64,000 bases of DNA from Fundicoccus culcitae (lineage in GTDB: Bacteria > Bacillota > Bacilli > Lactobacillales > Aerococcaceae). Shown here in pieces: positions 1-64,000 of the stretch. Each line of letters starts with the position of its first letter. The stretch's first letter is position 1. The stretch is taken from positions 124,001 through 188,000 of the forward strand of contig NZ_CP102453.1 in assembly GCF_024661895.1 (NCBI RefSeq), written 5' to 3'. Under the pieces are notes generated by a model. That model saw only the letters and a program-made list of their open reading frames with translations, ran no database searches and had not been told where the DNA came from. The position numbers and the translations under genes are program-made.

Positions 1-2
1 GA

Positions 3-83
3 GCCGATCAGATTTATGCATTAAATCCTAGACATAACATTCGCGAACAAAACTATCAAACTTTAATCCATATAAAAAAATAA
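3..83 (+). CDS. 3' end of an upstream gene (possibly tmcAL/ylbM)
   Basis: An open frame enters from the window edge and stops at the TAA at 81-83, giving 26 C-terminal residues (ADQIYALNPRHNI...HIKK). There is no conserved motif in so short a piece. In many Lactobacillales the gene before yceD-rpmF is tmcAL (tRNA-Met cytidine acetate ligase, formerly YlbM), so that is the best guess from gene order only. A different frame could also be the true one. Confidence 0.4.
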   Translation, partial: ADQIYALNPRHNIREQNYQTLIHIKK

Positions 84-97
84 GTCGAATCGAGTAA

Positions 98-126
98 TTG
101 ACTTAGAAGCAAAATTTGAGTATAAT
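98..126 (+). promoter_or_regulatory. Promoter of yceD-rpmF
   Basis: TTGACT (98-103) and TATAAT (121-126) are separated by 17 bases, a near-consensus housekeeping promoter. It lies 28 bases before the yceD start codon. Confidence 0.75.
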
Positions 127-153
127 TCAATTTGTCGTTTTAGAGGTGATTTT

Positions 154-705
154 ATGAAATGGACCATTCGAAGAATAAAAGAATCCCCTGATGGGGTTTT
201 AACATTTGACGAATTAATACATGTAGCAGAAGCTATCCAAATGCGTAATAAATCAGTAGTTAATCTTGAACCCGTTCAAGTCAGTGGTTATTTGTCTGCA
301 ATTGATAACGAGATTATTTTGCATTGTCAAGCCAAGGTGAATATTACCTTGCCGTCAACTCGCAGTTTAAAACCTGTCTTGTTGCAATTGACAATTCCAA
401 TAAAGGAAAGATATGTGTATCCTAATTTTGATACCAATCTTCAGGACTATGAAGAAACTACGATAGTCCTTGAACATGATTATATAGATCTTGAATCAGC
501 TGTTATTGATGCGATATTGCTTAATTTACCAATGCGTGTCCTTGCAGAAGATGAAGGTAACCATGATTTACCTAAAGGTAATGATTGGATGGTATTAACC
601 GAAGAAGATTATAAAAGGCAGCAAAAAGAAGCATCAGATCAAAAGATTGATGAACGCTTTGCTGGATTACAATCCCTATTTAACGAATTGAAAGAAGAAG
701 AATAA
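154..705 (+). CDS. yceD: YceD/DUF177 family protein
   Basis: A 183-residue acidic protein of the YceD (DUF177) family. The family is almost always encoded directly upstream of rpmF, as here (29 bases apart), and is linked in other bacteria and in plants to 23S rRNA accumulation; its biochemical activity is not settled. There is no signal peptide or membrane segment, so it should be cytosolic. The start is supported by an AGAGGTGA ribosome site a few bases upstream. The lysine- and glutamate-rich C-terminus is typical. The assignment rests on gene order and overall composition rather than on catalytic residues. Confidence 0.8.
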
Positions 706-734
706 TTTCTTCCAAAAAACCAGGAGGTGTAAAA

Positions 735-914
735 ATGGCAGTACCAAAAAGAAAAACATCAAAAGCAGCTAAAAGAAAACGTCGTACACATTTTAAATTA
801 GAAGTTCCAGGTATGAATAGTTGTCCTGAATGTGGCGAATTAAAATTAAGCCACCGTGTATGCCCATCTTGTGGATACTACAATAATAAAGAAGTTATAG
901 CAACTGCTGAATAA
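735..914 (+). CDS. rpmF: 50S ribosomal protein L32
   Basis: A 59-residue basic protein beginning [17 protein letters not shown], the classic L32 start. It carries two CPxC pairs (Cys30/Cys33 and Cys43/Cys46) that form the zinc ribbon, so this is the zinc-binding (C+) form. It is a component of the large ribosomal subunit. AGGAGG sits eight bases before the ATG. It is cotranscribed with yceD and closed by the terminator at 922-952. Confidence 0.97.
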
Positions 915-921
915 TATTAAG

Positions 922-952
922 AATCGAAGCCTAGTCTTCGATTTTTTTTTAT
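922..952 (+). terminator. Terminator after rpmF
   Basis: Eight-base arms AATCGAAG/CTTCGATT enclose a short loop and are followed by nine or more T. Confidence 0.85.
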
Positions 953-968
953 TAAATCAAACATAAAC

Positions 969-998
969 ATTGACCTTTCTTGACCAATAGGTTATACT
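969..998 (+). promoter_or_regulatory. clpP promoter with overlapping CtsR operator
   Basis: TTGACC (970-975), 17 bases and TATACT (993-998) form the promoter. The tandem heptads ATTGACC-TTT-CTTGACC (969-985) match the CtsR operator, whose complement is RGTCAAA-NAN-RGTCAAA, and cover the -35 box. A repressor bound there would block RNA polymerase, so clpP is predicted to be a class III heat-shock gene. ctsR itself is not in the window. Confidence 0.8.
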
Positions 999-1031
999 TA
1001 CATGGTATTGATTTTTAAAGGAGGAAAACAC

Positions 1032-1628
1032 ATGAATTTAGTTCCTACAGTAATTGAACAATCAGCTAGAGGTGAACGTGCTTATGATATTTATTCACGT
1101 TTATTAATTGATCGTATTATAATGTTAAGTGGACAAATCGATGATAATGTTGCGAATAGCGTTATTGCTCAATTGTTATTTTTAGAAGCACAAGATCCAG
1201 AAAAGGATATCTATTTGTATATAAATTCACCAGGCGGTAGTGTAACAGCTGGATTAGCAATCTATGATACAATGAATTTTATCAATGCTGATGTACAAAC
1301 AATCGTAATTGGTTTGGCTGCTTCAATGGGGTCATTCTTATTGACAGCTGGTACTAAAGGCAAACGATTTGCTTTACCAAACGCTGAAATTATGATCCAT
1401 CAACCTTTAGGTGGGGCACAAGGTCAGGCGACTGAAATTGAAATTGCGGCTCGCCACATTTTAGCAACGCGTGATCGCTTAAATAAAATTTTATCAGAAC
1501 GCACGGGTCAACCGATTGAAGTCATCGAAAAAGATACGGATCGTGATAACTTTATGACGGCTGAACAAGCTAAAGAGTATGGTATCATCGACGAAATTAT
1601 GGAAAAAAATACTAATTTTGGTAAATAA
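1032..1628 (+). CDS. clpP: ATP-dependent Clp protease proteolytic subunit ClpP
   Basis: A 198-residue serine peptidase that forms the two-ring, 14-subunit chamber fed by ClpX, ClpC or ClpE. The catalytic triad is visible: Ser98 in GLAASMGS, His123 in MIHQP and Asp172 in DRDNF, the numbers usual for Firmicute ClpP. I start at the ATG at 1032 because AAAGGAGG lies just before it and because the promoter start would fall near 1005, which rules out the upstream in-frame ATG at 1002. It is a single-gene transcript bounded by the CtsR-controlled promoter and the terminator at 1655-1707. Confidence 0.97.
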
Positions 1629-1654
1629 TCGATTAATATCAGCTTAATTTAACT

Positions 1655-1707
1655 AAATCCTTCAATTCTTAATTCGCTCTGAATTAAAGAATTGGAGGAT
1701 TTTTTTA
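1655..1707 (+). terminator. Terminator after clpP
   Basis: A long hairpin with arms of about 21 bases (AAATCCTTCAATTCTTAATT pairs with the distal copy, with one extra A and one G-T pair) is followed by seven T. Confidence 0.9.
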
Positions 1708-1828
1708 ATGATTGAGCGTTAGGTGTTCATTTAGTTAGCTGGGATATATTTCAATTTGTGAATGAATGGTCGAATTGAGACCAACTAGAGGGAAATCGAG
1801 ATATTTATTAATCTTATAGTGTTATTAT

Positions 1829-1857
1829 TTGCGCCGATTAAAATTTAGTGGTACAAT
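1829..1857 (+). promoter_or_regulatory. Predicted promoter of the cggR-gap operon
   Basis: TTGCGC (1829-1834), 17 bases and TACAAT (1852-1857). In the 323-base gap between clpP and cggR this and the clpP terminator are the only elements I can support. I do not see a convincing CggR operator, although 1910-1940 contains short GTC/GAC-rich segments. Confidence 0.5.
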
Positions 1858-1952
1858 GAACTAGTATTGAACGTTACTTATTGTTTGATAGCTTCTATAA
1901 AAATTAAGCAGTCAACCAGTTGGACGCAAAACGACCAACCAGGAGGAGCCAT

Positions 1953-2999
1953 ATGCAAGATGTCATTTCAATGCTAAAAGTAATTGTGCCTGAACTTGAA
2001 GACTATTTAAATCAAAGACTTCAGATTATGAACCATTTAAAAATGTTTAATAGCCGTATTGGTCGCAAAAAATTGGCCGAGGAAGTTAATTTAACTGAAA
2101 GAAGTTTAAGGACAACGCTCGATGTCCTTAGAGAACAAAATTTAGTGGATGTTAATTCACAAGGCATTCAGTTAACCAACTATGGTTTGTCAGTTTTAAA
2201 TCAATTAGATAACTTATTGTTAGATTACCAACCGTTTTATCAACAAGAACAGCAAATGAAACAATTATTAGGTATTGATCATTGCCGAATTGTTCCTGGT
2301 GATGTTGAAGAAGATGACAATGTATTTACATTGATTAGCCAATTAGTACAAGAACTTTTAATAGGAATTTTAGATAGTAGTGAACCTAATGTTATTGCTG
2401 TAACAGGAGGATCGACTTTAGCTAGAATTGGAGAAGATTTTAGCCCTCGTTTAACCAAACATCATGATATTACTTTCGTTCCTGCGCGTGGTGGTGTTGG
2501 TGGGTCATTTCACATCCAATCAAATACAGTCGGTGGCGTTATGTCACAACAAGCAAATGCAAAATATGTCCCATTATTCATTCCGGAGAATATCGATCAG
2601 AAGATGTACGATGTACTACTTTCTGATGCTTCCATTCGGCGGGCAGTTCAATTAAGTAAACAAGCAAATGCCTTGTTATTAAGCGTAGGAACTGCTAATG
2701 TTATGGCAGAAAGAAGAGATATTTCTAAAGAACAAATTAAGCTGTTAATTGATGGGAAAGCAGTAGGCGAAGCTTTTGGGATATTTTATAATAAAGATGG
2801 TGAAATTATTCTAAGACTGCCACGTATCGGCATTCAAATGGAAGATTTAAATCAATTTCCGATTCTAATGACAATTGTTGCTGGTAGTTCCAAAGCGGAT
2901 GCTTTAGTGGCATTTTATAAAATGACTCATGCACATGGATGGTTAATCTGTGATGAAGGGGTCGCAAATACGGTTTTAAGTGGGTTAAAAGCCCGTTAA
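1953..2999 (+). CDS. cggR: Central glycolytic genes regulator CggR
   Basis: A 348-residue SorC/DeoR-family repressor. An N-terminal helix-turn-helix (around residues 30-65, [20 protein letters not shown]) is followed by a sugar-phosphate-binding domain with the phosphate loop VTGGST. In Bacillus and lactobacilli CggR binds upstream of gap and is released by fructose-1,6-bisphosphate. The start at 1953 is chosen because AGGAGG (1941-1946) precedes it at proper distance; an in-frame TTG at 1920 has no such site. It lies 28 bases upstream of gap, in the standard cggR-gap order, so it likely controls its own operon. Confidence 0.93.
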
Positions 3000-3027
3000 A
3001 ATAAAAATCTTTAGGAGGAAGTCATTT

Positions 3028-4035
3028 ATGACAGTAAAAGTTGGTATTAACGGTTTTGGACGTATCGGACGTTTAGTATTTCGTCGTATTCTAGAAACAG
3101 ATTCAGATTTAGAGGTTGTGGCAGTTAACGATTTAACTGATAGTAATAACCTAGCTTACTTGCTTAAATACGATACTGCTCACGGTCGTTTCCCATTTGA
3201 TGTTCAAGTAAATGAAGAAGGCTTTGTTGTAGATGGAAAAGATATCAAAGTATATGCTGAAAAAGACGCTAATAATTTACCTTGGGGTGAATTAGGAGTT
3301 GATATCGTATTAGAATGTACTGGCTTCTATACCTCTGCTGAACAATCGCAAGCACACATCAATGCTGGTGCTAAACGTGTCTTGATTTCTGCCCCTGCTA
3401 AAAGCCCAGAAAACAAAACAATTGTATTTGGTGTTAACGAAGGTACTTTAGATGCTGAAGATACAATTATCTCTGCAGCTTCTTGTACAACAAACAGTTT
3501 AGCTCCTGTCGTTAAAGTACTACATGATAACTATGGTATTAAAGTTGGTAACATGGTAACTGTCCATGCCTATACAGCTACACAAGTATTACAAGATGGA
3601 CCAAGCAGAAAAGACTTCCGTGGTGGACGTGCTGCTGCTCAAAATATTATCCCTTCTTCTACGGGTGCTGCTAAAGCAATCGGTAAAGTTATTCCAGAAG
3701 TTAATGGTTTATTAGATGGTTCTTCATTAAGAATTCCAACCATTACAGGTTCACATACTATTTTCTATTCATTATTAGAAAAAGAAACTTCAGTGGAAGA
3801 AATCAATGCAGCGATGAAAGCTGCTGAGAGTGATTCATTCTTATACAATGAAGATGATATTGTTTCATCTGATATTATTTCTACACATGCAGGTTCAATT
3901 TTTGATGCGACTTTAACTGAAGTTGCCGTGGCTAATGATGGTACTCAATTAGTTAAAACTGTTGCATGGTATGATAATGAAGCAGGTTTCGTTGGTAACA
4001 TGGTACGTACATTAGAATACTTCGCAAAATTATAA
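3028..4035 (+). CDS. gap: Glyceraldehyde-3-phosphate dehydrogenase (type I)
   Basis: A 335-residue NAD-dependent GAPDH that oxidises and phosphorylates glyceraldehyde-3-phosphate to 1,3-bisphosphoglycerate. The N-terminal Rossmann motif [10 protein letters not shown], the catalytic Cys153 in [12 protein letters not shown] and His180 in TVHAYT are all present. Asp35 after the second beta strand (VAVNDL) and the following residues suit NAD rather than NADP. AGGAGG precedes the start. It lies in the cggR operon, and the hairpin at 4078-4112 separates it from pgk. Confidence 0.98.
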
Positions 4036-4077
4036 TTTGATTCAACGTATAGCGTTTTAAAAGCGTCTATCCAAATT

Positions 4078-4112
4078 GGCGGGAGGCATGACGCTTCCCG
4101 CCTTATTTTTTT
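4078..4112 (+). terminator. Hairpin/terminator between gap and pgk
   Basis: GGCGGGAGGC pairs with GCTTCCCGCC (one G-T pair) and is followed by TTATTTTTTT. It is GC-rich in an AT-rich context and looks fully functional, so gap is probably transcribed in excess of pgk, or the hairpin stabilises a processed cggR-gap mRNA. Confidence 0.8.
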
Positions 4113-4139
4113 AGTAATAAACAGCAAAGGAGACAAATT

Positions 4140-5330
4140 ATGGCAAAGAAAATCGTTACTGATTTAGATGTTTCAGGTAAAACGGTATTAGTTCGTGTAG
4201 ACTTTAATGTGCCGATGAAAGATGGCGTAATTACAGATGATAACCGTATTGTTGCAGCGTTGGAGACAATCCAATATTTAATCGATCATAAGGCTAAAAT
4301 TGTTTTATTCTCTCATTTAGGAAAAATTAAAACAGAAGAAGATAAAGCAGCCAATTCCTTAAATGCAGTAGCTGTTCGATTAAGTGAATTACTTGGAGAA
4401 GGGGTTGCTTTTTCTAGTGCAACTCGCGGCGAAGAATTAGAAGCTGCTGTTTCAGCTTTAAATGAAGGTGATGTATTACTTGTTGAAAATACACGCTATG
4501 AAGATCTTGATGGTAAAAAAGAATCAGGCAATGATGAAGAGTTAGGTAAATACTGGGCTTCGTTAGGTGATTTATTTGTCAATGATGCTTTTGGTACCGC
4601 ACACCGTGCGCATGCTTCGAATGTGGGAATCGCTTCACACTTAGAATCGGCAGCGGGCTTTTTAGTTGAAAAAGAATTAAAATTCTTAGGCGATGCAGTT
4701 GATAATCCAGTACGTCCATTTGTAGCCATTTTAGGTGGAGCAAAGGTATCCGACAAGATTAAAGTCATTGAAAATCTATTAAACAAAGCAGATAAAGTTA
4801 TTATCGGTGGGGGAATGGCTTATACATTCTTAAAAGCACAAGGAAAAGAAATTGGTAATTCTTTATTCGAAGCTGACCGCGTTGAATTGGCCAAAGAACT
4901 ATTAGAACGTGCCGGTGATAAAATTGTTTTACCGGTTGATGTTGTGATTGCCGATCGTTTTTCAAATGACGCCAATCGTGAAATTGTATCGGTTGATGAC
5001 ATCCCTGCTGATTGGGAAGGTTTAGACTGCGGTCCTAAATCGGTTGAATTATTTGCAGATGTCTTAAAAGACGCTAAAACAGTTGTATGGAATGGACCGA
5101 TGGGTGTGTTTGAATTTGAAAACTTTGCTCAAGGAACTATTGGCGTTTGTGAAGCTATTGCTAAATTAGAAGATGCTACGACGATTGTTGGTGGTGGCGA
5201 TTCTGCAGCAGCTGTGGCTCAATTAGGCTATGAAGACAAATTTACGCATATTTCGACTGGTGGGGGAGCTTCATTAACCTATTTAGAAGGTGAAGTTTTA
5301 CCAGGTGTAGAAGTTATCGACGAAAAATAG
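4140..5330 (+). CDS. pgk: Phosphoglycerate kinase
   Basis: A 396-residue monomeric kinase making ATP and 3-phosphoglycerate from 1,3-bisphosphoglycerate. The N-terminal motif [11 protein letters not shown], the substrate-binding arginine region SHLGK and the C-terminal nucleotide loop GGGDSAAA are present. The length is normal. AAAGGAG stands eight bases before the ATG. It is followed after 31 bases by tpiA, so pgk, tpiA and gpmI probably share one transcript. Confidence 0.98.
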
Positions 5331-5358
5331 TTTTAGGTATTTATAAAGGAGAGATTAG

Positions 5359-6119
<761 letters not shown>

Positions 6120-6120
<1 letters not shown>

Positions 6121-7652
6121 TGAGTAAAGCACCTGTTGCATTAATTATCCTCGATGGCTTTGCCATTCGTGAAGAAGTAAAAGGAAACGCCGTAAAAGCC
6201 GCTCACAAGCCAAATTTTGATCGTTATTGGAATGAATTTCCTCACAATCAATTAAAAGCTTCAGGGGAAGATGTGGGTTTGCCTGATGGTCAAATGGGAA
6301 ATTCTGAAGTCGGTCATATGAATATCGGAGCGGGGCGTATTGTTTATCAATCTTTAACACGAATTAATTTAGCAATTAGAGATAAAAGTTTTTTTGAAAT
6401 CCCTGAATTTGTTGAAGCCATCGATCATGCTATTGAACATAATAAAGCCTTACACTTAATGGGCTTATTATCTGATGGCGGTGTCCATTCACACTATGAG
6501 CACCTATTTGCCTTGTTACAATTGGCTAAAGATAAAGGTTTAGAACGTGTTTATATACACGGTTTCTTAGATGGTCGTGACGTTGATCCACAATCGGCGG
6601 TTGGTTTCATTAAAGATACCCAAACAAAAATTGAAGAAATTGGCGTAGGTCGTATTGTTTCTATCTCTGGTCGCTATTATGCCATGGATCGTGACAAACG
6701 GTGGGATCGCGTTGAATTAGCATATAATGCTGTGGTTAAAGGTCAAGCACCGACCGCAACATCAGCTGTGGCTGGGGTAGAAGCATCTTATGCTAATGGC
6801 GTTAATGATGAATTCGTTGTTCCGTTTGTTATTGAAAATCAAAACGAACATCCCGTAGCTATTCAAGATGAAGATTCCGTCATCTTCTTTAACTTTAGAC
6901 CTGACCGTGCTATACAATTGAGCACTGCTCTATCTAATCCAGCTTTTGATGGCTTTGATGTTGGACCAGATGCACCTAAAAACTTAGATTTCATTACATT
7001 TACTGAGTATAGTGATGAGGTCATTTCAAAAGTTGCCTTTAAAAAAATCGATTTGAACAATACCATTGGTGAAGTATTAGCCAACTCGGGTAAAACACAG
7101 TTAAGAATTGCAGAAACTGAAAAGTTCCCACATGTCACCTTCTTTATGAGTGGTGGTCGTCATGAAACATTTGAAGGCGAAGAAAGAATTTTAATTCCTT
7201 CTCCTAAAGTGGCTACCTATGACTTAAAACCAGAAATGTCTGCTTATGAAGTGAAAGATGCTTTAGTTAAAACCATTAATGAAGATCGTATTGATGCGAT
7301 TATTTTGAACTTCGCTAATCCAGATATGGTTGGTCATAGTGGTATGTTAGAGCCAACTGTTAAAGCGATTGAAGCCGTCGATGAATGTTTAGGGGAAATT
7401 GTTGATTTGATTTTATCTAAAGATGGTTATGCGATTATCACAGCAGACCATGGTAATTCTGATGAAGTTACAACGCTAGAAGGAAAACCTATGACGGCTC
7501 ATACGACCAATCCTGTTCCTGTGATTATTACTAAAAAAGGTATTACCGTTCGAGATGGTGGACGTTTATCGGATTTAGCACCAACGATGTTAGATTTATT
7601 AAATATTGAAAAACCAGACGATATGACTGGTGAATCACTTATTATTGATTAA
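6120..7652 (+). CDS. gpmI: 2,3-bisphosphoglycerate-independent phosphoglycerate mutase
   Basis: A 510-residue manganese-dependent mutase of the alkaline phosphatase superfamily, converting 3- to 2-phosphoglycerate. Metal ligand Asp12 (LDGFA) and the phosphorylated Ser62 ([14 protein letters not shown]) are in place, as are the C-terminal metal ligands in TADHGNSDE and [10 protein letters not shown]. The length is standard. It overlaps tpiA by one base. The stretch after it (7653-7761) has only a weak AT-rich hairpin, so some read-through into eno is possible. Confidence 0.97.
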
Positions 7653-7749
7653 AAAAGGTTTTGCTTTTTTGATCAATTATGAATAGAATAAGAATAGGTA
7701 GTCTATAAGTATGATACATACCATTGTTTATAGAATCCCAAAATATTAA

Positions 7750-9063
<1,314 letters not shown>

Positions 9064-9085
9064 TTTAACTTTTAAAAAAGTAAAC

Positions 9086-9118
9086 AAGCTCTCACGACAT
9101 TTTGTTGTGGGAGCTTTT
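9086..9118 (+). terminator. Terminator after eno
   Basis: AAGCTCTCACGACA pairs with TGTTGTGGGAGCTT (two G-T pairs) around a three-base loop, followed by a short T run. Confidence 0.85.
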
Positions 9119-9203
9119 ACATTAATTTTACATAGAAAAAATAATTATTTTACAATAGTTTGATATAATAAAATTAATTATAACGTAACGATAAGGAGTC
9201 ACT

Positions 9204-9986
9204 ATGGAATATTACGACCAACATATGCATACATTCTTTTCCCCTGATTCGACCGAAAAATTTGAAAATTATTTAAAGCAAACGGATAATTATGTGGTAA
9301 CAACCGAACATTTGGATTATTATACAAACTATCCACAAAGCAGCGATGTCATACTTTATTACGCTTCCTACAGTAACCATATAGACGAATTGAATCGTTC
9401 ATATAATAATCGTTTGTTAAAAGGCATCGAAGTAGGCTATACAAAAACAGATAGACAAGCCATATTAGATTATTTAAGCGATAAAAGCTTTGATATTATT
9501 TTACTCAGCATTCATCAAAATGGAAATCATGGATTTATGACTCTAAATCATGATACAAAACCGATTGCTGAACATTTAGAACAATATTTTTCTATCATGT
9601 TAGAAGGCGTTAAATTTGCGACTTTTGCTAATGTATTAGCTCACTTTGATTTTGGTTTACGAGGTTATGATCCCGTTCATGTCGAGGATTTAATACCCTT
9701 TGAATCGGTATTAAAAGAGATATTTACGGTAATGATTGAGAATAATCAAGCTTTTGAGCTAAATACACGCAGTATGTATCGTTATCATGATGTCCATTTA
9801 TATGATTATGCGATTGAAGTGTATCAAAGTGTCGGTGGTAAATTGTTTACGGTTAGTTCAGATGCGCATGTGGCTGCTGATTACCGCTTAGAATTTGACG
9901 CTGCTTTTGAGCTATTAAGAAAACATGAAGTGAAGCAACTGGTGGTCTACCAAAAACAACAACCGATTATGGTTAACTTACCCTAA
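9204..9986 (+). CDS. PHP-domain phosphatase, HisJ-like
   Basis: A 260-residue protein of the PHP (polymerase and histidinol phosphatase) superfamily. The metal-binding motifs are recognisable: DQHMHTFFSPDS at the N-terminus, TTEHLDY, GIEVGYT, a central histidine pair region and the C-terminal SSDAHVAADYR. Relatives are annotated as histidinol-phosphatase HisJ/HisK, but no other his gene lies here, so the real substrate may be a different phosphate ester. TAAGGAGTC precedes the ATG. It is monocistronic, with an extended -10 (TGATATAAT, 9161-9169) upstream and a bidirectional terminator downstream. Confidence 0.8.
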   Translation: MEYYDQHMHTFFSPDSTEKFENYLKQTDNYVVTTEHLDYYTNYPQSSDVILYYASYSNHIDELNRSYNNRLLKGIEVGYTKTDRQAILDYLSDKSFDIILLSIHQNGNHGFMTLNHDTKPIAEHLEQYFSIMLEGVKFATFANVLAHFDFGLRGYDPVHVEDLIPFESVLKEIFTVMIENNQAFELNTRSMYRYHDVHLYDYAIEVYQSVGGKLFTVSSDAHVAADYRLEFDAAFELLRKHEVKQLVVYQKQQPIMVNLP

Positions 9987-10036
9987 AAAAAGGTATGAAT
10001 ACTAACGTTTTTCGCGTTAATATTCATACCTTTATT
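9986..10036. terminator. Bidirectional terminator between the PHP gene and gntP-like gene
   Basis: Inverted repeat AAGGTATGAATA...TATTCATACCTT with an inner AACG/CGTT pair, flanked by A-rich and T-rich sides. It serves two convergent genes. Confidence 0.85.
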
Positions 10037-10039
10037 TTA

Positions 10040-11359
10040 TTAATACATAAATGATGCCATGATAAGTGCTACAACCAAGACAATCATATGGGTGACGTTA
10101 ACCGTAACAAATTGATACTTAAAGTTTTGCTTTAAAGATAAATTTGCTACCTCATTAAATGTAATAGAAAGGCCTGTATGTGGCATGATCCCGAATACAC
10201 TTGATGAAATGGAGATTATCCTGTGTATTAAGGTTGCATCAATACCCATTTCTAAATACATCGGTGCAAAGTTTTGCACCGCAATACCAGCCGTACCCAC
10301 TCCTGATCCGGTAAAGAAACTTACCACGATGGTAGCAATGGATAGTGAAATCAATGGGCTCAGTGGCGTATCCATAATTAAATCTAAAATAACTTGGAAA
10401 CCAGGGGCTGCTGTTAAAATACCACCATAAGCAATTGTGTTACCCGTTACCATGATGGTACCAAATGAACCAACAATACCATTATTGATAACGGTCTTTT
10501 GTGAGGGAATATATTTATGCATTAAGACAGCTGATAATATAACCGCGACAGCTAAAGCAATAACTACGATATAGGCTGTTGAACTAAAAGCAATTATAAT
10601 AGCCAATAAAGCGACGATAGGTACAAAGCTTAAGCCCACACTTGGTAACGCTTTATCTTCAGTTGTTTGAGCGACTACATTGGAGGGAGCAAAGTCACTA
10701 TATTTTTCACCGCGAGCAATACTACGATTAAGTTCAAACTTCATATATCCCAAGACAAAAATAATAGCGACAATTGATGTTACGATTCCGATAACGGGGC
10801 TTGAGGTCAATGGTGTTCCTAATGCTGTCGATGGAATGACGTTTGGCATAGCAGGTGTTCCTGGAAGCATACTCATTGTGAAAGTTGCCATACCACCAAA
10901 GGCAGGGATAGCGACTAAGTTCCAAGCAATATCAAGTTTTTCAAAAAGAGGACGTGCAATGGGAATAATTGCAAAAACAACCACAAACATACTTATACCA
11001 CCATAAGTTAAAATAGCAGCAATTATATAGATAGCTACCATAACTGAATAAGGGTTATCTTTACCAACCCAATCCAATACTTTATTCGCAATTGAAATCG
11101 TTGCGCCACTAGCTTCCATATATTTGGCCAGAATTGATCCAAGTAAGAAAATCGCATAGTTTTGGACAATAAAATTACCTAAGCCGGTAACAAAAGATTC
11201 TTCTGAACCCACTAAATATTCAAAAAAGGGCATTTGATTTGTAACAATAACAATGATTGTAGCCACAATCGCCGCGAAAATTCCGTTAAAGCCTTTTGTG
11301 ATAAAATACATGATTGCAACTAAACTTATCGCAATCCCTATAACACCTAATACTTCCAT
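10040..11359 (-). CDS. GntP-family permease (gluconate/sugar-acid type)
   Basis: A 439-residue integral membrane protein with about 12 hydrophobic segments and no long soluble domain. The segment GGISMFVVVFAIIPIARPLF and the re-entrant motif LPGTPAMPNVIP...LGT are typical of the GntP family of proton symporters for gluconate and related organic acids. The substrate cannot be read from sequence. It is downstream of the HpaI-type aldolase on the same strand, 100 bases away, and the pair suggests uptake and cleavage of a sugar-acid derivative. A perfect 11-base inverted repeat lies just before its ribosome site. Confidence 0.85.
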   Translation of the reverse strand: MEVLGVIGIAISLVAIMYFITKGFNGIFAAIVATIIVIVTNQMPFFEYLVGSEESFVTGLGNFIVQNYAIFLLGSILAKYMEASGATISIANKVLDWVGKDNPYSVMVAIYIIAAILTYGGISMFVVVFAIIPIARPLFEKLDIAWNLVAIPAFGGMATFTMSMLPGTPAMPNVIPSTALGTPLTSSPVIGIVTSIVAIIFVLGYMKFELNRSIARGEKYSDFAPSNVVAQTTEDKALPSVGLSFVPIVALLAIIIAFSSTAYIVVIALAVAVILSAVLMHKYIPSQKTVINNGIVGSFGTIMVTGNTIAYGGILTAAPGFQVILDLIMDTPLSPLISLSIATIVVSFFTGSGVGTAGIAVQNFAPMYLEMGIDATLIHRIISISSSVFGIMPHTGLSITFNEVANLSLKQNFKYQFVTVNVTHMIVLVVALIMASFMY

Positions 11360-11378
11360 ATAAATTCTCCTTTATTTA

Positions 11379-11406
11379 TACACGGATATAAAAAAATATC
11401 CGTGTA
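11379..11406 (-). repeat. Perfect inverted repeat in the aldolase-permease gap
   Basis: TACACGGATAT (11379-11389) and ATATCCGTGTA (11396-11406) are perfect 11-base arms around a six-base A loop. It lies between the aldolase stop and the permease start, close to the permease ribosome site, with no T run in the direction of transcription after it. It could be an mRNA stabilising or processing stem, or an operator. Confidence 0.6.
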
Positions 11407-11459
11407 AATGCTTCTTTTTAACAAAATTCATGTAGAATTTTATTATTAATGTATTGAGA

Positions 11460-12233
11460 TTAATCCATCACACGGCTGACAATACCTTTGACGGCATTTG
11501 CTAAGTGAATCGCATCCATGCCAAAGGTAACTGATTGGTATCCTTGTGCAAAACGATGTTTAACATCTTCTTCAGAACCTGCATAAATAAAGGAGAATTT
11601 GTTGGCAGCTTTACAAGCATCTAAAATACGTTGAATCGCTTGAACAACCTCTTCATCATCAAATTGACCTGGTTTACCTAGTGCCGTTGATAAATCATAA
11701 GGGCCAACAAAAATACCATCAACGCCTTCAAGATTAGCAATGTCTTCGATAATTTCTAAACTCTCAACCGTTTCACATTGAGGAATGATGAGCGTTTCAT
11801 TATTGCTGACTTCAAAGTAGTGATCTAACCCTTGTTGGGCATAATCGGTCATCCAGAAATTACTACCGCTAGTTGGTGCCACACCACGATTACCTAATGG
11901 GAAATATTTACCGTAATTCACAATTTCCTTAACTTCATCAATGGTTTTAATGTTCGGAATTACTAACCCCATTGCACCAACATCCAACATTTTCAAGACA
12001 GAATTTCTTTGACCATCTTTCACACGAACAAGAGGTGTGGTGCCGGCTAATTTTGCTGAACGTGAATATTCTTGTACTTTTTCAACATCAAAAGGACCAT
12101 GTTCCGTATCGATTAAGACATAATCTAAACCAGCATAAGCTAAAACTTCTACAGCTGTAGCGCTACCAATCTCATGGAATGTTCCTAAAACATTTTGACC
12201 ATTTAACATTTTTTCTTTCAATAAATTTTTCAT
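11460..12233 (-). CDS. HpcH/HpaI aldolase family protein
   Basis: A 257-residue class II pyruvate aldolase of the HpcH/HpaI type (relatives: 2-dehydro-3-deoxyglucarate aldolase GarL, 4-hydroxy-2-oxo-heptanedioate aldolase HpaI). Motifs seen are LIDTEHGPFD, the substrate arginine region GNRGVAPTSG, the metal-binding PQCET glutamate and GVDGIFVGPYDLS with its metal aspartate. Members cleave 2-keto-3-deoxy acids to pyruvate and an aldehyde. It is first in an operon with the GntP permease and faces the IclR gene, which probably controls it. The precise substrate is unknown. Confidence 0.88.
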   Translation of the reverse strand: MKNLLKEKMLNGQNVLGTFHEIGSATAVEVLAYAGLDYVLIDTEHGPFDVEKVQEYSRSAKLAGTTPLVRVKDGQRNSVLKMLDVGAMGLVIPNIKTIDEVKEIVNYGKYFPLGNRGVAPTSGSNFWMTDYAQQGLDHYFEVSNNETLIIPQCETVESLEIIEDIANLEGVDGIFVGPYDLSTALGKPGQFDDEEVVQAIQRILDACKAANKFSFIYAGSEEDVKHRFAQGYQSVTFGMDAIHLANAVKGIVSRVMD

Positions 12234-12260
12234 ATGATTTCCTCATAATTTTTAACCGTG

Positions 12261-12296
12261 CGACAATACCGTACGACATCCGACAATAGCTTACGA
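12261..12296. promoter_or_regulatory. Tandem 16-base repeats, candidate IclR-type operator
   Basis: CGACAATACCGTACGA (12261-12276) and CGACAATAGCTTACGA (12281-12296) are direct repeats offset by exactly 20 bases, two helical turns. They lie between the divergent genes and just downstream of the predicted aldolase start site, where a repressor would block elongation or initiation. Confidence 0.6.
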
Positions 12297-12297
12297 G

Positions 12298-12336
12298 ATT
12301 ATATTAAATCTTATTTTTCATCTGTCAACGGTTTCA
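12298..12336 (-). promoter_or_regulatory. Aldolase-permease promoter with overlapping cre site
   Basis: On the minus strand TTGACA (12328-12323) and TATAAT (12303-12298) are 19 bases apart. TGAAACCGTTGACA (12336-12323 on the minus strand) fits the cre pattern TGWNANCGNTNWCA at every position and contains the -35 box, so CcpA would repress this operon when preferred sugars are present. The long spacer suggests a weak or activator-assisted promoter. Confidence 0.6.
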
Positions 12337-12356
12337 GGCAAAAAGTTTTAAAAATA

Positions 12357-12365
12357 TGCTATAAT
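12357..12365 (+). promoter_or_regulatory. Extended -10 promoter of the iclR-like gene
   Basis: TGCTATAAT, an extended -10 element (TG-N-TATAAT), lies 25 bases before the start codon. No good -35 box is seen. Confidence 0.55.
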
Positions 12366-12390
12366 ATTTTTGTGTAAGAGGAGGTAAGGT

Positions 12391-13137
12391 ATGGCGAGGT
12401 ATATCAAGTCAATCGAAAAAGCGGGTATGGTACTTGAAGCTTTTTTTCAAGATCATGAATTAGGCATTTCAGAAATCGTTGAAATTACACAACTCAATAA
12501 AAGTACCGTTTTTGATATTGTGACAACATTAACGCATATGGAGTATTTAAATCAAAATCCCGTCACTAAACGCTATTATTTAGGGATTAAGTTATTTGAG
12601 TTAGGGAATCTTTATATTAAACGGAATCCACTTAAAAACCGAAGTGAACCCTATGCCAATCAATTAGCAAAAAAATATAATGCGACTATCCATTTAGCGA
12701 CCTTTGATAAAGGTGAAGTTGTGTATATAGAAAAATATATGCATCCAGACGCCTTTGTAAACTATTCGCAAGCAGGTAAACGGGCACCTTTAACTTGTAC
12801 GGGTGTAGGCAAGGCGATGTTGGCTCAGTTATCCGATGAATATAAAAATGAGTTTGTTTATAGTAAGCCCTTAGCGCAATTAACAAATAAATCAATTACA
12901 GATAAAGAAGTCCTTGAAAATGATCTAGCCTTAACCCGTCAAAGAGGTTATGCTATTGATGATGAGGAAATTGAACTGGGGTTAAAATGTGTTGCAGCAC
13001 CTATTTTTAATGAAAATGGTGAAATAATCGCGGCTATGAGTGTCTCAAAGTTAGCTCCATCCATGACTGAAGACACAATTCCTGTAATAGCAGAACAACT
13101 CATTAAAGCAACAAAAGCTATCTCATATGTTAGTTAA
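12391..13137 (+). CDS. IclR-family transcriptional regulator
   Basis: A 248-residue regulator. The N-terminal winged helix-turn-helix (residues about 5-60, GISEIVEITQLNKSTVFDIVTTL) is followed by the IclR effector-binding domain, with the typical RAPLTCTGVGKAMLAQL segment and GYAIDDEEIELGLKCVAAPIF near the C-terminus. It is divergent from the aldolase-permease operon and overlaps, in effect, the ribosome site region of the tautomerase gene, so it most likely senses an intermediate of that pathway. AGAGGAGG precedes the ATG. Confidence 0.9.
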   Translation: MARYIKSIEKAGMVLEAFFQDHELGISEIVEITQLNKSTVFDIVTTLTHMEYLNQNPVTKRYYLGIKLFELGNLYIKRNPLKNRSEPYANQLAKKYNATIHLATFDKGEVVYIEKYMHPDAFVNYSQAGKRAPLTCTGVGKAMLAQLSDEYKNEFVYSKPLAQLTNKSITDKEVLENDLALTRQRGYAIDDEEIELGLKCVAAPIFNENGEIIAAMSVSKLAPSMTEDTIPVIAEQLIKATKAISYVS

Positions 13138-13159
13138 AAAAATTAAAGGAGAGATTGAC

Positions 13160-13336
13160 ATGCCGTTTGTTCGTATACAACTTAAAGAAGGGCGTACGCC
13201 AAGACAAAAAGAAGCATTAGCCAAAGGAATTATAGTGTTAATGGAAGAACAAAAATTTGCTGATAGCAAAGCTATTAAAGTTATTTTTGAAGATATGGCT
13301 CCAGAAGATTTTTATGATGGTCAAACGATGGAGTAA
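13160..13336 (+). CDS. 4-oxalocrotonate tautomerase family protein
   Basis: A 58-residue protein beginning MPFVRIQLKEGRTPRQK. Removal of Met exposes the N-terminal proline that acts as general base in this superfamily, and Arg11-type basic residues are present. Members isomerise 2-hydroxydienoates or related enols. I start at 13160 because AAAGGAGAG precedes it and because Pro must be residue 2; an upstream in-frame TTG at 13127 would bury the proline. It sits 22 bases after the IclR gene, so it belongs to the same catabolic module. Confidence 0.85.
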   Translation: MPFVRIQLKEGRTPRQKEALAKGIIVLMEEQKFADSKAIKVIFEDMAPEDFYDGQTME

Positions 13337-13386
13337 AAATAATTTTCAGTGTTTTAAAAACTTAGCTGATAATGAACTAAGATTCA

Positions 13387-13395
13387 TGTTATAAT
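13387..13395 (+). promoter_or_regulatory. Extended -10 promoter of ackA
   Basis: TGTTATAAT (TG-N-TATAAT) lies 33 bases before the ackA start codon. I see no cre site close to it. Confidence 0.55.
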
Positions 13396-13428
13396 CGGTT
13401 TATAAACAAATTTTAAGGAGAATGTTTA

Positions 13429-14613
13429 ATGTCAAAAACAATGGCAATCAATGCGGGTAGTTCTAGTTTAAAATTTCAAATTATTGAAATGCCTGAAGAA
13501 ATCGTTTTAGCTAAAGGATTAGTTGAGAGAATTGGTCTGAATGATTCTAAATTTAGTTTAGAATTTGGGGATACAGAAATTGAGTTTACACAAGATATTC
13601 CTGATCATGATGTGGCTGTAACCATTCTATTTGATCAATTAGCTGAACATAAAGTCGTTGATTCGTTAGAGGAAATTACTGGTGTTGGCCATCGTGTCGT
13701 AGCAGGCGGAGAATTATTTAAAGAATCTGCAGTTGTTACTGATGAAGTCATCCAACAAGTTGCTGATTTAGGAGAATTTGCCCCTTTACATAATCCTGCG
13801 GAAGCTGTCGTAATGCGTGCTTTTAAAGAACGCTTACCCCATGCATCAATGGCTGCGATTTTTGATACATCATTCCATACAACAATGCCAGCTGTTAATT
13901 ACATTTATAGTTTACCTTATGAATATTATGAAGATTTCCAAGCAAGAAAATACGGTGCGCATGGAACAAGTCATGCTTATGTTAGCCGTCGCGCAGCTGA
14001 AATGTTAGGAAAACCCTATGAAGAATTAAAAATTATTACTTGCCATTTAGGAAATGGCGCCTCAATCACGGCTGTTCAAAATGGGAAATCCGTTGATACA
14101 TCTATGGGCTTCACACCATTAGCTGGTGTAACCATGGGAACACGTACAGGTGATATTGATGCCTCATTATTACCATTCTTAATGGATAAATTAGGAATCA
14201 CTGATGTGAATGAAATGGTTAATATTTTAAATAAAAAATCAGGCCTTTTAGGTATTTCAGGCGTTTCTAGTGACATGCGTGATGTTGAAAATGCTGCTGG
14301 TGAAGGGAATGAAAGAGCCCAATTAGCGTTAGATATTTTTGTTAATCGTGTTCAAAAATATATTGGTCAATATGTAGCCGTTATGAACGGTGTTGATGCG
14401 ATTGTCTTTACAGCAGGTATTGGTGAAAATTCTGCTACTACACGTGCGGCGATCATTAATGGTGTCACCACCTTTGGTTGTGATATCGATCCTGAACGTA
14501 ATAATACACGTAAAGAAGCCATTGTTTCATCGGATGCAGCTAAAGTTGCTGTCATTAATATCCCTACCGATGAAGAAATGGAAATTGCACGTGAAGTTGA
14601 ACGCTTAAAATAA
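13429..14613 (+). CDS. ackA: Acetate kinase
   Basis: A 394-residue enzyme of the ASKHA fold that converts acetyl phosphate and ADP to acetate and ATP, the ATP-yielding end of fermentation. The N-terminal [12 protein letters not shown] phosphate loop, the substrate segment TSFHTTMP, the catalytic region [10 protein letters not shown] and the adenosine motif [10 protein letters not shown] are present. The length is usual. It has its own promoter and a strong terminator and no pta gene beside it. Confidence 0.97.
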
Positions 14614-14678
14614 TTAATGATAGAGGAACCCTCAATAGCTAAGACATTAACTCTCATATAGCTATGGCTTTGAGATTC

Positions 14679-14741
14679 AGCTAGCCCATGATAACGACTA
14701 AGACTGCAAGGTTTAAGTTGTTGTCATGGACTAGCTTTTTT
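14679..14741 (+). terminator. Terminator after ackA
   Basis: AGCTAGCCCATGATAACGAC pairs with GTTGTTGTCATGGACTAGCT with two mismatches, followed by six T. Confidence 0.85.
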
Positions 14742-14871
14742 ATCGTCTTCAATAAATGTTTAGTTTTCTTATTAATTTATTGTTAAGTGGTATTTATTTT
14801 GATTGACTTAAGGTTGATAAGTGAGCTAAGGTAATATAACAGAGAGATAATTATTAATTAAGTGAAGGTGA

Positions 14872-15426
<555 letters not shown>

Positions 15427-15432
15427 GGTTGA

Positions 15433-15480
15433 AAAGGGATGAGCGAAAAAGTTTTAGTGAACTTTTTCGCTCATCCCTTT
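15433..15480. terminator. Bidirectional terminator after pyrR
   Basis: Perfect 21-base arms beginning AAAGGGATGAGCGAAAAAG around a six-base loop. It lies between convergent genes and can serve both. Confidence 0.9.
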
Positions 15481-15514
15481 AATGGTTTGTATAGAGTTAA
15501 ACGGTTCAAAGCGT

Positions 15515-15781
15515 TTATTTCATTAATTTATAAAAAGTAAATAACATGATTGATGTTAGGATGAGGGATAAAATAATCCAGATGATGACCCAAGTATCTA
15601 GTTGGTTAAGGACTAAAACAAAGCCTAAAATTGACATTAAAAAATAAGTTAAACTAAAAACTTTAATTAATTTTGAATCATCAAGGGTCATTAGTTTTAC
15701 TAAACTATCGCGATACATAAAAAGATATAAAGCAATAATAATCATCATTGATGGAAAGGCATAAAATAATATTTCTAACAT
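15515..15781 (-). CDS. Small membrane protein of unknown function
   Basis: An 88-residue protein with three hydrophobic segments (about residues 4-22, 42-60 and 65-83) separated by a short charged stretch (YRDSLVKLMTLDDSKLIKV). I do not recognise a family. AAGGAG lies seven bases before the ATG, which supports expression. It is on the minus strand downstream of the 6S RNA gene and in front of the pyrR terminator. Its function cannot be inferred. Confidence 0.6.
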   Translation of the reverse strand: MLEILFYAFPSMMIIIALYLFMYRDSLVKLMTLDDSKLIKVFSLTYFLMSILGFVLVLNQLDTWVIIWIILSLILTSIMLFTFYKLMK

Positions 15782-15813
15782 AGGTCACTCCTTATTGATT
15801 AAATAATCTCACT

Positions 15814-16040
15814 AAAAAAGACTGGCTCGCGCCAGTCCCTACAAGGCATCCGGTGATGCCGTCTCCATGCTTACATGTTTTGAACCCGCATTTATATGCA
15901 GGTGGGCTCCACAAACACAATCCCTGACTTCCAAGTGATAAGGCATGTCATCATTATAATTTGACAGGATCCCAAGGTAAAAAATAATTGATCGGTCCAC
16001 ACAATGTAAACACAACGCACATCTCAGACACCTTGTATCT
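15814..16040 (-). ncRNA. ssrS: 6S RNA
   Basis: A minus-strand transcript of about 200 nt plus terminator. A promoter with extended -10 TGATATAAT (16056-16048) puts the start near A16040. The 5' segment ACAAGG pairs with CCTTGT near the 3' end (15841-15846), closing a long rod with a central open region, as 6S RNA requires. The gene ends in a GACTGGC/GCCAGTC hairpin (15820-15837) and six T. Its position next to rarA, with cysteine desulfurase and mnmA beyond, matches the location of a 6S gene in Bacillus. 6S RNA binds the housekeeping RNA polymerase holoenzyme and serves as template for product RNAs. There is no open reading frame. Confidence 0.85.
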
Positions 16041-16125
16041 ATAATAGATTATATCATTTATTGTGAAATTAGCAAGTCAATTGATTATCAAGTTAAATAT
16101 TTCAAACGAACAACTGTGAAAGTAA

Positions 16126-17397
16126 TCATTCTTTCTGCGCTTTTAGCTGTTGATAATAATTGGCTAAAGCTTCTTCATATTTGCCTGTTGGTTCAGCTTT
16201 AAAATATTGTTTATGCTTAAGTTTATCAGGTAAGTATTGTTGTTTAACCCAATGATTTGGGAAATCGTGCGGATAGAGGTATTCGACGCCACGACCCAAT
16301 TTATCAGCACCACTATAATGAGCATCTCTTAGATGATCAGGGACTTGCCCCACATTGCCTTTTTGAATATCAGCCGTTGCTTCGTTAATAGCTCGAACCG
16401 ATGTATTCGATTTTGGACTGAGCGCTAATTCAGTAACAGCATAGGCTAAGGGAATTTTGGCTTCTGGTAAACCTAGTTTTTCTGCAGCAATAACGGCTGC
16501 AACGGTCCGTTCGGTGGCGCCAGGGTTTCCTAAGCCGATATCTTCATAGGCAATGACCAGCAAACGACGACAAGCAATAATTAATTCACCTGCTTCCATT
16601 AAGATGGCCAAATAATGGAGGGCTGCATCCACATCACTACCACGAATGGATTTTTGAAAGGCCGAAATCACATCATAATGCGCATCACCGTCTTTATCAT
16701 GGGTTAACTGCTTTCTTTGCAGACACTCTTCGGCAATTTCTTGCGTAATGACGATTTTTCCTGCTCCATTTTCTGTTGTCGATAAAACAGCTAACTCTAA
16801 GGCGTTTAGAGCAGTTCGAATATCACCATTAGTTACTTGCGCAAAATGTTTTAAGACACTATCGGTGATTTCAATGTCTTTTTGACCCAGACCACGCTTA
16901 GGATCGTCAATGGCTCTTTGAAGTCCCACCATAATATCTTCTACATCTAAAGGTTTCACTTCAAAAATTTGTAAGCGACTGCGAATCGCTGGACTAATGG
17001 CAATATAAGGATTTTCAGTTGTCGCTCCGATTAAAATAATGCGACCACTTTCTAAATGTGGTAACAAATAATCCTGTTTAACTTTATTTAAGCGATGGAT
17101 TTCATCTAAAAGTAAAATAACTGTTCCAGACATTTTTCCTTCTTCAACGACAATTTCGATATCTTTTTTATTATCGGTAGCTGCGTTAAGTATTCTAAAA
17201 GCATAATTAGTACTACCAGCAATGGCGCTGGCGATACTTGTTTTACCTGTCCCTGGGGGTCCATATAAAATCATTGATGACAAGCGATTAGCCGTAACCA
17301 TGCGATGAATTATTTTCCCTGGACCAACTAAATGCTTTTGACCTAAAACCTCGTCAAGGTTTTTAGGTCGCATCCTATAAGCGAGAGGTTGTTGCAT
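16126..17397 (-). CDS. rarA: Replication-associated recombination protein A (RarA/MgsA)
   Basis: A 423-residue AAA+ ATPase related to clamp-loader subunits and RuvB, acting at stalled replication forks. The N-terminal region reads RPKNLDEVLGQKHLVG; Walker A GPPGTGKTS, Walker B LLLDEIHR and the sensor region GATTENPY follow. The C-terminal tetramerisation domain includes RRLLVIAYEDIGLGNP. It is preceded on the minus strand by a promoter that contains a LexA box, and lies upstream of the 6S RNA gene. Confidence 0.95.
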   Translation of the reverse strand: MQQPLAYRMRPKNLDEVLGQKHLVGPGKIIHRMVTANRLSSMILYGPPGTGKTSIASAIAGSTNYAFRILNAATDNKKDIEIVVEEGKMSGTVILLLDEIHRLNKVKQDYLLPHLESGRIILIGATTENPYIAISPAIRSRLQIFEVKPLDVEDIMVGLQRAIDDPKRGLGQKDIEITDSVLKHFAQVTNGDIRTALNALELAVLSTTENGAGKIVITQEIAEECLQRKQLTHDKDGDAHYDVISAFQKSIRGSDVDAALHYLAILMEAGELIIACRRLLVIAYEDIGLGNPGATERTVAAVIAAEKLGLPEAKIPLAYAVTELALSPKSNTSVRAINEATADIQKGNVGQVPDHLRDAHYSGADKLGRGVEYLYPHDFPNHWVKQQYLPDKLKHKQYFKAEPTGKYEEALANYYQQLKAQKE

Positions 17398-17431
17398 TCT
17401 TATTCACTCCTCTTGAACAATCAGTAAACTT

Positions 17432-17460
17432 ATTATATCACAGAACATTTGTTCGTGTAA
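17432..17460 (-). promoter_or_regulatory. rarA promoter containing a LexA (SOS) box
   Basis: On the minus strand TTACAC (17460-17455), 17 bases and TATAAT (17437-17432). The spacer together with the last -35 base reads CGAACAAATGTTCT (17455-17442), which agrees with the Gram-positive LexA consensus CGAACRNRYGTTCG at 13 of 14 positions. LexA bound there would fully occlude the promoter. Confidence 0.75.
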
Positions 17461-17639
17461 AAACTAATAAATATCTCTTTTGAAAAATAGTCTAAAAAAG
17501 CAATTTTTCTTCACTTATAGTGTGATTAATAAACAAACTATGGCATAATTATGCTTGCGGACGAATTTTGCTATTTATTTTCAATCAAATGAATGTTATA
17601 ATGAATAAGTTATGTATCTAAAGAAAAGGAGGAAAACAT

Positions 17640-18797
17640 ATGGTATACTTGGATTATGCTGCTACAACACCTTTAAGACCTGAAGTGCTTGAGACGATTA
17701 AAAATGCTTTAGAACTCGATTTTGGTAATCCATCAAGTATTTATCAGATTGGTAAAAAGACTAAAAGGAAGATTTCATCAGCTAGAGAATCAATCGCAAA
17801 GCTTCTTGGTATTATACCTAATAATCTGTATTTTACAAGTGGTGCAACTGAAGCTAATAATTGGGCTATTATCCATCAAGCTCAAACAGCCAGAAAGCTT
17901 GGAAAGGGTAATCATATTGTTGCCTCAGCGATTGAACATCCTTCAGTGCGTGAAACCTTAGTATTTTTGGAACAAGAAGGATTTGAAATTACATGGATTT
18001 ATCCTGATGAAAACAAACATATAACACTCCAAGCCTTTGAGGCAGCTAGTACTTCTAAGACAACGGGATGGGTGGCAATGGCTATTAATAATGAAGTCGG
18101 GGCTATTTTACCAACGGTTGATTTAGGTAAAAGCGCCAAACAATTAGGCTATTGGTTTCATGTTGATGGTGTGCAAGCCATTGGACATCAGCTTAAAACG
18201 CTTATTCCTTATGTGACTTCTTTATCAGTTTCAGCCCATAAATTCTATGGTCCTAAAGGGATTGGCTTTTTAGTTTATCAACCATGGGAAACGGCCATGT
18301 TACTCAAACCCTTTATTCATGGTGGGAGTCAAGAGTCTAGTAAACGAGCTGGGACTGAAAATACCCCTTATATTCTTGGAATGGCTAAAGCTCTTGAGCT
18401 TAGTTTAGACGAAGCCGCTGAGACGCAGGCAAATTTATTTGAAATAAATCAGTACTTGATTGAACAATTAGACAATTCAGCTATTACGTTTGCTATAAAT
18501 GGCGATAATGATAGTCGTGCTAATCATATTATTAATCTTTGGTTACCAGGATTTTCTTCAAGTCAACTTTTGATTCAAATGGATTTAGCTGAGATATTTG
18601 TTTCGGCAGGTAGTGCTTGTTCGGCAGGTAGCTTAGAAGATAGTTTGATTTTAAAAGCTTACTATCCTGATGATTCGCAACGTTGGCAAGAAAGCATTCG
18701 CTTATCCTTTGGCAATCAAACAACAAAGGAAGATATCGATAAATTTATTGTACAGTTAAATTTAATTAAGGAAAGGAATCATTCATATGGCATTTAG
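17640..18797 (+). CDS. Cysteine desulfurase (NifS/IscS family)
   Basis: A 385-residue PLP-dependent enzyme that takes sulfur from cysteine as a persulfide. It starts MVYLDYAATTPLRPEV; the PLP histidine segment EHPSVRE, the PLP lysine in SVSAHKFYGPKG and the active-site cysteine loop SAGSACSAGS are present. In Bacillus the equivalent gene (yrvO) feeds MnmA for tRNA 2-thiouridine, and here mnmA is two genes downstream. AAAGGAGG precedes the ATG. An extended -10 (TGTTATAAT, 17594-17602) is the likely promoter. The usual neighbour cymR is missing. Confidence 0.93.
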   Translation: MVYLDYAATTPLRPEVLETIKNALELDFGNPSSIYQIGKKTKRKISSARESIAKLLGIIPNNLYFTSGATEANNWAIIHQAQTARKLGKGNHIVASAIEHPSVRETLVFLEQEGFEITWIYPDENKHITLQAFEAASTSKTTGWVAMAINNEVGAILPTVDLGKSAKQLGYWFHVDGVQAIGHQLKTLIPYVTSLSVSAHKFYGPKGIGFLVYQPWETAMLLKPFIHGGSQESSKRAGTENTPYILGMAKALELSLDEAAETQANLFEINQYLIEQLDNSAITFAINGDNDSRANHIINLWLPGFSSSQLLIQMDLAEIFVSAGSACSAGSLEDSLILKAYYPDDSQRWQESIRLSFGNQTTKEDIDKFIVQLNLIKERNHSYGI

Positions 18798-19125
18798 TAA
18801 AACAGCTTCATTAAAAGGTTTTAATCGTACATTTAGCATTTCCCCAGAATGTCGACCATACACCTTAAGAGACAATGGTTTTGAAGAAACAAAAGGGGGT
18901 AATTTTCAGTATAAACGTCCGTTAGATGTCGACCATCGTAATGGTCTGGTCTTAAAAGTAACCGTAAATAGTGATTTAAGTATGTTGAAAATTTCAACCG
19001 TTAATACTAAAGGTTTAGCATCGGTAGATGTTATGAGTTTAGCAAATAATGATATGGTTGTGGAAAAAATTAATTTTATTTTTGATGGTTTTATCGATCG
19101 GGATGTTTTAGTCGAAGTAAAATAA
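18787..19125 (+). CDS. DUF1831 family protein
   Basis: A 112-residue cytosolic protein starting MAFSKTASLKGFNRTFSI and containing CRPYTLRDNGFEETKGGNFQYKRPLD. This is the DUF1831 family, which in Lactobacillales lies between a cysteine desulfurase and mnmA. It overlaps the desulfurase gene by 11 bases, so coexpression is near certain, and a role as partner in sulfur transfer to tRNA is an inference from that. No catalytic residues are known to me. Confidence 0.8.
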   Translation: MAFSKTASLKGFNRTFSISPECRPYTLRDNGFEETKGGNFQYKRPLDVDHRNGLVLKVTVNSDLSMLKISTVNTKGLASVDVMSLANNDMVVEKINFIFDGFIDRDVLVEVK

Positions 19126-19129
19126 TTAA

Positions 19130-20284
<1,155 letters not shown>

Positions 20285-20378
20285 TAAATAATTTGATATT
20301 TATTAGAGACGACCTCGCATTTTGTGCGTATTTATGATAATATTATTTACGGACGATTTATCATAGGAGGACATGAAC

Positions 20379-20615
20379 TTGTATAACGCATTAGTAGTAG
20401 CTTTAATTATTGTATCTATCTTACTTATTATCTTAGTTATTATGCAACCATCAAAAAGTAATGCTGCAAGTAGTTTGACCGGTGGAAACGCTGATGAACC
20501 ACAAGCTAAAATAAAAGCCAGAGGGTTTGAAGCCTTTCTATTACGAGCGACAACTGTTATGGGCATTTTGTTTTTTGTACTTGCATTGGCAATTACCTAT
20601 CTGTCAGCTCACTAA
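20379..20615 (+). CDS. secG: Preprotein translocase subunit SecG
   Basis: A 78-residue protein with two transmembrane segments (residues about 4-22 and 54-74) joined by a cytosolic loop, and the typical MQPSKSNAASSLTGG after the first segment. It is the small subunit of the SecYEG channel. I choose the TTG at 20379, eight bases after AGGAGG (20365-20370), giving MYNALVVAL as in other SecG proteins; the ATG at 20373 is only two bases from that site. It is followed by a terminator and then rnr, the usual Firmicute order. Confidence 0.9.
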   Translation: MYNALVVALIIVSILLIILVIMQPSKSNAASSLTGGNADEPQAKIKARGFEAFLLRATTVMGILFFVLALAITYLSAH

Positions 20616-20620
20616 TAATA

Positions 20621-20653
20621 AGTCTCTGATTGTCGGATCAGAGGCTTTTTTTT
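20621..20653 (+). terminator. Terminator after secG
   Basis: AGTCTCTGAT pairs with ATCAGAGGCT (one G-T pair), followed by eight T. Confidence 0.85.
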
Positions 20654-20753
20654 ATCCTTATATCAATTGTTTTCAATTCTATTTCAGTGAATATAATGCT
20701 ATAGTGAGGGTAGAGTATTCACATACTAACAAAAGTACGGAAGGTGGGCAATA

Positions 20754-23087
20754 ATGAGCCTAACAAGTTTAGAGAAGAAAGTACTTACTTTTTTAAAAGA
20801 AAACAAAGGTAAATCTTTTAAAACAGATGAAATAGCCCAACATTTTAATTATAAAGGTACGAAAAACTATAAAAAACTAATTAAAGCTTTGGCTTTTTTA
20901 GAGCGAGTACATGAAATAGAAGTCGATGAAACAGGACGTTTTCAATCCATTAGTGAGGATAAAATTATTGTAGGCACTTATCGGGCCAATGATCGTGGCT
21001 TTGGCTTTATTGAATATGATGAAAACAAACCTGACTTGTTTGTTCCACCAAAGCAATCTGGGGCAGCTATGAACGGCGATAAAGTTGAAGTGTTGGTTAC
21101 TAAATCTATTGATCCAGCGACGGGTAAAGGGTCAGAAGCGGAAGTCATTAATGTGATAGAACGTTCGGCTACTAGCTTGGTGGGGGTATTTACTGCTTTT
21201 GATCAAAATTTGCGTCAAGAAACAGGTTTTTTAGGTAGCCTAAAACCACAAGGCGATTATAGTGATTTAGTTACTGTTTTTATTAAACCTGACGGGATAC
21301 ATCCAGCAGATCAAACAATCTGTTTAATTGAAATAACCGCTTATCCCCAAGTGGAAGAACCGAACCACTTAGAGGGGGTTGTTACAAAGGAAATTGGACA
21401 TAAAGATGCACCTGGCGTTGATATTTTAGCCATCCTATATCAATTTGGCATTCCATCAGAATTTCCACAAGCTGTTATTGATGAAGCGGATGCCATCCCG
21501 CAAGTGATTGATCAAGAGCAAGCTAGCCATCGGCGTGATTTACGCGATGAATTAGTTATTACCATTGATGGGGCAGATGCGAAAGATTTAGATGATGCGA
21601 TATCACTCAAACTACTAACTAATGGAAATTATCAATTGGGAGTCCATATTGCAGATGTTTCACAATATGTGAAGGAGCAAAGTCCGATTGACCAAGAAGC
21701 TTATGAAAGAGGAACTTCGGTCTATTTGACTGACCGTGTTGTACCTATGTTGCCACAGCGATTATCCAATGGTATTTGTTCATTACATGCACATGAAGAT
21801 AGACTAACGGTTTCGTGTGTGATGGAAGTAAATAACGCTGGCAAAGTTGTTGATTATGACATTTTTCTCAGTGTTATTAATTCGTCATACCGTATGACAT
21901 ACGATAATGTTAATTTAATCCTTGATGGGGATGAACCCTTACGTCAAGAATATGCTGAGATTGTTCCTATGTTAGAAGACATGTATCAATTACATCTTAT
22001 TTTAGAAGAAATGCGTCACCAGCGCGGTGCTTTAGATTTTGATGCGCCTGAAGCTAAAATAATTGTCGATGAAAATGGACATCCGATTGATATTGAATTA
22101 CGTGAAAGATGGCAAGGAGAGCGCTTGATTGAATCGTTTATGCTTTGTGCCAATGAAACAATCGCTCACCATTATACCCAAAGAGAAATACCCTTTATTT
22201 ATCGAATTCATGAGCAACCGGATGAAGATCGGATGCAACGCTTTGCTGAGTTTTTAACTTCTTTTGGGGTCATTTTACGTGGGAACGTTGAGGCGATACA
22301 ACCCAAACAACTTCAAGAAGCGCTTGAAGAAGTAAAAGATCATCCCTATTATCAAGCCGTGTCTACGATGATGCTACGGAGTATGAAACAAGCAAAGTAT
22401 AGTGATGAACCGATTGGGCATTATGGTTTAGCCGCAGCAGACTATACTCATTTTACATCACCCATTCGTCGATATCCCGATTTAATCGTGCATCGAATCA
22501 TCCATTTGGATTTAGCCCATCAACTATCCAATAAAGAAAAAAGTCGTTGGCAAGATATCTTGCCTGAAATAGCTGACCATTCTTCTAAAATGGAACGCCG
22601 TTCGGTAGATGCTGAGCGTGAAACGGATGCTCTTAAGAAAGCTGAATATATGGTTGACAAGGTTGGACAACAGTTTGATGGTATTATATCATCTGTAACG
22701 TCATTTGGTATTTTTGTTCAATTACCGAATACCGTTGAAGGCTTAATCACCTTACGGAAGTTAACCGATGATTTTTATACGTTTAACCAAGAACATATGT
22801 TACTTATTGGCGAAAGAACGAATAAGATTTATCGTATCGGTCAGTCAGTGGTCATTGAAGTGGATCGTGTCAATGTAGCTGAAAAAGAAATTGATTTTAA
22901 TCTCATTAAAGCCGAGCCGATTGAAGATATTGATTTGACTCAATTAAATCGTCAAAAACAATTAGCTAAAAATAAGCAAAAAAAAGATCAAAATAAGAAT
23001 AAAATGCGAAGACATGCCAAAACAAGTATGAAACAATCATCGTCTTCCGGAAAAAGGAATAAAAAACAACCTAGAAAAAGAAAATAA
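20754..23087 (+). CDS. rnr: Ribonuclease R
   Basis: A 777-residue 3'-5' exoribonuclease that degrades structured RNA. Domains in order are an N-terminal winged helix (1-60), cold-shock domains (about 75-230), the RNB catalytic domain (about 255-600) with the aspartate cluster DGADAKDLDDAIS and the segment YTHFTSPIRRYPDL, a S1 domain (about 640-720), and a lysine-rich tail. The start has GAAGGTGG before it. It is followed by smpB, its partner in trans-translation quality control. Confidence 0.97.
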   Translation: MSLTSLEKKVLTFLKENKGKSFKTDEIAQHFNYKGTKNYKKLIKALAFLERVHEIEVDETGRFQSISEDKIIVGTYRANDRGFGFIEYDENKPDLFVPPKQSGAAMNGDKVEVLVTKSIDPATGKGSEAEVINVIERSATSLVGVFTAFDQNLRQETGFLGSLKPQGDYSDLVTVFIKPDGIHPADQTICLIEITAYPQVEEPNHLEGVVTKEIGHKDAPGVDILAILYQFGIPSEFPQAVIDEADAIPQVIDQEQASHRRDLRDELVITIDGADAKDLDDAISLKLLTNGNYQLGVHIADVSQYVKEQSPIDQEAYERGTSVYLTDRVVPMLPQRLSNGICSLHAHEDRLTVSCVMEVNNAGKVVDYDIFLSVINSSYRMTYDNVNLILDGDEPLRQEYAEIVPMLEDMYQLHLILEEMRHQRGALDFDAPEAKIIVDENGHPIDIELRERWQGERLIESFMLCANETIAHHYTQREIPFIYRIHEQPDEDRMQRFAEFLTSFGVILRGNVEAIQPKQLQEALEEVKDHPYYQAVSTMMLRSMKQAKYSDEPIGHYGLAAADYTHFTSPIRRYPDLIVHRIIHLDLAHQLSNKEKSRWQDILPEIADHSSKMERRSVDAERETDALKKAEYMVDKVGQQFDGIISSVTSFGIFVQLPNTVEGLITLRKLTDDFYTFNQEHMLLIGERTNKIYRIGQSVVIEVDRVNVAEKEIDFNLIKAEPIEDIDLTQLNRQKQLAKNKQKKDQNKNKMRRHAKTSMKQSSSSGKRNKKQPRKRK

Positions 23088-23115
23088 CTTCAGGTTGTTG
23101 TAGGTGAGTAGAATT

Positions 23116-23574
23116 ATGAATAATACAAAGGATAAGCCATTAGCGCAGAATCGAAAAGCACGCTATGATTATGAGATTGTAGAGACATTTGAAGCCGGAT
23201 TAGTCCTCAAAGGGACAGAAATTAAATCAGTCCGTAAAGGAAAAATAAACCTTCAAGACGGTTACATTTCAATCTATGGTGGTGAAGCTTGGTTAAAAAA
23301 TGTGCATATCAGCCCTTATGAGCAAGGCAATATATTTAATCATGATCCCTTACGGGATCGCAAACTACTATTACATAAGCGTGAAATAACCAAATTAATT
23401 AACGAAACCAAACAATCAGGGATGACTATTGTACCCTTAAAAGTTTATCTCGTTCGCGGACGTGCAAAGGTCTTAATTGGGTTAGCTAAAGGTAAAACGA
23501 AATATGATAAAAGAAATAGCTTAAAAGAACAGCAAGCAAAAAGAGATATTGATCGAACGTTAAAAAATCGTTAA
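23116..23574 (+). CDS. smpB: SsrA-binding protein SmpB
   Basis: A 152-residue basic protein that brings tmRNA to stalled ribosomes. Typical segments are [39 protein letters not shown] and the C-terminal tail [21 protein letters not shown] start at the ATG at 23116, seven bases after AGGTGAG; the GTG at 23104 lies within that ribosome site. tmRNA (ssrA), often next to smpB, is not found in the window. Confidence 0.96.
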
Positions 23575-23577
23575 AAC

Positions 23578-23620
23578 AAAGCTCGTAAGACAGCCTTAAA
23601 GAGTGTCTTACGAGCTTTTT
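23578..23620. terminator. Bidirectional terminator between smpB and comGG
   Basis: Perfect arms AAAGCTCGTAAGACA/TGTCTTACGAGCTTT around an 11-base loop, with A-rich and T-rich flanks. It lies between convergent transcripts. Confidence 0.88.
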
Positions 23621-23689
23621 ATGTTCAAGTTAATCTATTGGGTCAAGGGTAGGTAGGTGGTATTGACAGAAAAAATATTGAGTTAAGAA

Positions 23690-24478
23690 TTAATCGTTTT
23701 CTTTTTCAAACAATTGCCCCGTATACCGAATCAAATTTTTACCTTTAATAATGGGTTGGGAAAATTTTGTTTGAAATAATTGGTTTAATGTTGATACTTG
23801 ATAGATTATTTGTTGATTTGATGTCTGAAAGGAAATGTCCATCCAATCACTTTGATAGACGGACGACTCAGGAATCCATTGTGTCCATTCGAATTGTCGG
23901 TTCCGATTACGTTGTAAGACCGGTCTAAACCCTTGATCTAAAAGATCGTTTTCAATCAATGCGTATGCCTCAAGCCAATCAGATTTATTGAGATTAAGTT
24001 CTTCATCTGATAAATATTGATAAGTGGCATCATCATTTAATTGTCCAAAACAATATAAATCGGATATAATGGGACAATATTCAAGTCCAACTGAATCTAA
24101 AAATAATTCAGTATAGAAAAGCCAATAACGTTCGTATGGTTCATTGGTTTCGATTTGTTTAATTCCAAATTGTGCGTTCAAAGGCCATTCATTAATTATT
24201 GAATAACTTTGAAGCATTTCTTGATGGATTAAATCAATCTGAGTCATAGTAGTTTCTGAGATTATAGTACGATTGACATCATCGTCAACTTTTAAATAAT
24301 CGTCTAACATTAAATAATGAATTTGAGCGAGGTAATAATTTTGAAAGGAAATATTTTGTGCGCTTTGTAAATGATTTATTCTTAATATGCCCCAATAGAT
24401 TAGTTGACTGATAACCATAAACACTAGAACGATAGGCATTGTATAGGCTAGCTTAGCTTTTTGTTTGCTTTTTTTCAC
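23690..24478 (-). CDS. ComGG-position competence protein (minor pseudopilin-like)
   Basis: A 262-residue protein with one N-terminal membrane segment (residues about 11-33) and an extracellular part with no motif I know. It is the last gene of the comG operon, where comGG lies in other Firmicutes, and the N-terminal anchor fits, but ComGG is usually about half this length. Position is the only basis for the name. The start is a GTG with GAGGAG seven bases upstream. Confidence 0.6.
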   Translation of the reverse strand: MKKSKQKAKLAYTMPIVLVFMVISQLIYWGILRINHLQSAQNISFQNYYLAQIHYLMLDDYLKVDDDVNRTIISETTMTQIDLIHQEMLQSYSIINEWPLNAQFGIKQIETNEPYERYWLFYTELFLDSVGLEYCPIISDLYCFGQLNDDATYQYLSDEELNLNKSDWLEAYALIENDLLDQGFRPVLQRNRNRQFEWTQWIPESSVYQSDWMDISFQTSNQQIIYQVSTLNQLFQTKFSQPIIKGKNLIRYTGQLFEKEND

Positions 24479-24496
24479 GATGTCACTCCTCTTTAG

Positions 24497-24991
24497 CTAA
24501 GGTGAATTTAACCTAACTACTAGATGCGCTTCGAATATTTGATTATTTTTAAATTGAAGACGAATCAGTAGTAGATTCTCGTCTAGTGAAAGATTCCAGT
24601 CGTTAACTTGATATAAGTAAGGTTGATGTCCAGGTGTTTTGTAAATTTTATTATTTTGCAAAATAATTTGGTATGCTTGCATATTGGTAGAATCTAACAT
24701 AAAAATTTTATTATACTGGACATCTTCAACGATGAATTGTTCTAATTCTTTTTCGAGTGTAATAAGAAACAAGTGCCATTCTGTTGACTGATCATTACGT
24801 ATGGTGTGATTAAGGTTAGCGTAATTACCAAAACTTGTGTATAAACCACTGATAATAAGACTAAATATAAAAAGGGATAGTAACATCTCCATTAAACTAA
24901 AGGCTCGTTTATGTGTCACCCTTTTTTGGCTAATAATCTTAATTAACACCTTTTTGAAATAATTCAACAAAGTACTCACTTCCATCATCAA
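24497..24991 (-). CDS. comGF: Competence pseudopilin ComGF
   Basis: A protein of up to 164 residues with a prepilin-type N-terminal region KRAFSLMEMLLSLFIFSLI, followed by a globular domain. It is a minor pseudopilin of the DNA-uptake pilus. The start is uncertain: the first ATG (24991) lies 53 bases inside comGE and lacks a ribosome site, while in-frame GTG codons lie closer to the KRAF motif. It is sixth of seven com genes. Confidence 0.8.
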   Translation of the reverse strand: MMMEVSTLLNYFKKVLIKIISQKRVTHKRAFSLMEMLLSLFIFSLIISGLYTSFGNYANLNHTIRNDQSTEWHLFLITLEKELEQFIVEDVQYNKIFMLDSTNMQAYQIILQNNKIYKTPGHQPYLYQVNDWNLSLDENLLLIRLQFKNNQIFEAHLVVRLNSP

Positions 24992-25259
24992 ATAGAATTT
25001 GACATTTATTAGGTTGGCAGTCGAAATATGTTATTGGAAAATTAGATAGATCGTTTGGATAATGGGCAAGGCTTGTTTTTAATTCAATTTGAACCATTTC
25101 ATAAAAAATACGTAATTTAGTTGTTTCCATATGTTGCTTTTGGATTCGATGGGCTTCTTGATAGTAAGCTGGCACATAAAACATTAAAATAAAACTAAAT
25201 AAGCTTATCGCAACGAGACTTTCTACTAAAGTAAATGCACGTTTATTAGCGTAATTCAA
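24939..25259 (-). CDS. comGE: Competence pseudopilin ComGE
   Basis: A 106-residue minor pseudopilin. The N-terminal class III signal NKRAFTLVESLVAISLFSFIL has the glutamate at position +5 needed for methylation and assembly after cleavage by ComC. I choose the TTG at 25259, eight bases after AGGAAG; a GTG at 25268 lies in that site. The start overlaps the end of comGD. Confidence 0.8.
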   Translation of the reverse strand: MNYANKRAFTLVESLVAISLFSFILMFYVPAYYQEAHRIQKQHMETTKLRIFYEMVQIELKTSLAHYPNDLSNFPITYFDCQPNKCQILFDDGSEYFVELFQKGVN

Positions 25260-25677
25260 AACGACCACTTCCTAACTGGAATACTAAAGAGATACTTATA
25301 TTTTGGCTAGTATGGTAAAACGTTAGGGTATCAAAACGATTGGTTCTTCCATTTGCCAAATAGAAAAAAGTATACGTTGTTCTAATTTGCCAATTATCCG
25401 GTAGATATAAATAAGTTAGTAAAACAGTTGATTCAAGGGATTCAATAATCAATACTTGATGAGTTTGATTGAAACTAACACGTATCGTTTGATTGCGGGT
25501 AATGGCTTGTGTCTGTGCATCATTTAAGTGTTGGACTAATTGATCAAAAAAAATACGATTTTCAATGGATTCCATCAGATGGTTATTAGGAAACCAAGCA
25601 AGTAAAATTAACATAAAGCTTATCAAAGTGAGTACTAATAAGGTTTCAATTAATGTGAAAGCCTTTTTTAATTGCAT
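25246..25677 (-). CDS. comGD: Competence pseudopilin ComGD
   Basis: A 143-residue pseudopilin with the N-terminal cleavage motif LKKAFTLIETLLVLTLISFML. The mature part holds the FFDQLVQHLNDAQTQAITRNQ segment common in GspH/FimT-like minor pilins. Its ATG overlaps the comGC stop codon (TAATG), which implies coupled translation. Confidence 0.85.
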   Translation of the reverse strand: MQLKKAFTLIETLLVLTLISFMLILLAWFPNNHLMESIENRIFFDQLVQHLNDAQTQAITRNQTIRVSFNQTHQVLIIESLESTVLLTYLYLPDNWQIRTTYTFFYLANGRTNRFDTLTFYHTSQNISISLVFQLGSGRFELR

Positions 25678-26018
25678 TATGGTTCAATTAATAATGGTAA
25701 GGTTAAAGTCTCACTTTCTGTAAGTCCTAATAAGTTTTGAGCTTCATTGGATTGTTTGACCGTGATATAACCGCCGCTACTTAACTTCGCAAGTGTCACG
25801 TCACTATCAGCCTCAACTAATTCAAAGGTATTCATCTGCATTTCGATAATCTCAGCAATATTGGTTTTTGCTTGTTCTTGAATACGATCACGTTGGCCAG
25901 CCACATTGGGGATAATAATCGCCATCAGCAAGGCAACGATAACCAAGACAACTAACATTTCTACTAAAGTAAAAGCACGTTTGTTATTTTTAATTTTACG
26001 TATTAAATATTTTTTCAT
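25677..26018 (-). CDS. comGC: Major competence pseudopilin ComGC
   Basis: A 113-residue prepilin. The processing motif KRAFTLVEMLVVLVIVALLMAII is nearly identical to ComGC of streptococci and lactobacilli, and the short globular part fits the major subunit. It is assembled by ComGA and ComGB after cleavage by ComC to form the transformation pilus. AGGAGG precedes the ATG. Confidence 0.93.
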   Translation of the reverse strand: MKKYLIRKIKNNKRAFTLVEMLVVLVIVALLMAIIIPNVAGQRDRIQEQAKTNIAEIIEMQMNTFELVEADSDVTLAKLSSGGYITVKQSNEAQNLLGLTESETLTLPLLIEP

Positions 26019-26027
26019 TTTATCCTC

Positions 26028-27101
26028 CTAAATTCCTTCCATCGTTAACATTGGCAGCATCATCATTAAGTAAAGAGCCATAATTAAGACGGCAATAATG
26101 ATGAACAAAACAGGTTGCAACAAATTAAGTTTTTTTGTTAAATCATCCATTAATTCAGTAAAAATATTACTGCTATAGATGAGACATTTTTTACCAACTT
26201 GACTAATTAATTCGCCTTGGTAAATGACTAAAGGAAGTTCGTCTGTGAAAATACCTAAATCACTAACAATTTGTGTTAGTGGAATGCCATTTATAAAATC
26301 TTCATTCATATAGATTGCTAATTCGGTCATAAACGGATCAATTGGATAACTCACTAAAAGTTCAATCACTTGTTGAATGGAATATCCACCACTAAAAAAA
26401 TGTCCTAATTCTTTAGTTAAACGATAAGAGCAATATTGTTTGATCCAACTTTTCAAAAAGGGGAGCTTTATTAATATCTTATACCGCTTAATATAGGGTA
26501 GACGCATTAAATAAAAGTCAAAAAATAGATAAGCAATTAAACAAAAAGCAAATATTAAACCCACAAGTTGAGGTAGATAGTTAAAGAAATTGATCAAAAT
26601 TCTAATTAATATATTTCTATCAAAGACATCTTGACTAATAAAGGTTGCGATTTGAGGTAATAGAAATGTCCGCATGCCAAACAAAAGCAAAATCAAGAAG
26701 ATACTCATTAAAATGGGGTAAGTAACTATTTTAAGCACTTGCTTACGGTAACGATCAACCGTTTCGATTTGTTTTGCATTATCCATTAATGATTCTATGA
26801 AACGCCCTTGTTTCTGAGCATAAAACAATTGCGCCACTGTATTTAGTGAAAACCCCATTTCTTGAATACTCTTTTCAAAAGGCAATCCTTGGGCTAATTT
26901 TTCTTCGGCAGCTTCAATTAAAGCGACATTTTTTAACATTAATAATTTTAAAAATTGTAAACTTTGATTAATTGAAAAACCTTGTTCTAATAATTCTGAA
27001 ATGGTTTGTAAAAAATAGGCTTTCTGTTTATCCTTTAAAGTAGAAGGTGTTCGTTTAAACCAATTCAAATTGTTGGTACGCTTTTTCGGTGATGTAGCCA
27101 T
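26028..27101 (-). CDS. comGB: Competence type IV pilus assembly membrane protein ComGB
   Basis: A 357-residue GspF/PilC-family protein with two T2SF domains, three main membrane segments (about residues 125-150, 175-200 and 330-352) and the typical ELLEQGFSINQSLQFL and GYSIQQVIELL repeats. It is the membrane platform for the pilus motor. It overlaps comGA by 47 bases; the true start could be one of the later codons but I see none with a better ribosome site. Confidence 0.9.
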   Translation of the reverse strand: MATSPKKRTNNLNWFKRTPSTLKDKQKAYFLQTISELLEQGFSINQSLQFLKLLMLKNVALIEAAEEKLAQGLPFEKSIQEMGFSLNTVAQLFYAQKQGRFIESLMDNAKQIETVDRYRKQVLKIVTYPILMSIFLILLLFGMRTFLLPQIATFISQDVFDRNILIRILINFFNYLPQLVGLIFAFCLIAYLFFDFYLMRLPYIKRYKILIKLPFLKSWIKQYCSYRLTKELGHFFSGGYSIQQVIELLVSYPIDPFMTELAIYMNEDFINGIPLTQIVSDLGIFTDELPLVIYQGELISQVGKKCLIYSSNIFTELMDDLTKKLNLLQPVLFIIIAVLIMALYLMMMLPMLTMEGI

Positions 27102-28107
27102 ATGCCCATGCCTTTCTTAATTTTCGATTGAGTGATAAAGTAGGTAATGCTTGTTCTGTTTTTTGATATAACGTTCGATGTAATTCATCAGCTGTCAGTA
27201 TTTCCAAAATGGCAGATCGCTTTTGATGGGTGGGTAAATGCGTGCAATATCGATGACATTTATCGTGACACAAACAACATAATCTAGGAACTAGACGCTG
27301 TGAAATGATACCAATAAGTGTTTGTCTTAATTGTTCATCACTAATTCCAAGTTCTTGCAAGCGTGCAATTACCCCTAGGGCGTTTTTAGCGTGAATCGTA
27401 GCAATCATTAAATGACCTGTAAGAGCACCACGAATGACCATCTTAGCCGTTGTTTCATCACGTATTTCACCAATTAATAAAATATCTGGATGATGACGCA
27501 GACTCGCACGGATTAAGGTATCGTAACTAATCCCAGCTTTTTCATTAACTTGTGTTTGTAGAAAAGATTGCTCATAAATTTCAACTGGATCCTCCATGGT
27601 CATAACCTGTAAAGGTTCTTGAGCAATTCGTTCACGTAAGAGCTGATAAATGGTCGTTGTTTTCCCTGAACCAACGGGTCCAGAAAAAAGAATTAAGCCA
27701 CTTTTACGCAAAAATAACTGCCGCAAGATAACTAAATCGTTAGGAAAATAGGTTTGAATCGTTTGATTTTGTGTAGGTTGTTGTGCAAAAACTCTAATAA
27801 CGAGCGATTCTAATAAATTTACATTGGTTATGGTAGACATTCTTAATTCCACCAGTTGTTCTAAAATAGGGAGTTGGGCTGCGCCAGATTGAGGCTTACG
27901 CTTTTCTCCCACATCCATATCGGCTAAAAATTTAAAATAACTAATAAATCGTTTACCCAAATCAATTGATAAATGTTGATAAAAAACTAATTGACTATTC
28001 ACTCTAAAATAGACATGATAGAGTTGTGATTGAGGCAAAATATGAATATCAGAGACACCCGACGAGACAGCGGCTTTTATAATGGCTTGAGCTAATGTTT
28101 CAATCAT
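27055..28107 (-). CDS. comGA: Competence type IV pilus ATPase ComGA
   Basis: A 350-residue GspE/PilB-family ATPase that drives pseudopilus assembly. Walker A GPVGSGKTTT, the Asp box MTMEDPVEI, Walker B ILIGEIRDETTAK and the His box LMIATIHAKNA are present. A cysteine cluster (CCLCHDKCHRYC, about residues 280-291) is the zinc-binding motif of this family. It is first gene of the operon. AAAGGAG precedes the ATG. I find no clear ComX/SigX CIN box upstream. Confidence 0.93.
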   Translation of the reverse strand: MIETLAQAIIKAAVSSGVSDIHILPQSQLYHVYFRVNSQLVFYQHLSIDLGKRFISYFKFLADMDVGEKRKPQSGAAQLPILEQLVELRMSTITNVNLLESLVIRVFAQQPTQNQTIQTYFPNDLVILRQLFLRKSGLILFSGPVGSGKTTTIYQLLRERIAQEPLQVMTMEDPVEIYEQSFLQTQVNEKAGISYDTLIRASLRHHPDILLIGEIRDETTAKMVIRGALTGHLMIATIHAKNALGVIARLQELGISDEQLRQTLIGIISQRLVPRLCCLCHDKCHRYCTHLPTHQKRSAILEILTADELHRTLYQKTEQALPTLSLNRKLRKAWAYGYITEKAYQQFELV

Positions 28108-28322
28108 AAAAAAACTCCTTTAATCAACCTGTCACTATATATATACACGAAAAAATGCGAATTCCACTTTTTTATTTTAAAAAAAGTAAAAAAGATTTAT
28201 TTGATGAATAAATAAACAGGGTGAACTATACTTGATTTAATGGATATGTTAAAATAGGTTAGTGTAGATTGTTGTTTATTCAGCAATATAATGAAAAATT
28301 ATGAAAGGAAGTCAGAAAAATA

Positions 28323-28538
28323 ATGATTTTTAAAATTATCTATCAAGAAAACCCCAATCAAGTTCCACTACGAGAAAATGCTAAAACGCTTTTTATGGAA
28401 GCTGAAAGTAAAGTAGAGGTTCGACAAAGACTCGCTGATAATACTCCATATAATATTCAGCATGTAGAAGAAATATCAGGAGCTTATTTAGAATATGAAC
28501 AGCAAAATAATCCTGATTATCAATTAACGGAGTTTTAG
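28323..28538 (+). CDS. rpoY: RNA polymerase epsilon subunit RpoY
   Basis: A 71-residue acidic protein starting MIFKIIYQENPNQVPLRENAKTL, the pattern of RpoY (formerly YkzG/DUF1447), a small Firmicute RNA polymerase subunit that sits near the beta' jaw. It lies directly upstream of the RNase J gene, its normal place. One base separates its stop from the next start. Confidence 0.93.
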   Translation: MIFKIIYQENPNQVPLRENAKTLFMEAESKVEVRQRLADNTPYNIQHVEEISGAYLEYEQQNNPDYQLTEF

Positions 28539-28539
28539 T

Positions 28540-30270
28540 ATGAGCGTTAACGTTAAAAATAATGAAGTTGGGGTATTTGCCTTAGGCGGGTTAGGTGAAA
28601 TTGGGAAAAATATGTATGGAGTCCAATTTCAAGATGAAATTATCTTACTCGACTGTGGCGTACTGTTCCCGGAAGATGAACTCTTAGGCATTGATTATGT
28701 TATTCCGGATTTTCAATATATCTTACAAAACAAACACAAGGTGAAAGCATTAGTTATCAGTCATGGTCATGAAGATCACATCGGAGGCATCGCTTATTTA
28801 TTAAAAGAATTAAATGTTCCAATCTACGCTGGGCAATTAGCGAGTGCTTTAATTAGAAACAAACTACAAGAAAAAAATTTATTACGTGATGCTCAAATTC
28901 ATGAAATTAATGAAGATTCAGTGATACGTTTTAGAAAGACCAGTGTTGCCTTTTATCGAACAAACCATAGTATTCCAGAAGCTTATGGAATAGTCGTGAA
29001 AACACCTCCAGGAAATATTGTATTTACAGGCGATTTTAAATTTGACTTTACCCCAGTGGGTAAACCAGCTGATTTACATCGAATGGCTCAAATTGGTGCA
29101 GAAGGTGTCTTGCTTTTAATGGCAGATAGTACCAACGCTGAGATTCCTACCTTTACGCAATCTGAAACGGTAGTTGGCCAATCCATAAAAAATATTATTC
29201 AACAATTAGATGGCCGGGTTATCTTTGCTACGTTTGCATCCAACGTATCACGGCTACAACAAGTAGTTGAGGTCGCTAAAGAAACTGGACGTCATATTGC
29301 AGCCTTTGGTCGTAGTATGGAAGGTGCGATTAAGATTGGTTTAGAATTGGGCTATATTAAAGATGATGCGGATGTCTTCATTGACAATAGAGAAATTAAT
29401 AATTATCCTGCTGAGAAAATGATTTTGCTTGTGACAGGTTCACAAGGAGAACCAATGGCGGCTTTAAGTCGAATCGCAAATGGGACACATCGACAAATTA
29501 CCATCCAACCAGAAGATACGGTTATTTTCTCGAGTTCACCCATCCCAGGTAATACAACCAGTGTCAATCGTCTCATCAATCAATTAATGGAATTAGGAGC
29601 CGAAGTTGTTTATGGTAAAGTTAATAACATTCATACGTCGGGACATGGTGGTCAATTAGAACAATTGATGATGTTACGCCTAATGAAACCTAAATATTTT
29701 ATGCCTGTACATGGACAATATCGGATGCAAAGTATTCATGCAGAATTAGCGCAAAGAACGGGAATTCCTAAAGAAAATTGTTTTATCATGTCAAACGGTG
29801 ATTTGTTAGCTGTTACTGAGGATACGGCTCGGATAGCGGGTCATTTTCAAGCACAAGATATTTACGTGGATGGTAGTGGTATAGGCGATATTGGTAATAT
29901 CGTTTTAAGAGATCGTAAAAGCTTATCAGAAGATGGTCTTGTTATTGTTACGGCAACGATTGATTATCAAGATAAAGCGATTATCTCAGGACCGGATATC
30001 ATGTCACGTGGCTTTATTTATATGCGTGAGTCAGGTGATTTAATTAGTGAAATACAGCAACAAATTAAAGCAGCAATTAATCGTGGACTTAACGAAAATG
30101 GTAATCATGTTAATGAACGTTTAATCCGTGAAATAATTATCGATACGATAAAACCACTCATTTATGAACGGACACAACGTACCCCAATGATTTTACCGGT
30201 GTTATTAGATATCAATAAAGGTGTACGTAATCGGAAAAAGAAAACGAATAAAACAAATGTTGATGCTTAG
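28540..30270 (+). CDS. rnjA: Ribonuclease J1
   Basis: A 576-residue metallo-beta-lactamase/beta-CASP nuclease with endo- and 5'-3' exonuclease activity, central to mRNA turnover. The zinc motif SHGHEDHIGG, the DSTNAE motif, the beta-CASP segment with VTGSQGEPMAAL and the HTSGHGGQLEQ and PVHGQYRM motifs are all seen. A basic C-terminal tail (RNRKKKTNKTN) closes it. It is translated right after rpoY. Confidence 0.96.
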   Translation: MSVNVKNNEVGVFALGGLGEIGKNMYGVQFQDEIILLDCGVLFPEDELLGIDYVIPDFQYILQNKHKVKALVISHGHEDHIGGIAYLLKELNVPIYAGQLASALIRNKLQEKNLLRDAQIHEINEDSVIRFRKTSVAFYRTNHSIPEAYGIVVKTPPGNIVFTGDFKFDFTPVGKPADLHRMAQIGAEGVLLLMADSTNAEIPTFTQSETVVGQSIKNIIQQLDGRVIFATFASNVSRLQQVVEVAKETGRHIAAFGRSMEGAIKIGLELGYIKDDADVFIDNREINNYPAEKMILLVTGSQGEPMAALSRIANGTHRQITIQPEDTVIFSSSPIPGNTTSVNRLINQLMELGAEVVYGKVNNIHTSGHGGQLEQLMMLRLMKPKYFMPVHGQYRMQSIHAELAQRTGIPKENCFIMSNGDLLAVTEDTARIAGHFQAQDIYVDGSGIGDIGNIVLRDRKSLSEDGLVIVTATIDYQDKAIISGPDIMSRGFIYMRESGDLISEIQQQIKAAINRGLNENGNHVNERLIREIIIDTIKPLIYERTQRTPMILPVLLDINKGVRNRKKKTNKTNVDA

Positions 30271-30305
30271 TTAAAAAACGTGTATGTTAGAAAGTTGGAG
30301 ATAGA

Positions 30306-31370
30306 TTGAATAAGCGAATTGAAAAGTTAAGAAATGTCTTTGAAGAAAATAATATCGATGCGATGCTAGTAACGAATTCGAAAAATTTACGCTATTTAGC
30401 TAGATTTACCGGGAGTGCCGGCGCTGCTTTAATTACAAAAAATGAGGCTTTTTTTATTACGGATTTCCGTTATCGAACACAAGCCACTAATCAAGCGGTT
30501 GGCTTTAAGATTGTGATTCATAAAGAGGGTATCTTTAAAGAGGTTCAGCAATTATTGGAGCAACATTCAATTAATCGAATTGGGATTGAAGCGCAAGATA
30601 TGATTGTTTCAAGTTACTTAGATATACAAAAATTATTTAAGGCTTCAATTGTTCCAACGCAAGGTGTTATTGAAAAGATTCGTGAAATCAAAGAAGAAGA
30701 TGAGTTAGCCATTATTAAAGAAGCGTGTAAAATAACCGATGAATCATTTGATCATATTTTAACGTTTATTAAACCAGGCATGACCGAGATTGCGGTTGCC
30801 AATGAGCTAGAACGTTTTTTGAAGGATAAAGGTGCCTCTGCCATGTCATTTGATACGATTATTGCTTCAGGTGTCCGTTCAGCGATGCCGCATGGTGTGG
30901 CAAGTGATAAAGTAATCGAAGAAGGTGATATCATCACACTTGATTATGGTTGTTATTATAAAGGCTATAGTTCAGATATGACGCGGACCATTGCTGTAGG
31001 AAGTATTGATCCAAAACTGGAAGAAATATATCACATTGTTTTAGAAGCCCATGAACGTGTTAATCAAGGCGCCAAAGCAGGTATGACTGGAAAAGAAGTC
31101 GATGCTTTAGCCAGAGATTATATAACTGAGAAAGGTTATGGTGATTATTTTGGTCATAGCACTGGTCATGGACTAGGTCTTGATGTCCATGAATTGCCAG
31201 CTGTATCCTTCAAGAACGAAAATCCACTTCAAGAAAACATGGTTATTACCAATGAGCCAGGTATCTATATTGAAGGTCTTGGTGGCGTACGTATTGAAAA
31301 TGACTTAATTGTTCATGCTGATTCAGTTGAACAATTGAATCATAGTCCAAAACATTTAATTATAATTTAA
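30306..31370 (+). CDS. M24-family Xaa-Pro aminopeptidase/dipeptidase
   Basis: A 354-residue pita-bread metallopeptidase cleaving next to proline. An N-terminal creatinase domain (1-125) is followed by the catalytic domain with the metal ligands in LDYGCYYKGYSSDMTRT, GHSTGHGLGLDVHE, TNEPGIY and GVRIENDL. The start is TTG at 30306 with GGAG five bases upstream; no better ATG exists. Firmicutes place such genes before efp, but here yqhY and nusB follow directly. Confidence 0.9.
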   Translation: MNKRIEKLRNVFEENNIDAMLVTNSKNLRYLARFTGSAGAALITKNEAFFITDFRYRTQATNQAVGFKIVIHKEGIFKEVQQLLEQHSINRIGIEAQDMIVSSYLDIQKLFKASIVPTQGVIEKIREIKEEDELAIIKEACKITDESFDHILTFIKPGMTEIAVANELERFLKDKGASAMSFDTIIASGVRSAMPHGVASDKVIEEGDIITLDYGCYYKGYSSDMTRTIAVGSIDPKLEEIYHIVLEAHERVNQGAKAGMTGKEVDALARDYITEKGYGDYFGHSTGHGLGLDVHELPAVSFKNENPLQENMVITNEPGIYIEGLGGVRIENDLIVHADSVEQLNHSPKHLIII

Positions 31371-31387
31371 AAATAGGGAGGATTATT

Positions 31388-31807
31388 ATGCCTAAGTCTA
31401 ACACAACTCCATTTGAGATGGATCAAAATCCAGCTGGAGAAATTAACATTACCCTAAGCGTCTTAGAAACAATTGCTGCCAAAGCGGCTTCTGAAGTGGA
31501 AGGTGTCAATAAAATGCACTCATCCTTTCAAAAAGAAGTGGGGGGTTTCTTTGGTATGGACCGTGAACGTATGGGAGCAACGGTAAAAAGAGATGGCAAC
31601 AATTTATCGATTGATGTTCAGATTCATTTACAATATGGCTATTCAGTACCAGATGTTGCATTTAAAGTACAAGAACGTGTTAAAGAACAAATTCTCTTCA
31701 TGACCGATTTAGTTGTTCAAGAAGTCAACGTTCATGTTGTGTCCATCGATACGAATCCTAATCGTGAAACAGCCTATTTAAACTTAGATGATGAATTAGG
31801 TGAGTAA
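31388..31807 (+). CDS. Asp23/Gls24 family protein (YqhY-like)
   Basis: A 139-residue protein with the Asp23/DUF322 domain (INITLSVLETIAAKAASEVEGVN ... DVQIHLQYGYSVPDVAFKVQERVK, split here by a glycine-rich stretch). In Bacillus the equivalent YqhY is encoded between acc genes and nusB and affects lipid synthesis; here too nusB follows, overlapping by eight bases, though accB and accC are absent. Confidence 0.85.
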   Translation: MPKSNTTPFEMDQNPAGEINITLSVLETIAAKAASEVEGVNKMHSSFQKEVGGFFGMDRERMGATVKRDGNNLSIDVQIHLQYGYSVPDVAFKVQERVKEQILFMTDLVVQEVNVHVVSIDTNPNRETAYLNLDDELGE

Positions 31808-32252
31808 TTTGACAAAAGCTGATCCTAGTAAATTGAGACAAGCCCGCATCTTAGCGGTTCAAACTTTGTTTCAATTTGTAGCGCCATCTGATGAACTTAC
31901 CAAAGATGAAGCCATTGAATTTGCTCTTCTAGCAGGAAATGATCCCGAAAAAGGCTATGATTCAATTCCAGATGATTATTTTTACGAATTAGTGGATGGT
32001 GTTATCGCGAATCAACCACAAATAGATGAAGCTATCTCAAAATATTTAACTAACTGGAATTTTGATCGTGTAACAGCTTTAGATTTAACGATCTTGCGAC
32101 TGGCTTTTTATGAAATTCAATTTAAAGAAAATCCCGTGCCGATAAAAGTTGCGATTAATGAAGCCATTGAAGTCTCAAAAGTATTCAGTGACGACAAATC
32201 ACGCCGTTTTATCAGTGGGATTTTAGGTAAATTAAGCCAATCGGTCGATTAA
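31800..32252 (+). CDS. nusB: Transcription antitermination protein NusB
   Basis: A 150-residue all-helical protein that binds boxA RNA with S10 in rRNA antitermination. The N-terminal RQARILAVQTLFQF and the C-terminal PVKVAINEAIEVSK-like segment (here PIKVAINEAIEVSKVF) and KSRRFISGIL are diagnostic. The start may be GTG at 31800 or TTG at 31809; AGGTGAG fits the latter slightly better. The terminator at 32338-32383 ends this transcript. Confidence 0.93.
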   Translation: MSNLTKADPSKLRQARILAVQTLFQFVAPSDELTKDEAIEFALLAGNDPEKGYDSIPDDYFYELVDGVIANQPQIDEAISKYLTNWNFDRVTALDLTILRLAFYEIQFKENPVPIKVAINEAIEVSKVFSDDKSRRFISGILGKLSQSVD

Positions 32253-32337
32253 AAGTATATATCGCAAACATTATATCGATATTTTCAATTTCTATCTTGA
32301 AACTTGATTATACTTTTTTATAAAAACTGTAATAAAT

Positions 32338-32383
32338 AAAGCAGATACAGTCCTATTCTAATGGGATTCTATCTGCTTTTTTT
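32338..32383 (+). terminator. Terminator after nusB
   Basis: AAAGCAGATA pairs with TATCTGCTTT with an inner imperfect stem, followed by seven T. Confidence 0.85.
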
Positions 32384-32425
32384 GGTTAATTTACAAATAG
32401 CTTAAAATGATTCATGTTTTAGAGC

Positions 32426-32453
32426 TTGACAAACCGTTTTTTTTTTTTATAAT
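32426..32453 (+). promoter_or_regulatory. Bacteriocin promoter with a 12-T tract in the spacer
   Basis: Perfect consensus boxes TTGACA (32426-32431) and TATAAT (32448-32453) are 16 bases apart. Twelve consecutive T (32437-32448) fill most of the spacer and run into the -10 box, so slippage would change spacer length. Confidence 0.85.
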
Positions 32454-32457
32454 AAGC

Positions 32458-32473
32458 ATGAAATCGATTTCAA
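32458..32473 (+). promoter_or_regulatory. cre site (CcpA operator) at the bacteriocin start site
   Basis: ATGAAATCGATTTCAA fits the cre consensus WTGNAANCGNWWNCAW at every position and its inner 14 bases are a perfect palindrome. It begins five bases after the -10 box, covering the expected transcription start, which predicts repression by CcpA-HPr(Ser-P). Confidence 0.75.
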
Positions 32474-32515
32474 TGCATTGTCGCTTGTTTTTCTAACTCT
32501 AGTCTAAAGCCTATT

Positions 32516-32540
32516 ACTAATTGTCGGTTTTACAATTAGT
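32516..32540 (+). repeat. Inverted repeat in the bacteriocin 5' leader
   Basis: ACTAATTGT (32516-32524) and ACAATTAGT (32532-32540) are perfect nine-base arms around CGGTTTT. The stem would end about nine bases before the ribosome site, so it may protect the 5' end of the mRNA or bind a regulator; no T run follows. Confidence 0.6.
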
Positions 32541-32562
32541 ATATTTTATAAGGAAATTGATT

Positions 32563-32865
32563 ATGAATAAAATCAAACATTTTACTATTTCAATGTTATT
32601 AATAGTAAGTATTGTTTTTACTGGCACAGCACTAGCAGCAACTGTTTATCCTCCTGAAGGTGGTAAATGGAATTATGGCGTAGGATGGAATGGTACTTTT
32701 GGGTATTCTGATTATTTGCAAAGTAGTCGTAGACATTCATCAACTGTAAAAGATAATGAAACGGGAGAAAGCAACAAATCAATTGCTGGAGCTGGAGTTT
32801 GGTCACAAGCTAAATTAAGTAAATTCCCTCCAACTGGTCTAAGTTATTTCTATAACATTGAATAA
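32563..32865 (+). CDS. Lactococcin-972-like bacteriocin precursor
   Basis: A 100-residue secreted protein. A Sec signal peptide (basic MNKIKHF, hydrophobic core, AxA at 23-26) precedes a mature part of about 74 residues without cysteine. The mature pattern GGKWNYGVGW ... YSDYLQSSRRHSSTV ... GAGVWSQAKL ... LSYFYN matches the lactococcin 972 family (W-x-YGV, HSATV, AGVWA, SFYYN). Lactococcin 972 binds lipid II and blocks septum formation in lactococci. I start at 32563, after AAGGAAATT; an upstream in-frame start would break the signal peptide. The two genes downstream are the family's usual immunity/transport partners. Confidence 0.88.
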   Translation: MNKIKHFTISMLLIVSIVFTGTALAATVYPPEGGKWNYGVGWNGTFGYSDYLQSSRRHSSTVKDNETGESNKSIAGAGVWSQAKLSKFPPTGLSYFYNIE

Positions 32866-32874
32866 TACATCACT

Positions 32875-32914
32875 AGACTTAAAAGAAGCTCACTTTTGCT
32901 TCTTTTAAGTCTTT
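32875..32914 (+). terminator. Intra-operon hairpin after the bacteriocin gene
   Basis: AGACTTAAAAGAAGC and GCTTCTTTTAAGTCT are perfect 15-base arms around an eight-base loop, followed by only two T. It likely lets part of the transcripts stop after the precursor gene or protects its 3' end, so the precursor is made in excess over the membrane protein. Confidence 0.7.
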
Positions 32915-32970
32915 AATCGTGTAAAAAGTATTAATTTTCAAATTCATCTTTGAAAGTGAGGTTGCTAATA

Positions 32971-35085
32971 TTGAAAACGATAATCAAAGCAATTTTTGTT
33001 TTATTACTTGTGGTACCAACATTAATGCTAATGAATCTATTTCAAACGAATGATTATGAACGATTGCAAACTATTGAACAGACTGAATTTTCGGAGAATT
33101 TTTATTTAACAGATGCAAGTCAAACAATCGATGAAGTATTGAATGAATTTGCTGAACTCAGCGAGATAAATACAGTTAATATTTTTAAAACGGATAGTTC
33201 TGATGGAGCTATAGTTAAATCCGTTATGTATAATGAGCAGAGTTTTCCGACTGAAAATTTCGGTATTCCAACGGAAACTTTATTTGAAAATACAAGTGAT
33301 GTATATACCAGTTTTGCTGAGGATAGGAATAATATGATTCCAGTATTCTCTAGTCGAAATAAGATCATTCTTCAAACATTAGAGAACAACTACTTAGATA
33401 CTAGTAAATCAGTCAATGGAATCTATACAGTTGTTGCTAACAATAATGAAGATTTAGATCAAACAATGGATAGCTTAAGTGAGTTTTTTGCTATAGATAA
33501 ATCACAGCTAACTAGCCCACCTTTTAAGGGTAAAGTAGGATATATCAATATAAATCTTATACTTATGGTGGTTGTTTTTTGTCTAGCATTTTTAATTTTA
33601 TTGTTATTTATTACTTACTATCCTATAAAAGAAATAAAAGCAATTGGTGTAATGAAATTGCACGGTTATAGTTCACACAAGATAATTTTTCAACTCATTA
33701 AAGAACCACTATTGATTGGTCTTGTAGCTTGTATCATACTATCAGTTGTTATTTTTTCTACAATCAATTATATTCCAGAAAAATTTGTTCTAGCTTTATT
33801 ATTAACATATTTTTTAGTTTTTCAATTATTTTTATTACTAAATTTAGCAGGTTACTTCCTCATTAGAAATGTGACAATTTCTAGTATGTTAAACGGCTTT
33901 TCTAATTTCAAAAGTGGTGTCATTTTAAGCTATATGATTAAAATTGGTCTTGTTGCTATCATTACCCTTATTTTTATTAATCTTTCATTAACTTTTGATG
34001 CAGTTAAAGAACAGTCTGATTATGTTGCCAATTGGGAAAAAGAAGGGGATTTTTTAACTGTAGAAAATTATCGTTTGGATGGGGATAGTGCTCAAAATGA
34101 GTTATTGAGTGACGATGCCTTTGACGCTGTTTTTTATGATCTATTCGTAAGACTTGAAGAAGAAACAAATGCCTATTATGTGCATGGCTTAGAGATTAAT
34201 CCTATTCAAAACTTTTCTGCTTTAGAATCATATTCTTCTTTTACCACAACGGATAGCTATAATGTTATGCTCGTTAATCATCATTATTTAGATTCAATTA
34301 ATATGAGCTATCCAGAGCTCGATTCGAATATACATCAGTTTTTAATACCCGAAAATCTAAGGAATGAAGACGAGAAAATACGATTATTATGTCAAAGTTT
34401 AGTTTACTATTTTTCGTCTTCCAATCAAGTTGAAGACATGATTATTTCTGAAATTCCTGTTCAATTATTCTATTATCAATCAGATTATCAAGTTTTTCCT
34501 TTCAATTCAATGTTATCTGAAGCTTTTGAAAACCCTATTTTCTCAATAGTTAATCTAGATAATATAAGGGATTTTGACAAAGCGATATTAGCAAATACTG
34601 GAGAAAACAATCCTATTAAAATCAATAATACTCTCGAGAACAGATTAATTTCTGAAAACATTTTTGCAGATATATATAACGAACATGATGTAATGATTAA
34701 TTTATCATCATTAAACGTGATTACGCAGGCGATGAGAGACTCATTCATTACGGGGATGAATTATTACATTATCATTATTGTCATATTAATTGTTTTGAAC
34801 CTGTTTTCATCTGCCTTTTTATTTGCAACAATTATTCAAAGTGTAAAAAAAGAACTAGCTGTTAAGAAATTTTTAGGAATAAAAGTGCTGGATCGATATA
34901 AATGGCCTTTATTGAGTTATGTATTGCTTTATTTGATTCAGATGTTAATGATGCTGATATTGAGTCACTCTGTTTGGATTTTACTTGCAGTCCTTTTATC
35001 AATAGCTATTGATTTTCTAGTCGTACTAGTTTTCATCCACTATTTAGAGCAAAAAAGTTTAGTGTTAGCTCTGAAAGAACAATAA
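32971..35085 (+). CDS. Bacteriocin-associated integral membrane protein (lactococcin 972 type)
   Basis: A 704-residue membrane protein. One N-terminal segment (about residues 7-24), an outside domain to about residue 190, a group of membrane segments (about 195-355), a second large outside domain (about 360-590) and a last group of segments to the end fit the seven-TM bacteriocin-associated family found after lactococcin-972-like genes. It resembles an FtsX/MacB-type permease built of two halves and pairs with the ATPase gene downstream, so export or self-protection is likely. The start is probably the TTG at 32971 (AGTGAGG upstream), with other TTG/GTG options at 32950-32962. Confidence 0.8.
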   Translation: MKTIIKAIFVLLLVVPTLMLMNLFQTNDYERLQTIEQTEFSENFYLTDASQTIDEVLNEFAELSEINTVNIFKTDSSDGAIVKSVMYNEQSFPTENFGIPTETLFENTSDVYTSFAEDRNNMIPVFSSRNKIILQTLENNYLDTSKSVNGIYTVVANNNEDLDQTMDSLSEFFAIDKSQLTSPPFKGKVGYININLILMVVVFCLAFLILLLFITYYPIKEIKAIGVMKLHGYSSHKIIFQLIKEPLLIGLVACIILSVVIFSTINYIPEKFVLALLLTYFLVFQLFLLLNLAGYFLIRNVTISSMLNGFSNFKSGVILSYMIKIGLVAIITLIFINLSLTFDAVKEQSDYVANWEKEGDFLTVENYRLDGDSAQNELLSDDAFDAVFYDLFVRLEEETNAYYVHGLEINPIQNFSALESYSSFTTTDSYNVMLVNHHYLDSINMSYPELDSNIHQFLIPENLRNEDEKIRLLCQSLVYYFSSSNQVEDMIISEIPVQLFYYQSDYQVFPFNSMLSEAFENPIFSIVNLDNIRDFDKAILANTGENNPIKINNTLENRLISENIFADIYNEHDVMINLSSLNVITQAMRDSFITGMNYYIIIIVILIVLNLFSSAFLFATIIQSVKKELAVKKFLGIKVLDRYKWPLLSYVLLYLIQMLMMLILSHSVWILLAVLLSIAIDFLVVLVFIHYLEQKSLVLALKEQ

Positions 35086-35112
35086 CTGAATAGGATTGAG
35101 AGGGGAATACAA

Positions 35113-35763
35113 ATGATTGAATTAAAGAATATCAATAAAGCGTTTGGTTCAAAAGCAATTTTAGTTAATGTAAATTTGAATATAGAAAGTGGAGAAATGA
35201 TCGCTTTAATTGGACAAAGTGGATCAGGGAAATCAACACTATTAAATATCATTGGCTTAATCGAACCGTTTGATTCAGGCGAACTTATCTTTAATGGCAT
35301 TAAAAATATCAAAGTTAATTCATCGAAATCTCAAGCAATCATTAGGGACCATATTAGTTATCTGTTTCAAAATTATGCTCTGGTCGATAATGAGACCGTG
35401 TATTATAATTTAGAATTAGCTTTGAAATACGCCAAAAAATCAAAGAACGAAAAGAATAGCATTATTTCAAATATATTAATGAAAGTAGGATTAGCAGATA
35501 CTGAAAATAAAAAGATTTACGAATTATCTGGTGGTGAACAACAAAGAATTGCGATTGCTAGAGCGTTTATCAAACCTAGCGATTTAGTTTTAGCTGATGA
35601 GCCAACTGGATCTCTTGACGCTGAAAATCGAGATAATGTTTTAAAACTAATTATTGAATTAAACAAAAGTGGTAAAACTGTAATCATCGTCACCCACGAT
35701 AATTATGTAGCTCAAGCCTGTTCAAGGATTGTGGATATCCATTCTATTCAAACCATAAAATAG
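35113..35763 (+). CDS. ABC transporter ATP-binding protein (lactococcin 972 type)
   Basis: A 216-residue ATPase of the MacB/LolD type. Walker A GQSGSGKST (about residue 35), the Q loop YLFQNYALVDNETV, signature LSGGEQQRIAIARA, Walker B LVLADEPTGSLD and the His loop IIVTHD are complete. It lies 27 bases after the membrane protein gene and is the natural energy partner for it. The RBS is AGAGGGGAA. Together the three genes form one bacteriocin/immunity unit. Confidence 0.88.
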   Translation: MIELKNINKAFGSKAILVNVNLNIESGEMIALIGQSGSGKSTLLNIIGLIEPFDSGELIFNGIKNIKVNSSKSQAIIRDHISYLFQNYALVDNETVYYNLELALKYAKKSKNEKNSIISNILMKVGLADTENKKIYELSGGEQQRIAIARAFIKPSDLVLADEPTGSLDAENRDNVLKLIIELNKSGKTVIIVTHDNYVAQACSRIVDIHSIQTIK

Positions 35764-35809
35764 TAAAACAGTGCTGGTCAGTTATCTATTAACATGTGTT
35801 CGAAAAAAT

Positions 35810-35856
35810 TCTCCCCCTTAAAGCGTGTCAAAGACATAGCGATAATTAGGGGGAGA
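35810..35856. repeat. Unexplained GC-rich inverted repeat
   Basis: TCTCCCCCT (35810-35818) and AGGGGGAGA (35848-35856) are perfect nine-base arms with a 29-base loop, without a following T run. It stands out in an AT-rich gap of 456 bases after the bacteriocin operon. It might be a remnant of a mobile element or a weak terminator; I recognise no transposase fragment. Confidence 0.5.
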
Positions 35857-35948
35857 TAAAACGTGTTTAGGTCAATTCTTTATTTTAACAGAGCTAAAAA
35901 TAGGCTTTCACTTATAATTGGTCTTGTTTGCAACTATCCTAAGTTAAT

Positions 35949-35977
35949 TTGACAATCATTTATTCTTAGCCTACAAT
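35949..35977 (+). promoter_or_regulatory. Promoter of the heterodimeric ABC exporter operon
   Basis: TTGACA (35949-35954), 17 bases and TACAAT (35972-35977). It lies about 240 bases before the first ABC gene, leaving an unusually long leader. Confidence 0.75.
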
Positions 35978-35991
35978 ATTAATTGGTGTAA

Positions 35992-36036
35992 ATGTTGGTT
36001 CGTGTATTAAGTGATAAGTTTCGTGCCTTTGTGTAG
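35992..36036 (+). CDS. Possible 14-residue leader peptide
   Basis: ATG at 35992 opens a 14-codon frame (MLVRVLSDKFRAFV) ending in TAG at 36034-36036. It begins only about eight bases after the predicted transcript start, with just GGTG as a ribosome site, so translation is uncertain. Its stop codon touches the first base of the hairpin at 36035-36058, an arrangement expected for a ribosome-sensing attenuator. In Bacillus subtilis the bmrCD exporter genes have a leader peptide gene, bmrB, with such a role. Confidence 0.4.
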   Translation: MLVRVLSDKFRAFV

Positions 36037-36058
36037 CTTGGGGCGTTTCAAGCTTTTT
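36035..36058 (+). terminator. Attenuator-like hairpin 1 in the exporter leader
   Basis: AGCTTG (36035-36040) pairs with CAAGCT (36049-36054), followed by five T. It is short but of intrinsic-terminator form and starts in the leader peptide stop codon. Confidence 0.5.
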
Positions 36059-36115
36059 GCTTATGGAACAACTCAATATGCTATTTATAGCAAATGAATT
36101 CTAGAGAATTTTATC

Positions 36116-36145
36116 AGTTTTTTAGCTGTTAAAAAACTCTTTTTT
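36116..36145 (+). terminator. Attenuator-like hairpin 2 in the exporter leader
   Basis: AGTTTTTTA (36116-36124) and TAAAAAACT (36130-36138) are perfect nine-base arms followed by CTTTTTT. It lies 75 bases before the first exporter gene, downstream of the only promoter I see. Confidence 0.6.
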
Positions 36146-36219
36146 ATTTGCTTCAATACTATTTTTGGCTCAAGAGATAGTTAATTGAAAGAAACAAAAC
36201 GGAAGAAAGAAGGGACTTT

Positions 36220-37938
36220 ATGTTAAGAATATGGAAATTGATGGATAAAAAAAATCTTATCAAAATATTCCTGCTAATTTTATTTGAAGCAACGATGTTC
36301 ATGCTACTACCCACACTCGCTTCAGATATATTAAATTATAGTGTGGTGGATGGTAACCCTCAGACTGTTTGGCTGATTGGGATTATTATGCTTATCCTAA
36401 ATGTACTTGCTTTAGTCTTAGCCTTTATTAGTGTTAAAATGAGTGCTAAAGAATCACAAGGCTTAGGTCATAAATTGCGGATGGATATGTTTGAAAGAAT
36501 CATGGCGTTCTCACAAGAGGATATGGCAAAATTTGGGACGTCAACCTTAATCACACGGACTACCAATGATGTGATGCAAATACAATTAGTCACGCAAATG
36601 ATTATTCGATTAATTATTTTATCGCCTGTCATCATGATAGTATCGGTATTTTTTGCCTATCAAAGAGAATCACAACTGGCTTGGGTTTTCGCAATTACTC
36701 TACCCTTAATCCTAATCGTTGTAGGTATTATCCTCTACTTTGCTAGTCCTATCTTCCGTTCAATACAAAAGAAAACCGACCGTTTAAATAAAGTTTTTCG
36801 TGAAGGATTGACTGGGATTCGTGTTATTCGAGCATTCAATACGACTGAATATGAAGAGCAACGTTTTGACGATGCCAATATCGATTTTCGAAACGCATCG
36901 ATTAAAGCCAATTCAATTATGGCCTTTATGTTGCCGGGAATGTTGCTAGTAATGGCTGTTTCCAATTCACTCATATTTTTAAATGGTGCTAATTTAATTA
37001 GTGTTGGCGAGATGGAAGTTGGGAATTTGATTGCTTTTGTTCAATATGGTGTTCAAATTTTGAACAGTGTGTTACAAGTAGCCTTTTTACTCTTTTTCTT
37101 ACCTAGAGCCCAAGTTTCCGCTGAACGTATTTTAGAAGTGATTGATACTGAACCTTCGATAGAAGATTTAACCAAAGAAGTGGATGTTTTAGACGATAAA
37201 GAAGTTACCTTAGCCTTTGAACATGTCGATTTTGGCTTTCCAGGAGCTGAACGTCCAGCCATCGAAGACATTAATTTCTCAGCTTCTAAAGGCGAAACGA
37301 TTGCGATTATCGGAGGAACAGGTTCAGGGAAAACAACTATTGCCAACCTCATTCCCCGTCTATATGAGGCCAGTAAAGGGAAAGTTCGTGTCAATGGTGT
37401 CAATGTAAAAAACGTCCGTCAAGAAGAGTTACGTTCTAAAATAGGTTTTGCCCCTCAAAAAGCTTTATTATTTTCAGGTACAATTCGTTCAAATATGCAA
37501 TATGGTAAAAATGATGCCACTGATGCAGAAATCTGGAAAGCCTTAGAAATTGCACAAGCTGATTTTGTTAAAGAACTCGATGATCTCTTAGATGCAAAAG
37601 TTGACCAAGGTGGGGTTAATTTCTCAGGTGGACAACGACAACGACTAAGTATTGCACGAACGATTATTAGTCAACCAGACATATTTGTTTTTGATGATAC
37701 ATTCTCAGCACTGGACTTTAAGACGGATGCCAATCTTAGAAAAGCCCTAAAGCCTATCACGCGTGATGCAATCACTATTATCATTGCTCAAAGAGTCAAT
37801 ACCGTCATTGATGCCGATCGCATTTTAGTATTAGAAAATGGAAAAATTGTTGGTGAAGGTACCCATCAATCATTATTGGCAGAAAATGCGGTTTATCAAG
37901 ATATTGTCGCATCACAAATGAAAGGAGAGAATAGATAA
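36220..37938 (+). CDS. Heterodimeric multidrug ABC exporter, subunit with degenerate ATP site (BmrC/LmrC-like)
   Basis: A 572-residue half transporter: six membrane segments (about 1-310), then an ATPase domain. Walker A GGTGSGKTT and signature FSGGQRQRLS are normal, but Walker B reads FVFDDTFSALD, with Asp in place of the catalytic Glu, and the switch His is Gln (IIIAQRVNTV). Such changes mark the non-catalytic partner in heterodimeric exporters such as BmrCD, LmrCD and TM287/288. Its stop overlaps the next start by one base. Substrates are probably hydrophobic drugs, by analogy only. Confidence 0.88.
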   Translation: MLRIWKLMDKKNLIKIFLLILFEATMFMLLPTLASDILNYSVVDGNPQTVWLIGIIMLILNVLALVLAFISVKMSAKESQGLGHKLRMDMFERIMAFSQEDMAKFGTSTLITRTTNDVMQIQLVTQMIIRLIILSPVIMIVSVFFAYQRESQLAWVFAITLPLILIVVGIILYFASPIFRSIQKKTDRLNKVFREGLTGIRVIRAFNTTEYEEQRFDDANIDFRNASIKANSIMAFMLPGMLLVMAVSNSLIFLNGANLISVGEMEVGNLIAFVQYGVQILNSVLQVAFLLFFLPRAQVSAERILEVIDTEPSIEDLTKEVDVLDDKEVTLAFEHVDFGFPGAERPAIEDINFSASKGETIAIIGGTGSGKTTIANLIPRLYEASKGKVRVNGVNVKNVRQEELRSKIGFAPQKALLFSGTIRSNMQYGKNDATDAEIWKALEIAQADFVKELDDLLDAKVDQGGVNFSGGQRQRLSIARTIISQPDIFVFDDTFSALDFKTDANLRKALKPITRDAITIIIAQRVNTVIDADRILVLENGKIVGEGTHQSLLAENAVYQDIVASQMKGENR

Positions 37939-39752
37939 TGGCTGAAAATCAACAAACTTCGTCGCCAAGAAGGGCTAAACCTAGAAATTTTTGGAAAACC
38001 ATTCGTAGATTAGTAAAATATATGTCTAGCTTGGCTTGGTGGATGTTATTAGTTATTATATTAGCCTCTGTTTCAGCGGTATTACGAGCTCAATTACCAA
38101 GAATCATGGGTGACATCACCTCCATTATTTTTGATGGCGTTAGCCAGGGTTGGCAAGGCAATGGTGATGGTTATTATCCAATCGATTTTGAAGCCGTAAC
38201 GCGAACTGTCCTGATCTTAGCGAGTTATTACGTAGCTGCTTCTATATTTAGATATTTCCAACAATTTATTACGGCTAGAATATCACAACATACCGTTTAC
38301 CGATTAAGAAGAGATATTAAAGCTAAGATGGGTCGTTTACCAATATCATATTTTGATTCAAATTCGTATGGGGATATCTTGTCAAGAGCCATTAACGATA
38401 TGGACCAAGTGGCAGGTTCCTTAGGTCAATCGTTAACTCAGTTAACCACCAGTACGGTTTCAATTATTGCGATCTTTTTTACTATGTTATATTTAAGTGG
38501 TTCTCTCGCTTTTATCGTTTTATTAATGGTTCCTTTGAATATTATTGTGATTCGTTGGGCTGCTCCTAAAGCTCAAAATCAATTTAATATTCGTCAACAA
38601 AATTTAGGGAAATTAAATGACTTTATCGAAGAAAAATATTCAGGACAAACGGTCGTTAAAATTTATAACCAAGAAAAATTTGAAGCCGGCGAATTTAGTA
38701 AACGTAGTGAAGAACTAAACGAAGCTTCATGGAAAGCAGAGTATTATTCGGGTTTGATGAATCCATTAGTTGGAACCGTTAAAGATATGATTTATGCTTT
38801 AATTGCTCTTTTTGGTGGGTTAGGTATTATCAATGGAACAACAGATATTGGGGTTGTTCAATCATTCTTGCAATATACGAATCAATTCAGTATGCCGTTT
38901 CGTGAATTAGCTAACTTAGCGAATACAATTCAAATGACAGTGGCTGCCACTGAAAGAGTCTTTGAAGTATTAGATGAAAAAGAAATGGAAAATCCTTCTG
39001 GCTTACCCGATAAAGAAGATAGTCCATATAAAGTCGAGTTTGAACATGTACAATTTGGATATAGCAAGGATAAATTATTAATGACTGACTTTAATTTACA
39101 AGTTAAAGAAGGCGAAATGATTGCTATTGTTGGTCCAACAGGTGCAGGTAAAACAACCTTGATTAATTTGTTAGAACGTTTTTATGACGTATCAGGCGGT
39201 GCCATTCGTTATGAAGGACGCGATATTCGTAATATGAGTCGTGAATCATTAAGAAGTAAGTTTTCCATGGTCTTACAAGATACCTGGTTATTTAATGGTA
39301 CCATTTGGGAAAATCTAAAATATGGTGCGCAGGCAAATATATCGGATGAAGACATATTAAAAGCGGCTAAAGCAGCCCATGTTGATGATTTTGTTCGATC
39401 TTTACCAGAAGGCTATCAAACAATGTTAACTGAAGATGGGACAAACTTATCGCAAGGACAAAGACAGCTAATAACCATTGCTAGAGCTTTTCTGCAAGAT
39501 CCAGATGTATTAATTTTAGATGAAGCTACTTCAAGCGTGGATACACGAACGGAAGTTTTAATTCAACGCGCAATGAATCGTTTATTAGAAGGCCGGACGA
39601 GTTTTGTCGTAGCCCACCGCTTGTCAACCATACGTGATGCCTCTAACATTGTTGTCATGAATCATGGTGATGTCATCGAATCAGGCAATCATGATGCGTT
39701 AATGGAACAAGATGGTTTTTATGCTCAATTATATAATGCCCAATTTGCCTAA
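37938..39752 (+). CDS. Heterodimeric multidrug ABC exporter, catalytic subunit (BmrD/LmrD-like)
   Basis: A 604-residue half transporter with an N-terminal cytosolic extension, six membrane segments (about 35-330) and an ATPase domain. Walker A GPTGAGKTT, Walker B VLILDEATSSVD and the switch His (VVAHRLSTI) are canonical, while the signature is LSQGQ instead of LSGGQ. With its partner this gives one full site (these Walker motifs and the partner's FSGGQ) and one degenerate site, exactly as expected for the BmrCD/LmrCD class. It is closed by the strong terminator at 39779-39855. Confidence 0.9.
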   Translation: MAENQQTSSPRRAKPRNFWKTIRRLVKYMSSLAWWMLLVIILASVSAVLRAQLPRIMGDITSIIFDGVSQGWQGNGDGYYPIDFEAVTRTVLILASYYVAASIFRYFQQFITARISQHTVYRLRRDIKAKMGRLPISYFDSNSYGDILSRAINDMDQVAGSLGQSLTQLTTSTVSIIAIFFTMLYLSGSLAFIVLLMVPLNIIVIRWAAPKAQNQFNIRQQNLGKLNDFIEEKYSGQTVVKIYNQEKFEAGEFSKRSEELNEASWKAEYYSGLMNPLVGTVKDMIYALIALFGGLGIINGTTDIGVVQSFLQYTNQFSMPFRELANLANTIQMTVAATERVFEVLDEKEMENPSGLPDKEDSPYKVEFEHVQFGYSKDKLLMTDFNLQVKEGEMIAIVGPTGAGKTTLINLLERFYDVSGGAIRYEGRDIRNMSRESLRSKFSMVLQDTWLFNGTIWENLKYGAQANISDEDILKAAKAAHVDDFVRSLPEGYQTMLTEDGTNLSQGQRQLITIARAFLQDPDVLILDEATSSVDTRTEVLIQRAMNRLLEGRTSFVVAHRLSTIRDASNIVVMNHGDVIESGNHDALMEQDGFYAQLYNAQFA

Positions 39753-39778
39753 GTAGTGTAAATTTAAAATAAATTCAA

Positions 39779-39855
39779 AAATCCGAACGTTCAATGATAG
39801 CGTTAAAGGACGAGGCTCAAGCCCGTTCTACTATCATTGAACGTTCGGATTTTTT
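39779..39855. terminator. Long bidirectional terminator between the ABC operon and kup
   Basis: Perfect 22-base arms (AAATCCGAACGTTCAATGAT plus AG, and their complement at 39831-39852) enclose a 30-base loop that has its own short GGCT/AGCC stem. A and T runs flank the arms. The genes are convergent. Confidence 0.88.
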
Positions 39856-39880
39856 ACTTGCATTTTAGTGTAAATGTATC

Positions 39881-41881
39881 TTAAACATGTTCTCTTTCAA
39901 CTAAATGTGTTTTACGTACTTCACCAATATATAACGGGATTGTTTCATATTGTACTTCACTGTATTCTAAACCAAACCAATGATCCAATGAAAGGGTATG
40001 ACGCTTAATGAACAACTTAATTTGCATCACTTGTTTGTCGAGTTTAGAAAGAACCGTTGTTTGTGACAATGATTCTTGAATAATAACAAATTGGAAATCG
40101 CCCACTTGACGGTTAGGTGTTATAGAGTAACGTTGCGGTTGCTTAGGAATCCGTCCTTCTTTCATTAAATCATGGATAATTTGACGAATATAGATATTGA
40201 CTTCTTGAGGAACTCTAAAACCAAGGTAAAATTTGACCATGACAATATAATCCGTCCCGAGCGTATCGACTTCAAATTCTTGCGTATAAGGGGTATCAGT
40301 CACCTCGACGTTAACAAACCAATAGACTTTTGCCTTTTTTGGACTTTTATCCAAAATAGAATAAATAAATTGACGACCAATCAAATTATTTTCTATACTT
40401 GGCACAAGAAAAACAATGTTGGTTTGTGTTAATGGTAGCGAATCATCGTCATGTAAAGCATCAATTTGATCAAGATACTCACGTATATCGACATTGACGG
40501 CAGCTTTTTCTTTTATTTCATTACCTTTTTGCCAAATGACCATAATGAACAAAATAATTAAAGCCATTAAGACCGCTACAAAGCCACCGTGGAAAAATTT
40601 AACGATACTCGTTAAGAAAAAGACACTTTCAACAACAGCAAAAAATAAGGTTAAAACATGCGCGAAGATTTTTGAATAACCCTTTTGAATGAGGTATTCA
40701 TGCAATAACAAAGTCGTCATTAGCATCGTGACCGTAATAGCTAAACCATAAGCAGCTTCCATGTTACTTGATGTTCTAAAAGTAATAACAATCATTGAAC
40801 ACACAATCCATAAAATAAAATTCACAACCGGAATATACATTTGTCCAATACTTGAACCCGGGTATAAAATATGCAACCGTGGTAACAATTTTAATTTAAT
40901 CGCTTCGGAAACTAAGGTAAATGATCCGGATAATAAGGCTTGTGAGGCAATAATGGCTGCAACAGTGGTAAAAATAACACCAGCTAACATCCAACTATCA
41001 GGCAACATATTAAAGAAGGGGTTTAATTGTTCGACCTTTAAATAATTAACATCATCTTTAACACGGAGGATCCATGCTGCTTGACCTAAATAATTTAGGG
41101 TCAAACAAATTTTTATATATGGCCAACTAAAACGAATATTTTGTTTGCCAACATGCCCCATGTCTGAATAGAGTGCTTCCGCACCCGTTGTTGCTAAAAA
41201 AACATTCCCTAAAATAAATATCCCTAAATGATTTTCGGCACTAAATAAGATTTTAAAGGCATACACAGGATTTAAAGCGCGAATAACCGACAAATCTTGA
41301 CTGAAATTCAACAAACCAGCGACAGCTAAGAAAGTAAACCAAATTAGCATGATTGGACCGAAAGCCTTACCGACTTTTTCTGTACCAAAGCGTTGTATGG
41401 AAAATAAAATTAGCAAAATAAGTAATGTAATGATAATAATCGTGTTTTGGTTGTTTCCAAATCGCTGATAAAATGACGGAATATCTCTTAGTCCTTCAAC
41501 AGCTGTCGTAACCGTAACCGCTGGTGTTAAAACACCATCGGCTAATAGGGCTGAACCACCAACCATAGCAGGAATAATTAAATACTTTGAACCTTTTCGT
41601 ACCAAAGTATATAAAGAGAATATCCCTCCCTCGCCATGATTATCCGCATTTAAAGCAATAACAACATATTTTATTGTGGTTAATAACGTTAAAGTCCAAA
41701 AAATAAGTGAAACAGCCCCTAAGATAAAATCAGTTGAGACGGAGGCTAAACCACCATTTCCTGCAATAATCGCCTTCATAACATATAAAGGACTTGTACC
41801 AATATCTCCATAAACTACGCCCATCGCAACTAATAAACCACCTAATGATAATTGATTATGTCTTTGTTCATTCTTTTCCAT
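39881..41881 (-). CDS. kup: Potassium uptake protein Kup
   Basis: A 666-residue proton-coupled potassium transporter of the KUP/HAK/KT family. The N-terminal LGALGVVYGDIGTSPLY motif (here LLVAMGVVYGDIGTSPLYVMKA), about 12 membrane segments in residues 15-450 and a cytosolic C-terminal domain are present. I start at the second ATG (41881), because GGAGG lies seven bases before it and inside the longer alternative beginning at 41893. It is monocistronic. No ydaO-type c-di-AMP riboswitch is seen upstream. Confidence 0.95.
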   Translation of the reverse strand: MEKNEQRHNQLSLGGLLVAMGVVYGDIGTSPLYVMKAIIAGNGGLASVSTDFILGAVSLIFWTLTLLTTIKYVVIALNADNHGEGGIFSLYTLVRKGSKYLIIPAMVGGSALLADGVLTPAVTVTTAVEGLRDIPSFYQRFGNNQNTIIIITLLILLILFSIQRFGTEKVGKAFGPIMLIWFTFLAVAGLLNFSQDLSVIRALNPVYAFKILFSAENHLGIFILGNVFLATTGAEALYSDMGHVGKQNIRFSWPYIKICLTLNYLGQAAWILRVKDDVNYLKVEQLNPFFNMLPDSWMLAGVIFTTVAAIIASQALLSGSFTLVSEAIKLKLLPRLHILYPGSSIGQMYIPVVNFILWIVCSMIVITFRTSSNMEAAYGLAITVTMLMTTLLLHEYLIQKGYSKIFAHVLTLFFAVVESVFFLTSIVKFFHGGFVAVLMALIILFIMVIWQKGNEIKEKAAVNVDIREYLDQIDALHDDDSLPLTQTNIVFLVPSIENNLIGRQFIYSILDKSPKKAKVYWFVNVEVTDTPYTQEFEVDTLGTDYIVMVKFYLGFRVPQEVNIYIRQIIHDLMKEGRIPKQPQRYSITPNRQVGDFQFVIIQESLSQTTVLSKLDKQVMQIKLFIKRHTLSLDHWFGLEYSEVQYETIPLYIGEVRKTHLVEREHV

Positions 41882-42135
41882 TTTATCCTCCATTAATTAA
41901 ATGAACTATTGTAAAATAGGTGATAAATATTTCCTTTATCGCGAATTTAGCAACAGAATGATTATGAACCTTTTTTTAAAAGAATCAAGTAGGTTATCCT
42001 CAATAAAACGCTTTATTTAAAAATAAATATCTCTATTTTCCATTAGCTCAATTTATTGATACAATGAAGGTATGAGAGAGTGGGTCATGTTAATTGCTAG
42101 AAACTGTTTGAATTTATACGAAAGGCGTTTTATAT

Positions 42136-42996
42136 ATGGAATCTATCACTGTTGATTATGTAAAAAGATATTTACCAGTCAGAACAAGCGATGCACATAA
42201 GGGAAATTTTGGACGCGTTTTATGTATTGGTGGCAATGCTCAAATGGGTGGAGCCATTATTCTGACTTCATCAGCTGCCTTATATTCTGGCGCTGGTTTA
42301 ATTACTGTGGCAACGGATCCAGTTAATCGAAGTAGTTTGCATGCTAGAACACCAGAAGTCATGTTCAGTGAGATGTATGATTATAGTCTACTAAAAAAGA
42401 TGATACCCAAGATGGATGTAGTAGTGATTGGACCCGGTTTAGGCAGAGATCAAGTAGCAATGTCAGTCTTTAAAAATGTGATTAATTCAATCGGAAGCGA
42501 TCAACCTTTGATTATAGATGCGGATGCTATTTATTTATTTGGTCAGTACTTAAATACTTATCCAGCTAATAAACATAAAAAAATAATACTAACCCCACAT
42601 TTAGGTGAATGGGAAAATTTAAGTGGTCTGAATGCGCAAACGGAAAATCCCGACCTAAATCGTCAAAAAGTGGATCAATTAGGAGTGACCCTTGTTCTTA
42701 AAAAAGCGCGAACTGAAATATACTATCAAGATAGTCAATGGAAAAATACTAGCGGGAATCCTTCAATGGCAACCGGTGGAATGGGGGACACTTTGGCAGG
42801 TATGATAGCAGGCTTTTTAGGACAATATGCTGATGCAAAAATAGGCATTAATAGTGCGGTGTTTTTGCATAGTTACATTGCAGATCAATTGGCAAAGACC
42901 CATTATGTCACTTTACCTAGTCAAATTATTAAAGCCATTCCATCCATGATGCAAAGGCTAAGCACTGACAATAGGGAGGATGCTGTGGATGCTTAA
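42136..42996 (+). CDS. nnrD: ADP/ATP-dependent NAD(P)H-hydrate dehydratase
   Basis: A 286-residue ribokinase-like enzyme that repairs hydrated NAD(P)H. Typical segments are KGNFGRVLCIGGNAQMGGA at the N-terminus, VVIGPGLGRD, LIIDADA, ILTPHLGEW and the catalytic SGNPSMATGGMGDTLAGMIAGFL. It lacks the NnrE epimerase domain of the fused form. The AlkD-like gene starts inside its last codons. Confidence 0.93.
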   Translation: MESITVDYVKRYLPVRTSDAHKGNFGRVLCIGGNAQMGGAIILTSSAALYSGAGLITVATDPVNRSSLHARTPEVMFSEMYDYSLLKKMIPKMDVVVIGPGLGRDQVAMSVFKNVINSIGSDQPLIIDADAIYLFGQYLNTYPANKHKKIILTPHLGEWENLSGLNAQTENPDLNRQKVDQLGVTLVLKKARTEIYYQDSQWKNTSGNPSMATGGMGDTLAGMIAGFLGQYADAKIGINSAVFLHSYIADQLAKTHYVTLPSQIIKAIPSMMQRLSTDNREDAVDA

Positions 42997-43669
42997 CGAG
43001 ATTTTTGATATCTTGCCAAGAGCAGCAAATCAAGACAACAAAATGGCGATGGAAAAATATATGCGCAATCAATTTGAATTTTTGGGTATAAAAACGCCTG
43101 AAAGACGACACATAACCCAACCCTTTTTTAAAGAAGCTAAACAGACTGCTAAATCAACCGTTGTAAAAGCAGATGTCATTAAATGGAAATTTGTCGATAA
43201 TTGTTGGAAAAGGTCTGAACGCGAATATCAGATGGTTGCTATCGATTATTTGAATTCGTTAAAAGAGTATTTGTCTATAGAGGATTTAAATAAATTGTTG
43301 ACGTTAATAACCACTAAATCATGGTGGGATTCAGTAGATTCGTTAGCCAAAATTGTCGGATCGATTTTTATAAACAAAGAAGCTAATCATGACATCATGC
43401 TTGATTGGAGTACAAATGATAATTTATGGATAAGAAGAACAGCTATTTTACATCAATTAGGTTATAAAGAAAGGACACAAACAGATGTTTTAGCGGTTAT
43501 TCTAACGAACAACTTTGGAAGCAATGAGTTTTTCATTAATAAAGCGATTGGATGGGCTCTAAGAGATTACGCCAAGTCCAACCCCACTTGGGTAATGTCT
43601 TTTCTTGAAAGCAATCAAAAACAAATGAGTACTTTAAGTTGGCGCGAGGCGACCAAACATCTCAATTAA
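42989..43669 (+). CDS. DNA alkylation repair protein (AlkD/DUF1028-like HEAT repeat)
   Basis: A 226-residue helical protein of the AlkD family of HEAT-like DNA glycosylases. Motifs seen are YMRNQFEFLGIKTPERR near the N-terminus, WWDSVDSLA and the C-terminal FFINKAIGWALRDYAKSNPTWV, which hold the tryptophans and aspartate that bind alkylated purines. I start at 42989, eight bases after GGAGGA; an in-frame ATG at 42980 lies in that site. It overlaps nnrD by eight bases, so the two are coexpressed. Confidence 0.88.
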   Translation: MLNEIFDILPRAANQDNKMAMEKYMRNQFEFLGIKTPERRHITQPFFKEAKQTAKSTVVKADVIKWKFVDNCWKRSEREYQMVAIDYLNSLKEYLSIEDLNKLLTLITTKSWWDSVDSLAKIVGSIFINKEANHDIMLDWSTNDNLWIRRTAILHQLGYKERTQTDVLAVILTNNFGSNEFFINKAIGWALRDYAKSNPTWVMSFLESNQKQMSTLSWREATKHLN

Positions 43670-43680
43670 GGAGGGAACCC

Positions 43681-44412
43681 ATGACAGAACACTTAAAAGT
43701 CGTTATTGTTGATGATGAACAAAGGCAATTGGATCACATGCAAAACCTCTTGAATCAAAGCGCCAAACAATTAAAGATAACGATTGACATCGATCAATAT
43801 ACCAGTGGTGAAGCCTTTCTGTTTGCTCTGGAAGATCATTTAGATTGGCAAATAGCCTTTTTAGACATTGAAATGAAAGCCGTAAATGGTATGGAAGTTG
43901 CTAAAATTATTCGTGAAAAAGCCCCTCAATTAGCCTTAGTATTTGCAACAGGTTATGCAGAGTATGCCATTGAAGGCTATGAAGTCCAAGCATTGGCTTA
44001 TTTATTGAAACCAATAAAAGTCGAAAAAGTCCAAGTTGTGATTGAACGTTTTCTCGCCATCCAACCCGAAGAAGAACCTTCCATCATCATTGAATCACAA
44101 GGCAAGCATGTTCGCCTCTTACTTAATCAAATCGTTTATGTCGAAGCGAACCAACGTGAATTATCCATAATAACAAACGAAGAAAGCTACTCAATTAAGC
44201 AAAGTTTGACTGAATTTTCAAAGTCACTCGATCATCGGTTTATCCAGACACATCGATCATATATCGTAAATTTACAATACGTGAACCAAATACTTACACA
44301 AGATATCACATTAACCAATGGAATGTGTATTCCCTTGTCAAGAAGGAAAGCCAAAACAGTACAAAAAGCATTTATTGATTACTATAAAGGGTCGGTGTTT
44401 TATAATGGATAA
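43681..44412 (+). CDS. LytTR-family response regulator
   Basis: A 243-residue regulator. The receiver domain (1-120) has the acidic pair VVIVDDEQ, the phosphorylated Asp in FLDIEMKAVNGME and the conserved Lys in LLKPI. The LytTR DNA-binding domain (about 140-240) contains YVEANQRELSI, FIQTHRSYIVNLQYV and PLSRRKAK, as in AgrA, ComE and BlpR. AAGGAGGG precedes the ATG at 43681. The GHKL kinase gene downstream overlaps by eight bases. A LytTR-type repeat lies before the ABC genes that follow. Confidence 0.92.
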   Translation: MTEHLKVVIVDDEQRQLDHMQNLLNQSAKQLKITIDIDQYTSGEAFLFALEDHLDWQIAFLDIEMKAVNGMEVAKIIREKAPQLALVFATGYAEYAIEGYEVQALAYLLKPIKVEKVQVVIERFLAIQPEEEPSIIIESQGKHVRLLLNQIVYVEANQRELSIITNEESYSIKQSLTEFSKSLDHRFIQTHRSYIVNLQYVNQILTQDITLTNGMCIPLSRRKAKTVQKAFIDYYKGSVFYNG

Positions 44413-45139
44413 TCTTATCTTAATTATTATTTTAGCCCTTATCATTATTAGTGGACTTATTGGAATTATTCTTCATCAAAAGAAAGAAATAGCCTTCCAC
44501 AAATTACAGCAAACAGAGTTGGATCAATACGCCACTGAAGTTGAATTAGTATACAGCCAATTACGTGGTATTCGTCATGATTACCGCAATCATTTACAAG
44601 TTATGGATGTCTTTGTTGAATCTGAGCAATTTGATTTATTAAGAGACTATATTTCACAACTTAATAATGAGTTAAATCAAGTTGATACCATTATTCGAAC
44701 GGGCAATACGCTGATTGATGCTTTAGTCAATACCAAATTATCGATTGCTAAAAATAATGGGATTACGCTAGATGCTACCGCAATTGCACCGCAGCATCTA
44801 CCAATTCAAAACGTTGATTTAGCGGTTATTATTGGTAATGTTCTATCCAATGCTATCGAAGCAACTACACGGCAACTTAAAAAAAATAGTGAATCTCAAC
44901 CTTTTATCAGGTTTTATTTGGCTCCCATGCAAAAAAATCTTTATATTAGTGTCAGTAATACGATGGATAAAAACCCTCAAAACAACTTCATGTCTCTCAA
45001 AGCTCCAAACCGACAAGGATATGGTATTCGCCGTATCGACCAAACAGTGAATAAATACCAAGGACATGTCAATCGCCAATGGGAAGAGGGGATTTTTGTC
45101 ACAGAAATAACCATCCCTTTAATTGATAACCCTGAATAA
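44405..45139 (+). CDS. GHKL-domain sensor histidine kinase (AgrC/ComD class) with a minimal sensor
   Basis: A 244-residue kinase. One membrane segment (residues 3-23) and a short coiled stretch are followed by the histidine region RGIRHDYRNHLQ (His58) and a GHKL ATPase domain with NVLSNAIEA and GYGIRRI. Relatives such as AgrC and ComD have five to seven membrane segments; this one has no room for a classic sensor. It overlaps the regulator gene, so the two form one system. It ends in a terminator. Confidence 0.88.
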   Translation: MDNLILIIILALIIISGLIGIILHQKKEIAFHKLQQTELDQYATEVELVYSQLRGIRHDYRNHLQVMDVFVESEQFDLLRDYISQLNNELNQVDTIIRTGNTLIDALVNTKLSIAKNNGITLDATAIAPQHLPIQNVDLAVIIGNVLSNAIEATTRQLKKNSESQPFIRFYLAPMQKNLYISVSNTMDKNPQNNFMSLKAPNRQGYGIRRIDQTVNKYQGHVNRQWEEGIFVTEITIPLIDNPE

Positions 45140-45175
45140 AACCTCTGTTGTTAAAGTAGATGCAACAGAGGTTTT
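45138..45175 (+). terminator. Terminator after the histidine kinase gene
   Basis: AAACCTCTGTTG pairs perfectly with CAACAGAGGTTT, followed by TACC; the T run is short, so it may be leaky. Confidence 0.75.
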
Positions 45176-45196
45176 ACCTTTGAAGTCAAAATCTTG

Positions 45197-45225
45197 ACCG
45201 TTTATGCTAAAACACTAACTTTTAG
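45197..45225 (+). promoter_or_regulatory. LytTR-type direct repeat before the ABC pair
   Basis: ACCGTTTAT (45197-45205) fits the LytTR half-site WMMGTTNRK at all positions, and AACTTTTAG (45217-45225) at eight of nine. The half-sites are 20 bases apart start to start, as for AgrA/ComE-type operators. A possible -10 (TATGAT, 45238-45243) follows. Confidence 0.5.
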
Positions 45226-45261
45226 ACAAATATCCCTTATGATAGATGTGAGGTGAAAGAT

Positions 45262-47085
45262 ATGAAGCAACGAGGATATTACTTGAAATTACTGATTCAG
45301 GAAATTACTGCCTATAAAAAAACGATTTGGTTGTGGATGGCAATTAGAGTAATTGTTAAAACAATCTTACCCTTTAGTCGTGTATTAATGTCGGCTTTAG
45401 TGATTGAATGGTTATTAACGGGTATTGAAATTGAACAATTTTTATGGCAATTAACTATTGGCATTATTTTAATTTGTTTCTTGGAAGTGATTGATAAGCG
45501 TTTGTCATTCTATTTCGAGACGGAATCAGATATCTTCCGTATAAAAATAGTGACAAAAATTACCAGTCAAATTTTATTTTTGGATTATCCAAACATACAA
45601 TCAGAAGAAGGACAAAAAATGTATGCTGAAGCTTTGGGCTTGGCTGGCAGTCCGGCTCAATTGTTTGGACGAATTATTAATGATTTAATGGATTTAGCTA
45701 GTGCAGTGATTGGCATAATCATGTATGCCACCTTAATTTTACAAGTTGATGGGATATTTATTTTAATCATTGCTGTAATGATTATTGGTTTACTTATTTT
45801 TAAAGGACAACAAAAAAAAATAAATCAATCAATTAGTGAAAAACAGGCTGAAAATAATAAACAAAATAGTTATTTACGTCGTATTTATGGTGATTTACGT
45901 TTAGCAAAGGATATCCGTCTATATCAAATGCATGATTGGTTTATAGAAATAAAAACACAAATTACCGATGCGTATGTCGAAATCATGCGTCCAAAAAATA
46001 AAGTTCAATTTTTTGAAAATACCTATTTAGCAATAGGAACAATTATTTTAACGGCATTAGCTTATATATTAAGTATTCAGCAAATTGAATCAGGTATTTT
46101 GAATGTTAGTGGCTTTGTTGTGTATGTGGGGGCTATCACTCTGTTAGCTTCAACCATTACCGAAGGTATTAATGACTTAGCTGAAATGGATCGTAATTTG
46201 CAAGAAGTAAGATATTATGATGATTTTATGCATCAAAATCAAGTCTTTAACCATGGTGAAGGGATGGCGCTACCTACAGAAAATATCCGAATTGAATTAA
46301 AAAATGTGACTTATACTTATCCCAACCAAAAAGAACCCGCTTTACGCAATATTAGTATGGTGCTTAATCCACTAGAGAAGGTGGCCATTGTAGGAGAAAA
46401 TGGCGCAGGAAAATCCACTTTGGTTAAATTAATTTGTGGTTTGTTACTACCCGATTCAGGCGAAATCTTGCTTAATGGTCATCATCAAAATGAATATAAT
46501 ATTTTTGACTATTACCAATTATTTTCGACGGTTTTTCAAGATAGCTTCTTGTTAACCTATACCATTAAAGAAACAATTATCCAGGGATTACCCTATGACG
46601 AGGGACATTATCAGTCAGTTCTGAAACATAGCGGCGTCGATAAAATGGTTAATCAATTCAAAATGGGTGATGAAACAAAAATTGTTAAAGCTGTCGATAA
46701 TGATGCGATACAGTTGTCAGGTGGTCAATTGCAAAAATTAAAGTTGGCACAAGCACTGTATAAAAATGGACCTGTCTTAATTCTCGATGAACCAACGGCA
46801 GCGCTCGACCCATTGTCTGAACATGAAGTATATCAAGATTATTTGCATTTTTCTGAAAATAAATTATCATTATTTATTTCGCATCGTTTAGCTTCGACCC
46901 GTTTTTGTGATCGGATTATTTATTTAAGGGATGGGGCGATTGTAGAGGTAGGTTCTCATGATCAATTGATTGCTCTAAAAGGACAATATTACACGCTTTA
47001 TGAAGCTCAAGCACACTATTATCGTGATAATATAGATGATTCCCAAGCTGGCGAAGAGGTTATTGAAGTCGGAGGTGTGATATAA
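45262..47085 (+). CDS. ABC exporter half-transporter (first of pair)
   Basis: A 607-residue protein with a six-segment membrane domain (about 1-310) and a complete ATPase domain: Walker A GENGAGKST, the Q-loop region LFSTVFQDSFLLTY, signature LSGGQLQKLKLAQAL, Walker B VLILDEPTAALD and switch His in LFISHRLAS. I start at 45262, six bases after AGGTGA; a GTG at 45253 lies in that site. The style is that of paired exporters found next to LytTR/GHKL systems in Firmicutes and often used for peptides. The substrate is unknown. Confidence 0.85.
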   Translation: MKQRGYYLKLLIQEITAYKKTIWLWMAIRVIVKTILPFSRVLMSALVIEWLLTGIEIEQFLWQLTIGIILICFLEVIDKRLSFYFETESDIFRIKIVTKITSQILFLDYPNIQSEEGQKMYAEALGLAGSPAQLFGRIINDLMDLASAVIGIIMYATLILQVDGIFILIIAVMIIGLLIFKGQQKKINQSISEKQAENNKQNSYLRRIYGDLRLAKDIRLYQMHDWFIEIKTQITDAYVEIMRPKNKVQFFENTYLAIGTIILTALAYILSIQQIESGILNVSGFVVYVGAITLLASTITEGINDLAEMDRNLQEVRYYDDFMHQNQVFNHGEGMALPTENIRIELKNVTYTYPNQKEPALRNISMVLNPLEKVAIVGENGAGKSTLVKLICGLLLPDSGEILLNGHHQNEYNIFDYYQLFSTVFQDSFLLTYTIKETIIQGLPYDEGHYQSVLKHSGVDKMVNQFKMGDETKIVKAVDNDAIQLSGGQLQKLKLAQALYKNGPVLILDEPTAALDPLSEHEVYQDYLHFSENKLSLFISHRLASTRFCDRIIYLRDGAIVEVGSHDQLIALKGQYYTLYEAQAHYYRDNIDDSQAGEEVIEVGGVI

Positions 47086-48912
47086 ATGAAACATTTAGGA
47101 TTATATAAAAGAGCTGTCCTTGATTTATGGAGGAGTGGCAAGCGATATTATCTCTTGTTATTGATTCAAACATTTGCAAGGGCTAGTCAAACGTTTGTTT
47201 CCTTTATATTTATGAATCGTTTAATTACGTTGTTAAGTGAACAAAACTTAGTGGCTGTTAGGTCGGTAGTTAGCCTATATTTAATTATTTTTACGGTTTT
47301 GCATTTACTAACGACCTTATTACAACCTGCAATCAATGATGCTAAGGAGTTAGCTGATCGGCGCATATTAGAATTGCCTTATGAAAAGATGTTAACGATG
47401 CGCTACCATATAGTTGATAGTGCTGAAACAAGTCAGAAGCTTGAACGGATTCGCATGAGTAATATGTCAAGGCAGTCAAGTCTATATTTAATCAATGTTC
47501 GTATTCCTTTTCTAATGGATTATTTTATTCGTGTGGTATGGTCGTTCATATTGTTAATACCTTTGTTTACACAAGTGCGTGTTACAGGTCAGAGTCAGTG
47601 GGATTGGGTCAGTAGTCCTTGGGTATTATTAATCTTTGTGATTGGGATTGTGCTTTCAATTTATATTCAATATTTAAGTTCGCAAAAATCAGCAGAATAT
47701 ATGTCCAATTTAGATGAAAGTGTCATTCGAACAAATACGAAATTTAATTATGAAAATCGTATCCTGGAAAATACGGAATCCGGTAAAGAAATAAGATTGT
47801 ATCAAATGCAAGATAGACTCTATCAAAATCAAAAAGAATTAGATCAATCAACTGAAAAATTATTACGTGGATTGAATCATGCAGGGATGAATGGTCATCT
47901 ATTAACCGTCGTTGTGAGTCAATTACTACATTTTGTTGCTTATGCTATTATCGGTATTCGTGTGCTCTTAGGCATGTTACCGATAGGTCAAATTGTCCAA
48001 TTATCCAGTGCATTGACTCAGTTATTAAGCAATTTACCCAATTTAATCCAATATTTAGCCATGATTCTGTCACAACCAGATACATTGGTTGAATATTATG
48101 CTTTTATTGATTTACCAGATGACCAAGATGTAGGCAGTTTACCGATAGAAAAACGTTTGGATAATGAATACCACATAGCTGTTAATCAGTTGTCATTTGC
48201 ATATCCGGAAACGGACGATTTAATTTTAAATAATGTCTCAGCCAAATTTGAAGTTGGGAAAAAATATGCCATAGTAGGTGAAAATGGTTCAGGGAAAACG
48301 ACCTTTATTAAATTGTTAATGCGTTTGTATGAACCGACAGCGGGTGAAATCACCTTAAATAAGATTGATGCGCAAAAGTATCAATTATCAGAATACTTCC
48401 AATTATTTTCGGTTGTTTTTCAGGATTTTAGGCTATTAAGTTTTAAACTCGGTCAAAATATTGCCGTTAATCAAAACTATGATACCGATAAAGCCATGAA
48501 ATATATACGTCAATTAGATTTAGAACAAATGGTGTCGCAACTTCCTGCTGGTTTAGAGACTTATTTGGGTAAAGAATTTAGTAATCAAGGGGTTAATTTG
48601 TCTGGCGGGCAAGAGCAAAGAGTGGCTTTAGTACGTGCCCTGTATAAGAATGCACCCATTATGATATTGGATGAACCGACAGCAGCTTTAGATCCTGTTA
48701 CAGAGTTTAATATTTATCAACAGTTTGATCAGTTAATTAATCATAAAACCGCATTTTATATTTCTCACCGTTTATCTTCTTGTCGTTTTTGTGATGAAAT
48801 CTTAGTATTTGATAAAGGCGAGATTATCCAAAGAGGGTCGCATGATGAACTGGTAAAAATAGATGGGAAATATGCTGATCTCTGGCACGCTCAAGCACAA
48901 TATTACCAATAG
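47086..48912 (+). CDS. ABC exporter half-transporter (second of pair)
   Basis: A 608-residue protein of the same layout: membrane segments to about residue 335, then Walker A GENGSGKTT, LFSVVFQDFRLLSF, signature LSGGQEQRVALVRAL, Walker B IMILDEPTAALD and switch His YISHRLSS. Both ATP sites of the pair are therefore intact, unlike the exporter at 36220-39752. Its ATG follows the previous stop codon with no gap. After it there is no small peptide gene or modification enzyme that would name a cargo. Confidence 0.85.
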   Translation: MKHLGLYKRAVLDLWRSGKRYYLLLLIQTFARASQTFVSFIFMNRLITLLSEQNLVAVRSVVSLYLIIFTVLHLLTTLLQPAINDAKELADRRILELPYEKMLTMRYHIVDSAETSQKLERIRMSNMSRQSSLYLINVRIPFLMDYFIRVVWSFILLIPLFTQVRVTGQSQWDWVSSPWVLLIFVIGIVLSIYIQYLSSQKSAEYMSNLDESVIRTNTKFNYENRILENTESGKEIRLYQMQDRLYQNQKELDQSTEKLLRGLNHAGMNGHLLTVVVSQLLHFVAYAIIGIRVLLGMLPIGQIVQLSSALTQLLSNLPNLIQYLAMILSQPDTLVEYYAFIDLPDDQDVGSLPIEKRLDNEYHIAVNQLSFAYPETDDLILNNVSAKFEVGKKYAIVGENGSGKTTFIKLLMRLYEPTAGEITLNKIDAQKYQLSEYFQLFSVVFQDFRLLSFKLGQNIAVNQNYDTDKAMKYIRQLDLEQMVSQLPAGLETYLGKEFSNQGVNLSGGQEQRVALVRALYKNAPIMILDEPTAALDPVTEFNIYQQFDQLINHKTAFYISHRLSSCRFCDEILVFDKGEIIQRGSHDELVKIDGKYADLWHAQAQYYQ

Positions 48913-49043
48913 ACTAACTTAGTTGTAGTGATATTTATCTTGGGGGAAACTGTGTAATAACATTGAAAAAAGTATGAAATATCAACTAAATAATTTCATT
49001 GTGTTATAATTGAGATGTTATAAAAATAGGGGGAAAAAGATCT

Positions 49044-50708
49044 ATGAAACGATTTACTAAATTATTTGCTTTGCTATCAGCAAGCTTGCTTATAGCACCG
49101 ATTGCATCTTCAGTTGTTGTCCTTGATACAGTAAGTGCCCAACAAACTAGTTTAGCTCAAGGTACACGATTGCTATCTTTAGGGGCTACTTTAAATGAAC
49201 AAGAAGCCAATCAAACACGTCAATTACTCAATGCAACGGATGTTCCAGCTGAAAATGTGATTTATGTTGATGGGGTAACAATAAATAATTATTTAAACGA
49301 TGGTTCTACTGCAGCGACTGATGTCTATTCATCGGCTTATATAGAACAATTTGGACCCGGACATGGTATTCAAGTTCAAATCGTCACACCTGAAAATATC
49401 CAACAAGTCAGTGCATCAACTTATCAAAACGCAGCCATTACGGCAGGGGTTTCAAATGTAACGATTAGAATTGCGACCTTATACCCTGTTACAGGTGAAG
49501 GGGCTTTAACAGGTGTTTATGCTTTATTAGAAGACGCCGGTGTGCAACTAAACCAACAAGATATTCAAGTTGCCCAAAAAGAAATACAAGTTATCGGTAA
49601 CGTTGAAGAAAACACACAACTGACACAAGACCAAATTAATTTAATCATTTCACAAATAAAACGTGAAATAAATCAATATATTTTAGACAATGGATCTATC
49701 ACCGATGAAGTCATTTTAGAAATCGTTCAACGTAACTTCGCGGATGTTGAGATAGATGAAGCGACATTGCAAGAAATAATTGATTTAATTAGAGAATTTG
49801 CCGAAACGGAAGCCGCTTCAGACGAAGATACACAAAATCAAATTGACCAAAGTTTATTAAATCGTCCTTGGAGTGAAGTGTTAGCAACAACGGAAACTGT
49901 TGCTACGGTGGATGACTTACTGGCTGGTGACCGTCCCGATTTTTCTGATCAAGCGGTTTATCATCCAATGATGCAAGCCTTCCTAAATCGCTTTTATGAA
50001 TTAGCTGAAGCGGGAGAGTCAACTGATTTTCTCTATTCGCATACCTTCATTTTTGAAAATATGACACCGAATATGGACCAAGCAGATACACAAGCTTTGA
50101 ATTGGATTCGTACATTGATTTATCAATATACAGAAGCCTCGACTTTAGAAATGCGTCAAGCTGAATTTGCTTCTATGGGCGTTAATTTCATCAGTTTACA
50201 AGAACAATGGTTACAACAGATAGCAGACTATAATGCTCTAGCGACGAATGACCCAGTTTTATATGAGTTATTTACACAAGTGGCGAATGCAAGTGGCTTA
50301 GCACCAGAAGTATTTATTTATGGTGATGTGCAACAAGCAGATACCATCATTACAACGATGATTTATTCAGACCAAATATCGCATTTTTCAATCATTGACA
50401 CCTATTCATTTAATACATTAGATGATTCAATTGCTTATGTGGACGCAACGACTGGAACAACAAGTCCTGTGGCTAATAGTTTTGATTTCTTAGCTGCATA
50501 CGGAGTTGCGGTTGAAAATCTTTATCAACCATTCACGACTATTCCTGCTGATTTTACCATTCCAGGTTATGAAGCACCTGTCAATGAAGAAGATTTAACT
50601 AATGATGCTGAAGACAGTGTAGAAGAAACACTTTCTGAGGAAGAAGCAACGACTGAAGAGCCCGTTGATTCTGTTGTAGAAGAAGTATCTGATGAAGAAG
50701 TAGAGTAA
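49044..50708 (+). CDS. Secreted DUF1002 protein
   Basis: A 554-residue exported protein. A Sec signal peptide (residues 1-32, ending TVSA-QQ) is followed by a DUF1002 domain, as in Bacillus YpuA (about 35-270: LGATLNEQEANQTRQLL, YIEQFGPGHGIQVQIVTPENI, AAITAGVSNVTIRIATLYPVTGEGALTGVY). A second region of unknown type (about 275-510) and a very acidic tail (about 515-554) rich in Glu and Asp follow. No LPxTG, lipobox or membrane anchor is seen, so it is probably released. It is monocistronic with its own terminator. Confidence 0.8.
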   Translation: MKRFTKLFALLSASLLIAPIASSVVVLDTVSAQQTSLAQGTRLLSLGATLNEQEANQTRQLLNATDVPAENVIYVDGVTINNYLNDGSTAATDVYSSAYIEQFGPGHGIQVQIVTPENIQQVSASTYQNAAITAGVSNVTIRIATLYPVTGEGALTGVYALLEDAGVQLNQQDIQVAQKEIQVIGNVEENTQLTQDQINLIISQIKREINQYILDNGSITDEVILEIVQRNFADVEIDEATLQEIIDLIREFAETEAASDEDTQNQIDQSLLNRPWSEVLATTETVATVDDLLAGDRPDFSDQAVYHPMMQAFLNRFYELAEAGESTDFLYSHTFIFENMTPNMDQADTQALNWIRTLIYQYTEASTLEMRQAEFASMGVNFISLQEQWLQQIADYNALATNDPVLYELFTQVANASGLAPEVFIYGDVQQADTIITTMIYSDQISHFSIIDTYSFNTLDDSIAYVDATTGTTSPVANSFDFLAAYGVAVENLYQPFTTIPADFTIPGYEAPVNEEDLTNDAEDSVEETLSEEEATTEEPVDSVVEEVSDEEVE

Positions 50709-50739
50709 TCAGACGTTAAAAATAGCAACAAACGAGAGA

Positions 50740-50775
50740 GAGACTGTAGGCACTCATAGGCTACAGTCTCTTATT
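50740..50775 (+). terminator. Terminator after the DUF1002 gene
   Basis: GAGACTGTAG pairs with CTACAGTCTC, followed by TTATT. Confidence 0.75.
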
Positions 50776-50907
50776 CGTGTTCCACTTATCCAATTAATTA
50801 ATTATCTTTTTAATCGTCATGTTGCGGCTAAAACATATGTGTGCTTGATGAAAAACTATGATAAAATAGGCATAATAAAATGTTTAATTTATACAAGGAA
50901 GTGTAAA

Positions 50908-52284
50908 ATGGAAAAAGAAAGTCAAACGACCTATTTGACAGTCACAGCACTTACCCAATATATTAAAAGAAAATTTGATGTTGACCCTTATATGCAAAAA
51001 GTTTGGGTTGTCGGTGAAATTTCAAATTTTAGATATCGACCCAATGGTCATCAGTATTTTAGTTTAAAAGATGAAAACGCTCGGATTCGAGCGATGGTAT
51101 TCAGTTCGACTTTTAATAAAATACCTTTTGAGGTCAAAGATGGCATGAAGGTGCTCGTGACAGGACGAATTTCATTGTATGAACGTAATGGTGATTATCA
51201 AATATATGTTGATGGTATAGAGCCAGATGGTGTGGGTGCATTGTATCAAGCTTTGGAACAATTAAAAGAAGCCTTTGCTAAGCAAGGTTTATTTGATAAA
51301 CTGCAAAGGAAAATCCCGCTTTATCCCAAAAAAATTGCTGTTATTACTAGCCCTTCAGGTTCAGTCATTCAAGATATTATTACCACGATTAAACGAAGAT
51401 ATCCCATTGTTGGTATTACCGTTTTCCCTACAAAAGTACAAGGGAAAGAAGCCGTGGATGAGATTGTCCAAGCCTTTAATTTATTTGATGACGTTGCGGA
51501 TGAGTATGATACTTTAATTTTGGCTCGTGGTGGAGGTTCGATTGAAGATTTATGGTGTTTCAATGATAAAGAGGTTGCACAAGCAATTTTAAATTGTAAA
51601 GTTCCCGTTATTTCATCTATTGGACATGAAACGGATACGACGATTGCTGATTTAGTTGCGGATGTAAGAGCGGCGACACCAACAGCAGCGGCTGAATTAG
51701 CTGTTCCAATGTTAATCGATGTCGTTAGCAAAGTGAATCAACAACATGATCGCTTGTTCTATGCGATTAACCAAATAATAAAGCAAATGAAAAAGCAAGT
51801 TGAACGCTTTTCTGAATCCTATGTATTAAGTCAACCTGAACGTTTATATCAAGCTTATAGTCAACGCTTGGATATTGCGCAAAGTCAGTTAATTCATTTG
51901 ACACAGCAACTATTAAACCGTAAAGATCAACAATTGCTTTTTTATAATCAAAGACTCAACTTAGTCCATCCGTCTAAAAAACTGCTAGACTCTAAAAAAG
52001 TAGTCAATCAATTAGACGTTCAATTAATGCGCGCCATTAATCAGAATATTCTGTGGTTTCAAAGACAGTTAAGTGAACAAATTAATTTACTAGATGCTTA
52101 TAGTCCATTGAAAATTATGGCAAGAGGTTATTCCGTTGTAGAACAAGATCAAATGGTAGTTAAATCCATAAAACAATTATCGCTTGATAGACCCATCAAT
52201 ATTTCATTGGTTGATGGCAAGCTTGAGGCAGAAATATTAAGTGTGACTGAATTGAAGAAAGAAAAGGGGCCAAAAGATGAGTGA
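50908..52284 (+). CDS. xseA: Exodeoxyribonuclease VII large subunit
   Basis: A 458-residue subunit of the single-strand-specific nuclease ExoVII. An N-terminal OB fold (VWVVGEISNFRYRPNGHQYFSLKDE) is followed by the catalytic domain with ITSPSGSVIQDI, LARGGGSIEDLWCFNDKEVAQAI and ISSIGHETDTTIADLVAD, then a long coiled coil (about 285-410). I start at 50908 after AAGGAAG; upstream in-frame codons have no ribosome site. xseB overlaps its end by eight bases. Confidence 0.96.
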   Translation: MEKESQTTYLTVTALTQYIKRKFDVDPYMQKVWVVGEISNFRYRPNGHQYFSLKDENARIRAMVFSSTFNKIPFEVKDGMKVLVTGRISLYERNGDYQIYVDGIEPDGVGALYQALEQLKEAFAKQGLFDKLQRKIPLYPKKIAVITSPSGSVIQDIITTIKRRYPIVGITVFPTKVQGKEAVDEIVQAFNLFDDVADEYDTLILARGGGSIEDLWCFNDKEVAQAILNCKVPVISSIGHETDTTIADLVADVRAATPTAAAELAVPMLIDVVSKVNQQHDRLFYAINQIIKQMKKQVERFSESYVLSQPERLYQAYSQRLDIAQSQLIHLTQQLLNRKDQQLLFYNQRLNLVHPSKKLLDSKKVVNQLDVQLMRAINQNILWFQRQLSEQINLLDAYSPLKIMARGYSVVEQDQMVVKSIKQLSLDRPINISLVDGKLEAEILSVTELKKEKGPKDE

Positions 52285-52504
52285 ATTAATTAAAGAGCCA
52301 GAAAGTTTTGAACAGGCACTTGAAGATTTAGAAAAAATTGTGCAACAATTAGAAAAAGGTGAATTACCTTTAGAAGAAGCTTTAAATGCTTTTCAACAAG
52401 GCATCGCTTTAAGTCAATATTGTCAAAAAACGTTAAATGATTCGGAAGAAACCGTTGCGAAAATGATGACGAAACAAGGAGAAGTGCCTTTAAATGGAGA
52501 ATAA
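52277..52504 (+). CDS. xseB: Exodeoxyribonuclease VII small subunit
   Basis: A 75-residue helical protein with the family pattern SFEQALEDLEKIVQQLEKGELPLEEAL. Several copies bind the coiled coil of XseA. It overlaps both xseA and ispA, so the three are translated as a coupled set. Confidence 0.95.
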   Translation: MSELIKEPESFEQALEDLEKIVQQLEKGELPLEEALNAFQQGIALSQYCQKTLNDSEETVAKMMTKQGEVPLNGE

Positions 52505-53381
52505 CTTATTAACATTGAGAACGTTGTTTGATAGTGCTTTAGATGAACAAATTCGTTTTGTTATGACGCCTATTGAAATGCTAAAACCAATGGTCTATTC
52601 TTTAAAAAATGGTGGCAAACGACTTCGTCCTCTATTGTTACTATCAACTTTGTCGATTCAATCGACGGATTTAATAAAATCTGGTTTGAAAACAGCGATT
52701 GCCTTAGAATATATTCATACGTATTCACTCATTCATGATGATTTACCAGCTATGGACGATGACGAAATTAGACGTGGACAACCGACTAACCATATTCAAT
52801 TTGATGAAGCGACTGCCATTTTAGCAGGCGATGCTTTATTGACGGATGCCTTTGGTATTATCGTTGAGGATGACTTATTATCTGCCGAAACAAAAAATAA
52901 GTTAATCTTTGAATTAAGCCGTGCGGCTGGTTCACACGGTATGGTTGCCGGCCAACTTAGTGATATTCAAGCAAATGAAGAAGCCGACTTTGATGATTTA
53001 GTAACGATTCATAGTTTAAAAACGGGGAAGCTATTTACTTTTGCGGTTAAAGCAGCCGCAATTATTGCAGAATTAGATGAGCAAGAGATGCAATTATTAG
53101 TTGATTTTAGTGAACATTTTGGTCGAGCCTATCAAATTCATAATGATATTATGGATGTTGAAGGTACCGAAGAAGGCACAGGCAAGAAAGTTAAAAAGGA
53201 TCAAAAACATCATAAAGTGACCTATCCAAGTTTATTAGGCTTAGAAGCCAGTAAACAAGAGTTGAAAAAAGAATTAGATGCAGGTAAAGATAAATTAAGA
53301 CAGTTAAATAAGCAAACCAATAAGCCTTATCAGCAATTAAATGCCTTTTTAGACTTATTAACATTGAAAGAAGCATCATAA
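52494..53381 (+). CDS. ispA: Farnesyl diphosphate synthase (polyprenyl synthetase)
   Basis: A 295-residue all-helical prenyltransferase that condenses isopentenyl diphosphate with allylic diphosphates. The first aspartate-rich motif reads IHDDLPAMDDDEIRRG and the second HNDIMDVEGTEEGTGK; the KNGGKRLRPLLL motif is near the N-terminus. Residues just before the first motif (YIHTYSLIHDD) suit a C15 product. The second motif has Asn in place of the usual first Asp (NDIMD), as in many Firmicute FPP synthases. Confidence 0.92.
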   Translation: MENNLLTLRTLFDSALDEQIRFVMTPIEMLKPMVYSLKNGGKRLRPLLLLSTLSIQSTDLIKSGLKTAIALEYIHTYSLIHDDLPAMDDDEIRRGQPTNHIQFDEATAILAGDALLTDAFGIIVEDDLLSAETKNKLIFELSRAAGSHGMVAGQLSDIQANEEADFDDLVTIHSLKTGKLFTFAVKAAAIIAELDEQEMQLLVDFSEHFGRAYQIHNDIMDVEGTEEGTGKKVKKDQKHHKVTYPSLLGLEASKQELKKELDAGKDKLRQLNKQTNKPYQQLNAFLDLLTLKEAS

Positions 53382-53383
53382 TA

Positions 53384-54202
53384 ATGAAAAAAGAGCGTGT
53401 AGATAAGTTAGTTGTTCAGTCGGGATTGACTGAATCAAGGGAACAGGCGCGACGAATGATTATGGCAGGTCAAATATATGACGCGAATAATCAACGGTAT
53501 GATAAACCAGGCGAGAAAATTGATGCGAGTAAGGAACTACATATTAAAGGCAAGAAACTACCCTATGTCAGTCGAGGGGGGTTAAAACTTGAAAAAGCTA
53601 TTAAAACGTTTGATATTGATATGACGGATCAAATTTTGCTAGATATTGGAGCGTCAACTGGCGGTTTTACGGACGCAGCCTTACAATTTGGTGCCCTTAA
53701 AAGCTATGCTTTAGATGTTGGTTACAATCAACTAGCTTATAAATTAAGAATCGATGAACGTGTTATGGTAATGGAGCGGCAAAATTTTAGGTATTCTACG
53801 CCTGAAGATTTTACTCAAGGTCAGCCTACCATCGCCAGTATTGACGTTTCTTTTATTTCGTTAAAATTGATTTTACCGCCATTGGTGCCTATTTTGAAAA
53901 AAAACGGGAGTGTTTTAGCACTCATAAAACCCCAATTTGAAGCAGGCAAAGAACGAATAGGCAAGAATGGGATTATTAAAGATGCCCAAGTTCATTTTGA
54001 GGTTTTACAAGAAGTGTTGCAATTTATAAGTGAAATAGGCTTTACCATTCAGGCGGTCACTTTTTCACCCATTACTGGCGGAGAAGGAAACATCGAATTT
54101 TTAGCCCATCTCATTAATGAGGATAAAAAGGAAAATGATTCTTGGAAAAATATTGATATTCAATATATCGTTCAATCGGCACATGACACATTTGAAAGAT
54201 AG
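53384..54202 (+). CDS. TlyA-family rRNA 2'-O-methyltransferase
   Basis: A 272-residue protein with an N-terminal S4 RNA-binding domain (about 5-65, RVDKLVVQSGLTESREQARRMI) and an FtsJ-type methyltransferase domain with the SAM motif LLDIGASTGGFTDAAL. TlyA methylates cytidines in 16S and 23S rRNA in some bacteria; in Firmicutes it lies between ispA and argR/recN. Here argR is absent and recN follows directly. Confidence 0.9.
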   Translation: MKKERVDKLVVQSGLTESREQARRMIMAGQIYDANNQRYDKPGEKIDASKELHIKGKKLPYVSRGGLKLEKAIKTFDIDMTDQILLDIGASTGGFTDAALQFGALKSYALDVGYNQLAYKLRIDERVMVMERQNFRYSTPEDFTQGQPTIASIDVSFISLKLILPPLVPILKKNGSVLALIKPQFEAGKERIGKNGIIKDAQVHFEVLQEVLQFISEIGFTIQAVTFSPITGGEGNIEFLAHLINEDKKENDSWKNIDIQYIVQSAHDTFER

Positions 54203-54213
54203 TGGGGATAAGC

Positions 54214-55935
54214 ATGTTAAGTAGTTTAACTATTCAAAACTTTGCTATTATAGATGCCATTTCAATTGATTTTACAGAAGGAATGACTGTCTTATCAGGT
54301 GAAACGGGAGCAGGTAAATCAATTATTATTGATGCTTTAGGCATACTCATTGGCGGGCGCGGTTCAACGGATCTGATTCGTTTAGGCAGTGATAAATTAG
54401 TTGTAGAAGGCTTATTTCAAATAAATAACCCTACTCATATCATGGATCTGTTTGACCAATACGGGCTCGATTGGGACGAGGCTGATGAATCGCTTATTAT
54501 TCGGCGTGAAATAAATCAAAATGGTAAAAATACCATCCGCATAAATGGTCAACTATCAAATGTCACATTACTAAAAGAAATCGGTAAATATTTAGTCGAT
54601 ATTCATGGACAAAATGAGCATCAAACTTTACTAGATAAAAGTCAACATTTAAACTTATTAGATGAATTTGGTGAAAATAACTATGGGCCACTACTGAATG
54701 AATATCAAAATGCTTTTAAAACATATACAGCCATTAGACAGGCGTTTATAGCAGCTCAAAAAAATGAAACTGACAATGTTCAACGTTTGAATTTCCTAGA
54801 GTTTCAAATTAATGAAATCGAGCAGTATCAATTAGTAGCACAAGAAGATGAAGCACTTGAAGCCTTAAGTCAAAAACTCCAAAAATCAAAGGAAATTGAA
54901 CAAACATTAGCGTCAATCAATTATTTGTTTAGTGAAAGTGACCTTAGTTTGTTAGATCAATTAAATCAAATTATTGGTTCTTTAGCGGATATTAAACATG
55001 ATAATGGGCGCTTAGAAGCCAATTATCAGCGTTTAGAAAGCTTGTTGATCGATTTGGAAGATATAGCGCAGGAGATTGCTTTAGAATCATCGGATAATAT
55101 CGATGACCAATCACTGGATGAAGTGGAAAGTCGCTTAGGCCAACTGAGTCAAATAAAACGAAAATATAATATGACAATTTCAGAAATATTAACTTATTAT
55201 GATGAAATTTCAGAAGAAGTTTATCAAATACGGCATCGCGATCAATATTTAAAAACAATTGAAACGGAATTAACGCAGGCTTATAAAGTATGTTTTGATT
55301 TAGCTGAACAATTACATAATGAACGGCAAGCGATGGCTTCTGAAATGACACAAGCAATTGAAGCTGAATTAGCAGCCTTGTATATGAAAAATAGTCGTTT
55401 TAAAGTCGATTTTACACAAGTTGAAACAGATAAATCACTGGCTCAAATTTTAGATAATAATTGGTTGAAATTGTCTGAAACGGGCCTTGACTTGATTGAA
55501 TTTTTTGTCAAAACCAATGTAGGTGAAGAATTTAAACCATTAATACGAGTAGCCAGTGGGGGAGAACTTTCACGGTATATGTTGGCTTTGAAAGCTGTTT
55601 TTTCACAACACCAAGATTCAAAAACAATGGTTTTCGATGAAATTGATACAGGTGTTTCTGGACGTGTGGCGCAAGCCATTGCCGAGAAAATCTATTCGAT
55701 GTCCTATTATCATCAAGTGCTATGCATTACCCATCTACCTCAAGTGGCTGCTATTGCTAACCAACAATTATACATCAAAAAAGAAGTTGATAATGAACGT
55801 ACGTATACGAAAGTTAGTACGTTAGATGAAAGTGAACGTAGTGAAGTTATTGCTCAAATGATGTCTGGAAAAGTTATAACGCAAGCATCTTTAAAACTTG
55901 CTAAAGAATTACTTTCTGAATTACAAAACAAATAA
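54214..55935 (+). CDS. recN: DNA repair protein RecN
   Basis: A 573-residue SMC-like ATPase acting early in double-strand break repair. Walker A GETGAGKSIIIDA at the N-terminus, coiled-coil arms (about 150-350), the signature region RVASGGELSRYMLALK and Walker B TMVFDEIDTGVSG near the C-terminus are present. I start at the ATG at 54214, with GGGG before it; a GTG at 54202 is too close to the tlyA stop. No LexA box is seen before it. Confidence 0.95.
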   Translation: MLSSLTIQNFAIIDAISIDFTEGMTVLSGETGAGKSIIIDALGILIGGRGSTDLIRLGSDKLVVEGLFQINNPTHIMDLFDQYGLDWDEADESLIIRREINQNGKNTIRINGQLSNVTLLKEIGKYLVDIHGQNEHQTLLDKSQHLNLLDEFGENNYGPLLNEYQNAFKTYTAIRQAFIAAQKNETDNVQRLNFLEFQINEIEQYQLVAQEDEALEALSQKLQKSKEIEQTLASINYLFSESDLSLLDQLNQIIGSLADIKHDNGRLEANYQRLESLLIDLEDIAQEIALESSDNIDDQSLDEVESRLGQLSQIKRKYNMTISEILTYYDEISEEVYQIRHRDQYLKTIETELTQAYKVCFDLAEQLHNERQAMASEMTQAIEAELAALYMKNSRFKVDFTQVETDKSLAQILDNNWLKLSETGLDLIEFFVKTNVGEEFKPLIRVASGGELSRYMLALKAVFSQHQDSKTMVFDEIDTGVSGRVAQAIAEKIYSMSYYHQVLCITHLPQVAAIANQQLYIKKEVDNERTYTKVSTLDESERSEVIAQMMSGKVITQASLKLAKELLSELQNK

Positions 55936-55958
55936 CCAATTTGTCAGGGGACGATATA

Positions 55959-56705
55959 ATGGTAAAAATATATGCTCATCGTGGCAATAAATCCGAATTC
56001 GCCGAAAATAGTTTAGAAGCATTTCAGTCAGCTTTACAATTAGGTGTTGCTGGGATTGAGTTAGATGTCCATCTCAGTAAAGATAACCATTTAATGGTTA
56101 TCCATGATGAAACCATCGATCGAACGACCAACCATCGTGGTCGTATCAAAGACTTAACGTTGTCACAATTAAAAGAAGTGCGCTTACTTAATCCCGATCA
56201 ATCTGAAAGTAATAACCCAATACCAACTTTAAATGAAGTTTTTGACTTATTGCAGTCACACAAGTTTTCCGGAGAACTAAATATTGAATTAAAAACAGAT
56301 CAAATTGAATACCCAAACATTGAAAAACGAGTGGTTGATTTAGTTGAAGCACAAACGTTAGGGTTTGAAGTTATTTATTCAAGTTTTAATTGGAAATCGA
56401 TTCAGCGCATTAAAGCGATTAAAAGTGATGCGAATGTTGCGCTTTTGATGGTAAAGTATTTATTAGATAATTTTTATGACCAGATTGACAGTTTACAGCC
56501 CCATGCACTGCATGTAGATTATCGCTTGGTGCCGTCACTCCCACAAGCATTGATTAACAAATACCCCCTTAGAATTTGGACAGTAAATGGTCAATCTAAT
56601 TTAACCCAGCAATTATTCCATTCCCCGGTAGAATTAGAAGCGATTATGACGGATGAACCATTTATGGCATTAGAGTTGATACGTTTACATAATCAAAGTG
56701 TTTAA
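55959..56705 (+). CDS. Glycerophosphodiester phosphodiesterase
   Basis: A 248-residue cytosolic GDPD-family TIM barrel that hydrolyses glycerophosphodiesters to glycerol-3-phosphate. The catalytic histidines and metal ligands are in YAHRGNKSEFAENS, GIELDVHLSKDNHLMVIHDETIDRTT and ELNIELKT; IWTVNGQSN is the C-terminal motif. I start at 55959 (CAGGGGACG upstream). It lies between recN and miaA. Confidence 0.9.
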   Translation: MVKIYAHRGNKSEFAENSLEAFQSALQLGVAGIELDVHLSKDNHLMVIHDETIDRTTNHRGRIKDLTLSQLKEVRLLNPDQSESNNPIPTLNEVFDLLQSHKFSGELNIELKTDQIEYPNIEKRVVDLVEAQTLGFEVIYSSFNWKSIQRIKAIKSDANVALLMVKYLLDNFYDQIDSLQPHALHVDYRLVPSLPQALINKYPLRIWTVNGQSNLTQQLFHSPVELEAIMTDEPFMALELIRLHNQSV

Positions 56706-56729
56706 ATGCAGAATAACGGAGTTGAATCA

Positions 56730-57695
56730 ATGGCACACAAAATACCACTTATCGTTATTGGTGGACCAACGGCAGTTGGAAAAACGGCTTTAAGTATTGA
56801 ATTAGCAAAACACTTTGACGGTGAAATTATCAATGGTGATAGTATCCAAATTTATAAAGGCTTAGATATTGGAACGGGAAAAATAAAACCGGATGAGATG
56901 CAAAATATTCCACATCATTTGTTAAGTTTTTTAGAGGTTAATCAAACCTATGATGCGAATCAATTTAAAATAGATGCTCATAAGTCTATTCTTGAGATTA
57001 ATGCACGCAAAAAGCTACCCATAATTGTTGGAGGTACAGGCCTTTATTTGGAAGGTTTATTGTATGATTTAGAGTATGGGGGAAAAGCAAGTCGTTCACA
57101 GTCCGTAAGAACACGATTAGGTGAACGATTAAATGAAATCGGTGAATTCGCCCTATGGGATGAATTAAATCAAATCGACCCAACTGCAGCAGCCAATATT
57201 CCTTATCAAAATAGCCAACGAGTTATTCGTGCCTTAGAAGTCATTGAAGTGACGGGGGATTTATTTTCACAACAACAGTCGCATCAAAAGCAAGAATCAG
57301 TTTATCAAGAACTTATATTTATTTTAAATCGCCCAAGAAGTGAGTTATATGATAGAATAAATCTAAGGGTGGATAAGATGATTGACGAAGGCCTCGAACA
57401 AGAAGTCTATCGCTTATACCAACTAGTTGACGGAGAAAAAGTTGCTAGTACTAAAGGCATTGGGTATAAAGAATGGTGGCCATATTTCGAAAATCAAATG
57501 AGTATAGAGGATGTCGTTGAACAAATTAAGCAACATTCTAGACGTTATGCTAAACGACAACTGACTTGGTTTAGAAACAGGTTAACTCATACTCATTGGT
57601 TGGATAATCAAGATGAAGCATTAGCCATTAATGAGGCTATTACAATGGTTACTCAATACCTGTCAAATATTGAGAAAGGAAAAATGAATGATTGA
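56730..57695 (+). CDS. miaA: tRNA dimethylallyltransferase MiaA
   Basis: A 321-residue enzyme that puts an isopentenyl group on A37 of tRNAs reading U-initial codons. The P loop IGGPTAVGKTALS, the segment GEIINGDSIQIYKGLDIGTGK, the IVGGTGLYLEGLLY motif and the C-terminal RRYAKRQLTWFR are diagnostic. I start at 56730, eight bases after GGAG; an ATG at 56706 has no ribosome site. It overlaps hflX by eight bases. Confidence 0.96.
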   Translation: MAHKIPLIVIGGPTAVGKTALSIELAKHFDGEIINGDSIQIYKGLDIGTGKIKPDEMQNIPHHLLSFLEVNQTYDANQFKIDAHKSILEINARKKLPIIVGGTGLYLEGLLYDLEYGGKASRSQSVRTRLGERLNEIGEFALWDELNQIDPTAAANIPYQNSQRVIRALEVIEVTGDLFSQQQSHQKQESVYQELIFILNRPRSELYDRINLRVDKMIDEGLEQEVYRLYQLVDGEKVASTKGIGYKEWWPYFENQMSIEDVVEQIKQHSRRYAKRQLTWFRNRLTHTHWLDNQDEALAINEAITMVTQYLSNIEKGKMND

Positions 57696-58923
57696 AGTCG
57701 AGAGGCAGCAGCCTGAAAGAGTCCTATTAGTAGGTGTGGCAACAGATGATTATGATGATGCTAAATTTAATTTGTTAATGAAGGAGTTATCTGATTTAAC
57801 TTTAGCAGCTGGAGGTAATCCTGTTAAAACGGTCACGCAAAAGCTTGCAAGAGTTGATAGCCGAACGCTTGTCGGTAGTGGTAAACTACTTGAGATAGAA
57901 GAAATTGTTAACAAAGAAGCGATTGAGTTGGTAATTACACTCAATGATTTATCAAATAACATGAATCGAAATTTAGAAGACCAACTTCATGTCAGAGTGA
58001 TCGATCGTGTCCAATTAATTCTCGATATCTTTGCTTTACGTGCCAAAAGTAAAGAAGGTAAATTACAGGTTCAAATTGCTCAATATGAATATTTTTTACC
58101 TAGACTATCCGGTCAAGGTAAACACTTATCGCGTTTAGGTGGAGGAATTGGGACACGTGGTCCTGGAGAAACTAAATTGGAAAGTGATCGACGTCATATA
58201 CGTTCGCAAATGAATCATGCACGCAAAGAATTAGCTAATTTAGAAAAGCATCGGGAAAGAAATCGCGCTAAAAGGCAAAGTGGTCGTGAGTATAATATTG
58301 GTTTGGTTGGCTATACGAATGCTGGTAAATCAACTTTATTAAGAGAATTAACAGCAAGTGAAACCTATGTTCAGGATCAATTATTTGCGACACTTGATCC
58401 CTTAACAAGACGGTTTAGCATTAATGGACATGATGCTTTTACATTGACTGACACCGTTGGATTCATTGAAGATTTACCGGTGCAATTAATCGACGCTTTT
58501 CGATCAACCTTAGAAGAAATGCGCTATGTTGATTTATTATTGCATGTTGTTGATGCAAGCAGTCCTGATTATTATGCTCACGAAAGAGTTGTTCATAAAT
58601 TATTAGATGATTTAGAAATGAAAAATATTCCAATGATTACTGTTTATAACAAGAAAGATTTAGTTGATGATCAGTTTATTCCTCATAATCAACCACATAT
58701 TCTCATATCAGCACTTGATCATAATGATTTGGAATCTCTTAAATCACTTATTTGGGACATCTTAATGGAAGCTTCAGAACCATTTAGTGTTGACGTACAG
58801 CAAGATGAAGCCGATTTACTTGCCTTATATCGTCAAAAAACACTCATTCAAGAGATTATATTTGATGAAGAGAAACAAACCTATCGAATTAAAGGATTTC
58901 GAAGACGTTTAAATGATATTTAG
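57688..58923 (+). CDS. hflX: Ribosome-associated GTPase HflX
   Basis: A 411-residue GTPase that splits stalled 70S ribosomes. The N-terminal HflX domain (about 1-190) ends in the glycine-rich GGGIGTRGPGETKLESDRR, and the G domain has G1 GYTNAGKST, G3 DTVGF and G4 NKKD. The C-terminal part reads FDEEKQTYRIKGF. It is coupled to miaA, the same pairing as miaA-hfq-hflX elsewhere but without hfq. Confidence 0.95.
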   Translation: MIEVERQQPERVLLVGVATDDYDDAKFNLLMKELSDLTLAAGGNPVKTVTQKLARVDSRTLVGSGKLLEIEEIVNKEAIELVITLNDLSNNMNRNLEDQLHVRVIDRVQLILDIFALRAKSKEGKLQVQIAQYEYFLPRLSGQGKHLSRLGGGIGTRGPGETKLESDRRHIRSQMNHARKELANLEKHRERNRAKRQSGREYNIGLVGYTNAGKSTLLRELTASETYVQDQLFATLDPLTRRFSINGHDAFTLTDTVGFIEDLPVQLIDAFRSTLEEMRYVDLLLHVVDASSPDYYAHERVVHKLLDDLEMKNIPMITVYNKKDLVDDQFIPHNQPHILISALDHNDLESLKSLIWDILMEASEPFSVDVQQDEADLLALYRQKTLIQEIIFDEEKQTYRIKGFRRRLNDI

Positions 58924-58944
58924 TGGAATTTTGGAGGAGATACA

Positions 58945-59511
58945 ATGATTACAATGGGCGATTTTGTCCCTGAAGAACATCCAATTTTAAGAGAAGTGGC
59001 TGATCAAGTTCAGTTTCCCTTGGATGATGCAACAAAACAATTAGCAGATGATATGCTCGAATTTTTAATCAATAGTCAAGATGAAGAACTGGCTGAGAAA
59101 TACCAATTACGTGCAGGGGTTGGTTTAGCAGCTCCGCAAATTGGGGTAGGTAAGCAAATTTTTGCTATCCATTTAATGGAGTATGACGAAGAGGGTGAGC
59201 CGGTGAGCCCTATCATCAGTCAAGTCATGTTCAATCCGAAGATCATTAGCCATTCCGTTGAAAATGCCGCTTTGCAAGATGGAGAAGGTTGTTTATCCGT
59301 TAATCGTAACGTGCCAGGATTTGTACCAAGACCAAGACGCGTTAAGTTTTCCTATCAAAATGAAAATGGCGAAAAGCAGGTTTTACGATTGCGTGATTAT
59401 GAAGCCATTGTGGTTCAGCACGAACTCGATCACCTAAAAGGAATTATGTTTTATGACCATATCGATGCCAAAGATCCTTGGGCTAAAAAACCAAATATGA
59501 CGATAATTTAG
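58945..59511 (+). CDS. def: Peptide deformylase
   Basis: A 188-residue metal hydrolase that removes formyl from nascent chains. The three motifs are GVGLAAPQIG, EGCLSV and QHELDHLKG, with Cys and two His as metal ligands. Length and the insertion between motifs (residues with EYDEEGEPVSPI) mark the Gram-positive type II form. GGAGGAGA precedes the ATG. Confidence 0.96.
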   Translation: MITMGDFVPEEHPILREVADQVQFPLDDATKQLADDMLEFLINSQDEELAEKYQLRAGVGLAAPQIGVGKQIFAIHLMEYDEEGEPVSPIISQVMFNPKIISHSVENAALQDGEGCLSVNRNVPGFVPRPRRVKFSYQNENGEKQVLRLRDYEAIVVQHELDHLKGIMFYDHIDAKDPWAKKPNMTII

Positions 59512-59513
59512 CT

Positions 59514-59560
59514 AAAAAAAACACTAACCATTGTTAATAAACAATAGTTAGTGTTTTTTA
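59514..59560. terminator. Bidirectional terminator between def and tRNA-Arg
   Basis: AAAAAACACTAACCATTGTT pairs with AACAATAGTTAGTGTTTTTT (one mismatch) around AATA. It ends def on the plus strand and the tRNA transcript on the minus strand. Confidence 0.88.
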
Positions 59561-59563
59561 ATA

Positions 59564-59637
59564 CGTCACAGGAGGGATTCGAACCCCCGACCGTTCGCTT
59601 AGAAGGCGAATGCTCTATCCTGCTGAGCTACTATGAC
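59564..59637 (-). tRNA. tRNA-Arg (anticodon TCT)
   Basis: On the minus strand a 74-base cloverleaf: acceptor GTCATAG pairs with CTGTGAC (one G-T), the D arm holds AGCTCAGC, the anticodon loop is CTTCTAA with anticodon TCT reading AGA/AGG, and the T arm contains GGTTCGAATCC. The 3' CCA is not encoded. It has the terminator at 59514-59560 behind it. Confidence 0.95.
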
Positions 59638-59785
59638 ATAGCAACTTCTCAATTATATATATTTATTTGTTTGTTGTCAAGGGTGAAAAGGAGTGCAATC
59701 CATGATATTTCATTGGTAGACTCCCAATCAAGTAGAGTGAAAGCGACAAATAAAGCAAGAATTCTTTATTTTTCTCATTTACATA

Positions 59786-59813
59786 TAGACAAAAATATTT
59801 TATTAGTTATAAT
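59786..59813 (+). promoter_or_regulatory. Predicted promoter of the small RNA before gdhA
   Basis: TAGACA (59786-59791), 16 bases and TATAAT (59808-59813). A start about seven bases later (near 59820) falls right before the first hairpin of the candidate RNA. Confidence 0.55.
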
Positions 59814-59819
59814 TGAAAT

Positions 59820-59896
59820 GTACTAATGAAAATTAGTATAGTGCTTCTTGAATTAAGCACGTGCGTTTGGGCTACCTAATCGGTAGTCCTTTTTTT
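59820..59896 (+). ncRNA. Candidate structured small RNA of unknown family
   Basis: About 77 bases with three consecutive perfect or near-perfect hairpins: TACTAAT-GAAA-ATTAGTA (59821-59838, a GNRA tetraloop), GTGCTT/AAGCAC (59841-59860) and GGGCTACC/GGTAGTCC (59869-59889, one G-T) followed by seven T. A promoter stands at the right distance, and no open frame of note lies inside. gdhA has its own promoter downstream, so a free transcript is more likely than a leader, though an attenuator cannot be excluded. I recognise no known family. The rest of the 59638-60006 gap shows nothing else. Confidence 0.5.
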
Positions 59897-59969
59897 ATTA
59901 TAATGAATAGATATCGCTAGCAATATTATATAATCTAGTCAATTACTTGCTATTATTGAAATAATATTA

Positions 59970-59978
59970 TGCTATAAT
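59970..59978 (+). promoter_or_regulatory. Extended -10 promoter of gdhA
   Basis: TGCTATAAT lies 28 bases before the gdhA start. The -35 is weak (TTGCTA, 20 bases upstream). Confidence 0.55.
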
Positions 59979-60006
59979 AACTTATAAAATTGGAGGGATA
60001 ACGCTT

Positions 60007-61347
60007 ATGGAAAATGCCTATACTAAAAGTGTCTTTGAAAAACTAAGCGCATCAAATGCTCACGAAACAGAATTTTTACAAGCTGTCGAAGCCTTTTTAG
60101 AAGCGATTGAAGTGGTTATAGATGAAGATGATACATACCAGCAACATGCTATTTTAGAACGAATGGTTGAACCTGAACGAATTATTACTTTTCAAGTTCC
60201 TTGGGTAGATGACAATAATCAAATTCAAATTAACAAAGGTTATCGTGTTCAATTTAATTCAGCCAATGGACCTTATAAAGGTGGGTTAAGATTTCATCCA
60301 ACGGTCACACAAAGTGTATTAAAATTTTTGGCTTTTGAACAAATATTTAAAAACTCATTAACGAATTTACCAATCGGTGGTGGTAAAGGAGGATCTGATT
60401 TTGACCCCAAGGGCCGTTCAGATAATGAAATTATGCGTTTTTGTCACAGCTTTATGCTGGAATTAACGAAATATGTTGGTAGCGATTATGATGTCCCTAG
60501 TGGTGACATTGGCGTCGGGCAAAGAGAACTATCTTATTTGTATGGAACCTATAAGAAGCTACAAGGTCCTCATTTGGGTGTTTTTACAGGGAAACCGACC
60601 AATTTATATGGAAGTTTTGGCAGAACGGAAGCGACAGGTTATGGCTTGATTTATTTCTTGAATGAAATGTTAGCTGTTACTAACGAATCCTTAGTTGGTA
60701 AGAAAGTCATTATTTCTGGATCCGGTAATGTGGCATACTATGCCGCTAAAAAAGTTCAAGAATTAGGCGGGATTGTTATTAGTATGAGCGACTCGAATGC
60801 GACCGTTTATAATTTGGCAGGTATTGATTTAGATGCCATCAAAGCGTTAAAAATTGACCATTCCGATCGTATTGTCAATTATCAGATTAAGGATGAAGTA
60901 ACAAAAATTGAAGAAAAGTCCGTGTGGGATATTGATTTAGAAGCAGATATCGCGTTACCGTGTGCGACGCAAAATGAAATCAATGAAGACCAAGCCAAAC
61001 GACTGATTAAAAACGGAGTTAAATTTGTGGCAGAAGGGGCTAATATGCCAACTCATTCTAACGGGATAAAAGTTTTTAAAGAAGCAGCGATTTATTATGC
61101 TCCTGGGAAAGCATCGAATGCGGGTGGTGTAGCGGTTTCGGCTTTAGAAATGTCGCAAAATGCACAACGCCTTCAATGGACGACGGAAGATGTGGATCGT
61201 CAATTACAAGGGATAATGAAACAAATTTTTGTGCAATGTCAACAAGCATGCGAGGATTATAAGCTTGGGTTTGATTATGCTGCTGGAGCAGATATTGCCT
61301 CATTTAAAAAAGTAGCTAAACAAATGATACAATTAGGTATTTATTAA
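60007..61347 (+). CDS. gdhA: Glutamate dehydrogenase (NADP type)
   Basis: A 446-residue hexameric dehydrogenase interconverting 2-oxoglutarate plus ammonia and glutamate. The substrate region GPYKGGLRFHPTV, the catalytic lysine in LPIGGGKGGSDFDPKG and the Rossmann segment VIISGSGNVAYYAAKKVQELG followed by SMSDSNATVYN are present. The length and the Ser/Asp after the second strand suit the NADP-linked form. TGGAGGG precedes the ATG. It is monocistronic with a terminator. Confidence 0.95.
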   Translation: MENAYTKSVFEKLSASNAHETEFLQAVEAFLEAIEVVIDEDDTYQQHAILERMVEPERIITFQVPWVDDNNQIQINKGYRVQFNSANGPYKGGLRFHPTVTQSVLKFLAFEQIFKNSLTNLPIGGGKGGSDFDPKGRSDNEIMRFCHSFMLELTKYVGSDYDVPSGDIGVGQRELSYLYGTYKKLQGPHLGVFTGKPTNLYGSFGRTEATGYGLIYFLNEMLAVTNESLVGKKVIISGSGNVAYYAAKKVQELGGIVISMSDSNATVYNLAGIDLDAIKALKIDHSDRIVNYQIKDEVTKIEEKSVWDIDLEADIALPCATQNEINEDQAKRLIKNGVKFVAEGANMPTHSNGIKVFKEAAIYYAPGKASNAGGVAVSALEMSQNAQRLQWTTEDVDRQLQGIMKQIFVQCQQACEDYKLGFDYAAGADIASFKKVAKQMIQLGIY

Positions 61348-61352
61348 GAACT

Positions 61353-61394
61353 AACACCGAACGCTGGCTGTAAAGTATAGCTTCGGTGTTTTTT
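61353..61394 (+). terminator. Terminator after gdhA
   Basis: AACACCGAA pairs with TTCGGTGTT (inner AGC/GCT pair), followed by a run of T. Confidence 0.85.
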
Positions 61395-61463
61395 AATATT
61401 ATTTTTTATATTAATAAACTCTTAAACACGTAGAGTGTTGACAAAAGTCAGTTGGTAATATAA

Positions 61464-61496
61464 ACTTTGGACATCAAATAGTTTGATATTCAAAGT
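61464..61496 (+). promoter_or_regulatory. Two adjacent FabT-type operators
   Basis: AGTTTGATATTCAAAGT (61480-61496) is a FabT-like palindrome (TTTGA-N3-TCAAA core), and ACTTTGGACATCAAAT (61464-61479) directly before it is a second, weaker copy. They lie downstream of TTGACA (61438-61443) and before the fabT start, so FabT probably represses its own operon in response to acyl-ACP. Confidence 0.6.
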
Positions 61497-61518
61497 ATTA
61501 AAAGTGGGGTGATAATGA

Positions 61519-61992
61519 TTGGACTTTGAGCGAGCAAATGAAATAAATGACTATTTGGTGAAGATTTTTAACGAAGTCTTATTGATTGAAGAAGGAACGT
61601 TACAACAATCAGATTTCAAAGATCTTTCGGTAACTGAAATGCATACGATTGAAGCTATTTCATTAACAGGTGATTTAAGTTCGACAGAAGTAGCGCGCAA
61701 ACTCAATATCACAGTAGGTACTTTATCCGTAGCAATCCAAAACTTAGTCCGAAAGGGATATGTTGAACGCGTACGCTTGCCTGAAGATCGCAGAGTCGTT
61801 CGGCTTAAACTAACCAAAAAAGGTAAACTCTTGTATCGTTTGCATCGCCGCTTTCACTTTAATATGGTAGAGGCCGTTTTAGATGATATGTCGGAAGAAG
61901 AAATTCCAATCTTATTAAAGGGTATAAAAAATTTACATCGCTTTTTGTTTGACATTAAATCACAGATGAATGAGGAAGAAAAGAATGAGTAA
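61519..61992 (+). CDS. fabT: MarR-family repressor FabT
   Basis: A 157-residue winged-helix regulator. The DNA-binding core reads LSSTEVARKLNITVGTLSVAIQNLVRKGYVERVRLPEDRRVVRL. In Lactobacillales the MarR gene at the head of the fab cluster is FabT, which with long-chain acyl-ACP represses fatty-acid synthesis. The start is TTG at 61519, eight bases after GGGGTG; the ATG three bases earlier is out of frame. fabH overlaps its end by eight bases. Confidence 0.92.
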   Translation: MDFERANEINDYLVKIFNEVLLIEEGTLQQSDFKDLSVTEMHTIEAISLTGDLSSTEVARKLNITVGTLSVAIQNLVRKGYVERVRLPEDRRVVRLKLTKKGKLLYRLHRRFHFNMVEAVLDDMSEEEIPILLKGIKNLHRFLFDIKSQMNEEEKNE

Positions 61993-62929
61993 GATTATAG
62001 CAACAGGATCATATTTACCTTCAAATTATTATAGTAATACCGATTTAATAACTAAATATAATATCGACTCAAGCCATGAATGGATACAACAGAGGTCTGG
62101 GATTGAAGGAAGGTATTTAGCTGATACAGATGAGTCTGTAGGAAGTTTAGCCATTGAAGCGTCAAAAGCTTTGCTAGCTAAAGTTGATTCAGACATTATG
62201 GCTGAAATTCGGTTTATCGTTGTTGCAAGTATGTCATCATTTTCACCTACTCCAAGCTTAGCTAATCAAGTTCAAGCAGCGATTGGTGCTACAAATGCAT
62301 GGACAGTTGATGTGAATGCAGCGTGTAGTGGCTTTGTTATGGCACTTGAATTAGCGAATCAAGTATCAAGAAATTATGCTTCAGGTTATACATTAGTTAT
62401 TGGAGCAGAAAAAATGAGTGATATTTTAAATTTTGAAGATCGTTCAACAGCTGTATTATTTGGTGATGGAGCAGGAGCCCTATTATTAAAAAATGACGGT
62501 GAACAATTAACGGATTATCAACACTATTTAGCCTCTGCTAGCGATGACGCCTTATCGATTCATTTAGAACAAACCGGGGATAACTATTATTTAACCATGT
62601 TAGGTCGGGAAGTATTTAACTTTGTTAATCGTACGGTTATCAGTTCATTGAGTGATTTTATTGCAGAACATCATTTGTCATATGATTACTTAGTCTGTCA
62701 TCAAGCTAATCAGCGTTTATTAGATTTATTTGCAAAAAAACTAAAAATTTCGCACGATAAAATACCAAGTAATATTCAAAAAGTAGCAAACACATCAGCT
62801 GGCAGTATACCAATATTGCTTGACCAGATGGTAACGGAACAATTAATTCGCTTAGATGGGACACAATCCATTATCCTTTCTGGGTTTGGTGGAGGTCTAT
62901 CTTGGGGTCATTTATACTTTAAATTATAA
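61985..62929 (+). CDS. fabH: Beta-ketoacyl-ACP synthase III
   Basis: A 314-residue condensing enzyme that starts fatty-acid chains from acetyl-CoA (or branched acyl-CoA) and malonyl-ACP. Catalytic Cys114 (VNAACSGFVMALE), His in VCHQANQRLLD and Asn in NTSAGSIPILLD are in place. I start at 61985 after GAGGAAG; an in-frame ATG at 61970 overlaps that site. Second gene of the fab cluster. Confidence 0.95.
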   Translation: MSKIIATGSYLPSNYYSNTDLITKYNIDSSHEWIQQRSGIEGRYLADTDESVGSLAIEASKALLAKVDSDIMAEIRFIVVASMSSFSPTPSLANQVQAAIGATNAWTVDVNAACSGFVMALELANQVSRNYASGYTLVIGAEKMSDILNFEDRSTAVLFGDGAGALLLKNDGEQLTDYQHYLASASDDALSIHLEQTGDNYYLTMLGREVFNFVNRTVISSLSDFIAEHHLSYDYLVCHQANQRLLDLFAKKLKISHDKIPSNIQKVANTSAGSIPILLDQMVTEQLIRLDGTQSIILSGFGGGLSWGHLYFKL

Positions 62930-62982
62930 TGTAAGTTAAAAACTTGCGCCAAAAAAATTAAAATTTCATGGAGGAATTACAA

Positions 62983-63204
62983 ATGTTTGAAAAAATTCAA
63001 GGTATTATTGCAGAACAATTAGGGATTGAAGAAAGTGAAGTAACCTTAGAAACAGATTTCGAAAGTGATTTAAATGCAGATTCATTAGATGTTTTCCAAA
63101 TCATTAGTGATATTGAAGATGAACTAGATATTACGATTGATACTGATCAAAATTTAAGAACGGTTCAAGATTTAGTTACCTATATCGAAAACCTAGAAGC
63201 TTAA
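62983..63204 (+). CDS. acpP: Acyl carrier protein
   Basis: A 73-residue acidic four-helix protein. Ser34 in [11 protein letters not shown] is the phosphopantetheine attachment site. I start at 62983 ([14 protein letters not shown]), after GGAGG at proper distance; the in-frame ATG at 62968 lies in the ribosome site. Its place between fabH and fabK shows it is the fatty-acid ACP. Confidence 0.95.
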
Positions 63205-63229
63205 GCGCCAATTAAGAAGGATGGATTGA

Positions 63230-64000
63230 ATGAAAACAGCAATTACCGAACTACTAAATATTGAGTTTCCAATAGTTCAAGGAGCGATGGCATGGGTTGC
63301 TGACGCAGACTTAGCTAGTGCTGTTTCAAATGCAGGAGGCCTGGGCGTTATTGGCACAGGTCATGATCCTGTTGAACTAGTCATCAAAAAAGTAACAGCG
63401 ATGAAAGAGAAAACGCATAAACCATTCGCTGTGAATGTCATGCTTTTAAACCCGCATGTAGACGATGTGGTTGATTATTTGATTGAAGCAGGCATCAAAA
63501 TCATTACAACAGGTGCTGGTAATCCTGGTAAATACATGGACCGCTTTAAAGCAGCGGGTATTTCGGTTATTCCAGTGGTTGCTTCGGTTGCTTTAGCGAA
63601 AAGAATGGAACGTATTGGTGCCGATGCTGTTATTATTGAAGGAATGGAAGCAGGCGGGCATATAGGTAAGTCTACAACCTTAACGCTCCTTCCACAAGTA
63701 GTGGATGCTGTCAATATCCCCGTAATAGCTGCGGGTGGATTTGGTGATGGACGGGGAATGGCAGCCGCCATAATGCTTGGGGCAGAGGCCATCCAAGTCG
63801 GAACACGCTTTGTCGTTTCACATGAGTCGAATGCACACCCACGCTTTAAGCAAGCTATTATTGAAGCTAAAGACATTGATACGGTTGTTACAGGCCAAAT
63901 CACCGGTCATCCTGTGAGAGTATTAAGAAATCCATTAACAAAGCAATATTTACAAGCCGAAAAAGAAGAGACGAGTAAAGATTCTCCCGATTTAGATCGC
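63230..64000 (+). CDS. fabK: Enoyl-ACP reductase II FabK (partial, runs off the window)
   Basis: 257 codons of an open frame starting at ATG 63230 and continuing past the window end. It is a FMN-dependent TIM barrel of the 2-nitropropane dioxygenase family: MKTAITELLNIEFPIVQGAM, SNAGGLGVIGTG, NVMLLNPHVDDV, VIIEGMEAGGHIG, IAAGGFGDGRGMAAA and ALGAEAIQVGTRF-like (here MLGAEAIQVGTRF) are typical. FabK replaces FabI in streptococci and relatives and reduces the enoyl-ACP in each elongation cycle. AAGAAGG precedes the start. About 60 C-terminal residues are missing. Confidence 0.93.
   Translation, partial: MKTAITELLNIEFPIVQGAMAWVADADLASAVSNAGGLGVIGTGHDPVELVIKKVTAMKEKTHKPFAVNVMLLNPHVDDVVDYLIEAGIKIITTGAGNPGKYMDRFKAAGISVIPVVASVALAKRMERIGADAVIIEGMEAGGHIGKSTTLTLLPQVVDAVNIPVIAAGGFGDGRGMAAAIMLGAEAIQVGTRFVVSHESNAHPRFKQAIIEAKDIDTVVTGQITGHPVRVLRNPLTKQYLQAEKEETSKDSPDLDR

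Follow-up and report, generated by a model that had tools for sequence, protein, structure and literature searches.

According to the accessible part of its source, the patAB exporter of Streptococcus pneumoniae is held down by a terminator in its leader (PMC4319486). The stem-loop was predicted to be part of a terminator/anti-terminator set, and a leader peptide is not mentioned in that part of the report (PMC4319486). The patAB type is recognized by an intrinsic terminator between the promoter and the exporter and by stem mutations that raise exporter expression. The bmrBCD type is characterized, among other features, by the required translation of the leader and by induction with 50S-targeting drugs. 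For the small frame rli80, both translation and requirement were demonstrated in the accessible part of the respective report (PMC6310831). The window analysed here is a stretch of 64,000 nucleotides, located at 124001-188000 in a genome of one contig with 3,224,940 bases, in which a 240-nt leader precedes two genes for ABC half-exporters. We consider the chance to be about even that this leader is a premature-termination brake (attenuator-type, PatAB-like) on the TM287/288-like exporter and has taken the place of a TetR repressor that was lost. The comparison collection contained one genome in the genus of the window, 76 in its family (its own included) and 395 in its order.

The exporter subunits were compared with solved structures. 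For subunit 1, 8wcw_A gave 459 bits, TM287 gave 402 and BmrC (YheI) gave 256; for subunit 2, TM288 gave 482 bits and BmrD (YheH) gave 320. By sequence comparison, the exporter is of the heterodimeric, broad TM287/288 kind. Orthology with BmrCD was ruled out because TM287/288 (and 8wcw_A) outscored YheI/YheH, and the BmrCD label of the first-pass annotation was dropped. The genes behind this leader are thus not the BmrC/BmrD orthologues that are controlled in the bmrBCD type. The NCBIfam cut-offs were reached by neither half-exporter among the best 25 of 184 and 185 families, respectively. Seven plasmid matches were obtained (three in Enterococcus, three in Listeria and one in Fusobacterium). 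A bacteriocin operon was located upstream of the exporter at 32521-35763, which encoded a lactococcin-972 family peptide (PF09683) and a bacteriocin-associated membrane protein with its ABC ATPase.

The features of the leader are summarized in Table 1. The first-pass annotation had placed a near-consensus promoter approximately 240 bases 5' of the exporter; this was confirmed, as the distance from the -10 box to the exporter ATG (36220) was 242 bases. Promoter-like sites were not enriched in the region (4 in 35300-36400 vs 4.6 expected), and none was listed by the consensus scan between T2 and the exporter. The transcription start was assumed at 35984, which was 7 nt past the -10 box. The whole leader folded slightly better than its shuffles (z -2.04; 10 of 200 were as good). 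The Shine-Dalgarno sequence of the exporter paired with the 16S tail at -10.3 kcal/mol and was unpaired in the centroid fold. At the Rfam gathering score, no cis-regulator (T-box, riboswitch) was found in the window, where the only hits were a tRNA and a 6S RNA; the latter (RF00013, 62.2 bits) was at window positions 15843-16033 on the minus strand. At a relaxed threshold over 35760-36260, there was again no cis-regulator, and five matches were at chance level (E 1.4-9.8).

Table 1. Features of the exporter leader and the genes behind it (window positions; energies in kcal/mol).
Feature	Position	Strand	Evidence and remarks
Sigma-70-type promoter	35949..35977	+	Consensus scan, 11/12; -35 TTGACA 35949-35954, spacer 17 nt, -10 TACAAT 35972-35977
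14-codon leader frame MLVRVLSDKFRAFV	35992..36036	+	Sequence; ATG 35992, stop TAG 36034-36036 at T1 base; weak Shine-Dalgarno, relatives not found
T1, weak terminator-like hairpin	36035..36054	+	-7.0, d -12.7; 36036-36042 paired with 36047-36053, then TTTTTGC
Anti-T1 hairpin, exclusive with T1	36045..36069	+	-7.6, folding; 36045-36053 with 36059-36069
Second small frame MLFIANEF (speculative)	36078..36104	+	13-codon form from ATG 36063; TAG at T2 base; weak or no Shine-Dalgarno
Larger hairpin around T2 that also pairs its T run	36089..36152	+	-20.1, probability 0.98 in RNA to 36160
T2, terminator-like hairpin	36104..36145	+	-8.2, d -1.6; hairpin 36104-36139, T run 36140-36145
Third hairpin, before ribosome binding site	36158..36181	+	-6.2
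ABC half-exporter 1, 572 aa	36220..37938	+	Nearer TM287 than BmrC
ABC half-exporter 2, 604 aa	37938..39752	+	Nearer TM288 than BmrD

A strong inverted repeat (CTCCCCC/GGGGGAG) was also observed at 35790-35875, with a stem at approximately 35810-35857 and a T run after it on the minus strand. Its folding energy was -20.3 kcal/mol, with a z of -2.68, and was equalled by 4 of 200 shuffles. The nearest minus-strand gene seen, Kup (39881-41893), ended 4 kb off, and a second copy of the stretch was not found in the same genome. The repeat may terminate an antisense RNA that was not seen, or it may be the remnant of a mobile element.

The strength of T1 and T2 as terminators was evaluated by a d'Aubenton-Carafa-type score, and every hairpin followed by a T run was scored. 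T1 begins at the stop codon of the MLVRVLSDKFRAFV frame, and T2 follows 68 nt later. The consensus terminator scan listed T1 and did not list T2. In the window and 14 further stretches of 20 kb (688,000 strand-bases), 101 sites reached a d of 0. The median best d of the tail-to-tail gaps with any scored site was 20.9, vs -1.6 for T2 and -12.7 for T1; of all 32 tail-to-tail gaps, 23 contained a site at least as good as T2 and 26 one as good as T1. The T2 and T1 scores were reached by 4 and 7 of 52 divergent leaders and by 2 and 10 of 138 long reading frames, respectively. Among 1000 dinucleotide shuffles of the leader, a T2-like site occurred in 42, a T1-like site in 150 and both in none. Hence, the pair is unlikely to occur by chance, with thresholds that were chosen post hoc, and each hairpin is weak for this genome. 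The second hairpin had been described earlier as perfect. A core of eight A/U-rich pairs (36117-36137, just -4.0 kcal/mol) followed by TTTTTT does exist, but its probability was 0.00 unless a ribosome was on the second frame, and its bases prefer the longer imperfect hairpin within the larger one.

The 14-codon frame with a stop codon entering the first hairpin, as reported in the first-pass annotation, was recovered at the expected place. An ATG frame of at least 8 codons that ended within 3 nt of the T1 start was found in 151 of 5000 shuffles, and one that started within 20 nt of the inferred transcription start was found in 744 of 5000. With this start site, the 5' UTR of the frame would be approximately 8 nt. 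Its start region paired with the 16S tail at -4.8 kcal/mol, a value equalled by 17% of 3000 random positions. The peptide was compared with 581 small frames taken from 47 regions upstream of exporters, and nothing resembled MLVRVLSDKFRAFV beyond the level of shuffles; the best score was 24, which was equalled by 107 of 200 shuffled peptides. This comparison spans other genera, since the genus of the window is represented by one genome, and it includes the related loci L022-L043, in some of which the aligned start falls inside the gene. The conserved leader peptide that had been looked for was therefore not found in other genera.

The folding of the leader was calculated with a ribosome footprint of 14 nt past the first P-site base; these are equilibrium folds from an assumed start rather than kinetics. 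T1 and anti-T1 share bases and exclude each other. In the RNA to 36060 without a ribosome, the probability of T1 was 0.72. With a ribosome, it was 0.02-0.29 when codons 1-4 were in the P site, 0.80-0.91 for codons 5-10, 0.24 for codon 11 and 0.00 for codons 12-15, and the value of codon 11 ranged from 0.90 to 0.00 across footprints of 11-18 nt. The response of T1 varied by codon; hence, some stall positions are predicted to prevent T1 and others to favour it. In the RNA to 36075, T1 was 0.18-0.58 with the ribosome at codons 1-4, and anti-T1 was 0.90-0.96 at codons 5-13, 0.69 at codon 14 and 0.34 at codon 15 (stop). Without a ribosome, T1 (0.00) and anti-T1 (0.01) were both near zero in this RNA because other pairings win. 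The probability of T2 was 0.96-0.97 in all 16 conditions, wherever the ribosome stood on the MLVRVLSDKFRAFV frame, so a stall on that frame alone could not fully prevent termination. A K/R-x-K/R motif arrests macrolide-bound ribosomes, and on the sequence K9-F10-R11 of MLVRVLSDKFRAFV a macrolide stall is expected with Phe10 in the P site. At this position, T1 remained at 0.87-0.91 with footprints of 11-16 nt and was blocked from 17 nt (0.24, then 0.02). The proposal that a drug-stalled ribosome prevents termination thus stands in part: T1 is predicted to be lost at late, and perhaps very early, stalls, but not at middle stalls, and T2 is not lost.

The second small frame, MLFIANEF, abuts T2. 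A frame abutting T2 was found in 239 of 5000 shuffles, and frames abutting both T1 and T2 in 7 of 5000. When a ribosome occupied the stop or the last codon of this frame, T2 fell to at most 0.07 (footprints 12, 14 and 16), and the short T2 core rose to 0.81-0.98 in five of six cases and to 0.21 in the sixth. For footprints of 14-16 nt alone, T2 was at most 0.05, and the core reached 0.86-0.98 in three of four cases. Anti-T1 covers a GGAA, which is a possible start signal of this frame. A two-stage relay could be built on these values, in which frame 1 ends on T1, frame 2 ends on T2 and the attenuator replaces the TetR repressor. A stall at the very end of frame 1 would cancel T1, weaken anti-T1 and free frame 2, and T2 would then be cancelled once a ribosome stands where frame 2 ends. 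The calculated folds agree with this relay in part, and we regard it as very unlikely.

Orthologues of the exporter were collected at E <= 1e-195, which gave 26 of the 395 genomes of the order, the window's included. The others were 53-64% identical to the window's exporter, and 11 related loci at 24-47% identity were left out as too distant. A TetR-type gene was directly upstream (overlapping or at most 109 nt from the called start) in 19 of the 26, and all 19 of these scanned genes matched TetR_N and TetR_C_19. The seven TetR-less orthologues belonged to five genera and comprised the window (L014), L015, L016-L018 (one genus), L019 and L044. One orthologue-linked TetR protein was used as the query for ten genomes, namely the seven TetR-less ones and three controls. 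In the controls, TetR was found beside the exporter (G122, itself; G047, 36% identity; G029, 25%). In the seven TetR-less genomes, nothing was found but two weak matches with an E of about 2e-5, in the window's genome (G000; 66 residues at 27%) and in G024 (with an internal stop).

In a FastTree phylogeny of 29 sequences, the seven TetR-less copies were in one branch of nine (support 0.995) with two TetR-linked copies. The inner order was partly unsupported (0.18), so one TetR loss and several are indistinguishable. The outgroup consisted of three of the loci L022-L043, which are below the orthologue cut-off. TetR was upstream in all three of these copies, and TetR-linked copies were present in both main branches; the TetR linkage therefore looks older. 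In an Enterococcus faecalis plasmid relative, the gene directly upstream was also annotated as TetR.

In five of the seven TetR-less genomes (L014-L018), which represented three of the five genera, a terminator-like hairpin came after a promoter-like site that matched 9-11 of 12 consensus bases. The hairpin d scores were -1.6, 15.6, 19.0, 6.4 and 17.8, respectively. This type of leader was absent in the other two TetR-less genera: the hairpin of L019 (d 9.6) was 21 nt past the preceding gene and ahead of its promoter, and that of L044 (d -10.6) was approximately 306 nt upstream and ahead of its promoter-like sites. The new observation is that TetR is directly upstream in most orthologues and that leaders with a promoter and a terminator-like hairpin are present in most TetR-less ones. 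This apparent swap of regulators is a more solid and more useful observation than peptide sensing. A sequence common to the leaders of the three genera was not found. In the genus of L016, L017 and L018 (g6), all three genomes had a terminator-like hairpin approximately 70 nt before the exporter and after a TTGACT-17-TATAMT promoter, and the three leaders aligned over the hairpin; judged on these features, they are cleaner candidates for an attenuator than the leader in the window. The first ATG frames past the -10 box in these leaders had two, four and three codons (ME, MNKL and MNK), L017 alone had an extra 15-codon frame running into the hairpin, and a frame common to all three was not found. 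Leader frames of just a few codons have been described for ABCF resistance genes (MIN, MK[L/Q], MR[I/M] and MAGN, in the accessible part of PMC10201436), so the tiny g6 frames are not evidence against translation there.

Other exporters of the window's genome were also inspected. Ahead of a paralogous exporter at 1503522-1505264 (L072), there was a strong hairpin of -16.6 kcal/mol that started at -90, and a T run was present at -41. By eye, a terminator-like hairpin was seen after the gene preceding the exporter at 96547, and no obvious leader was seen for the exporter at 1893157. The leader DNA itself had no relatives among plasmids, and within its own genome it matched, besides itself, just 39 short words with an E of 0.2 or worse. 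Matches to 35 phage records (34 Acinetobacter and one Xanthomonas) were taken as chance; the best 20 of the 35 had an E of about 0.5 and covered query positions 413-449 or less. In the order, 23 of 395 genomes matched at E <= 0.01, the window's own included. Of the 23 matching places outside the window, 22 were covered (all but the one in G299), and these look like chance words because 21 were within open frames of at least 120 codons and one (L107) was at the end of an antisense gene.

In the preferred reading, the leader acts as a brake by premature termination. The strong promoter would fire, and T1 and T2, as weak intrinsic terminators, would stop some polymerases and let the others read on into the exporter genes. 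T1 would be cancelled by any factor that occupies its 5' arm, the most direct case being a ribosome on codons 12-15. Anti-T1 competes with T1, so the time in which T1 could act would be brief and would end once the anti-T1 sequence has been transcribed; anti-T1 may thus matter for control. T2 would be a second limit, independent of the MLVRVLSDKFRAFV ribosome. The leader occupies the position that TetR has in most orthologous operons and therefore probably took over from that repressor. The weakness of both hairpins for this genome speaks against a brake, and 27 of 60 same-strand gaps longer than 120 nt (the window's own included) reached the T2 score and 34 the T1 score. Further points against it are that the leaders of the three genera have no sequence in common, that two of the five TetR-less genera do not have this kind of leader, and that T1 and anti-T1 were both near zero in the ribosome-free RNA to 36075. 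Such gaps between genes often hold a site, and from 35763 to T1 there was no other plus-strand site at d > -25; T1 and T2 could therefore simply end the upstream operon. They would then be late terminators of the lactococcin-972-type bacteriocin operon that insulate the exporter, or chance hairpins, and the exporter promoter would work without regulated termination. We hold this to be unlikely, since T1 and T2 start 272 and 341 nt past the stop of the upstream gene and lie behind a near-consensus promoter whose transcripts would run into them, and the scan listed no promoter-like site between T2 and the exporter. The structured leader might instead act on RNA stability, on exporter translation or through the binding of a protein or small ligand. 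The large hairpin at 36089-36152 and the third hairpin near the ribosome binding site would suit such a role, but the Rfam matches did not rise above chance and the exporter Shine-Dalgarno was unpaired, and we give this explanation hardly any credence.

Ribosome-mediated attenuation through MLVRVLSDKFRAFV is possible but doubtful, and antibiotic sensing by this peptide is a minority reading. A ribosome at codons 12-15 would cover the 5' arm of T1, anti-T1 would form (best at codons 12-13), and the exporter would be transcribed. The likeliest drugs would be phenicols or oxazolidinones, which would stall the ribosome when Phe13 is in the P site and Ala12 is the penultimate residue. This position gave a T1 of 0.00 and, in the RNA to 36075, an anti-T1 of 0.95. 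In the short RNA, T1 would be reduced by stalls at codons 1-4 as well (0.02-0.29). Alanine at position -1 favours chloramphenicol and linezolid stalls, in Firmicutes too, according to the accessible part of PMC8987054. As far as their sources were accessible, precedents are BmrB and, for hflXr, the rli80 frame of 14 residues, and the stop codon at the T1 base was matched in few shuffles (151 of 5000). The peptide reading is opposed by a T2 that stayed at 0.96-0.97 at every position, by a Phe10 stall that left T1 at 0.87-0.91, by the weak Shine-Dalgarno sequence and by the comparisons, in which a related peptide was not found and the three g6 leaders had no common frame. What stands of the attenuator-like leader first proposed is a leader that starts from a promoter, contains terminator-like hairpins, both of them weak, and is predicted to fold into either T1 or anti-T1.

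The assignment of the window's leader to an already known kind of transcription-attenuation leader is plausible but weak. No paper on this leader was among the literature matches listed, which is weak evidence of novelty. The following likenesses refer to the accessible parts of the cited reports. The window's leader resembles bmrBCD of Bacillus subtilis in that a heterodimeric ABC exporter is preceded by a small frame and by stem-loops that are alternatives to each other (PMC4191407). BmrB, however, has 53 codons with the terminator inside the coding region, whereas the window's frame has 14 codons with T1 at its stop (PMC4191407), and the window's exporter is not a BmrCD orthologue. An exclusive terminator and anti-terminator, as in the bmrBCD type, was predicted for T1, and for T2 only with a ribosome on the second frame. 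The 14-residue leader frame and exclusive hairpins recall rli80-hflXr of Listeria monocytogenes, which controls a ribosome-splitting factor and has RLR in its peptide, whereas the window's peptide has K-F-R (PMC6310831); the RLR motif of rli80/erm-type macrolide leaders is thus not present in MLVRVLSDKFRAFV. The ABC-leader of Lactobacillus gasseri and L. johnsonii, which belong to a related Gram-positive group, precedes a multidrug export operon and was predicted to work by an anti-terminator and a terminator; it has a conserved motif, and its likeness to the window's leader is one of description, not sequence (PMC2965389). With patAB, the window shares a leader terminator stem-loop before a heterodimeric ABC multidrug exporter (PMC4319486). 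The difference is that the window's leader has two predicted terminators between promoter and exporter, both weak (d -1.6 and -12.7), and this likeness is again by description, not sequence. Leaders with a promoter-like site and a terminator-like hairpin before the orthologous exporter are present in two other genera besides the window's.
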